Shown piece by piece: positions 1 to 37,342 of a stretch of DNA of 37,342 nt. The notes under the pieces are model-generated. The model had not been told where the DNA came from. It ran no database searches and was given only the letters and a program-made list of their open reading frames with translations. Position 1 is the first letter of the stretch. Every line of letters begins with the position of its first letter. The position numbers were made by a program, and so were the translations under genes. Source of the DNA: Alphaproteobacteria bacterium (GTDB taxonomy: Bacteria > Pseudomonadota > Alphaproteobacteria > GCA-2731375); the NCBI GenBank assembly GCA_028824965.1, contig JAPKBD010000005.1, positions 1 through 37,342 on the forward strand, read 5' to 3'.

Positions 1-2057
1 TCGCCAACGAGCAGGCCAAACAGCTGGGCGAAAAACAAATCTTTGTGCTGGATCAACGCATGGGCGTCGAAGAAAAGGAAATCGACAACGAAAAAACCCT
101 GGAGCGTATGCGCACGGACCGGGACCTGGCCGTCACGGAAGAGGCCAAGCGGCGGGAGACGGCTGAAATTCAAAAGGACCTGGCCCTTGAAAAGGAACGC
201 CGGGACCGAGAAATTGAATTGATCACAAAGGCGCGGGAAGAAGAACTGGCCAACATCAGTCGTAACCTGGTTTTGGAAAAGGCCGAGCGTGATCGCCAGA
301 TCGAATTGGTTGGCAAGGCCAAGGAGTCCGAATTGGCAGAGATCGACCGCACCCTGGCCCGCGAACAGGCGGAAAAACAGCGGGAGATTGAGCTGTCCCA
401 AAAAGAACGGGAACGTCAGCAATCTGAAATCGCCCGCATTACAGCCGTTATGGCGGATGAAGAAACGGCCCGCGACGCACGTCACAGGGCGGCAGACGAT
501 GCCAGCTTGACGGTACGCAAACGTGCCCTTGAAACACGCCTGGAGATGTTGGAACTGGACCGCCAGGAAAGTTTTGCCGCCGCCAAACAGGAACAGGAAG
601 TGGCCAATGAAAAGGCCAAAGTGTTGAGCGAGCAACAACGCTTTATTCTGGATCGCCGCTGGGAAGTGGAGCAGGAGGAAATTAAAAAGGCGGAGGCGTT
701 GGAGAAAGCCCGCATCATAAAGGACACGGCTGTAATCGAGCAGAGCCGTGTGCAACAGGCAGCCGAAATTACACGGGGTCTGGCGCGTGAGACAGCGGAA
801 CGTGATCGCGATATCGCCCTCATCGGCAAGACTGAGGAATTGGAGCGGGCGGAAATTCGCCGCACCCTGGCGCGCGAACAAGAAGAACGTGAGCGGGAGA
901 TTGCCCTGGTCGAAAAGGCAAAAGAACTGGAAACGGCTGAGGTTGAGAAAAACCTGGTGGTCGAACTGGAACGACGACGCCGGGACATTGCCCTGATCGA
1001 AAAAGACAAGGAGCGGGAGGCTGCCGACATCCACCGCTTCCAGGCGCGGGAAACCGAAGAACGCAATCGCGAGATTGCCATGGTTGAGAAGACCAAAGAA
1101 CTGGAAGCAGCCGAAGTTCAGCGCCTGGCCACCACGGCAGAGCGCGAAGGTGCGCAGCATCGTGTCGAGTCCGTTCGTTTGGTGGCGGATGCGGAACGGG
1201 CCAAGGAGATTGAGCAAATCGATGCCGAAATGCTGGCCGAGATCCGCCGCATTGATGAGGAGAGCAAAGCCGCGATCACCCGCATGCACATGATCACCCA
1301 GTCGGAAGCCCGGAAACTTTCCGCTGAGCAAGAGTCGGACGCCACCATGATCCGGGCGCGGGCATCATCCGAGGCACAGAAAATCGCCGCCGAGGGCATC
1401 GAGAAAGAAGCAGCAGCCAAAGGCCGGGCCGAGATGGAGGTCGAGGGCCTGCGCGTTGCCAATACCCAGCGCATGTTGGAGGCAGAGGCTGCGGGCATGG
1501 AAGCCAAGGCCGACGCCTTGAAAAAATACAACGATGCGGCAACCTTCCTGGAGCTGGCAAAACTGTCGATCGAAGCCGACCGCGATGTCCATATCGATCA
1601 GGCCCGCGCCATGGGCAATGCCCTCGAAGGTGCGCAAATCCGCATGTATGGTGGCGGCGACGGCACGATGGATACCATTCGTGGCCTGTTCAGCCAAGGC
1701 TTTGGCGTCGGCGAAGCCCTGGAAGGGTTCGCCCAGTCCATGCCCGAAGGGTTGCGCCAGAAGTTCAACGCCAACGGCCTACGCGGCCTGTTCGGTCGAC
1801 CCTATGGTCAGGGCAGCCTGCGCGAGGCAGCGGATCATCTAACCGCCTTGGTAGAGCGTACCTTGACTACCAAAAAAGCGCGGGAAGCGAATTTCCCCGA
1901 GGCCTTGGAGAAATTAATGGAGGCCGCCGGTGATGACGAAACCATGAGCCAGACATTGGCCATGATGAAGGAGTTGAACAACCGTGGCGGCTTTGACGAG
2001 GTGCCGTTCGAAAGCGTGTGGAATATTATGCAGGCAATCGCAAAGACAGCAGATTAA
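1..2057 (+). CDS. Flotillin/YqiK-like coiled-coil protein (5'-partial)
   Basis: The reading frame is open to the first base of the window, so the GTG at 45 in the ORF track is an artefact and the true start lies upstream. The visible part is almost wholly charged coiled coil rich in E, K, R and A, built from 29-residue repeats. It is followed by an A/E-rich segment (SSEAQKIAAEGIEKEAAAKGRAEMEVEG) typical of flotillin and band-7 proteins, and by a globular C-terminus with a Gly-rich stretch (RMYGGGDG). Flotillins are membrane-attached scaffold proteins. The SPFH domain and membrane anchor expected from this family would lie outside the window. The assignment rests on the repeat style and the C-terminal flotillin-like segment, so the family is likely but not certain. 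The next gene starts 24 nt downstream, yet a functional link to the ABC transporter is not evident. Confidence 0.75.
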   Translation, partial: ANEQAKQLGEKQIFVLDQRMGVEEKEIDNEKTLERMRTDRDLAVTEEAKRRETAEIQKDLALEKERRDREIELITKAREEELANISRNLVLEKAERDRQIELVGKAKESELAEIDRTLAREQAEKQREIELSQKERERQQSEIARITAVMADEETARDARHRAADDASLTVRKRALETRLEMLELDRQESFAAAKQEQEVANEKAKVLSEQQRFILDRRWEVEQEEIKKAEALEKARIIKDTAVIEQSRVQQAAEITRGLARETAERDRDIALIGKTEELERAEIRRTLAREQEEREREIALVEKAKELETAEVEKNLVVELERRRRDIALIEKDKEREAADIHRFQARETEERNREIAMVEKTKELEAAEVQRLATTAEREGAQHRVESVRLVADAERAKEIEQIDAEMLAEIRRIDEESKAAITRMHMITQSEARKLSAEQESDATMIRARASSEAQKIAAEGIEKEAAAKGRAEMEVEGLRVANTQRMLEAEAAGMEAKADALKKYNDAATFLELAKLSIEADRDVHIDQARAMGNALEGAQIRMYGGGDGTMDTIRGLFSQGFGVGEALEGFAQSMPEGLRQKFNANGLRGLFGRPYGQGSLREAADHLTALVERTLTTKKAREANFPEALEKLMEAAGDDETMSQTLAMMKELNNRGGFDEVPFESVWNIMQAIAKTAD
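114..1148 (+). repeat. 29-residue (87-bp) tandem coding repeats in two blocks
   Basis: Two blocks of head-to-tail 29-residue units are visible: four units at 114-461 (the last degenerate) and five at 714-1148. A typical unit is RDREIELIxKAKExELAEIxRxLAxE. Each block is preceded by a similar leader (ANEQAKQLGEKQ... near base 3 and ANEKAKVLSEQQ... near base 603). The leaders are exactly 600 nt apart, so the protein also carries a 200-residue super-repeat. The pattern fits amplification of a coiled-coil rod. Confidence 0.85.
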
Positions 2058-2081
2058 TCCAACGCGCGATCGGACCCGAAT

Positions 2082-3194
2082 ATGGCCGAATATGACGTCG
2101 TCATAGAGCACGTGGACAAGACATTTCCGGGCAATACCCGGGCTGTCATTGACTTCAGTGCAGAGATCGAAAAAGGCGAATTCGTCTCTATGTTAGGCCC
2201 ATCCGGCTGCGGCAAGACCACCTTGTTGCGCATGATCGGCGGGTTGGAGGAAGCGACAACAGGGCGGATTTTTATATCCGGTCAGGATGTCACGGACTTA
2301 CCCCCCTCTCACCGGGACACGTCCATGATGTTTCAAAGCTTTGCGCTTTTTCCCCACCGCACGGTTTTTCAGAACGTCGAATTCAGCCTGAAAATGCGCG
2401 GCATGGACAAAGACCAGCGCGCGGCCAAGGTTTGGAATATGTTGGAAACTGTCGCGATGGACCAGCTGGCCACGCGCCGGCCATCGGACCTATCGGGCGG
2501 GCAACAACAACGGGTGGCATTAGCCCGCGCCCTCATATCCGAACCTACCGTGTTATTGCTGGACGAACCGCTGGGTGCCTTGGATTACAATCTGCGGCAA
2601 ACCATGATGGTGGAACTAAAAAAGATCCAGCAGGAATCTGGCATTACCTTCATCATGGTCACCCATTCCCAACAAGAAGCCATGTCCATGGCGGACAAGG
2701 TGATCGTCATGAGTGACGCCATGGTGCAGCAAATTGGCACCAGCCGTGAAATTCATGAAACCCCTCGTAACCGCTTTGTCGCTGATTTTATCGGCAACAA
2801 CAATATGTTCAAAGGCGTGATCCAATCCCGCAGCGGCTCCATGGTTTTTATCCAGACCGGCGACCAGCTTTACTATATCCGCGTACCGGACCATATCCGT
2901 AAGGTACCGATTGGCGAAGAGGCCCATTTTTCCGTCCGTGCAGACTTAATGCATGCGGGCGATCATCCGGACATGGCCAATAAAGTCCGGGGCAGCTATG
3001 TGGCGACGGAATTTCTTGGAACTTTGGAAACAGATGTGTTTGAAATTGCGCCCGGTCATTTCGTCCACGTGGAACAGCATCGAAAATTGTCCGACACTTC
3101 CTATCGGGTGGGGGAACAGGAAACTCTGTCCTTTGCCGCTGACGCCGGCATGCTGTTGGAAGAAGCACGCAAACCAGAAGATCTGGACCGCTAG
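2082..3194 (+). CDS. Polyamine-type ABC transporter ATP-binding protein
   Basis: This is the cytoplasmic ATPase of a spermidine/putrescine-type (PotA-like) importer, 370 aa. Walker A (GPSGCGKTT) is at residues 39-47, the Q-loop Gln near 85, the ABC signature LSGGQQQR at 137-144, Walker B (VLLLDEP) at 157-163 and the switch His near 195. The C-terminal third matches the length of a TOBE-type regulatory domain. Its permeases and binding protein are on the opposite strand at 4564-7824, so the transporter is split into two transcription units. The ATG at 2082 lacks a strong ribosome binding site. The oxidoreductase gene follows after 25 nt, which suggests co-transcription. The true substrate is unknown; neighbouring amine-oxidase-like and dihydropyrimidinase genes suggest an amine or cyclic ureide. 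Confidence 0.92.
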   Translation: MAEYDVVIEHVDKTFPGNTRAVIDFSAEIEKGEFVSMLGPSGCGKTTLLRMIGGLEEATTGRIFISGQDVTDLPPSHRDTSMMFQSFALFPHRTVFQNVEFSLKMRGMDKDQRAAKVWNMLETVAMDQLATRRPSDLSGGQQQRVALARALISEPTVLLLDEPLGALDYNLRQTMMVELKKIQQESGITFIMVTHSQQEAMSMADKVIVMSDAMVQQIGTSREIHETPRNRFVADFIGNNNMFKGVIQSRSGSMVFIQTGDQLYYIRVPDHIRKVPIGEEAHFSVRADLMHAGDHPDMANKVRGSYVATEFLGTLETDVFEIAPGHFVHVEQHRKLSDTSYRVGEQETLSFAADAGMLLEEARKPEDLDR

Positions 3195-3219
3195 TCGCCA
3201 TGACCCCGGCGATGAACCT

Positions 3220-4515
3220 ATGCAGATGACATCTACGGATAGAACTGCAGACGTCGTCATCATTGGGGCCGGCATCGCAGGCACTGCCGCCGCCTACTAT
3301 CTGGCCAAGGGCGGTGCAAAGGTTATCGTCTGCGAAAAGGGCGTGATCGCAGGCGAGCAATCCAGCCGCAATTGGGGCTTTGTCCGCCAACAGGGCCGGG
3401 ACCCTGCTGAAATTCCCCTGATGATGGAAGCCAACAAAATCTGGCGTGGGTTGGAGCGGGAGTTGAACGCAGACCTGGAATGGCTGGCAGCCGGCAACAT
3501 GGTCACTTTCGCCAATGACGAGGAAGCCGCAGGCTGGGAAGATTGGCGGCAATTGGCCCAGGGCTACGGCCTATCCGCAAAAATTCTTAGCCGCAGTGAG
3601 TTAGACGCCATGATCCCCGGCAATGCCCTTGCCTGCCAAGGTGCCATCCTGACAGAAAGCGACGGCCAAGCCGAACCCACCAAAGTCACCGCTGCCCTCG
3701 CCCGCGCCGCGGAGGGCCGGGGCGTTGAGTTTCAAACGAACTGCGCCGTCTTTGAGGTTGAGACGACGGCAGGGGCCGTATCCGGTGTGGTGACGGAACA
3801 TGGCGTCATCCGCGCACCCGTGGTGGTATGTGCTGCGGGCGCTTGGTCGGGACGGATGCTACGGGGCCTTGGGCTGAAGCTGCCGCAAATGTGGATCAAG
3901 GGCACCGTTGCACGCACAACGCCGGGTCCGATAATCTCCCATACCGCGACCTGGACCGGGGTCGCCTTTCGCCAGCGCCGGGACGGTTCATTCAATATTG
4001 CACAGCGTTCCGCCGATCATGACCTGACCATCGACAGCATCTTGAACCTGCCATCATTCCTGGGCAGTTTTGCCTCCAACCGCCGAGCCATAAAGCTGCA
4101 CCTGAACCGTCTGTCGTTGGATTTGCTGCGGGGTAGTTTTTCCAAAGCCGCCCTGGCGAAGGAACTGACCACCTACCGCATCCTGGACCCGGCCCCTAAT
4201 ATGAAAGTCGTGAACGAGACGTTGCAGACCCTGCATCGCCTGCTGCCGGAAACGAAGGATGTGACGATTGAGCGGAGTTGGGCCGGCTATATCGATATGA
4301 CACCTGATATGCTGCCGACCATTGGTGCGGTCGATCAACCGTCGGGCTTGGTGCTGGCCACCGGGTTTTCCGGTCACGGTTTTGGCATGGGCCCAATCGT
4401 GGGCCGTTTGGTTGCCGAATTGATCCAAAAGGGCGAGCCGTCCCTGGATCTGAGCGCGTTTCGCTTCAGCCGCTTCCACGACGGCACGAACTTAACACCA
4501 CACAGCGTGGTCTAA
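3220..4515 (+). CDS. FAD-dependent oxidoreductase, DAO/DadA-like
   Basis: This belongs to the D-amino-acid/glycine/sarcosine oxidase-type flavoenzymes. The N-terminal Rossmann motif VVIIGAGIAG (GAGIAG at residues 16-21) ends with an acidic residue (CEK, about residue 39) that would bind the ribose of FAD. The C-terminal GLVLATGFSGHGFGMGP segment is typical of the second FAD-contact region of this family. The track ORF starts at 2953, inside the ATPase gene, and its first 89 codons look like out-of-frame sequence. I chose the ATG at 3220 (MQMTSTD), with 3226 as an alternative. At 431 aa it has normal family length. It probably oxidises an amine or N-methylated amino acid imported by the adjacent ABC system, but the substrate cannot be read from the sequence. 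Confidence 0.88.
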   Translation: MQMTSTDRTADVVIIGAGIAGTAAAYYLAKGGAKVIVCEKGVIAGEQSSRNWGFVRQQGRDPAEIPLMMEANKIWRGLERELNADLEWLAAGNMVTFANDEEAAGWEDWRQLAQGYGLSAKILSRSELDAMIPGNALACQGAILTESDGQAEPTKVTAALARAAEGRGVEFQTNCAVFEVETTAGAVSGVVTEHGVIRAPVVVCAAGAWSGRMLRGLGLKLPQMWIKGTVARTTPGPIISHTATWTGVAFRQRRDGSFNIAQRSADHDLTIDSILNLPSFLGSFASNRRAIKLHLNRLSLDLLRGSFSKAALAKELTTYRILDPAPNMKVVNETLQTLHRLLPETKDVTIERSWAGYIDMTPDMLPTIGAVDQPSGLVLATGFSGHGFGMGPIVGRLVAELIQKGEPSLDLSAFRFSRFHDGTNLTPHSVV

Positions 4516-4563
4516 ATATTGAGCATTTCCAAAGTGGAATTTCTCCCCGCTAACGTACATTAG

Positions 4564-5391
4564 TTAACGCGATCTTCGATATAGGATCGTGTAAATCCCC
4601 AAAAAGACCGAGATCATGAGCAACGAGAAAATGGTCGACGCCGTCCCAAGCGCAAACAAGGTCGGGCGAATACGCTGGGTCATGGAGGCGTTGATATCCA
4701 ATGGCAAGGTATTGTCAGCCCCTGACAACAATGTTGTGCGGGCAAATTCATCGTACGACAGCGTGAAGCCGAACAGGCCGGCGGCAACCACCCCTGGTGT
4801 GATCAAGGGCAGGGTTATTTCCTTAAACACGGTCCATTCACTCGCGCCCATATCCCGGGCCGCCTCCTCCAGTCGCGAATCAAAGCGATTGAAGACCGCC
4901 ATCATGACCAGATAACTAAACGGCAATGCCCAGATTACATGTACCGCCAGCCCGGACGTGTACCAGGCTGCGGGAATTCCCAATTGCCGCATCAGGATCG
5001 CCATGCCAAGGCTCAACAATACGCCCGGCACCATCAAGCCGGTCAGAATTGTGTAAAATAGAACGTTTGAGAACCAGAACTTTTTGCGGAACGCCATAGC
5101 CAGCATGGTCGCGAACAGACCCGTTATGACCATCACCATCAAGGCCAGAATAATCGACCGACCCATGGCGCCTTGCATATCACCCACCGTGGAGGGTTCC
5201 AGCAACTTCTCCCACCAATAAAGCGAAAACCCACGCATGGGAAATGACGTACCCCCGCGCCTGCCTTGAAACGACAGAATGAACATTGCGAACATGGGGC
5301 CGTAGATGAACATCAGGAAGAAGACGTAATAGATAGAAAAGCCGGATTTCACCCGCAACTTCCGCCAACGCTCCGGTGTCCAACGCGCCAT
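4564..5391 (-). CDS. Polyamine-type ABC transporter permease (PotC-like)
   Basis: A 275-aa inner-membrane permease with about six hydrophobic segments. The cytoplasmic EAA loop is clear (EEAARDMGASEWTVFKEITLP, about residues 176-196), which docks on the ATPase. It starts 2 nt after the stop of the upstream permease gene, so the two are translated as a coupled pair. It is the last gene of the minus-strand transport operon and converges on the FAD oxidoreductase. Family assignment is firm; substrate is not. Confidence 0.93.
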   Translation of the reverse strand: MARWTPERWRKLRVKSGFSIYYVFFLMFIYGPMFAMFILSFQGRRGGTSFPMRGFSLYWWEKLLEPSTVGDMQGAMGRSIILALMVMVITGLFATMLAMAFRKKFWFSNVLFYTILTGLMVPGVLLSLGMAILMRQLGIPAAWYTSGLAVHVIWALPFSYLVMMAVFNRFDSRLEEAARDMGASEWTVFKEITLPLITPGVVAAGLFGFTLSYDEFARTTLLSGADNTLPLDINASMTQRIRPTLFALGTASTIFSLLMISVFLGIYTILYRRSR

Positions 5392-5393
5392 CG

Positions 5394-6374
5394 TTACAGT
5401 TCCTTCCGGATATCGACGATGCGCAGGATGACAACGATGCCGATCACCATGGCCAGCATCAACATCAACGCGTTCACGGCGGCGAAAGGATAATTGGCAA
5501 TGCCGTAATAGTTCAAGATCACCGTACCCGCCGTCGATGTTTTGCCACCGTACACGACAACAGCCGTGGCGAACTCGCCCATAATGACCACGAAAATAAA
5601 AATCATCCCGATGGCCACGCCGGGCAGGGACATCGGGCCGATAATCTCGCGAAAAATTTGAAACGGCGTCGCCCCCATATCCAGGGCAGCTTCCAATATG
5701 GCCTTGTCGATTTTGGCCAGAGAAAAGAATATAGGGCCGATCCCCAGCACCACATAGATTTGCACCAAAGCCATGGTATAGCCGAATTCCGAATAGAACA
5801 AAAAACTGACCGGCTTATCCACGATGCCCATGCCCAATAAAGCCTGATTGATCAGGCCGCGACGTCCCAGCATGGGTAACCAGGCCACCGCACGGATCAA
5901 ATACGAGGTCCAGAACGGCACCATGCACAACAAAAACAGAGCCAACTGCCATTTAAACGCCTGGACTTGCATAGCCAGAAAATAGGCAATGGGGTACCCG
6001 ACGATGAGGCACAGAAACATCGTTACAAGCGTAAAATAGATTGTTGAGCCCAGGGTGCGGATAAAGACACTGGGCAAAAGAAAGCGGTCCGCGTCGGGAT
6101 CAAAAAACCCTTCTGTGTAGAAATACTCCCCATAGAACTCAAACGAAAATGCCGGTATCAGCCCCCCGGGCGTGTTTTCCCAGAAACTGAAAATAATGAT
6201 GGAGATCAGGGGGATAACCAAAAACAGGATCAGCCAGATGGTTGCCGGTGTAATCAGCCAGGCAGTGGGAAAGCCTTCTTCCGTATGGGCGATCTTGGCC
6301 CGCTGCAAACCATCCACGGGTTTGGGTTGGCTGCCGATCAAGCCGGTGTGATGGGTTTTTGAAGCGTCTGACAT
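5394..6374 (-). CDS. Polyamine-type ABC transporter permease (PotB-like)
   Basis: A 326-aa inner-membrane permease of the same importer. The first hydrophobic segment (about WLITPATIWLILFLVIPLISI) is followed by further membrane spans. The EAA loop EAALDMGATPFQIFREIIGPMSLPG is present. The track begins at a TTG (6380), but an ATG two codons later (6374, MSDASK) is the more likely start. The gene lies between the binding-protein gene and the second permease, with only a 2-nt gap to the latter. An intercistronic hairpin separates it from the binding-protein gene. Confidence 0.92.
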   Translation of the reverse strand: MSDASKTHHTGLIGSQPKPVDGLQRAKIAHTEEGFPTAWLITPATIWLILFLVIPLISIIIFSFWENTPGGLIPAFSFEFYGEYFYTEGFFDPDADRFLLPSVFIRTLGSTIYFTLVTMFLCLIVGYPIAYFLAMQVQAFKWQLALFLLCMVPFWTSYLIRAVAWLPMLGRRGLINQALLGMGIVDKPVSFLFYSEFGYTMALVQIYVVLGIGPIFFSLAKIDKAILEAALDMGATPFQIFREIIGPMSLPGVAIGMIFIFVVIMGEFATAVVVYGGKTSTAGTVILNYYGIANYPFAAVNALMLMLAMVIGIVVILRIVDIRKEL

Positions 6375-6399
6375 GGGCAATTAGGGCAGAATTAAATCC

Positions 6400-6443
6400 T
6401 GAAAAATAGAAAAGAGGCCGGCACGACAACTGCCGCACCGGCC
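6400..6443 (-). terminator. Stem-loop with U-rich tail between binding-protein and permease genes
   Basis: On the minus strand GGCCGG (6443-6438) can pair with CCGGCC (6421-6416), extended by G-U and G-C pairs. It is followed by TCTTTTCTATTTTTC. It lies in the 160-nt gap after the binding-protein gene and before the permeases. It resembles an intrinsic terminator or attenuator, as often seen in importers where the binding protein is made in excess. Confidence 0.6.
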
Positions 6444-6534
6444 CCTATTATTCCATGTCCGCCCCTATTTAGGAACGAACATTTCTTGATTGCTGGCTAA
6501 GAGTCTGTGTGATTATCCTAAAATTCCACAGACC

Positions 6535-7824
6535 TTAGTTGGCCGTCAGGAATTCTGTCCAACGTTTCACCAGATAATCATTCTCTGTCATGACGGAGTT
6601 CCAAACAGCGATCTTCTTAAACCGTTGCTCGTATGAACCACCATCACGCACCTGGCCTTTATTGATCAACGGGCTGCCAAACGGATCTGGCAGTTCCTTG
6701 GCCGCAGGTTTGCCCTCATACCAGAAATCCCACTCATCTGCTGGCAGGTGCTTTTTGGTATTGGCAGGTGTGGACATGTAATAACCCTGGCGGGCAACAA
6801 AGGCACCGGCCCAACCGGAAATCCACCAGTTCAGGTATTCATAAGCCTGATCAAGCCGTTTGCCCGTGGCCTTCTTCGAAATGGTGATGGCACCATGCCA
6901 ACCGCGCATGCCTTCCTTGGGTGAGGCATAGATGCAAGGCACGCCCTCTGCATTCACTGCCGTCACTGCCGGTGACCACATGCTTTGCAGGGCAACCTCA
7001 CCACTAACCATCAGGTTGACGGACTGGCCAAAGGTTTCCCAGAAGGCGCGGAAATGGCCTTCCTTCTTTTTGACGATCAGGAAATCGATCAAAACGTCGA
7101 TTTCCTTTCTGGTCATATCACCTTTGTCGCCGAACTTGATCAGACCCAGGGCTTCCATGCCCATGGCCGCGTCCATGGCACCCACTTGCGGGATATTCAG
7201 CAGGGCAACCCGGCCTTTGAAATCGGAGTGGAACAATTCAGCCCAACTTTCGATAGGCCGGCCGGTATCATCGGGGTTGTAGCCGAGGCTGTCGGCATTA
7301 TGCCAACCCGGCAGGCCCGAGATATAGCGCGAGGGGCCTTTTGCCCGCTTGCCGTCCTTGTCCACCCAGATCTGGCGCACAGGCGCATCACCTTGGCCGA
7401 TAGAGCTTCCCGGTGTCAGCATGCCCGTCTTGGTCAGATCGGAAATCTTGTCCCAATCCTTGATCCGGTGGGTATCGATGGCCTGGAACACGCCCGATGG
7501 GATCATCACATCAAACATATCGTAATAGCATTCTGACACATCGTACTGGTCATTCTGGTTTAGGGTCTTGCCGAACAGGGCACCATAGCCAAGGGCCTGG
7601 CCGCGAATTTTAAAACCAAGGTCTTTGGCCGCCTTACCTTGAATTTCGTTGATGATAGAGACACCTAAGCCGATGGTCCGAAGGGGATCGGCCGCCTGCA
7701 CAATATTGGGGAAGCCGGTGATTGTCCCCGCCGCTGCCACGCTGGCTGCGGTCCCCATAAATTTCCGGCGGCTCATCTTCACCGATGCGCCCCTCACACT
7801 AGCATTACCTTTTTTTACGGTCAT
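6535..7824 (-). CDS. Tat-exported ABC substrate-binding protein (PotD-like)
   Basis: A 429-aa periplasmic solute-binding protein. The N-terminus has a twin-arginine signal (SRRKFMGTAAS at about residues 18-28) followed by a hydrophobic stretch and a likely cut after NIVQA. The rest fits a family-1/PotD-type binding fold, with an ABC-typical domain of about 380 residues. The start at 7824 is supported by a strong site (GGGAGG) a few bases upstream on the minus strand. It is the first gene of the minus-strand transport operon and is divergent from the dihydropyrimidinase gene. Tat export implies the protein folds in the cytoplasm first. The ligand is unknown. Confidence 0.9.
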   Translation of the reverse strand: MTVKKGNASVRGASVKMSRRKFMGTAASVAAAGTITGFPNIVQAADPLRTIGLGVSIINEIQGKAAKDLGFKIRGQALGYGALFGKTLNQNDQYDVSECYYDMFDVMIPSGVFQAIDTHRIKDWDKISDLTKTGMLTPGSSIGQGDAPVRQIWVDKDGKRAKGPSRYISGLPGWHNADSLGYNPDDTGRPIESWAELFHSDFKGRVALLNIPQVGAMDAAMGMEALGLIKFGDKGDMTRKEIDVLIDFLIVKKKEGHFRAFWETFGQSVNLMVSGEVALQSMWSPAVTAVNAEGVPCIYASPKEGMRGWHGAITISKKATGKRLDQAYEYLNWWISGWAGAFVARQGYYMSTPANTKKHLPADEWDFWYEGKPAAKELPDPFGSPLINKGQVRDGGSYEQRFKKIAVWNSVMTENDYLVKRWTEFLTAN

Positions 7825-8036
7825 TTTATGCCTCCCATTTGTGTTTCAATTGCGCAGCAATCATCGCACGACTTTTGGCGGTAAATCCACGCCTCATCTT
7901 ATCGTCGATCCAGATTTCGTTCGGTTCCACGGCAAAAGTTCATATTCGAACTGTCTGGCACAACGCAAGATTAATGATACATTAGGTTGGCAATCCACCA
8001 AGCTTAAAGTGATGGAAAATTATTGGGGAGTTCAGG
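7825..8036. promoter_or_regulatory. Divergent promoter region with candidate operator
   Basis: This 212-nt AT-rich gap separates the binding-protein gene (minus) from the dihydropyrimidinase gene (plus), so it must hold both promoters. An inverted repeat GTTC-N6-GAAC sits at 7938-7951 and could bind a regulator. I could not fix -35/-10 boxes with confidence. Confidence 0.35.
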
Positions 8037-9506
8037 GTGACGGTCCTTATAAAAAACGGTCGCATTGTAACGGCGGCGGATGATTACTACGCCGATATTT
8101 TTATCGGCGGCGATACGGTGTCTCTGATTGGTCGCAATTTGGAAATCGATGCGGACCACGTCATCGATGCCGCAGGCAAGCTGGTGATCCCGGGCGGTGT
8201 GGACCCGCATACTCATTTGGAAATGCCTTTTGGCGGCACCACCACCTCCGATACGTTTGAGACGGGGACCCGGGCCGCAGCCTTTGGCGGCACAACGACC
8301 ATCGTCGATTTCGCCATTCAGATGAAGGGCACCTCAACCCTTGATGCCCTGGATGCCTGGCATGAAAAGGCTGCCGGGCGCACTGCCATCGATTATGGCT
8401 TTCACATGGTGATAACGGATATGCCAGAGGAGCGCATTCCCGAAATGCGCCGCCTCGCGGATGAGGGCGTCACATCCTACAAATTATTCATGGCCTACCC
8501 CGGTGTCCTGCTTTCAGACGACGGCACGATTTTCCGTACCATGCGCAAAGCGGGCGAAGACGGCACCCTGGTCTGCATGCACGCCGAAAACGGCGTTGTC
8601 ATCGACGAACTGGTCAAGACCGCCCTGTCGGAGGGGCATATTGAGCCGAAATATCATGCCCTGACCCGGCCCACCCGGTTGGAAGCAGAAGGCGTGCATC
8701 GCGCCCTGGCCATCGCCGAGGTGGCCCAGGCGCCTGTGTATTTAGTGCATCTATCCTGCTTTGATGCGTTGGAACAATTGCGCATGGCACAAGCGCGCGG
8801 CGTCATGGCGCACGCCGAAACCTGCCCGCAATATTTGCTGCTGGATATCGATTGCTATGACGAACCTGGCTTTGACGGCGCGAAATATGTCCTCACCCCG
8901 CCGTTACGGGAAAAATGGAACCAGGATGAGCTGTGGGGCGGACTGCGCAATTCCGCCCTCGATGTAATCTCGACGGATCATTGCCCGTTTTGCATGAAAG
9001 ACCAAAAGGAGTTGGGCAAAGACGACTTCAGCCAAATTCCCAACGGTGGCCCCGGCGTGGAAAACCGCCTGAGCCTGATTTATCACAAGGGCGTCAATGG
9101 CGGTAACATCTCGCTCAACCGCTTTGTCGAGCTAACCTCAACCTCGCCCGCGAAGATTTTCGGGCTGTTCCCCAAAAAAGGTACAATCGCCGTGGGCAGT
9201 GACGCCGACATCGTCATTTTTGATCCGGACCGGGAGGAAATAATCTCCCTCCACAACCCCCACACCCATCACATGAACATCGACTACAACGCCTATGAAG
9301 GCACCAAAGTGCGCGGCTTCACAGAGACGGTGTTATCGCGGGGCCGGGTGATCATCGACAAAGGCAATTACCTGGGCCGCCCCGGAGACGGCGAATACAT
9401 CAAACGCGGCCCCTACGGCGGCCTGCACGCCACCACCCGAGGGGCAGCCGCCCGCACAGCCCTGTCGACCTCAGGCCGCCTCGGCGCACCGGGGGCACAT
9501 AGGTAG
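8037..9506 (+). CDS. hydA: Dihydropyrimidinase / D-hydantoinase
   Basis: A 489-aa zinc amidohydrolase that opens cyclic diamides such as dihydrouracil, dihydrothymine or 5-substituted hydantoins. Metal ligands are visible: HTH in DPHTH (58 and 60), the Lys that is carboxylated in this family (SYKLFMAYPG, about 149), His 182 (CMHAENG), His 238 (VYLVHLS) and the catalytic Asp 314 (STDHCPF). Length is normal. It starts with GTG, preceded by GGGGAG. The C-terminal tail after about residue 460 is R/A/G-rich and unconserved in style. Divergence from the importer operon suggests shared use, with the importer bringing in the ring compound or its product. Other members of the fold (allantoinase, phenylhydantoinase) are less likely given the full motif set. 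Confidence 0.93.
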   Translation: MTVLIKNGRIVTAADDYYADIFIGGDTVSLIGRNLEIDADHVIDAAGKLVIPGGVDPHTHLEMPFGGTTTSDTFETGTRAAAFGGTTTIVDFAIQMKGTSTLDALDAWHEKAAGRTAIDYGFHMVITDMPEERIPEMRRLADEGVTSYKLFMAYPGVLLSDDGTIFRTMRKAGEDGTLVCMHAENGVVIDELVKTALSEGHIEPKYHALTRPTRLEAEGVHRALAIAEVAQAPVYLVHLSCFDALEQLRMAQARGVMAHAETCPQYLLLDIDCYDEPGFDGAKYVLTPPLREKWNQDELWGGLRNSALDVISTDHCPFCMKDQKELGKDDFSQIPNGGPGVENRLSLIYHKGVNGGNISLNRFVELTSTSPAKIFGLFPKKGTIAVGSDADIVIFDPDREEIISLHNPHTHHMNIDYNAYEGTKVRGFTETVLSRGRVIIDKGNYLGRPGDGEYIKRGPYGGLHATTRGAAARTALSTSGRLGAPGAHR

Positions 9507-9516
9507 GGGGTAGAAC

Positions 9517-10434
9517 TTAAGGGTCGATCAGATTGCCTTTTTCGTCACGAATTTCGGGCCCGTGGACGCGGGCGCGGCCGTCGCCGAAGTTTTGGTCCCG
9601 GCCTTCCAGGGCGGCTTTCAGGCCGTGGTCTTTGGCGGTTTGACGGAAAAACCTCGTGCCAGGCGCCAGATGGGCCCGGGCGTCGTTTTCCGCTGCCATG
9701 CGTTGTAGGGTACGCGCGCCCATTAATTCCAGGCCCACGTTGACAATACGTTTGTTCGCGGTCAGCAAATCCGGGTCAATCTGTGCCATACGATCGGCCA
9801 GGCCCTCAACCTCAGCCTCCAGCATATCCGCCGGGACGGATTTCATCACCAGTCCGATGTCCGCAGCCTCAGCACCCGTCACCGTATCGCCCGTGAGGAC
9901 CAATCGTTTGGCCCATTGGGGGCCGCAATGATAGATCCACATCTGGTTCGGTAACGAGCCTAAATCGCGGGCCGGGGGAAAGCCAATTGTGGCGTCGTCC
10001 GCTGCGATCACCATATCGCACAATAGGGCGATGTCCGTGCCGCCGGCCAGACAATGGCCATGGACCTGGGCGATGACGGGTTTGTGCATATCGAACAGAA
10101 CCATGCGCAAACGCTGGCTATATTCCAGACGCCAGATGTCATCATCAATGGTGGGGTCGGCATAGATGCCGCCTTCGCGATACCTGCGTCCCGGCCTGCC
10201 GCCAGAGGGCGGATTGTTCAGGCCCGGCGTCAGATCATAGCCGGCGCTGAACGAGGGCCCCGCGCCACGGATGATGATGCAGTGAACGTCCTTGTCATTG
10301 TCCGCCTCCCACAATGCCTCGTGCAATTCCTCCAACAGGGGAATGGACAGTGCATTGCGCTTTGCCGCCCGGTTTAGGGTGATGCGGGCGCGGCCGTCCA
10401 CGGCCTCGTAAATGATATGTTCGAAGTCATCCAT
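9517..10434 (-). CDS. Crotonase-family protein (enoyl-CoA hydratase/isomerase-like)
   Basis: A 305-aa crotonase-fold protein. The oxyanion-hole segments are present (PSFSAGYDL and HGHCLAGGTDIALLCD). Compared with rat mitochondrial enoyl-CoA hydratase, the first catalytic Glu aligns with Asp (GGTDIAL against GGCELAM). The second Glu is absent (GFPPARDLG against GQPEILLG). It is therefore unlikely to be a canonical hydratase, and another crotonase reaction such as isomerase, thioesterase or C-C bond chemistry is possible. It converges on the dihydropyrimidinase gene with a 10-nt gap. The next upstream gene on the same strand is 36 nt away, so it may be the end of a longer transcript. Confidence 0.85.
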   Translation of the reverse strand: MDDFEHIIYEAVDGRARITLNRAAKRNALSIPLLEELHEALWEADNDKDVHCIIIRGAGPSFSAGYDLTPGLNNPPSGGRPGRRYREGGIYADPTIDDDIWRLEYSQRLRMVLFDMHKPVIAQVHGHCLAGGTDIALLCDMVIAADDATIGFPPARDLGSLPNQMWIYHCGPQWAKRLVLTGDTVTGAEAADIGLVMKSVPADMLEAEVEGLADRMAQIDPDLLTANKRIVNVGLELMGARTLQRMAAENDARAHLAPGTRFFRQTAKDHGLKAALEGRDQNFGDGRARVHGPEIRDEKGNLIDP

Positions 10435-10470
10435 GCTGGGTACTCACAAGATTGGAAAAAACGGGCCTAA

Positions 10471-10944
10471 TCACGCCTGCCGGCGTTGGCCCACGGGGCG
10501 CATAACCTTCAACAGCCAGAATATGATGCAAAAAACACCGGTCAAAATAACCAGGGCAACCACGGCTGCCAGGCGCTTGCCGAAATTTTCATCCAGGCTA
10601 TAGCCCGGACCCAGCAAATAAACGCACAGGATCTGCACTGATTGCAGGGCCGCACCAGCCGACAGCAATATGGCGATGAAGGTGGAACCGCGTAACGAGC
10701 TCAACACCATACTTTCCACACTGCGCTGCTGGACGATATGGCTGTGATAGGCGCGGTAATGATAGCCGCAGAACCCAACGATACCGACGATCACGACGGC
10801 CCAAAAAATGGCATTTTCATAACTCAAACCATTGATGATCAGATTGAACAGATCCTCAAACGGTTTGTAGAAGTATAAAAAGATCAAGACGACGATGTAG
10901 ATGATGAAACCCACCAGGGTCCAAAACCATTGCCACCCATTCAT
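10471..10944 (-). CDS. Small membrane protein of unknown function
   Basis: A 157-aa protein with about four hydrophobic spans (for example FWTLVGFIIYIVVLIFLYF and AVVALVILTGVFCIIFWLL). Short polar loops include a His/Tyr-rich stretch (CGYHYRAYHSHIVQQRS) after the second span. I do not recognise the family. Its position between an amidase and a crotonase gene on the same strand suggests co-transcription, but gives no function. Confidence 0.7.
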   Translation of the reverse strand: MNGWQWFWTLVGFIIYIVVLIFLYFYKPFEDLFNLIINGLSYENAIFWAVVIVGIVGFCGYHYRAYHSHIVQQRSVESMVLSSLRGSTFIAILLSAGAALQSVQILCVYLLGPGYSLDENFGKRLAAVVALVILTGVFCIIFWLLKVMRPVGQRRQA

Positions 10945-11022
10945 ATGCCGTCCCCTCTAACTCTATTTTGTGACGTCATCTTAACGCCCTCAATTTGTTT
11001 GCGATAGGCCCTCAGCTGCCAT

Positions 11023-12456
11023 TTATACCGGCAAATCCGGTCGGCGCTTGTGCCATTCCGTGGCTTGTTCAAAGGCATCGGCCACTTGCAGCAATAACGG
11101 CTCCTCAAACCACGGGCCCAAAAGCTGCAGGCCAATGGGCAGGCCGTCTTCCGTGAAGCCGCAGGGAATGGAGATCGCCGGTTGGCCTGTGAAGCAGGCC
11201 AGGCGCGTCAATTGACCCAACGCCTTCCAGCCGACAACGTCCCGATCACCAACCATTATGGTGCCCGTATCAATGGGAACAGACGGAATGACTGCCGTGG
11301 GCATGGCCAATATAGGTGTCTGGGCCAGGACACCGGCCATTTCGCTCTGCACCTTGGCTTGGGCCTGGCGGGACTTGATAAAAGCGCTGGCGCTTAACCC
11401 TTCGCCCAAACGCAGGCGCGCGTTCACATCAGGGGATAGATCATCGGCGTTATCCCGCAAATGACCGTCATGGACCGTGTGCGCCTCTGCCATGGCCATA
11501 GTGGACCAGCCATCTATGGCTTCACGGTTAAAGGGCAGGATTACTTCTTCGATCTCAGCACCAAGATCGCTGAGCACCGACAATGCGGCCTGCACCGCAG
11601 CCTCAACCTCCCCGTGCAGGCGGTCAAAATAAAAATCCCGGGGCACACCGATCCGCAGACCGTTAAGTGGCTTGCCCAGCAACGAAGTATAATCGCCGAC
11701 CCGCGCATGGGCCGTGGACGGATCATCTGGGTCCGCCCCAGCGATAGCTGCCAGCACCAAGGCTGCGTCGCGTACGGTTCGTGTTAAGGGGCCGCCATGA
11801 TCCAGGCTTTCGCACAAGGGATAGATACCCGCGCGGGAGGCCAGACCGTAAGTTTGCTTTAAGCCAACAACGCCGCAAAGGGAGGCTGGAATTCGGATGG
11901 AACCGCCGGTATCGCTACCCAATGTGGCCATGGCCAGGGAAGCAGCGGTGGCGCAGCCCGACCCGGATGAGGAGCCGCCCGAGACCCGTTCCAGGTTCCA
12001 TGGGTTCAGTGCCGTGCCCACAATTGGATTGATACCCGTGGGGCCGAACGCGAATTCGTGCAGGTTCAACATGCCCAGCATAATTGCGCCTGCATCCCGC
12101 AGACGGGCAACGGATGTGGCATCACTGTTGGCGATACCTTCGGACAGAATTTTTGAGCCGCATGTCCGTTCCATCCCCGCGACTTGGAACAGATCCTTTA
12201 CGGCCATGGGTATGCCGTGCAGGGGACCGCGATAGTTACCTGCGGCAATCTCCGCCTCCGCCTCTTTCGCCGCGGCCAGGGCTGCATCCGGGTAGAGGGA
12301 GATATAGGCATTCAGGCTAGGGTTCAGAGCATCGATCCGGGCCAGTTGGCTTTCCATCACCGCGACAGGGGAGACTTCGCCACTTTCAATGCGGGGGGCG
12401 AGCGTGGCGATGTCCATCTGGGCCAGTTCAAGCCCAATTACCGATTGATCACTCAT
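11023..12456 (-). CDS. Amidase signature family hydrolase
   Basis: A 477-aa serine amidase with the Ser-cisSer-Lys triad of the amidase signature family. The Lys is in MAVKDLF (about 87), the Gly/Ser loop is GGSSSGSG (160-167), and the nucleophile Ser 186 is in GSDTGGSIRIP. The length and the C-terminal PAISIPCGF segment match GatA-like and catabolic amidases. No gatB or gatC partner lies nearby, so a catabolic amide hydrolase is more likely than tRNA amidotransferase subunit A. Its start overlaps the stop of the upstream membrane-protein gene by 4 nt (ATGA), which indicates translational coupling. Confidence 0.92.
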   Translation of the reverse strand: MSDQSVIGLELAQMDIATLAPRIESGEVSPVAVMESQLARIDALNPSLNAYISLYPDAALAAAKEAEAEIAAGNYRGPLHGIPMAVKDLFQVAGMERTCGSKILSEGIANSDATSVARLRDAGAIMLGMLNLHEFAFGPTGINPIVGTALNPWNLERVSGGSSSGSGCATAASLAMATLGSDTGGSIRIPASLCGVVGLKQTYGLASRAGIYPLCESLDHGGPLTRTVRDAALVLAAIAGADPDDPSTAHARVGDYTSLLGKPLNGLRIGVPRDFYFDRLHGEVEAAVQAALSVLSDLGAEIEEVILPFNREAIDGWSTMAMAEAHTVHDGHLRDNADDLSPDVNARLRLGEGLSASAFIKSRQAQAKVQSEMAGVLAQTPILAMPTAVIPSVPIDTGTIMVGDRDVVGWKALGQLTRLACFTGQPAISIPCGFTEDGLPIGLQLLGPWFEEPLLLQVADAFEQATEWHKRRPDLPV

Positions 12457-13634
12457 AAATCAGCCTCCGGCACAGCGATGATCAGCAAGATGCCATAGAC
12501 GGCAACAAAGATGGCGTCCTTGACCGCGCCCAGGGTCTGCTTGCCCTCACTCCCCTGGATCAGCATGACGATAATCTCCATCACAAAGCCGATCATGGCC
12601 AAAAAGAAGAACGGCCAAATCGTGCTCCACCAGGAAATCTCGACAGGGATCGCAACACCTTGCACGGCGCGCCAGATCAGCAACAAAATCGGCAGGGCCA
12701 TAAAATAAGCATGCGCGAGAAGAAACCGTAGCCTTGTCAGCGTGCGGTCCAAAATCCAAAAGACCAGGAAGAACAGCGCCACATACAGCACATCCCAGAA
12801 CATGGAATTGTAGGCTTGAACGGCACCGTCTTTGCCCTCTTCCGCGCCCGCCGCGTCGCCATCCACGACGGCCGCCATGCCATCGATCTCAAGCAGATTT
12901 ACAAAACCCAGGATCAGCAAAAACGTCATGGCATCGCATAACAGCCACTCCCGCACATTCGCGGAGGTATCCTTGATATTCCAACCGCGCGAGGCTTTGT
13001 CGAACAACAACACCAGCGCAACGGCAAGTGCTGCCGGGTAAATCAGCCGCAAGACCAAGGAATATTGCGTCCCGTCATCGAGATAAATCCAATTCAACAA
13101 CAGAAACGTAAACAACAGGGCCAGCAGGCCAAGCACACGCAAGCCCGCCGGCGTCGGCTGGCTATCGGGCGTTGGGGTGGCCGCTATGGGCGCACTAGGT
13201 ACGGAAATAGATGCGGCTTCAGGATCTGGGATGCCTTGCCTGGAAGATTGCGCAATCATGTAGATCAAAAAGCCAATGAGGCCCAAGCCAGCCACCACCA
13301 ACATGATGACAAAGAATGTGATTGCCCTGCCGTCGGCGCGCCAATCCGCCGCCTGGCCCAATAAACCATCGGTGGAAAATTGCCAGATACCAACGATCGC
13401 CACCACCAACAACAACGCAGCCGCGAGGAGGTATTGATACCAGCGGTTCGCGCCGGACAGCTCCACATTAGAAAGGCCCACACCAGAAAGGCCAGCGCCA
13501 GAAAGGCCAGCGCCAGCTGGGCCAGATTTGGATTTTGCCAATCCGCGGCCAATGAGAAAAACCAGGAACGCCAAGACGCCGACAATGGCTATGGCCGCCA
13601 TTACCTGTAGAAATATAACTGACCGACTATCCAC
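12453..13634 (-). CDS. Polytopic membrane protein of unknown function
   Basis: A 393-aa protein with an N-terminal span (VMAAIAIVGVLAFLVFLIGRGL), a five-residue repeat linker (AGLSG units, about residues 40-60) and roughly eight further hydrophobic segments. The family is not recognised. Acidic loop residues (DGDAAGAEEGKDG) lie between central spans. Coupling by a 4-nt overlap to the amidase suggests a joint role, perhaps membrane handling of an amide substrate, but this is inference only. Confidence 0.7.
   Translation of the reverse strand: MDSRSVIFLQVMAAIAIVGVLAFLVFLIGRGLAKSKSGPAGAGLSGAGLSGVGLSNVELSGANRWYQYLLAAALLLVVAIVGIWQFSTDGLLGQAADWRADGRAITFFVIMLVVAGLGLIGFLIYMIAQSSRQGIPDPEAASISVPSAPIAATPTPDSQPTPAGLRVLGLLALLFTFLLLNWIYLDDGTQYSLVLRLIYPAALAVALVLLFDKASRGWNIKDTSANVREWLLCDAMTFLLILGFVNLLEIDGMAAVVDGDAAGAEEGKDGAVQAYNSMFWDVLYVALFFLVFWILDRTLTRLRFLLAHAYFMALPILLLIWRAVQGVAIPVEISWWSTIWPFFFLAMIGFVMEIIVMLIQGSEGKQTLGAVKDAIFVAVYGILLIIAVPEADL
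13456..13515 (-). repeat. 15-bp coding microrepeat (xGLSG units)
   Basis: Three near-exact 15-bp units (gaaaggccMRCrcca on the plus strand: 13471-13485, 13486-13500, 13501-13515) and one degenerate unit (13456-13470) lie in tandem. They encode GAGLS-GAGLS-GVGLS-NVELS in the membrane protein. The reading resembles a short pentapeptide-repeat segment, but it is too short to form the usual helix and is probably a variable linker. Confidence 0.8.
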
Positions 13635-13666
13635 CGTTGGCCCTTCCCTTACATCGACGATGCATT

Positions 13667-14464
13667 TCAGATTTGCAGGTTGACGTTAAAACGATCTTTG
13701 AAAGCCTGACGCAATCTATCAAACTGCACGCCAACCCGTATTACGGAAAAATCACGAAAATCTATGATAGTCGAGGATCGGCCCTGATGGTTAGCATATT
13801 GCGATAGGCCGTAATCAAAAGAAATATCCGCCGCCTCGCGCACTGCCCCATCAACTTCGCCCAAACGGTACTTACTACCCGTCAGTGATAAATTCGCCGA
13901 CGACCCAAAGACCGGCATATTTCGCGCCCAGGCCTGGCTTGCGATCTCGTTGTGCATGGGCCCGGCATTCAACAGCATATCCAGGGTCCCTGCCTTGGAT
14001 GATGATGCCAAAACAAACGGATCCACATCTGCCAGAAAGGCATGATCTTCGCGAAACGGTGCCACGACGGAAAATGGTAGGCTCACCTGTTCCACCATTT
14101 CGGCGACCATGGCATGTTTCTCTTCCGCCATGATGTGCACGGCGGCGGACATCATATAGTTGCCGAACATGCCGGATGGCTTTTCATAGCTGCGTTGTTT
14201 GGCATCAAATATCCGTCTGATCCCCTGTGGCGTAGCCGCCAATATGGCGTAGGCCACATCCAAAGGTGCAATGGCGACACCACCATTGGCCAGGACATCT
14301 AACAAATTGGAGACATCAGCCGAAATTTGTTCAGGGGCAACAGAGGTGTGGGTACGCGCCTCATCGCCTGGCGCTGGCAATAGGGGCGTTTCAGCCTCAA
14401 TTATATTACTTGGTACATTACTTGGCATATTATTTGGTGCCATAAAGCCGGTCGCCCGCATCAC
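13667..14464 (-). CDS. YrdC/Sua5-like domain protein
   Basis: A 265-aa protein related to threonylcarbamoyl-AMP synthases (YrdC/Sua5/YciO). Recognisable parts are [19 protein letters not shown], the [12 protein letters not shown] segment (family K-R...KP motif), [13 protein letters not shown] (family SSANLSG) and RSSTIIDF near the C-terminus. Family members use threonine, bicarbonate and ATP for the tRNA t6A base, but this one is divergent and could have another role. The start is uncertain. The ORF begins at 14464, overlapping upp by 35 nt; ATG codons at 14443 and 14428 are also possible, the last lying just after the upp stop. The N-terminal 20 residues consist of a 4-residue repeat ([12 protein letters not shown]). 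Confidence 0.75.
14405..14440 (-). repeat. 12-bp tandem repeat across the upp stop codon
   Basis: Three 12-bp units on the plus strand (ATTACTTGGTAC, ATTACTTGGCAT, ATTATTTGGTGC) are head to tail. They span the end of upp (stop at 14430-14432) and the start region of the YrdC-like gene, where they encode the [10 protein letters not shown] repeat. Slippage here would change the start region of the downstream gene. Confidence 0.75.
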
Positions 14465-15065
14465 CCAGACCGGGCAGAATATAGCCGATTTCGCTTAGTT
14501 GCCGATCAACTGCCGCCGTTAAAATAGGCACGTCCGGGTGCACCTCCGTGAGGGCTGAAATGCCTTCGGGTGCGGCAACCAGGGCGACGAATTTCATACG
14601 TTTGGCACCCGCCTCCTTCAACCGCGTGATGGCGGCGACTGCGGAATTGCCCGTGGCCAGCATGGGATCGACAACAATCACCTGACGCTCCCCAATGGAA
14701 TGGGGCAGCTTGAGGTAATATTCCACCGGCTCCAACGTTTCGTGGTCCCGGTACATGCCGATATGGCCGACGCGGGCTGAGGGGATCAAATCCAACATAC
14801 CTTCCAACAGACCATTACCCGCCCGCAGGATCGAGACCAGGCACAGCTTTTTGCCGTCCAGAACAGGCGCTGCCATGGTTTCCAACGGCGTTTCAATCTC
14901 AACTTTTGTCAGGGCCAGATCCCGCGTCGCCTCAAACGCCAGCAACAACGCGATTTCCCCCAGCAATTGCCGGAATTCCGCCGTCGAGGTTTCCTTTCGG
15001 CGCAGCAAAGTCAATTTGTGCTGGATCAAGGGATGATCCGCCACTTTAAAATTCGGCGCTGTCAT
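14430..15065 (-). CDS. upp: Uracil phosphoribosyltransferase
   Basis: A 211-aa cytoplasmic salvage enzyme that joins uracil and PRPP to give UMP. The PRPP loop [11 protein letters not shown] (about 131-141), the [12 protein letters not shown] segment (79-90) and the C-terminal [13 protein letters not shown] are diagnostic of Upp. Length is standard. The neighbouring dihydropyrimidinase could link pyrimidine catabolism and salvage, but it is about 5 kb away. The gene is divergent from the flagellin unit and overlaps or abuts the YrdC-like gene downstream. Confidence 0.97.
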
Positions 15066-15202
15066 GGCCCCGCCCCCCTCAGTTCGGTTTACCGTTTATT
15101 TTACCGTTCAGTGTAGCGTCAGGTTTACGAAGGATATAGCCCCATCGCACCATTCAACGGCGAAAACTTAGAACTATCCAAAATTGCCTCATTTCAGTGC
15201 GT

Positions 15203-15230
15203 TAACCTTTACTTAACGAATTGCGGATAG
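15203..15230 (+). promoter_or_regulatory. Candidate sigma-28 (flagellar) promoter
   Basis: TAACCTTT (15203-15210), 12 nt, then GCGGATAG (15223-15230) resembles the FliA consensus TAAAGTTT-N11-GCCGATAA, with 6 of 8 matches in each box and one extra spacer base. Transcription would begin just upstream of the riboswitch, in front of the flagellin gene, which fits a FliA target. Confidence 0.5.
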
Positions 15231-15254
15231 CGTCACGGTCCCTTGTAGTATGCA

Positions 15255-15393
15255 GGGGTGCGAACCAAGAAATGGCAAACCGTCGGCAACGGCGGGACGC
15301 AAAGCTACCGGTCCTACACGATCCAGAATGACATCACACGGAAGATTAGAAATTTTCCAAAGGATGCGGATCGAAGGATAGCGGAGTTATCTC
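15255..15393 (+). promoter_or_regulatory. c-di-GMP-I (GEMM) riboswitch, flagellin leader
   Basis: The leader carries the GEMM core almost exactly: AAATGGCAAACC, a short hairpin (GTCGGCAACGGC), GGGACGCAAAGCTACCGG, and on the 3' side GGATAGCGGAGTTATC, which matches the family GGUAGCGGGGUUACC end. The 5' GGGGT can pair with ATCTC (with wobbles) as P1. The flagellin ribosome binding site (AGGAAGAG) follows directly, so ligand binding probably controls translation or access to this site. The distal hairpin is longer than usual. Bases upstream of the start read as protein in the ORF track only by accident. Confidence 0.85.
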
Positions 15394-15410
15394 AGGAAGA
15401 GACGCATAAA

Positions 15411-16229
15411 ATGGCCTTATCTATCAATACGAACAACGGCGCGGCCATCGCGCTGCAAAAATTTTCAGCTAACAACAACGACCTGAACAAAATTCAAAAC
15501 CATATTTCGTCGGGCAAAAAAGTCGACAGCCCCAAGGACGATGCCGCGACTCTTGCCATCGCCCAGGAATTGCTGGCCACCTACGCTGGCACCGGTGCCG
15601 TTCGAGACGGCCTCAGCCGCGCATCCGCGACCATTGATGTGGCCGTCGCAGCCGGTGAAGCCACCGCAGATATTTTGGTGGAGATGAAAGGCCTTGCTGT
15701 ACAAGCCAGTCAGGAAGGCCTGGACCAGACATCCCGGGATGCACTGAATTCCGCCTTCACCGCCCTGCAGGAACAGGTCACAACCATCAACGACAGCGCA
15801 TCGTTTGCAGGCAGCAACCTGATCGCAGCCGGTGCTGCGGATCAAAATGTATTGAGCGACGACAGCGGTGCGACCATCAAAGTCGCAGCCCAGGATTTGT
15901 CCAGCGACGGCCTGGGCCTGACTGGGCAATCATTGGGCGATGCGGGCAATGCTGCATCCGCCCTGGCCGCGCTTGATGCAGCGATCACGGATGCCTCGTC
16001 GAAATTGGCAAATCTGGGCAGTTCCGCCAATCGGATTGAAACCCATAACGTTAACTTGGGCGTGCAAAATGATACGGTCGCGGCCGGTATCGGGAACCTT
16101 GTGGATGCAGATTTAGCCGCCGACAGCGCCGCCCTGAAATCCGCTGAATTAAAGCAGGCATTGGGTGCCGTCAGTCTGGGCATCGCCAACGCCGCGCCCT
16201 CCAGAATTCTCAGTCTGTTCGGCGGGTAG
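15411..16229 (+). CDS. Flagellin
   Basis: A short flagellin of 272 aa, the filament subunit exported by the flagellar type III system. The N-terminal helical domain begins ALSINTNNGAAIALQKFSANNNDLNKIQNHISSGKKVDSPKDDAATLAIAQ. The C-terminal helix has SSANRIETHNVNLGVQNDTVAAGIGNLVDADLAADSAALKSAELKQALG. The variable central domain is only about 100 residues. The start at 15411 (MALSIN) is chosen because the 51 codons before it lie in the riboswitch. A sigma-28-like promoter and a c-di-GMP riboswitch precede it. No other flagellar genes are in the window, so it is an isolated filament gene, possibly one of several paralogues. Confidence 0.95.
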   Translation: MALSINTNNGAAIALQKFSANNNDLNKIQNHISSGKKVDSPKDDAATLAIAQELLATYAGTGAVRDGLSRASATIDVAVAAGEATADILVEMKGLAVQASQEGLDQTSRDALNSAFTALQEQVTTINDSASFAGSNLIAAGAADQNVLSDDSGATIKVAAQDLSSDGLGLTGQSLGDAGNAASALAALDAAITDASSKLANLGSSANRIETHNVNLGVQNDTVAAGIGNLVDADLAADSAALKSAELKQALGAVSLGIANAAPSRILSLFGG

Positions 16230-16303
16230 ACCTCGCTATAGCTCCCCCATAGCTCTCTGACCCTATTCAGCGTAGCATCAGGAAAACCTAAGGGGAGGAA
16301 CCG

Positions 16304-16981
16304 ATGGCTGAAATCAGTTACCCAGAGGATTGGCGAGAGATCCCAGCGGAGACATGGGCAAAAATGCTCATGACGCCGGAACAATATACCGCCATGCGTT
16401 TAGAACGTTTGACGCGGGAGGAAGCGGCACCGGCTGTGGGTGACCCTGCACCGGATTTCAGGCTGGAACTGCTGACGCCGAAGGGCAAACGCACGGGCCG
16501 GATGGTCAGCCTCTCATCCAGTTTCGCGTCTAACCCCCAGAACTCCGGTCGGCCCGTCGGCCTGATCTTCGGCTCCTACACCTGACCGCCTTTTAGAATT
16601 CAGTCCGTGCGGCTGAACGAAATCGCGACACAGTATGGGGCGGAAATGGATTTTTATTGCGTCTATATCCAGGAAGCCCACCCCGATGATGGTTGGCAGG
16701 TGCAACATAACCTGGATGACGACATCATCCTGAATACGCCGAACTCCATTGAAGAACGGGCGGATATTGCCGAAGTTTGCGCCTTGCGGCTGAGTATGGC
16801 CATGCCCATGTTATTGGATGATATGACCGATCAGGCAGACAAGCTGTATAACGCTTTGCCGGAGCGGCTGTACGTGATCGACAAGACCGGCATCGTCCGC
16901 TTTAAGACAGTCGCCGGCTCCCGCGGCTTCGAGCCGGAGGCATGGGCCTCGGCCATCGCCGAATTATTGCGGAGCCCCTGA
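16304..16981 (+). CDS. Deiodinase-like selenoprotein (in-frame UGA = Sec)
   Basis: The track gives two ORFs (16304-16585 and 16607-16981) in the same frame, split by one TGA at 16583-16585. Read through, they give one 225-aa thioredoxin-fold protein with Sec at residue 94. The join reads IFGSYT-U-PPFRIQS...YIQEAHPDDGWQV...ALPERLYVID, closely matching iodothyronine deiodinases (FGSCT-U-PSF, YIEEAHASDGW, ALPERLYII in human DIO1). The His of EAH, needed for activity in that family, is present. A hairpin with a GU-containing loop follows the UGA. The start has a strong site (GGGGAGGA). No thyroid substrate is implied in bacteria; reductive removal of halogen or another Sec-dependent redox reaction is a reasonable guess. 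It lies 74 nt after flagellin. The second 'start' (GTG 16607) has no ribosome site. Confidence 0.88.
16583..16617 (+). promoter_or_regulatory. Candidate bacterial SECIS element, deiodinase-like gene
   Basis: After the UGA (16583-16585), TTCAGTC (16599-16605) pairs with GGCTGAA (16611-16617) around the loop CGTGC. The stem is seven pairs with one G-U, and the loop has G as its second base, followed by U. The loop G lies 22 nt after the UGA, in the range known for SelB-binding bacterial SECIS hairpins. Confidence 0.65.
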
Positions 16982-16988
16982 TAAAAGA

Positions 16989-17012
16989 CCTGACACGGGG
17001 CCTGACACGAGG
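16989..17012 (+). repeat. 12-bp direct repeat with ribosome binding site
   Basis: CCTGACACGGGG is followed directly by CCTGACACGAGG. The second copy supplies the GAGGAG ribosome site of the next reading frame, which begins with TTG at 17021. Confidence 0.6.
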
Positions 17013-17020
17013 AGACTCCT

Positions 17021-17598
17021 TTGTTGAAACTTAGCTGCACAATTTTGTTGGTGGCGTATGGCGTTTTGGCCTTTAACCCGACCCTCGTACTTGCTGCATC
17101 CAGCCATCAACCCTATTCGGGGCAGCAGTCGCGCGACATAAAGGCGTTGTCACAAGAGCAAATCGACGGATATTTGAATGTCAGCGGCATGGGTTTTGCC
17201 AAAAGCGCCGAACTTAACCATTAACCGGGGCCCCTACATCTGCGCCAGCTGGCCGACAGCTAGATCTGACTGTTGAACAATTATCCGCGATATCTGCAAT
17301 CGAGGCAGATATGAAATCAGAGGCTAGACGGCTGGGACGGACAATTCTGGAAAAAGAGCGGCGTCTCGACAATCTGTTTGCCAAAAACCAGGTTGATGCG
17401 ACGGCAATGCGTACGCTGACGGTGGCAATTGGCCAAATGCAGGGAGAACTGCGCGCTGTGCACCTGAAGGCACATATCCAGGTGCGCGCCCTATTAAACG
17501 ACCATCAAATTATCTTATACGACCAACTCCGGGGATATGGGTCCGATAAGCAAGATCGAACCCAACATGGTAAACATTCCAAGCATACCAAACATTAA
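17021..17598 (+). pseudogene. Broken secreted Spy/CpxP-like helical protein
   Basis: Two ORFs in different frames look like halves of one periplasmic protein. The first (17021-17224, TTG start, GAGGAG site) has a signal peptide (CTILLVAYGVLAF...LVLAA) and SREIKALS-like text (SRDIKALSQEQIDGYL...GMGFAKSAELN). It meets TAA at 17222-17224 where homologues known to me continue NGYPGP; the same frame indeed continues PGPLHLRQLAD. About 17258 a one-base shift is needed to reach LDLTVEQLSAISAIEADMKSEARRLGRTILEKERRLDNLF, the second ORF (ending 17598, His/Lys-rich tail). So a nonsense change and a frameshift, or a single shift just before the TAA with a diverged linker. The helical E/R-rich second half resembles Spy/CpxP or heavy-metal-sensor-like proteins. 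Sequencing error remains possible. Confidence 0.7.
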
Positions 17599-17607
17599 CG
17601 GCTATAT

Positions 17608-17649
17608 ATTAATGGCCATAGATTAGCGGCCATAAATTAGCGGCCTTAA
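17608..17649 (+). repeat. 14-bp tandem repeat, three units
   Basis: ATTAATGGCCATAG, ATTAGCGGCCATAA and ATTAGCGGCCTTAA lie head to tail in the gap after the broken gene. Units have an internal GGCC palindrome. The role is unknown. The rest of the 160-nt gap up to the riboswitch is AT-rich and presumably holds the promoter for the Sel1-repeat gene. Confidence 0.75.
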
Positions 17650-17762
17650 GCGCGGAAAAATGCAGGAAAATCGGGTCATGGGCCGATTTTTAACCTTTTC
17701 GACCCGCTCCATTAACGTCTTATTAAGACCTGTTCGCTAAATTGATCAAACACCGCGATAAG

Positions 17763-17865
17763 CGGTAGCGACCACGAAATGGCAAACCGTCGGAAATGGC
17801 GGGACGCAAAACCACCGATCCGTCTGGCCAGACATTCACTTGGCAAGCGGACAGCGGGGTTACCG
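17763..17865 (+). promoter_or_regulatory. c-di-GMP-I (GEMM) riboswitch, Sel1-protein leader
   Basis: This is an almost textbook GEMM aptamer. CGGTA (17763-17767) pairs with TACCG (17861-17865) as P1. Inside are AAATGGCAAACC, hairpin GTCGGAAATGGC with a GGAAA-type loop, GGGACGCAAAACCACCGATCC, a second hairpin (GTCTGGCCAGACATTCACTTGG region), and GCGGACAGCGGGGTTACCG. The ATG of the Sel1-repeat gene lies 14 nt after P1, so translational control is likely. Confidence 0.92.
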
Positions 17866-17879
17866 AAAAGGGCTACGCA

Positions 17880-18623
17880 ATGTTTACGGCAATAATAGAC
17901 GCCAAAACCAAATTCCTCTCCCGCAGCAAAACTGAGTCTACCTCTCGCAAGAGCCGCATCTTGTTGGCCTGCATGACCCTCTTTGTTTTGAGCACGAGCG
18001 TCACTGGCATGGCCCAAGCTGAAATCGCCCTGGCCCGCGCCGACGTCGCCCTGGAAGTTCTGGCCTCTCTGGACCAGGAGGAGCGAGCCCCCCTCCACCA
18101 CCTGACATCCGTCCGCATTCTTGCCGAACAGGGCAACCTCAACGCACAGCACGAATTGGCGGTTTTATTGGCCACCATTCGGGGCGGCAAAGCAGATTTT
18201 GCGGAAGCCGCTTATTGGCTGAAACAGGCAGCCGATCGCGGCCACCGCAGCGCGCAGTTCTGGTTGGGCAATCTGTACATGCAGGGTGCGGGCGTACCGC
18301 AGGATTTCGACCGCATGATTAAATGGTGGCGTCAGGCGGCAGAGCAAGGCGACGCCAGCGCCCAATACGCCCTTGCCGCGGCCTTCCGCGATGGCCGTAT
18401 GGTAGAGCGCAACCTGGCCCTGTCCCGTGCATGGTTCTTCATGAGTTCCGGCAAAACCGGTATGGCCTTTGTAAAATCAGCAATGACACCGTCCAAGAAA
18501 GTCGCCGCACCCATTCAAAACGCCAACGTCCAGGCCGAAACCACTTTCATCGAAGAAGAAGCACCAGAGGTTGAGCGGGTTGGTCGGGGTGGTCGCGTCA
18601 AGACAGGGCGGGATCGTCAATAG
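17880..18623 (+). CDS. Secreted Sel1-repeat (TPR-like) protein
   Basis: A 247-aa protein with a signal peptide (basic n-region, hydrophobic ILLACMTLFVLSTSVTGMAQA, cut likely before EIAL) and about three Sel1-type helical repeats: AEQGNLNAQHELAVLL, AADRGHRSAQFWLGNLYMQGAGVPQD and AAEQGDASAQYALAAAFRDGRMVERN. Such repeats bind protein partners in the periplasm. The C-terminal tail is charged and disordered-looking (EEEAPEVERVGRGGRVKTGRDRQ). I moved the start from 17796 to the ATG at 17880 because the earlier codons lie in the riboswitch. GEMM control suggests a role in motility, adhesion or envelope changes governed by c-di-GMP; the exact function is unknown. Confidence 0.85.
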   Translation: MFTAIIDAKTKFLSRSKTESTSRKSRILLACMTLFVLSTSVTGMAQAEIALARADVALEVLASLDQEERAPLHHLTSVRILAEQGNLNAQHELAVLLATIRGGKADFAEAAYWLKQAADRGHRSAQFWLGNLYMQGAGVPQDFDRMIKWWRQAAEQGDASAQYALAAAFRDGRMVERNLALSRAWFFMSSGKTGMAFVKSAMTPSKKVAAPIQNANVQAETTFIEEEAPEVERVGRGGRVKTGRDRQ

Positions 18624-18655
18624 AGCAAACGTCCAACAAATCTATAATTTCCCCT

Positions 18656-18705
18656 GAGCCCTCGCGCCCGCCCCTCCCCTGGCAGCGCGGAGGCTCCATT
18701 TTTTT
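18656..18705 (+). terminator. Intrinsic terminator after the Sel1-repeat gene
   Basis: GAGCCCTCGCGC (18656-18667) pairs with GCGCGGAGGCTC (18685-18696) with two internal mismatches. It is followed by CA and seven T residues. It closes the plus-strand unit before the convergent minus-strand genes. Confidence 0.8.
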
Positions 18706-18734
18706 GGCCGAGGCATAATCGCGGCGGACACGTC

Positions 18735-19658
18735 TTATTCAGCGTTGGTCAAACGGGCCAGTTCCTTATCGTAATCTGCGTACGACGCCTTCAATACTGC
18801 ATGGTTCAATAATGTTGTCGCCAGCACATCGCCTGTACCCGGATCGCTGATCAGGCTGCGGACCCAATATGATTCCGTACGCGGGCTTTCCGACAGGGCA
18901 ACGATTTCCCGCTCAATCAGGTAAACCTGCCCGACCATTAAAGGACCTTTGAGCATGCGGATTTCCAGATCGGCGAACAAACCGATTGCCGGCCCTTTGC
19001 CCCGCATGCCCGCGCTGTGGGAGGTGTATTGCGATAGGACCGAGACCATTTCCAACGGAATGATCGCCCCGCCCCAGGGCGAAGCTCCGCTGTACCAGGG
19101 CGATGTTTCCGTGATCACGGCAAGTTTCTCAGCCAACGAAAACGGATATAGATCACCCATGTGTTGATCCATATCCATATACACGGCCTCTGCTTCAGCG
19201 CCCTTTTGGCCGACAGTTAGATGCTCCAGTATAACCAAATTGCCGGCAGGTCGCAGGACGGTCAGGCGTCTTTCCAACTCCGTCTCCCCGGCAGTGGACC
19301 CAATCGAGGCCGTACCGCGCAAAACCTCCACGCCATCCGCCTTGTCAGCACCGATCCCCACCATATTGCCCGCCTCAGGCTCCACTTCGACAAAGGCGCG
19401 CACCTCCTCCCCCTCCACCACCATGTTACGGAAATGGGCAGAGAGGCAGCCCATTTCGAACCAGGCATCGCCCCATAGATCATGGAGTAGCGGCACGAAT
19501 TGGCTGAAATGGGTCGGCCCTTCTATGGGCGCGGCTTTAAAACCTAGGTCCAGCGCCTGGGCCTCGTCATGCAAAGAGTGATGGCCATCATAGGTTTGAT
19601 CGGCCAGCATTTGGCGGGGGGCACGTAATGGCCCCCGCCTAAAATCAGCCACGGCCAA
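18735..19658 (-). CDS. Hotdog-fold (MaoC-like) protein, unknown substrate
   Basis: A protein of about 307 aa that reads like two hotdog-type domains. The first half has [29 protein letters not shown] and [17 protein letters not shown], typical of double-hotdog dehydratase-like proteins. The second half has [50 protein letters not shown]. No clear catalytic Asp-His of (R)-hydratases was identified. The start is uncertain: the ORF begins with TTG at 19658 (14-nt overlap with the SDR), GTG at 19652 is possible, and an ATG at 19610 follows a GC-rich hairpin. Its place after an SDR suggests a dehydration or reduction step on an acyl-CoA-like substrate. Confidence 0.65.
19613..19639 (-). other. GC-rich hairpin in the hotdog gene start region
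   Basis: GGCGGGGGC pairs with GCCCCCCGCC (one bulged base) around a loop of about eight bases. It lies just before the ATG at 19610 on the minus strand. It could affect translation or be a chance feature of coding sequence. Confidence 0.4.
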
Positions 19659-20403
19659 CGAAAGGCATTTTTGTCGCCATGACGGTCAGGAATTGCACAT
19701 TGGCGTCAGGTGGCAGGCTGGCCATGTAGACCAGGGCGCGGGAGACATTATCCACATCCATCAGCGGTTCCGGCTTCATAGAGCCATCAGCCTGCGGTAC
19801 GCCATCCGCCATGCGCGCGGCCATGGGGGTCAGGGCATTGCCAATGTCCAACTGCCCGCAGGCGATGTCGTATTTGCGACCATCCAAAGAGGTGGATTTG
19901 GTCAACCCGGTTACCGCATGCTTGGTTGAGGTATAGGGTGCTGAATTGGGACGAGGCGTCGTGGCAGAGATAGAACCATTGTTGATAATGCGACCACCCA
20001 TGGGGTCCTGATCCTTCATCACCCGGAATGCGGCCTGGGTGCACAGAAAAACGCCCGTCAGATTGACGTTGACCACCCGCTGCCAATCTTCAAACGACAG
20101 ATCCTCTATATTAACGGCCGGCGCACCGCCGCCGGCGTTATTGAACAACAAATCAAGCCGGCCAAAGGCCTTTGTTGTGGCATCGAACAATGCAGCGACC
20201 GAACTTGGGTCGGAAACATCCGTAGGGACGGCAATGGCACGACTGCCGTCCGCGCCGGCCTCTGCAATGGACGCCTCCAACGCATCTGCGCGACGCCCCG
20301 CAAATGCAACCGAATAGCCCTCCGCCAACAACGCGACGGCGGCACCACGGCCAACACCGGAACCCGCCCCCGTTACAATGGCAACTTTGCCCTCTCCACT
20401 CAT
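19645..20403 (-). CDS. Short-chain dehydrogenase/reductase
   Basis: A 252-aa classical SDR. The cofactor motif [10 protein letters not shown] is at residues 11-20, FNNAGGG near 88-94, and the catalytic Ser (NNGSIS, about 144), Tyr 157 and Lys 161 (YTSTK) are all present. The Arg-rich start after the second strand (AGRRAD) favours NADP(H). The substrate is not evident. It precedes the hotdog gene with a small overlap and follows another SDR gene by 52 nt, so the three probably form one operon. Confidence 0.92.
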
Positions 20404-20455
20404 GATCGGATCCTTTCCTAAATTTTCATTGGCCTAAAGCTACGCTGCTAGCTGC

Positions 20456-21352
20456 TTAATAATCAACGCGGAAATGATCGGGCCGGCCCAGGGGCCAATA
20501 TTCGCCCCAAACCTCCGCCCCGCCATCGACGGTCAGAACCGTGCCGTTGATATAGTCCCCCGTCGGCCCCGCCAGATACACAGCGGCCTGGGCAACATCC
20601 TGGACAGAGCCCAAACGGCGCACCACGTTATGATCGAAACTGGGTTTGGCTGCATCCGGATAATGGGTCAAACCGGGGGAGGCGATCACGCCAACGGCAA
20701 TGGAATTCAGGCGAATGTCATAGGGTGCCCATTCCACACACAGACCCTTGGTCAGATGAATGACGCCCGCCCGTGCCGCCAATGAATGGGGGATGGATGA
20801 GGTCAACATCCCCAGCACAGCAGCGATGTTAACGACACAGCCCGGTTGTTGGTTTTCCCGCCACAAACGAGCTGCGGCCTGCATCATGAACCAGGACCCG
20901 TTCAAATTGGTGTCCACCACGGTGCGCCAGCCATTAGGGCTGATGTCCATGGCGGGGGCGGCGAACTGTCCGCCGGCATTATTGACCAAAACATCCAGGC
21001 GGCCATAGCGCTGCCAAACCTCCGCCATCAAGTCCGTGACCTGATCCGCATCCCGAATGGTCATGACCTTGGTAAAGCACGGGATATCCAGGGAGGCCAT
21101 GGCAGCTTCGAAATCCGCCATCTTAGTCTCATCGCGGCTGCACGACACCAACGTCGCGCCAAGACGGCCAAACAAAACGGAAGTCGCCAGGCCGATCCCC
21201 CCTGCCCCGCCAGAAACCAAGACCACTTTGTCTTTGAACAAATCATCCCGATACACAGTGGGCATGGCGGCCAGTTCGGCCGCTGTCGGGGTGGCGTAAA
21301 TATCTTCATCCCGCCGGGTTAGATCATTACCTGTGGTATCATCTGTGGTCAT
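20456..21352 (-). CDS. SDR-family enoyl-CoA-reductase-like protein
   Basis: A 298-aa SDR with cofactor motif SGGAGGIG (about 47-54), NNAGG and the usual C-terminal INGTVLTVDGG. The catalytic YxxxK is replaced: the segment is IPHSLAARAGVIHLTKGL, with Ser where Tyr is expected and Arg where Lys is expected. The same GAARAGV pattern is known from peroxisomal trans-2-enoyl-CoA reductase (PECR) and relatives of dienoyl-CoA reductases. A role in reducing an enoyl-CoA is therefore more likely than alcohol oxidation. The N-terminal 30 residues are an extension before the Rossmann fold. It is 5 nt from the DUF2889-like gene upstream. Confidence 0.85.
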   Translation of the reverse strand: MTTDDTTGNDLTRRDEDIYATPTAAELAAMPTVYRDDLFKDKVVLVSGGAGGIGLATSVLFGRLGATLVSCSRDETKMADFEAAMASLDIPCFTKVMTIRDADQVTDLMAEVWQRYGRLDVLVNNAGGQFAAPAMDISPNGWRTVVDTNLNGSWFMMQAAARLWRENQQPGCVVNIAAVLGMLTSSIPHSLAARAGVIHLTKGLCVEWAPYDIRLNSIAVGVIASPGLTHYPDAAKPSFDHNVVRRLGSVQDVAQAAVYLAGPTGDYINGTVLTVDGGAEVWGEYWPLGRPDHFRVDY

Positions 21353-21357
21353 GGGGT

Positions 21358-21924
21358 TTATTCCGCTGCCCGATAATCCTCTGGGAAATATTGCCGCACG
21401 AATTCACTGTCGTCATTGTAGGTGAAGCAGGTGTTTTTCATACCGTCCGGCAAACGCCTCGGCGTCGTTTGTTCCGCTTCCCGCGCCGCACCAGCGGGAC
21501 CCCGTTCGGTCCACATGGCCTGCATGGCCGTTGTTGCCATTTGCGCCAACATCTCGACGAGATGGGTGCAGCCTTTGCCATGGCCCACCCTTTCGCGCAC
21601 CATCCGGTTCCATCCGGGTCCGATCTTCAATCCCGCCAAGGCCTTGAAATTCGGCGCCACCAAATGGCAGATACCGTGGGCGCCTACATCCAGCTTTGCC
21701 TCAGCCGATTGCACTTCCATTGTTTGATCGACCGTCAACCGCAGCCATAAATCGTGCACCGGTTCACCCGCTGCCCGGTGGCTGTCGAGCAGGTGGTGGG
21801 AGAACGGCTTGATATCCAAGATATGCCCCTCAATATCCACCAGGCCGTCCGTGCGCTGATAGGCGGTAATGGAAATTGTCCGGTTGTGAATTTGTTCCCG
21901 TTCCGTGGCTTGGGAAAGTGGCAT
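21358..21924 (-). CDS. DUF2889-like protein
   Basis: A 188-aa protein that I match to DUF2889 by its start (MPLSQATEREQIHNRTISITAYQRTDGLVDIEGHILDIKPFSH) and CHLVAPNFKALAGLKIGPGWNRMVRERVGHGKGCTHLVEML. The conserved Cys, His and Asp residues suggest metal or substrate binding, but the family has no assigned function known to me. The track start (22023) adds 33 unlikely residues; the ATG at 21924 has GGAG upstream. It heads the SDR/hotdog operon on the minus strand and is divergent from the first MFS gene. Confidence 0.8.
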   Translation of the reverse strand: MPLSQATEREQIHNRTISITAYQRTDGLVDIEGHILDIKPFSHHLLDSHRAAGEPVHDLWLRLTVDQTMEVQSAEAKLDVGAHGICHLVAPNFKALAGLKIGPGWNRMVRERVGHGKGCTHLVEMLAQMATTAMQAMWTERGPAGAAREAEQTTPRRLPDGMKNTCFTYNDDSEFVRQYFPEDYRAAE

Positions 21925-22072
21925 CTGTGATCTCCATCCTGGTAATAAACTCAACCCTGCGATTACCGCGCCCAGCGCCAGAAGGCAAGACGGCAAGCTG
22001 GTGGAGACGGCATGGGAACGCATGCTAAGATCGCGGTAACAGATGTGCTGGTTTTGAATTTAAGGGCAGAAT

Positions 22073-23311
22073 ATGCAGGCGACCTCGGACGATAGTAAAT
22101 TGGGCGGCGGGGGTGCTCACTACGGTTGGGTCATGGTGTTCGTGGGCTTTTCTTTGACGGCGATGAGCTTCGGCGCGCTCGGCTCCATGGGCGTATTCCT
22201 GAAACCAATTGCGGCGGAGTTCGGCTGGTCCCGCGGCAGCACGGCCCTGGGCTATACGACAGCCGCCATGGGTGCGGCTGTATTCGGCATCTTGTGGGGC
22301 TTCCTGGCTGATCGCAATCCGACAATGCGATTTGCCATGATGGGTGCCATTACCGGACCTATCGCGATGTTCGGCCTCAGCCAGTCGTCGACCCATTGGC
22401 AGTATTATCTCTCCTATTTCATCTTTGGGGCCTTTAGCCATGGTGCATTGGTCAGCCCCATTTGGGCCAACATCGGGCAGTGGTTCGCCAAGAACAAAGG
22501 CACCGCGTTGGGTGTGGCGTTGGCAGGCGGCGCGTTCGGTCAGGCCGTGGTGCCGTTTTCGGCCCGCCTATTAATCACCTCTTATGATTGGCAGACCGCC
22601 TATATGGTTTTAGCGGCGGTCTTTTTGCTGCTTGGCGTCATCATCGCATCCCTGACCAAAGACACGCCTGCAAAAAAGGCCCGTCTGGCAGAGATCCGCG
22701 CCAGTCAATCGAACGGCGGCTCCTGGTCATTGGGAGAGGCACGCTTTACCGTCACATGGTTTTCCATAGCCGTCATATTCTGCTGCACCTGCATGGCGGT
22801 GCCTGTCGTTCATGTGGTGCCTATGTTGTCGGATCGTGGATTTGATCCACAAGTTGCAGCCTCTGTCCTGACCACATTGATGCTGGCGGGTGCTTTGGGC
22901 CGGATGGGCGCGGGCCGGATTTGTGATCTTATCGGGCCAATGCGAACCTATGCAGCAATGTCATTTATGCAGGCATCTTTGGTGATTTGGTTCCCCCATA
23001 TTGATGAGCTGACGAGCATCTATGTCCTGGCCGCATGCTTCGGCTTTTCATTCTCGGGCGTCATGGCCTGCATGGTGGTCAGTGTTAATTCAATGGTTCC
23101 GGTCCAGGTTGGCGCGCGGTCTTGGTCCGTTGTTTCATTTTTCGGTTGGGTCGGCATGGCCATTGGCAGTTTCACAGGTGGCTTGCTGTTCGATCTGACT
23201 GGTGATTATTTTTGGTCCTTCACCTTTGCAGGCGTCATGGGTGCGACCAACCTGGTCGTCCTGTTGGGTTTCCACACGAGCAACGCTAGGCGGCAGCCTC
23301 TTGTCGCGTAG
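22073..23311 (+). CDS. MFS transporter, first tandem copy
   Basis: A 412-aa major facilitator protein with about twelve membrane spans in two halves. The loop 2-3 motif reads GFLADRNPTMRF, a form of the MFS G-x-x-x-D-R-x-G-R-R motif. WGWSRG-like text (FGWSRGSTALGYTTAAMGAAVFGI) marks the monocarboxylate/oxalate-formate-type subgroup. It is paralogous to the next gene. The start at 22073 follows a weak site. Substrate may be an organic acid; this is inference. Confidence 0.88.
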   Translation: MQATSDDSKLGGGGAHYGWVMVFVGFSLTAMSFGALGSMGVFLKPIAAEFGWSRGSTALGYTTAAMGAAVFGILWGFLADRNPTMRFAMMGAITGPIAMFGLSQSSTHWQYYLSYFIFGAFSHGALVSPIWANIGQWFAKNKGTALGVALAGGAFGQAVVPFSARLLITSYDWQTAYMVLAAVFLLLGVIIASLTKDTPAKKARLAEIRASQSNGGSWSLGEARFTVTWFSIAVIFCCTCMAVPVVHVVPMLSDRGFDPQVAASVLTTLMLAGALGRMGAGRICDLIGPMRTYAAMSFMQASLVIWFPHIDELTSIYVLAACFGFSFSGVMACMVVSVNSMVPVQVGARSWSVVSFFGWVGMAIGSFTGGLLFDLTGDYFWSFTFAGVMGATNLVVLLGFHTSNARRQPLVA

Positions 23312-24569
23312 CGATTTGCCGCGTGAAAGTGTGCCGCTTGAGGTGCAGGACAAACCCTATGGCTGGGTAATGGTGTTCGTCGGCTTCACTATGATGGCCA
23401 TGAGCTTTGGTGGTCTGGCTGCCGTAGGCGTCTTTTTGAAACCAATCGCAGCAGAGTTTGGTTGGTCCCGTGGCAGCATTGCCTTTGGCTATACTACCGC
23501 AGCCCTATCAGCGGCCCTGTTCGGGATTTATTGGGGCTTTCTTGCTGATCGCTATCCAACCTGGCGTTTTACCATGCTGGCAGCCATTGGCCTGGCAAGC
23601 GCGATGATGTTGTTGAGCCTGACGACGAGCCAATGGCAGTTTTATTTGTTCTACTTCCTTTTCGGCAGCCTAGGCCACGGCACCTTACAAAGTTCACTAT
23701 GGTCCAACATCGGGCAGTGGTTCAGCAAAAACAAAGGCCTTGCCCTCGGTGTGGGCCTTGCAGGCGGCGCCTTTGGACAGGCCGTCGTGCCCTTGATCGC
23801 CCGCTTTCTAATCTCCAGCTATGGCTGGCAGAATGCCTACCTGATCCTTGGTGCCGGGTATTTGGTTGTGGGCGTGGGCGTGGCTGCATTAACCCGTGAT
23901 CCGCCCGGCAAACGGGCCCGGCTGGCTGCCAGCCGCAGCAACGACGATAACAATAGCGGCGTCGGCGTCGATTCATGGGGCCTGGGCGAAGGGCGTCATA
24001 CGGTATTCTGGTTTTCCATGGCCGTACTGTTTTGTTGTTCGTGTATGTCCGTGGTCATTGTGCATCTGGTGCCTATGCTGACCGACCAAGGCTTCAGCCC
24101 GGAAGTCGCCGCGACAGCTCTTGCGGCATTGATGCTGGCCGGTGTCCTGGGGCGGCTCGTCGCTGGCAAGGCTTGTGACCTGTTCGGCGTGGTACCCACC
24201 TATGCCTTTATGGCGCTGGGCCAAACAATATTGGTGGGATGGTTTCCGTATATAGAAACCCTGTCCAACATCTATGTATTTTCTATGCTGTTCGGTTTTG
24301 TTTATTCCGGTGTTATGGCCAGCGCGGTCATCTGCGTCAATGTCATGGTCCCGGCAGAGTTTAGTTCCCGATGTTGGTCCATCGTCTCATTCTTTGCCTG
24401 GGTCGGCATGGGCTTTGGCGCTTTTATGGGCGGGTTTTTATTCGATTTGACCGCCGGCTACTCCACATCCTTTACTTTCGCCGCCATCATGGGCGTCATC
24501 AACTTGATTGTCCTGTTGGCCTATCGCCTCACGGGCGGCCATCGCCGCGCTGTTTTGGTCGAAGCTTAG
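23301..24569 (+). CDS. MFS transporter, second tandem copy
   Basis: A close paralogue of the preceding carrier, about 422 aa. The two share long identical runs such as GVFLKPIAAEFGWSRGS and LAGGAFGQAVVP, which points to tandem duplication. The track start (23202) lies inside the first gene and is out of its frame. The likely start is the TTG at 23301, 11 nt inside the upstream gene, or a GTG at 23331 or 23343; none has a strong ribosome site, so coupling to the upstream gene is probable. It converges on the M81 peptidase gene with a 7-nt gap. Two related carriers side by side suggest broadened range or heteromeric-like redundancy. Confidence 0.85.
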   Translation: MSRSDLPRESVPLEVQDKPYGWVMVFVGFTMMAMSFGGLAAVGVFLKPIAAEFGWSRGSIAFGYTTAALSAALFGIYWGFLADRYPTWRFTMLAAIGLASAMMLLSLTTSQWQFYLFYFLFGSLGHGTLQSSLWSNIGQWFSKNKGLALGVGLAGGAFGQAVVPLIARFLISSYGWQNAYLILGAGYLVVGVGVAALTRDPPGKRARLAASRSNDDNNSGVGVDSWGLGEGRHTVFWFSMAVLFCCSCMSVVIVHLVPMLTDQGFSPEVAATALAALMLAGVLGRLVAGKACDLFGVVPTYAFMALGQTILVGWFPYIETLSNIYVFSMLFGFVYSGVMASAVICVNVMVPAEFSSRCWSIVSFFAWVGMGFGAFMGGFLFDLTAGYSTSFTFAAIMGVINLIVLLAYRLTGGHRRAVLVEA

Positions 24570-24576
24570 ACCGAAA

Positions 24577-26052
24577 TCAAGCGTTACGACTGGCGTCCAG
24601 ATCCAAAGGATAAATGGGACGGCGCAGATTTTTGAAGGGAAAGGCGGCATAGTCGGAACTGCAAACACCAGGTCCCGCCACCAAAACCACATGTTTTGCG
24701 ATGGGTCCAAAGCCGGCCCGAAAATGCTGCCGGGACTTAATCAGGACATAATGCTTGGTGCTAGGGTCAATGCCTGCATGGGTAAAACAACCCGTATCGA
24801 ACGGCTCGTGCCGCCGCTCTGACACCACGATATCGACACTGCCCGTACGCAACACAGCCGTTCGGCCCATATTCATCGGGCTGCCCGTGGCCATGGGCCC
24901 GGTGACGACAAAGCGGCCATCGGTGATACATCGGACCGTGCCTGACACAGTTATCGGCCGGCCCGTCAAATCCATGGCCGGGCTGTCGGTCTTGCCGCCC
25001 AGTTGCAATGTTACCTCGGCCCCAACGCCGGCATCGAGCATTTGGGCCACGCTGTCGGGATCACAAATCGGCCCAGCTGCGACATTATCCAACCCCAAGC
25101 GCAGCACCTCTTCCAACACATCCATGTTGTCTTGCGGGCCACCGGCACCGCAATTGTCCCCGTGATCCACCAGGATCACCGGGCCATCATCCAGCTCCCT
25201 GGCACGTTGTAGCGACGTTTCCACCGGCTCAATCTCAAAGACGAAATCCGCCCGCCGCTCCCACGCCTGTTCCATCAATTCATCCAGCAAACGGCCCGCA
25301 CCTTTCGCATCACCGTCACCCACAACGACGGCCCCAAGGCCCACGTGCGGAATATCGGCCAGGGGGAAGCCGCCAAAGATAGAGACGTTGAGGACCTCGC
25401 CCGCCGCCTCCGCCGCCATGGCGCGGTTCATGATGTCTTTCATAGGTTGGTCCAGGGGCGTCTGGCGCAGCATATGGGTCAACATGGGCAGCGAATGCCA
25501 CAGCATCACAGGTTTTACCTCGCCGCGCATGGCACGGATCAAGGTGTCGCCTGCCCGCTGACCGGTCTCTGCCATATCAATATGGGGATAGGTGTTGTAG
25601 CCGGTGATGACGGTCGCATTGGCAATCATCACGGCAGACAGATTGGTGTGGAAATCCAAGGCAACGGCAATGGGGATATCCGGTGCAATGGCGCGGATAC
25701 GGCGCAGCAACTCACCTTCCCCGTCGTCATGGTCCTGCGTTACCATAGCGCCGTGCAAATCCAACATAACGCCGTCGCAGCCCAGCCTTACCGCATCGCA
25801 AATACTGGCGCACATTTCATCAAAAGCCGCCTGGTTCACCGCCCCGCTCGGCGAGGCGTTGCCAATTAAAGGCACCACATACTCGGCCCCCTCACGCTCC
25901 GCGATATCAATATAGGCCGCGATTGGATTGTTTGTGCCCCGGTATAGCGCAATGGCCTTGTCGCCGGATTTTGGCCCGAACGCGGCGAGGGGCGTGGGCA
26001 ATGGGGAAAAGGTGTTGGTTTCATGGCGCATGGTGGCCAGGACAAGTTTCAT
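24577..26052 (-). CDS. M81 family metallopeptidase (MlrC-like)
   Basis: A 491-aa protein of the MlrC (microcystinase C) family. The N-terminus RHETNTFSP (about 9-17) and LDLHGAMVTQ carry the likely metal ligands. VDHGDNCGAGGPQDN and the C-terminal half also match MlrC. The family is known for linear microcystin breakdown in some sphingomonads, but most members are in other operons and hydrolyse unknown small peptides or amides. Here the gene is the last one of a peptide-type ABC operon (19 nt after the second ATPase gene), so its likely substrate is what that importer brings in. Confidence 0.92.
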   Translation of the reverse strand: MKLVLATMRHETNTFSPLPTPLAAFGPKSGDKAIALYRGTNNPIAAYIDIAEREGAEYVVPLIGNASPSGAVNQAAFDEMCASICDAVRLGCDGVMLDLHGAMVTQDHDDGEGELLRRIRAIAPDIPIAVALDFHTNLSAVMIANATVITGYNTYPHIDMAETGQRAGDTLIRAMRGEVKPVMLWHSLPMLTHMLRQTPLDQPMKDIMNRAMAAEAAGEVLNVSIFGGFPLADIPHVGLGAVVVGDGDAKGAGRLLDELMEQAWERRADFVFEIEPVETSLQRARELDDGPVILVDHGDNCGAGGPQDNMDVLEEVLRLGLDNVAAGPICDPDSVAQMLDAGVGAEVTLQLGGKTDSPAMDLTGRPITVSGTVRCITDGRFVVTGPMATGSPMNMGRTAVLRTGSVDIVVSERRHEPFDTGCFTHAGIDPSTKHYVLIKSRQHFRAGFGPIAKHVVLVAGPGVCSSDYAAFPFKNLRRPIYPLDLDASRNA

Positions 26053-26070
26053 CAGTAACTCCTTACTAAT

Positions 26071-27087
26071 TTAGCGGCGTCGTTGCGGCGGCACACCATC
26101 GTCGCTGACCAAGTGACAAGCCACCGCATGGCCGCTCCGAATGGTGCGCAGGGACGGCGTCTCTGCCACGCAGCGTGCCTCGGCAAAGGGGCAGCGCCCG
26201 GCAAAGCGGCAACCGGGCGGTGGGTCAATGGGGCTGGGTGGGTCACCCACAAGGCGGACACGATCAGCCCGGTCGCGCACCGCAGGGTCAGCGGAAGGTA
26301 CCGCCGACAACAACGCCCAGGTGTAGGGATGCAAAGGTTCTGTGAACAACGAAATACGATCCGCCTGTTCCACGATTTGGCCCAGATACATCACCGCGAT
26401 CTCGTCACACATATATTGTACGACGCCCAGATCATGAGAGATAAACAGATAGGTCAGGCCGAATTCCGCCTGCAAGGATCGCAGCAAATTCAGGATCTGT
26501 GCCTGGATCGCCACATCCAGGGCCGAGACCGGTTCGTCGCAAACTACCAATTCAGGCTGTGTCGCCAAGGCCCGGGCGACGCCGATCCGCTGTCTCTGAC
26601 CACCCGAAAATTGGTGCGGGAACAGCGCCTGTTGTTCCGGGCGCAGGCCAACTTTTTTGAACAGTTCCCCAACCAGACCCTCGCGGTCTCCCGGTGCGCC
26701 GATGTTCATCAAATCCATCGGCTCCCGCACAATGGCGCCCGCGCGAACCCGTGGGTTCAACGAGGAATAGGGATCTTGAAATATGATCTGCATCCGTGAC
26801 CGCGTCTTGCGCAGGGCCTCACCTTCCAGGGCGACCAAATCCGTATCACCCAGATGCATGCTGCCATCAGTGACAGGCGTCAGGCGCATCACAGCCAGCG
26901 CCGTGGTGGTTTTGCCCGACCCGCTTTCCCCCACAATGCCTAGGGTGGTACCCCGGCGAACCTGAAAGGACACATCATCAACCGCGTGAACTTTGGACGC
27001 CTTGGCAAAAATATTTTTGCGGGGCAGCTGAAAATGAACCTTCAGGTGCTGTACATCCAGCAGAACATCGTTATCGGGCGCGCTCAT
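26071..27087 (-). CDS. Peptide ABC transporter ATPase (DppF/OppF-like)
   Basis: A 338-aa ATPase (ORF to 27114). Walker A is GESGSGKTT, the signature FSGGQRQRIGVARAL, Walker B LVVCDEPVSALD. The C-terminal DPPSPIDPPPGCRFAGRCPFAEARC is the oligopeptide/dipeptide C-terminal domain that can hold an Fe-S site in this family. I prefer the ATG at 27087 (MSAPDN), which overlaps the upstream stop as ATGA, over the track start at 27114. It pairs with the DppD-like ATPase for a two-ATPase importer. Confidence 0.94.
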   Translation of the reverse strand: MSAPDNDVLLDVQHLKVHFQLPRKNIFAKASKVHAVDDVSFQVRRGTTLGIVGESGSGKTTTALAVMRLTPVTDGSMHLGDTDLVALEGEALRKTRSRMQIIFQDPYSSLNPRVRAGAIVREPMDLMNIGAPGDREGLVGELFKKVGLRPEQQALFPHQFSGGQRQRIGVARALATQPELVVCDEPVSALDVAIQAQILNLLRSLQAEFGLTYLFISHDLGVVQYMCDEIAVMYLGQIVEQADRISLFTEPLHPYTWALLSAVPSADPAVRDRADRVRLVGDPPSPIDPPPGCRFAGRCPFAEARCVAETPSLRTIRSGHAVACHLVSDDGVPPQRRR

Positions 27088-28079
27088 GCCGCCGTTTCCC
27101 GTTCCGTCAGCCAACAGGCTACCGCGTGATCATCATCGATTGGCTTTGAAGGCGGCATTTCGGCCCGGCATTGGGCATCGGCATATTGGCAGCGCGGCGC
27201 AAAGGGACAGCCGGTCCCCAGATGCGTTAGTGGCGGCACGACGCCGGGAATTTCCAACAAGGGCGGACGCTCCACCGTTGGATTCTGGGTCAGATGCGGC
27301 ACACAGCGGATCAACCCTTGCGTATAGGGGTGTCGGGGATCGGTCAGGATTTGGTCTACATCCGCCTGCTCTACGATCCGACCCGCATACATCACCACAA
27401 CCCGTTGGGCCATCTCCGCGATCGCACCCATATCATGGGTGATCATGATGATCGCGGTGCCGGTGCGGTCTTTCAGATCGTTCAACAAATCAAAAATCTG
27501 CGCCTGCACGGTGACATCCAAAGCCGTCGTCGGCTCGTCCGCGATCAGGACCCTTGGCTGACAGGCAAGCGCCATGGCGATCATCACCCGCTGGCGCATA
27601 CCGCCCGACATTTGATGGGGGAATTCATTGATACGTTGTTCGGCGGCCGGGATACCCACCGCAACCAGCATCTCTAACGCACGCTGATGGGCATCTGCCC
27701 GCGACAGCCCTTCATGCAGGCGGGCTGTCTCGGCGATTTGGTTGCCGATTGAATAAACCGGGTTCAGGGACGTCATGGGTTCCTGGAAAATCATGGAAAT
27801 CTCGTTGCCCCGCACCTGGCGCATGCGCGCCTCAGACGCTTCCAACAGATCTTCACCATCCAACAGAATGCGACCACCGGCGATACGACCGGGCGGTATT
27901 GGCACCAACCCCATGATCGACAGGGCGGTCATGCTTTTACCGCAGCCGGACTCACCCACTATGCCCAAGGTTTCGCCGGCATCCAGTTTGATGTTCAGAT
28001 TATCAATGACCTTTGCGACACCATCGCGGGTGTCGAACTCCACAGCCAGATCTTCGACCTTCAGCAGGGTTTCGGCCAT
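27084..28079 (-). CDS. Peptide ABC transporter ATPase (DppD/OppD-like)
   Basis: A 331-aa ATPase. Walker A is GESGCGKSM, signature MSGGMRQRVMIAMAL, Walker B VLIADEPTTALD, and the C-terminal domain has GTGCPFAPRCQYADAQC. It starts 2 nt after the DppC-like gene stop, and its stop overlaps the next start. It sits on the inner face of the membrane with the DppF-like partner. Confidence 0.95.
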   Translation of the reverse strand: MAETLLKVEDLAVEFDTRDGVAKVIDNLNIKLDAGETLGIVGESGCGKSMTALSIMGLVPIPPGRIAGGRILLDGEDLLEASEARMRQVRGNEISMIFQEPMTSLNPVYSIGNQIAETARLHEGLSRADAHQRALEMLVAVGIPAAEQRINEFPHQMSGGMRQRVMIAMALACQPRVLIADEPTTALDVTVQAQIFDLLNDLKDRTGTAIIMITHDMGAIAEMAQRVVVMYAGRIVEQADVDQILTDPRHPYTQGLIRCVPHLTQNPTVERPPLLEIPGVVPPLTHLGTGCPFAPRCQYADAQCRAEMPPSKPIDDDHAVACWLTERETAA

Positions 28080-28081
28080 CT

Positions 28082-28987
28082 TTAGCGTTCCCTCAGCTTT
28101 GGATTGAAAGCATCGGTCAGGCCATCGCCGATCAAGCTCATGGACAGCACGGTCAGGAAAATGGCGACGCCGGGGAATGTTATGGTCCAGGGTGCGTCCA
28201 GCAGATAATCACGGTTGTCGCCGATCAGTTTGCCCCAACTCATCACATTCGGGTCTGAAAGGCCCAGGAAGCTTAACGCTGCCTCAAACAAGATCGCGAT
28301 GCCCACCGTCAGGGCCGCGTTGACGATCAGCGGCGGCAGGGCGTTGGGCATGATTACCAGCCAGATAATGCGCCGGTCGCGCGCCCCGATGGAGCGCGCT
28401 GCCTTAACGAATTCCTGTTCCCGCAGACGCAAAAATTCCGCCCGCGCCAGGCGCGCAACCCCGGTCCAGCTGACCACACCGATGGCAATGGCCACTGTCT
28501 CCAGGGTGGGGGAGAACAACGCAACCAGCACCATAGCCAGCAATAGCGGCGGCAGAACCTGAAAGAATTCGGTGATGCGCATTAAAACCTCATCGACCCA
28601 GCCCCGGTAATAACCCGCCATGGCCCCGATGGTGAGGCCGATGACCAGGGTAATGCCGGCAGCGGCACCGCCCACCGCCATGGTCACCCGCGCCCCGTAG
28701 ATGATCGCGACAAACAGATCCCGGCCCAGATTATCCGTGCCCAAAAGATGGCCGCCCTCACCAGGGCGCAGCAAGGGCGCATCCACCATCTCGAACGGGT
28801 CCAGATCCAGTATTAAGGGGGCGAACAACGCAGCCCCGACAATAAGGACAAACACGAACAAGCCGGCTACGGCGGCATAATTGCGCATATACATGACGAC
28901 GAATTGGCGAAAGGGATGTTCGACAAAAATCTCATCGACATCGCCTGGCGACCCGTTGCTGGGCGTCGTGTTCTTGGCATCAGACAT
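28082..28987 (-). CDS. Peptide ABC transporter permease (DppC-like)
   Basis: A 301-aa inner-membrane permease with an N-terminal cytoplasmic segment, about six spans and the EAA-type loop (RAEFLRLREQEFVKAARSIGARDRRIIWLVIMPN). GTDNLGRDLF is typical of DppC/OppC. The gap to the DppB-like gene is 12 nt. Confidence 0.95.
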   Translation of the reverse strand: MSDAKNTTPSNGSPGDVDEIFVEHPFRQFVVMYMRNYAAVAGLFVFVLIVGAALFAPLILDLDPFEMVDAPLLRPGEGGHLLGTDNLGRDLFVAIIYGARVTMAVGGAAAGITLVIGLTIGAMAGYYRGWVDEVLMRITEFFQVLPPLLLAMVLVALFSPTLETVAIAIGVVSWTGVARLARAEFLRLREQEFVKAARSIGARDRRIIWLVIMPNALPPLIVNAALTVGIAILFEAALSFLGLSDPNVMSWGKLIGDNRDYLLDAPWTITFPGVAIFLTVLSMSLIGDGLTDAFNPKLRER

Positions 28988-28999
28988 CTCCCCGCCCCC

Positions 29000-29983
29000 T
29001 CACGCCGTGCCCGAGTGGCGTATGCGCGGATCAACAATGCGATAGGCCAGGTCGGTCAGCAGATTAAATACAATCACCACGAAGGCGGAGAAAAATAAGA
29101 TGCCCATAATGGTCGGGGTGTCGCCGCGTAGAATAGACTCGAACGCCAGTGTCCCCAATCCGGGCCAACTGAACACTGTTTCAATGACCACGGCGCCGGA
29201 AAAAATATGGGAAAATTGCAGGCCCGCAATAGTGATCACCGGGATAACCGCATTGCGCAAGGCATGTTTATAGATGATCACCCGCTGGCCCAGGCCTTTG
29301 GCCCGCGCGGTGCGAATATAGTCGGAACCAAGGATATCCATCATGCTGGCGCGCGCCAGGCGGCTGTATTGCGCCAGATAGATGGAGGAGAGGGAGACCA
29401 CGGGCAATATCAAATGATGGGCCACATCCAGATACCATTGCCAGGTTCCCGACTCTGTCAATGGATCGGCCAGGCCGGACAGGGGCATGATCTGCACCAT
29501 TGATACGAACAGGATTATCAACAAAAACGCGGTCCAGAACACAGGTGCTGAAAACCCTATCAGGGCCAAAATGGTAATAAAATGACTGAAGATACCGTTG
29601 GGCCGCTGGGCCGCGATAACACCAAACAAGGTGCCGGTGAATATGGCCAGCAACAATGCGGTGATCACCAACAATAAGGTCGGGCCAAGACGCCCCAGAA
29701 TTAAATCCAATACGGGCACATTGAAATAGTAAGAACTACCCAAATCCCCCTGCAGGACCCGGCCCACGTAGCCGAACAGCTGCACATAAAAGGGTTGATC
29801 CAGGCCATAGCTGCGCCTGATCTCGGCCATCAACTCGGCCGAAGCACCGCCGCTTTCGCCTGCAATGGTTTCGGCAATATCACCCGGTACCATTGATAAC
29901 AGGGTGTAGTTAAAGACAATGACCGCAAGCAACAGCAGGAACGCATAGAGCGAGCGCCGGATGACGACGGTCAGGAACTGCAT
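29000..29983 (-). CDS. Peptide ABC transporter permease (DppB-like)
   Basis: A 327-aa inner-membrane permease. It begins MQFLTVVIRRSLYAFLLLLAVIVFNYTLLSMVPGD, a standard DppB/OppB start. RASMMDILGSDYIRTARAKGLGQRVIIYKHALRNAVIPV is the conserved EAA-type loop. It follows the binding-protein gene after a 98-nt gap that holds a strong hairpin. Confidence 0.95.
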   Translation of the reverse strand: MQFLTVVIRRSLYAFLLLLAVIVFNYTLLSMVPGDIAETIAGESGGASAELMAEIRRSYGLDQPFYVQLFGYVGRVLQGDLGSSYYFNVPVLDLILGRLGPTLLLVITALLLAIFTGTLFGVIAAQRPNGIFSHFITILALIGFSAPVFWTAFLLIILFVSMVQIMPLSGLADPLTESGTWQWYLDVAHHLILPVVSLSSIYLAQYSRLARASMMDILGSDYIRTARAKGLGQRVIIYKHALRNAVIPVITIAGLQFSHIFSGAVVIETVFSWPGLGTLAFESILRGDTPTIMGILFFSAFVVIVFNLLTDLAYRIVDPRIRHSGTA

Positions 29984-30029
29984 GAGGTCTCACTTCCAAA
30001 TAAAGCCCGAATAAAGCTCTGAGAGCGAG

Positions 30030-30065
30030 GCGGCGGAACAAAGCCAAAAGTTCATGTTCCGCCGC
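30030..30065 (-). other. Strong intercistronic stem-loop after the binding-protein gene
   Basis: GCGGCGGAACA (30055-30065 read on the minus strand) pairs exactly with TGTTCCGCCGC, an 11-bp perfect stem with a 14-base loop. No U tract follows, so it probably protects the upstream mRNA end or causes processing rather than full termination. Confidence 0.65.
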
Positions 30066-30081
30066 TCAACTTAGCCGTCGT

Positions 30082-31671
30082 CTATTGCTTGATATAGACG
30101 TTATCCATGGGCGAGGAGGTACCCCAAATAGAATCAGTCGGCGGGTTCCCCACACGGTCATGGTTGTAGATGGTGTGATAGGGCGATTCGTTGATGTAGA
30201 TAACCGGCGCTTCTTCGACGACCATTTTCTGCATCTGTGCATACAGTGCCTTGCGTTTGGCCAGATCGTTTTCCAGGCCCGCCTTTTCCATGATGGCATC
30301 CACATCTGCGTTGCGGAATTGTTGGGTATTGTGCCAAGGCACACCCTTGCGGATGTTGGTGGATTGGTAGGTACGATGCACGCCAATTACCGGATCGCCC
30401 CAGTTAAAGACCGAATCCAGGGTCATATCAAAATCATGGCCCGCAACAGTCTTGATCCAGGAGCGGAAATCCGATGATGCCTTTAAGGTTACGTCGATAC
30501 CAATTTTCTTCAACTGTGCTTTGGTAATCTCCGACCAACGTTTCCAGACCGCCCCACCGGGGATGAAGTTCAATGTGGTTTTGAACCGGATACCGTCGGC
30601 ATCTGGTTTCAGGCCCGCAGCATCCAATAATGCCTTCGCCTTCGCCATATCGTAGGCGTAGTTATTAACATCGCTGGAATAGAAGGCGCTGCCTGGATGG
30701 ATCGGCCCGGTGGCCCGCTTGGCAAAGCCGGAATAAAGAATCTTGATCATCAATTCCTTGTTCATGGCGTAACCAATGGCCTGGCGCACACGCTTGTCAT
30801 CAAACGGTTTGCGCGTGGTATTGAAGGCCAGCCAGTTCAAAGGCCCAATCGCGGAATAGCCATCCGGTGTCAGGGTCAAATGCTTGCTTTTCTTCAGACG
30901 GGTCAATTCCTGAGGGTCAGAGGCAAAGGGGGAAATGTCCGCCTTGCCGGTTTCAAGGGCGATGATCCGTGAGGTAGATTCAGACATCTTCTTGAAAACG
31001 ATGCGATCCAGATACGGCCGGCCCTCCAGGAAGAAATCTTCAAAGCGTTCCATAATAATGTATTCACCCGGCTTAAATTCCTTCAACTTGAAGGGGCCCG
31101 ATCCGACGAGGTTCTGGCTGTTGCGCGGGTTCTTGCGAATATTGCCTTCGCCATAAATATGCTTCGGGATAATCACACCCAACTGTGACGACATGGCCAA
31201 TTCAATGGCCGGATGCGGCGCACTTAAATGGATGATCGCGGTGTATTTATCCGGCGTTGTCACCTTTGTGACCGGGGCATACATGGTCTTGAACGGATGG
31301 TTGGCTTTGATGGTCTCAATCGAAAAGGCGACATCTTCCGATGTGATCGGATGACCATCATGGAATACGGCGTTCTTTCGCAGGTTCACCTGCACGGACA
31401 AACCGTCATCGGCGATCTTCCAGCTTTCCGCCAGATAGGGATGTGGGCGCCATTGATCGTCATAGCGGATCAGGGCGGCGAACATCTGCGTTGCCGGAAT
31501 GCCCGTCGGTGTGCCCGACGCAATAGTTGCATTAAAATGCCCGGCGATAATGCGGTAAATCATGGTCAGGGTACCGCCCTGTTTCGGTTCCGCCTGGGCC
31601 ATCGGCACGGACATCGCCGTTGCGGCCAATAATGCAGCACCACCCGCTGCCATTCTAAAAAATCTGTTCAC
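30082..31671 (-). CDS. Peptide-type ABC substrate-binding protein (SBP family 5)
   Basis: A 529-aa periplasmic binding protein of the DppA/OppA type. A Sec signal peptide (MNRFFRMAAGGAALLAATAMSVPMAQA) precedes EPKQGGTLTMIYR, the usual mature start. Family motifs include HPYLAESWKIADDGLSVQVNLRKNAVFHDGHPITSEDVAFS, and KMSESTSRIIALETGKADI. It heads the six-gene minus-strand operon (binding protein, two permeases, two ATPases, M81 peptidase). A site GGGAG lies just before the start. The ligand could be a short peptide or another small amide. Confidence 0.94.
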   Translation of the reverse strand: MNRFFRMAAGGAALLAATAMSVPMAQAEPKQGGTLTMIYRIIAGHFNATIASGTPTGIPATQMFAALIRYDDQWRPHPYLAESWKIADDGLSVQVNLRKNAVFHDGHPITSEDVAFSIETIKANHPFKTMYAPVTKVTTPDKYTAIIHLSAPHPAIELAMSSQLGVIIPKHIYGEGNIRKNPRNSQNLVGSGPFKLKEFKPGEYIIMERFEDFFLEGRPYLDRIVFKKMSESTSRIIALETGKADISPFASDPQELTRLKKSKHLTLTPDGYSAIGPLNWLAFNTTRKPFDDKRVRQAIGYAMNKELMIKILYSGFAKRATGPIHPGSAFYSSDVNNYAYDMAKAKALLDAAGLKPDADGIRFKTTLNFIPGGAVWKRWSEITKAQLKKIGIDVTLKASSDFRSWIKTVAGHDFDMTLDSVFNWGDPVIGVHRTYQSTNIRKGVPWHNTQQFRNADVDAIMEKAGLENDLAKRKALYAQMQKMVVEEAPVIYINESPYHTIYNHDRVGNPPTDSIWGTSSPMDNVYIKQ

Positions 31672-31885
31672 TTTTCATCTCCCTTAGGTTCAAGACAGGT
31701 GCAAAAATTGCATCACGCTTCACAAATGAATGTGTTGATCACACTTTTGAAAAAACGATAGCCGCAATTCTTCATCCATTAAAGGGAAAACGGAAGTTCT
31801 ATGAACAATCACTTGTTCTTATGTCTTCGAAACCGTTAGCCTGGAGCCAAACTGATCTGATACCAATTTGTGGGAGGACGAAGTA
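31672..31885. promoter_or_regulatory. Divergent promoter region with two palindromes
   Basis: This 214-nt AT-rich gap lies between the peptide operon (minus) and the SDR gene (plus). It holds GAACAA-TCAC-TTGTTC (31803-31818, perfect arms) and TGTG-TTGAT-CACA (31731-31743). Either may be an operator. The plus-strand gene has GGGAGGA at 31872-31878. Confidence 0.45.
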
Positions 31886-32701
31886 ATGGCGGCCGATATA
31901 GCAGCCGACGATCAACAATTGGCCGGCAAAGTCGCGATCGTGGCAGGGGCCGGCGCGTTAGAAGGGGGCATCGGCAATGGCCGGGCCGCGTCCATATTGC
32001 TGGCCAGGGCCGGCGCGCGCATCATGGCAGTGGACCGGGATTTGGAGCGTGCGGCGGAAACCGTAGACATGATCACGGCAGAGGGTGGGGAAGCCTTCGC
32101 CTATAGTGGTGATATGACGGTGGAGGCAGATTGCGAAGCCATGGTTACCCTGGTCATGAAAACCTATGGCCGACTCGACGTACTGGACAACAATGTCGGC
32201 ATCGGCAGTTCGGGCAGCGTTGTGGATGAGGTGCTGGAGAATTGGGAACGGGTAATGCGGATCAATGTGCAAAGCATGTTCCTGACCACCAAGTACGCGA
32301 TACCTGCCATGATCGACAGCGGTGATGGTGGTGCTATCGTCAATGTCTCCTCCATCTCCGCCCTGCGGCCACGCGGACTAACCGCCTATTCCGCCTCCAA
32401 GGGCGCGGTCATTTCACTGACCCGTGCGATGGCGATGGATCACGCGGCGGACGGTATCCGCGCCAATTGCATCGCGCCGGGTCCGGTTTATACGCCTATG
32501 GTTTATGGTCGAGGCATGTCGGATGCGGCAAGGGCACAGAGACGCGCGGCCTCTCCCCTGGGCATTGAGGGTACGGGCTGGGACATCGGCAATGCTGTTG
32601 TGTTCCTATCCTCTGCCCGATCACGCTATATAACCGGGCAGACCCTTGTGGTTGACGGCGGCATTACTGTTGCCGCCCCGCCCCGCGACCCCAATATTTA
32701 A
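31886..32701 (+). CDS. Short-chain dehydrogenase/reductase
   Basis: A 271-aa SDR. The cofactor loop AGAGALEGGIGNGRA has an insertion compared with the standard TGxxxGxG. The catalytic set NVSSIS, AYSASK is complete, and ITGQTLVVDGG closes the fold. The ATG at 31886 has a strong ribosome site 8 nt upstream, so I prefer it over the TTG at 31868. It is followed after 21 nt by a CMD-family gene. The pair is divergent from the peptide importer, so it may act on the imported compound. Confidence 0.9.
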   Translation: MAADIAADDQQLAGKVAIVAGAGALEGGIGNGRAASILLARAGARIMAVDRDLERAAETVDMITAEGGEAFAYSGDMTVEADCEAMVTLVMKTYGRLDVLDNNVGIGSSGSVVDEVLENWERVMRINVQSMFLTTKYAIPAMIDSGDGGAIVNVSSISALRPRGLTAYSASKGAVISLTRAMAMDHAADGIRANCIAPGPVYTPMVYGRGMSDAARAQRRAASPLGIEGTGWDIGNAVVFLSSARSRYITGQTLVVDGGITVAAPPRDPNI

Positions 32702-32722
32702 ATTCACCGGAGACAAAACCTC

Positions 32723-33268
32723 ATGGCACGCATTCCCTATCTTGACGCTGATGATCTGGCCGAAGAAGACCGCGAACTACTGAAACGGCCGATCAATCTG
32801 CACCGTGCCCTGGTCAACAGCCCCGGTGCGGCGCGCAATTTTGGCCATGTGGGCACCTACATCCGCTATGGCTCGAAACTGGATCCCCGTCTGCGAGAGC
32901 TGGCAATCCTGCAGGTCGGCTATCTGGCCAAAAGCGACTACGAATGGAGCCACCACATCAAAATCGGGCGGGACTTCGGCGTCAGCGATGACGATATCCG
33001 TGACATGATCACAGAGACGGAAGGTCGCAACAGTGGCCTGCCCCGCCTCGACCGAACCGTTTTGCGGGCAACCCGCGAAATGACGAACGAGATGAAAATT
33101 TCGGACGACACGTTTGCCGAACTGCAAAAACATATGAGCCCGGAACTGCTGGTGGACCTGACCATGGTCATCGCATTTTACAACGCCGTGGTCCGCATGT
33201 TGGGCAGTCTGGAAATCGACGTGGAAGACAGCTACGCCTCATATCTGGACGAATTCCCATTACCGTGA
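32723..33268 (+). CDS. Carboxymuconolactone decarboxylase-family protein
   Basis: A 181-aa all-helical protein of the CMD/AhpD superfamily. The core LDPRLRELAILQVGYLAKSDYEWSHHIKIGRDFGVSDDDIRDM matches. The AhpD redox CxxC is absent (the segment is YEWSHH), so it is not an AhpD-type peroxidase partner. Family members of this form include lactone decarboxylases and proteins of unknown role. The gene likely shares a transcript with the SDR upstream. Confidence 0.88.
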   Translation: MARIPYLDADDLAEEDRELLKRPINLHRALVNSPGAARNFGHVGTYIRYGSKLDPRLRELAILQVGYLAKSDYEWSHHIKIGRDFGVSDDDIRDMITETEGRNSGLPRLDRTVLRATREMTNEMKISDDTFAELQKHMSPELLVDLTMVIAFYNAVVRMLGSLEIDVEDSYASYLDEFPLP

Positions 33269-33297
33269 TCGTGGCCGCAACCCTATGAAAATTCGGT

Positions 33298-34284
33298 TCA
33301 GCCCAAATAGAAGGGCCGACCGTGGTTGCGAACCCACGTTCTGACCAGGTGTCGGCGCTGCGCAGGTTCGGCATGATCGGTATAGGCCGTACGGCGATGA
33401 CCTAGCTGCCGGTTATTTGTGATCTGGATCTGGCCGCGCTCAAAATCAAAAACTTTTCCGAGGCCGGGTAATTCCGTAACCTTGCGCAGTGCCTCCAGTG
33501 CAGCCTTCCCCTCTGCGTCCATTTCTACGCCGGCGACTTCATAGCCTTGTTCCACAAGACGCAGGTTAAAATTGAAAGCAATCGTCTTGCCATCATATTC
33601 GACCATTGGTTTCTCGAGCGTAGGCTGGCCGTCCGGCGCGTGTTCTCGCTGGCGGTCAAAGTGGAAAGGTCGGTAAAGCCGCGGGATCACATCTTTATGT
33701 TGAGCAAGCAACTGATTGTAGACAGTTTCAAAGCTGATCAGACCGGAGATGCCGCCCTCAACCGCTGTTTGCAAACAGAACAATCCGACAAAGTCGGGCG
33801 GCAAATTGAAAGCATTGTCGATATGATAGCTCTGCCCCTGATTGGTCTTTGATGAACGCACACCGTTGCCCGCCTTAATTTTCTTGTCTGTATCGGTAAC
33901 GTCGTAGATCAGTACGCCGTCCCATGTTTGGGCGACGATCTGGCCGGTCATGTTCATTAGGAGCCAATAAAGCTTCTTCGCTGTTTCGGGGTCGAATTCG
34001 TCGACCGGCATGCGGTCGATGATGGCAAATCCTATCCCGTCATCAAGCTGGCTGCGGACCTGTCCCATCAGCTGGCGACAGGCTGGCATATCGAATAAGT
34101 CCGGGCTCAACCGCTCGAACGGCAGCGGATTAGCGACAATTTCTTGTGCCGTGGTACGCAGTTCGTCGAGATGCCGGGTTTCAAGAAATACCTGGCCATC
34201 ATTGGACAGCATGGTTTCGGCGATCCAGGTCATTGGGCTGGATATCGGCTCTTCACGAATAGGCGTCACGTGTCCGTTGTACAT
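33298..34284 (-). CDS. TauD/TfdA-type Fe(II)/2-oxoglutarate dioxygenase
   Basis: A 328-aa protein of the TauD/TfdA/gamma-butyrobetaine-hydroxylase fold. The metal motif HxD is in SYHIDNAF, and the distal His and Arg region is NNRQLGHRRTAYTDHAEPAQRRHLVRTWVRN. FDFERGQIQITNNR is typical of the last strands. It should oxidise a C-H bond using O2 and 2-oxoglutarate. It begins 1 nt after the stop of the GrdB-like gene, with a site GGGAG inside that gene end, so the two are translationally coupled. The substrate is unknown. Confidence 0.88.
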   Translation of the reverse strand: MYNGHVTPIREEPISSPMTWIAETMLSNDGQVFLETRHLDELRTTAQEIVANPLPFERLSPDLFDMPACRQLMGQVRSQLDDGIGFAIIDRMPVDEFDPETAKKLYWLLMNMTGQIVAQTWDGVLIYDVTDTDKKIKAGNGVRSSKTNQGQSYHIDNAFNLPPDFVGLFCLQTAVEGGISGLISFETVYNQLLAQHKDVIPRLYRPFHFDRQREHAPDGQPTLEKPMVEYDGKTIAFNFNLRLVEQGYEVAGVEMDAEGKAALEALRKVTELPGLGKVFDFERGQIQITNNRQLGHRRTAYTDHAEPAQRRHLVRTWVRNHGRPFYLG

Positions 34285-34285
34285 T

Positions 34286-35533
34286 TCACTCCCTTCCCTC
34301 GCTATTCATCGGGGTCAATCGGTGCTCCTGTGCCCTGGGGATCAGCTGTTTTGCAGCGACCCGCCGCACGCCGACGTCAATACATTCAAGGCAAACCGGA
34401 TGCAGGGCGAGCAGCAATTCACCAGCCCCTGTTTCACCCCAAAACCAATCGGCAAGCTCATGGCTTGAGGACCGACCGGGTTTCGCGATTGCGGCCTCCA
34501 TATAATAGGCTCTCATGTCCTCGGATGCGCCGCGAAATGTCTGCCCAAGGCTGAGCGTCGTTGAGGGGTTTTTCGCGACGCCCTTACCTTCCAGTAAGGT
34601 GTGCAGAAAGCGCGCGGACGCTTCTATGTCCAACTTGGCGGCACCGACACCCGTGCGGCCACGCCTTTCGATGCTGAGCGTATGCCACGGCGCAAGTGTT
34701 GAAACTTCAGCCAGCACTCTGGCAAGCAAGGTCGGGACGTCTGTCGCTTCAGGTGGCGCAAACGAGATTGGGCACGTCCATCCGGTCATATCTGTGGGAC
34801 CGCTGCCTGGGGCATCGTGCGGAAAATCGTCAAGAATGGGCGGGCCGTCTTGACGGTTCAAAAGCGCAAGTGTTGCCCGCAGCACGCGGGTTTGAAATTC
34901 TGGTTCATCGGGTGCCCCAAAAGGTCGCCCGAGTTCAAAAGGCACCCATAGGAACCGTGGCGGCCGCAGTCCCTCTGTAATCTCACGCACCAAACTTATA
35001 CCCGTCGTCGCGACACCTTCAGCTTCTATATAGTGTGCCAGCCCGCCCACGGCGCGCGTGCAATTGGGTCAAACCGGGACGAGGACAGCGGCATCGACGC
35101 CATCCTCTTTTAACATTCGCCCGACCTCCCGTGCCGTTGGCTCGAAAGCCGTGGCGCGCTGGCCGGCACCGTTGAACGCATAATGAAAATTGGCGATTGA
35201 ACTAATTTCCCCCGCCATATCCATAGCGCGCAAGCGATCAAGTGGGAAGACAACGTTAACATCCTGTTGAAATCCAGTGCGGTCGAAATTCACCGAGGAT
35301 TGGGTCATCACCAGCTCGTCCAGCCGGACATCGCCCGGGATCACCCGGTAGCTGAGATCGGCCAGATCAAAATTCTGGTCGTTGCGTCGATGCAGGCCTG
35401 CGGTGGTAACAATGGCGACGCGGCGCGCGCGCAAGGCCGGGCCTGCAACAAAGGGTGCCGTTTCAAATTCAGGGCAATCCTTATCGAGAAGATGTTGTGC
35501 ATCTTCGGGAGATAAATCGCTGAGTTTAACCAT
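34286..35533 (-). CDS. GrdB-related selenoprotein (in-frame UGA = Sec)
   Basis: The track shows two ORFs (35533-35069 and 35050-34286) in the same frame, parted by TGA at 35071-35069 and six sense codons. Read through, they form one 415-aa protein with Sec at residue 155. The first part (VAIVTTAGLHRRNDQNFDLADLSYRVIPGDV...SSVNFDRTGFQQDVNVVFPLDRL...VGRMLKEDGVDAAVLVPV) is the N-terminal half of the GrdB (glycine/betaine/sarcosine reductase component B) family. The join VPV-U-PNCTRAVGGLAHYIE gives a UxxC redox motif, and the next part (GLRPPRFLWVPFELGRPFGAPDEPEFQ) matches the family's second half. A hairpin with a GUG loop lies 15-25 nt after the UGA. A stand-alone GrdB-like protein without GrdA/GrdC in a likely aerobe is not a normal glycine reductase. 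Confidence 0.88.
35041..35071 (-). promoter_or_regulatory. Candidate bacterial SECIS element, GrdB-like gene
   Basis: On the minus strand, after UGA (35071-35069), GC-G-CGCC pairs with GGCG-G-GC (one G-G mismatch) around the loop GUG. The loop G is 19 nt after the UGA. G at the first loop position followed by U fits the known bacterial SECIS pattern. Confidence 0.6.
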
Positions 35534-35557
35534 GGTTCGATTTTGCGTCCTCGACCT

Positions 35558-35577
35558 TTTTTATGCCAGCATAAAAA
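35558..35577. promoter_or_regulatory. Perfect palindrome TTTTTATGC-CA-GCATAAAAA
   Basis: Nine-base arms match exactly around a 2-base centre. It lies 25 nt upstream of the GrdB-like start, at the place expected for an operator. Core ATGC-N2-GCAT resembles dyads bound by GntR- or LysR-type regulators, but the binder is unknown. Confidence 0.55.
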
Positions 35578-35592
35578 TATCGTGGGTCATTT

Positions 35593-35745
35593 ATGCGTAC
35601 ACAGGCGGCCGCGTTAGGCGCGACGACAACAAGCACGGCAGAATTATTGCGTCTCGATCAGTCAGCTGTGAGCCGCCACATATCCCCTTTTGAAAGCCTG
35701 CTTGGGCTGCGACGATTTGATCGCAGCCAGTGCAAATCCATCTGA
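35593..35745 (+). pseudogene. LysR-type regulator remnant (HTH only)
   Basis: A 50-codon frame, missed by the ORF track, reads MRTQAAALGATTTSTAELL then RLDQSAVSRHISPFESLLG and LRRFDRSQCKSI before TGA. The QSAVSRHI...E..LG..RFDRS text is the recognition helix and wing of LysR-family regulators. The normal 300-residue protein is absent: the effector domain is missing and no continuation was found in other frames. It is probably the decayed N-terminus of a former regulator of the divergent genes. Confidence 0.6.
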
Positions 35746-35924
35746 TCCAAAACAATTCCTTACATCTGTTCACGGCACCAGCCTACCGCTTTCGCTTAGA
35801 TTGCCGATGACCGATATTCTCTTGGCAACGGACCTATCTTAGCCCGCCGGGGATGTGGTATTGAGGTCCTGCTTGATACTGACGCTCTCATAATTCCCCG
35901 CTCACAAATCGAAGTGCCAAAGTC

Positions 35925-37334
35925 ATGAACGTGCTGCTTTTATCGACCTATGAACTTGGCCATCAGCCCTTTGGGCTGGCCTCTCCGGCAGCCTTTCTTA
36001 CGGACGCGGGGGCGGATGTTCATTGCCTCGATATGGCGGTGGATGCCTTCGATGAAACAGCCATCCGCGCAGCCGAATTAATCGCTATCTACCTGCCCAT
36101 GCACACGGCAACGCGCCTGGCCAGCATGGCAATGCCCCGCATACGCTCTATCAATCCGTCGGCGCACCTGTGTTTTTATGGCCTTTACGCACCGTTGAAC
36201 GCGGCATATTTGCGCACAGAGTTGGGCGGTGGGACCATCCTTGGCGGCGAATTCGAAGGCGGCCTCGTTAATCTGTACAATTCTTTAACCACCAATGGAT
36301 CTGGCATTAATGTGCCACAAACAGATCCCATCATATCATTGGCGAAACAGGACTTTCGGTTGCCCCGGCGCGATGGTTTAGCAGCACTTTCCCGCTATGC
36401 CTATGTTGACATGGGCCAGAATGTGCACCGGGTGGTGGGCTATACAGAGGCCAGTCGTGGCTGCAAGCACCTATGCCGCCACTGCCCCGTGGTCCCCGTT
36501 TACAATGGAAAGTTCCGCATCGTGCCGCCAGGATTGGTGATCGACGATATTCGCCAGCAAGTCGAAGGTGGTGCCGAACATATAACCTTTGGTGATCCGG
36601 ATTTCTTCAATGGCATCGGCCATGCCATTCCCGTGGTTGAGGCGCTGCACGAAGAATTCCCCGAATTGTCATATGACGCCACCATCAAAGTCGAACATTT
36701 ACTTAAGTATGCCCATCACCTTGAAACTTTGGTGCGGACGGGATGTCTTTTCGTCACAACTGCCGTTGAAGCCGTCGATGACCATGTCCTAAGTATCCTC
36801 GATAAGGGCCACAGCCGTGATGATTTTGTCGAAGTCATTGAATTGGCCCGTCGCGCGAACCTGACAATATCGCCAACCTTTATTCCATTTTTGCCGTGGA
36901 GCTCGCGGGAAGGATATCTGGAACTGCTGCAGCTGTTGGTGCAACAAGGCATGGTCGATTATGTGGCGCCCGTCCAGCTGACCATTCGGCTTTTGGTTCC
37001 TAAAGGTTCAAAACTTTTGGCCGTTGAAGACATGCAAAAACACCTCGGCACATTCGATGCTGCTGCGCTCAGCTATCAATGGGCGCACCCGGACCCAGCC
37101 ATGGACGCACTCCATGCGCAGGTGAGCCAGGCGGCAGAGGCTGGAGACGCCGAAGGCGCTACGAGGCGCGAAATATTTGTGGAAATATGGCGACTGGCGC
37201 ACGCAGCGTGCGGCCTGAACCCACCCAGTCTCGATCTTCCCGTCGCATTGGATGGGTCAGACCACAAACCGTGTTTGAGCGAGCCTTGGTACTGTTGTGC
37301 CGAACCCACAGCAAAGCAGATTGCTGAATTCTAA
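35925..37334 (+). CDS. B12-type radical SAM protein with CCAEP tail
   Basis: A 469-aa protein. Residues 1-120 look like a cobalamin-binding Rossmann domain (NVLLLSTYELGHQPFGLASPAAFLTDAGADVHCLDM) without the DxHxxG base-off motif. The radical SAM cluster CKHLCRHC is at 180-187 (CxxxCxxC), followed by TIM-barrel text (GAEHITFGDPDFFNG). The C-terminus is WYCCAEPTAKQIAEF. I recall a family named CUAEP/CCAEP-tail radical SAM (seleno)protein in which the second tail Cys can be Sec; here it is TGT-TGT, so Cys. The gene is divergent from the GrdB-like selenoprotein and dioxygenase genes. The reaction is unknown; the tail Cys pair may act as a redox or cluster ligand. Confidence 0.88.
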   Translation: MNVLLLSTYELGHQPFGLASPAAFLTDAGADVHCLDMAVDAFDETAIRAAELIAIYLPMHTATRLASMAMPRIRSINPSAHLCFYGLYAPLNAAYLRTELGGGTILGGEFEGGLVNLYNSLTTNGSGINVPQTDPIISLAKQDFRLPRRDGLAALSRYAYVDMGQNVHRVVGYTEASRGCKHLCRHCPVVPVYNGKFRIVPPGLVIDDIRQQVEGGAEHITFGDPDFFNGIGHAIPVVEALHEEFPELSYDATIKVEHLLKYAHHLETLVRTGCLFVTTAVEAVDDHVLSILDKGHSRDDFVEVIELARRANLTISPTFIPFLPWSSREGYLELLQLLVQQGMVDYVAPVQLTIRLLVPKGSKLLAVEDMQKHLGTFDAAALSYQWAHPDPAMDALHAQVSQAAEAGDAEGATRREIFVEIWRLAHAACGLNPPSLDLPVALDGSDHKPCLSEPWYCCAEPTAKQIAEF

Positions 37335-37342
37335 ATCAGAAA

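Follow-up and report, generated by a model that had tools for sequence, protein, structure and literature searches.

The gene for a probably periplasmic Sel1-repeat protein in a marine alphaproteobacterial metagenome-assembled genome (G000) is preceded by a c-di-GMP-I (GEMM-I) aptamer, set in a CtrA-type, flagella-linked leader. We consider it likely, though well short of certain, that this leader controls translation of the Sel1 gene, most likely as an OFF switch at high c-di-GMP. The window analyzed is a stretch of 37,342 nucleotides, and all window features given below lie on its + strand. A cmscan search of the whole window returned two matches at the Rfam gathering level, both to c-di-GMP-I (RF01051). 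The match at 17771–17867 scored 62.0 bits (gathering threshold 35; E = 5.8e-10) and covered the model over its full length, positions 1–87. This was the covariance-model search proposed by the initial annotation, and it bears out the near-consensus GEMM aptamer described there upstream of the Sel1 gene. The second aptamer lies at 15264–15394, before a flagellin gene, in agreement with the earlier description of two GEMM elements about 2.5 kb apart. The 14-nt distance previously given between the aptamer and the start codon is correct when counted from an aptamer end at 17865; the model ends at 17867, which leaves 12 nt to the ATG at 17880.

The Sel1 aptamer contains the P1, P2 (with a GAAA tetraloop) and P3 helices. 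G20, A47 and C92, the recognized ligand contacts of c-di-GMP-I (PMC3764141), are all intact; G20 (17781) and C92 (17863) were placed by the model alignment and A47 (17808) by carrying that register along the sequence. Across 45 related leaders from the family’s genomes, pairing in P1–P3 was retained in 96% of cells and compensatory changes occurred, including C-G/U-A and G-C/A-U exchanges in P2 and P3. The canonical P1 consists of two base pairs, C17775-G17865 and G17776-C17864. This short P1 is supported by G000 and G009, whose flagellin leaders exchange the first pair from C-G to A-U. Judged by its sequence, 17771–17867 is a genuine c-di-GMP-I riboswitch aptamer that would be expected to bind its ligand. 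A perfect 5-bp P1 had also been claimed. Its arms, CGGTA at 17763–17767 and TACCG at 17861–17865, are indeed complementary, but the helix is not the aptamer’s P1. It would pair C92, a ligand contact, and U90 (17861), which forms part of the pair closing P3. Its 5’ arm is restricted to G000 and its closest relative, G009. Because C92 and the last P3 pair would be consumed, the 5-bp helix would exclude the bound state. Most of its 5’ arm is contained in the 3’ arm of a separate hairpin at 17752–17766. In the Sel1 leader of one relative, G003 (L064, aptamer at about 4413–4503), position 20 is A rather than G. An A at this position is associated with GEMM-I variants that sense 3’,3’-cGAMP.

Upstream of the aptamer, a TTAA-N7-TTAA box of the CtrA type (TTAACGTCTTATTAA; 17712–17726, 8/8 match) occupies the -35 region of the Sel1 promoter. 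A -10-like element, GCTAAATT, follows at 17736–17743, across a 9-nt gap that is fixed in most flagellin (FlaA) and Sel1 leaders. The flagellin promoter in the window is arranged in the same way, with an 8/8 box at 15202–15216 and the -10-like element GATAGCGT at 15226–15233, 9 nt past the box. Boxes matching at 7/8 or more positions were found upstream of the GEMM leaders of FlaA (10/11), Sel1 (7/8) and CheY (8/8), compared to 0.7–0.9 per gene class expected from shuffles, and the -10-like element usually lay 9–10 nt after the box. CtrA sites at activated flagellar promoters show the same motif at the same -35 position (PMC6180460). The Sel1, FlaA and CheY leaders thus appear to carry CtrA-type promoters, with CtrA itself as a putative regulator here. 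A sigma-28 (FliA) promoter for flagellin was considered from an initial resemblance and rejected, as TTAA-N7-TTAA fits the boxes better; FliA was not found above the cut-off in any of 15 genomes. Transcription of Sel1 would start at about 17750, just ahead of a 5’ hairpin (ACCGC-GATAA-GCGGT, 17752–17766) that stands immediately upstream of the aptamer. Sel1 orthologues retain a hairpin here despite differing arm sequences (mean z -1.78, Stouffer -5.0).

The Shine-Dalgarno (SD) region of the Sel1 gene, AAAAGGG at 17867–17873, starts at the last base of the aptamer. An SD abutting the aptamer was found in the leaders of all five GEMM-I gene classes, and in the GEMM-Sel1 copies the SD and the ATG lie about 0–3 nt and 11–12 nt past the aptamer, respectively. 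The space between the Sel1 aptamer and its ATG is insufficient for a terminator. Given this lack of space and the position of the SD, control at translation initiation is most likely. In the proposed mechanism, a transcript starting near 17750 would form the stable 5’ hairpin and then the aptamer. Binding of c-di-GMP at the three-way junction (G17781, A17808 and C17863) would lock P1, P2 and P3, and the folded aptamer would alter ribosome access to the Sel1 SD, as suggested by an SD that begins at the aptamer’s last base. Partition-function folding was run with the aptamer constrained and unconstrained, and the change in SD accessibility differed in sign between orthologues. An outer helix around the SD (UGCGU/ACGCA, formed by an upstream GCG and a CGC immediately ahead of the ATG) was rejected. 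Interspecies arm swaps were equal in energy and gave no covariation support; the arms are conserved in many FlaA and Sel1 leaders, being invariant rather than covarying.

Five GEMM-I elements were found in G000, on four contigs. They precede genes for flagellin, the Sel1 protein, a 136-aa CheY-like regulator (Pfam Response_reg match), a 76-aa FlaG-like protein and a 56-aa membrane protein. GEMM-I elements recur before these five classes in other members of the genus. The FlaG-like label was assigned by inspection; Pfam searches of the 76-aa, 56-aa and adjacent small proteins gave no match. With 11 GGDEF domains above the cut-off encoded in the genome, synthesis of c-di-GMP is very probable. 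The idea of a local c-di-GMP-controlled island is not upheld by this scattered distribution, nor by the genes between and flanking the two aptamers of the window (uracil phosphoribosyltransferase, a deiodinase-like protein and an SDR), which are without a GEMM. The local unit is the flagellin–Sel1 pair, with its own aptamer before each gene. The two genes are separated by 1–2.7 kb in the window and in G005, G007 and G009, and are non-adjacent in G001 and G003. The FlaA and Sel1 aptamers share 86% identity, compared to 88% within one class and 73–80% for other class pairs. This likeness suggests a duplicated leader, from which both the flagellin and Sel1 leaders are likely derived. These sequence comparisons make it most likely that the Sel1 gene is part of a motility-linked regulon with scattered members.

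At a broader scale, the GEMM-I family was present in 33 of 385 sampled genomes of the class. In several other alphaproteobacteria (L015, L077, L092, L099 and L053), GEMM-I stands before a gene for a ParA/MinD-like ATPase, and a short ORF frequently follows the aptamer immediately. The gene for the 56-aa membrane protein (L035, 4692–4859) and its orthologues in L042, L045, L062, L073, L074 and L081 each have their own GEMM-I upstream. A shorter look-alike of this protein is also encoded behind a GEMM-I in G013, a genome without a flagellin, FlhA or Flg_bbr_C match, and the 56-aa protein may therefore not be flagellar. A literature search returned no paper joining GEMM with Sel1, and c-di-GMP riboswitch, flagellin and Alphaproteobacteria occurred together only in one general biofilm roadmap. 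The riboswitch class is an ordinary one; its regulon context is apparently undescribed in the literature searched.

The flagellin aptamer (57.6 bits) ends 16 nt before the ATG at 15411 of a 272-aa flagellin (15411–16229; Pfam Flagellin_N 3.3e-26, Flagellin_C 8.1e-12) and has U at position 92 (15390). U92 was observed in 8 of 11 flagellin aptamers (one per genome) compared to 1 of 34 other GEMM-I of the family (Fisher p = 6e-6, with leaders counted without regard to phylogeny). C92 is retained in the Sel1, CheY, FlaG-like and nearly all small-membrane-protein aptamers. Mutants at G20/C92 were reported to bind c-di-GMP less well (PMC9049102). This pattern suggests that flagellin may be tuned differently from Sel1 through C92U. 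We tentatively raise, as a rather improbable extension, a single regulon graded by sequence, in which U92 flagellin leaders would respond at another threshold or to another cyclic dinucleotide, since a G/A mixed ligand might be accommodated by G20 together with U92, and Sel1 would be switched separately from the filament. The gene-specific C92U pattern provides a natural test of different thresholds among riboswitches of one regulon.

By analogy, we infer that the Sel1 leader binds c-di-GMP and acts as an OFF switch, so that Sel1 translation would be shut off at high c-di-GMP along with that of flagellin, the CheY-like regulator and the FlaG-like protein. The OFF direction is preferred because of the identity of these co-regulated genes, for which repression by c-di-GMP would be the more natural outcome, and because the GEMM-I of C. 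difficile flgB is an OFF switch (PMC6200980). An ON switch is, in our judgment, fairly unlikely. Here, C92 and C93 of the unliganded RNA would pair with the GG of the SD in a CC-GAAA-GG mini-hairpin, and c-di-GMP would claim C92 and free the SD, so that Sel1 and its co-regulated genes would be made at high c-di-GMP. Without the aptamer constraint, the predicted ensembles of 7 of 8 Sel1 leaders have C92/C93 among the main pairing partners of the SD. However, this pairing spans just 2–3 bp and follows automatically from the conserved ACC and a purine SD, and is not independent evidence. GEMM-I ON switches are known, such as Vc1, where expression falls with lower c-di-GMP (PMC4744006). It is highly improbable that the Sel1 aptamer is vestigial and no longer affects regulation. 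Loss of C92 is seen in the flagellin copy of many genomes, but G20, A47, C92 and every helix are intact in the Sel1 copy, and C92 is present in 8 of 8 orthologous leaders despite their sequence divergence.

The Sel1-repeat protein itself (247 aa; 17880–18623; PF08238, E = 6e-18) has a core at about residues 70–170, with block-mean pLDDT of 72–93 over residues 71–170 in the AlphaFold model, and a disordered C-terminal tail. Inspection of the orthologue alignment revealed a signal-peptide-like N-terminus (..TSVTGMAQA) in intact copies. The protein is probably secreted or periplasmic, and the location given by the initial annotation is reasonable. The Sel1 proteins encoded behind a GEMM group into a single clade (1 change, support 93/93, 94% of bootstraps), and the aptamer is directly upstream of the gene in 8 of 8 genus genomes with this clade. 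Five Sel1 paralogues of the same genus are without a GEMM and fall outside the clade. Three flagellated relatives (G002, G006 and G010) have the flagellin GEMM and lack a Sel1 protein of this clade, which indicates that the protein is accessory. We infer a role in the flagellum or its envelope neighborhood.

A natural deletion was observed in G004. Its locus (L040) is collinear with that of G005 (L037) as far as the flagellin aptamer; the match then picks up again at the Sel1 aptamer, which in G005 lies about 1,048 bp downstream. The flagellin gene has been lost exactly from between the two tandem aptamers, apparently by recombination between them, and the remaining leader is a hybrid riboswitch. 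The Sel1 frame in G004 is broken by frameshifts and a stop, damage that could partly be assembly error. Unlike several relatives, G004 gave no FlhA and no Flg_bbr_C match. G000 and some of the fragmented relatives likewise yielded no FlhA, an absence that may reflect incompleteness; a Flg_bbr_C protein is present in G000. The decay in this one lineage fits a flagellar role for Sel1.

The Sel1 protein could instead be an AlgK- or HcpC-like factor for exopolysaccharide, adhesion or the envelope in general, lying beside flagellin by chance and switched opposite to motility. We regard this as unlikely, while giving it some weight. The closest solved structures are assorted generic Sel1 proteins, with AlgK and other envelope Sel1 proteins listed among the matches, and the GEMM-less Sel1 paralogues have non-flagellar neighbors. 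Chance proximity is harder to reconcile with a leader common to flagellin, whose aptamer resembles that of Sel1 more than other class pairs resemble each other, with the CtrA-type promoter on the Sel1 leader, and with Sel1 decay in G004, a genome in which no core flagellar genes were detected. A MotX-like stator-ring component was also considered, MotX being a flagellar protein with Sel1 repeats; this is very unlikely. The reach to MotX (8z5n_C) is weak, as is that to AlgK (for 8z5n_C, profile E = 8.1e-8; structural model E = 1.2e-3, TMq 0.40), and generic Sel1 chains score far better, with no MotX-specific similarity beyond the Sel1 repeats. MotY_N (PF18393) matched in 0 of 15 genomes, a search in which the control was also silent. 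The protein is a generic Sel1 solenoid and is not assigned to MotX. A flagella-linked role remains our preferred reading, and would connect this uncharacterized and probably secreted protein with both the flagellum and c-di-GMP.

The Sel1 aptamer resembles V. cholerae Vc2/Vc1 (RF01051) in its full-length model match, P2/P3, GAAA tetraloop, G20/A47/C92 contacts and 2-bp P1 apex (G14-C93 in Vc2). However, more than 100 nt separate Vc1 from its downstream ORF, whereas the Sel1 SD abuts the aptamer with the ATG 12 nt downstream, and the Sel1 leader has an extra hairpin at its presumed 5’ end and a CtrA-type promoter. C. difficile Cdi-1-3 (Cd1), before the flgB operon, is likewise a class I c-di-GMP riboswitch on flagellar genes; it is a transcription-termination OFF switch on one early operon, in contrast to the separate leaders of flagellin, Sel1, CheY and others described here, with no terminator space. 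More than one GEMM-I per neighborhood is also seen in the triple-tandem Bc3-5 of B. thuringiensis, but there three aptamers share a single leader, and here two aptamers serve two neighboring genes. The CtrA flagellar promoters of Rhodobacter sphaeroides fla2 and Caulobacter also have TTAA-N7-TTAA near -35 at flagellar genes; the difference here is a c-di-GMP riboswitch layered in the same leader, with CtrA dependence putative. Discussions of flagellar control in Alphaproteobacteria usually center on CtrA and protein receptors. The present leaders point to a dispersed riboswitch regulon in this class, with a riboswitch layer atop CtrA-type promoters and the SD directly at the aptamer.

Two further features lie between the flagellin and Sel1 genes. 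An iodothyronine deiodinase-like ORF (16304–16981), matching PF00837 over its second part, contains an in-frame TGA within GSYT-U-PPF that looks like a selenocysteine codon, and the same TGA split of this ORF occurs in relatives. The region at 17022–17600 holds the apparently frame-broken remnant of a gene for a small secreted protein, which is intact in L037 (8419–8979) and L038 (8177–8731).
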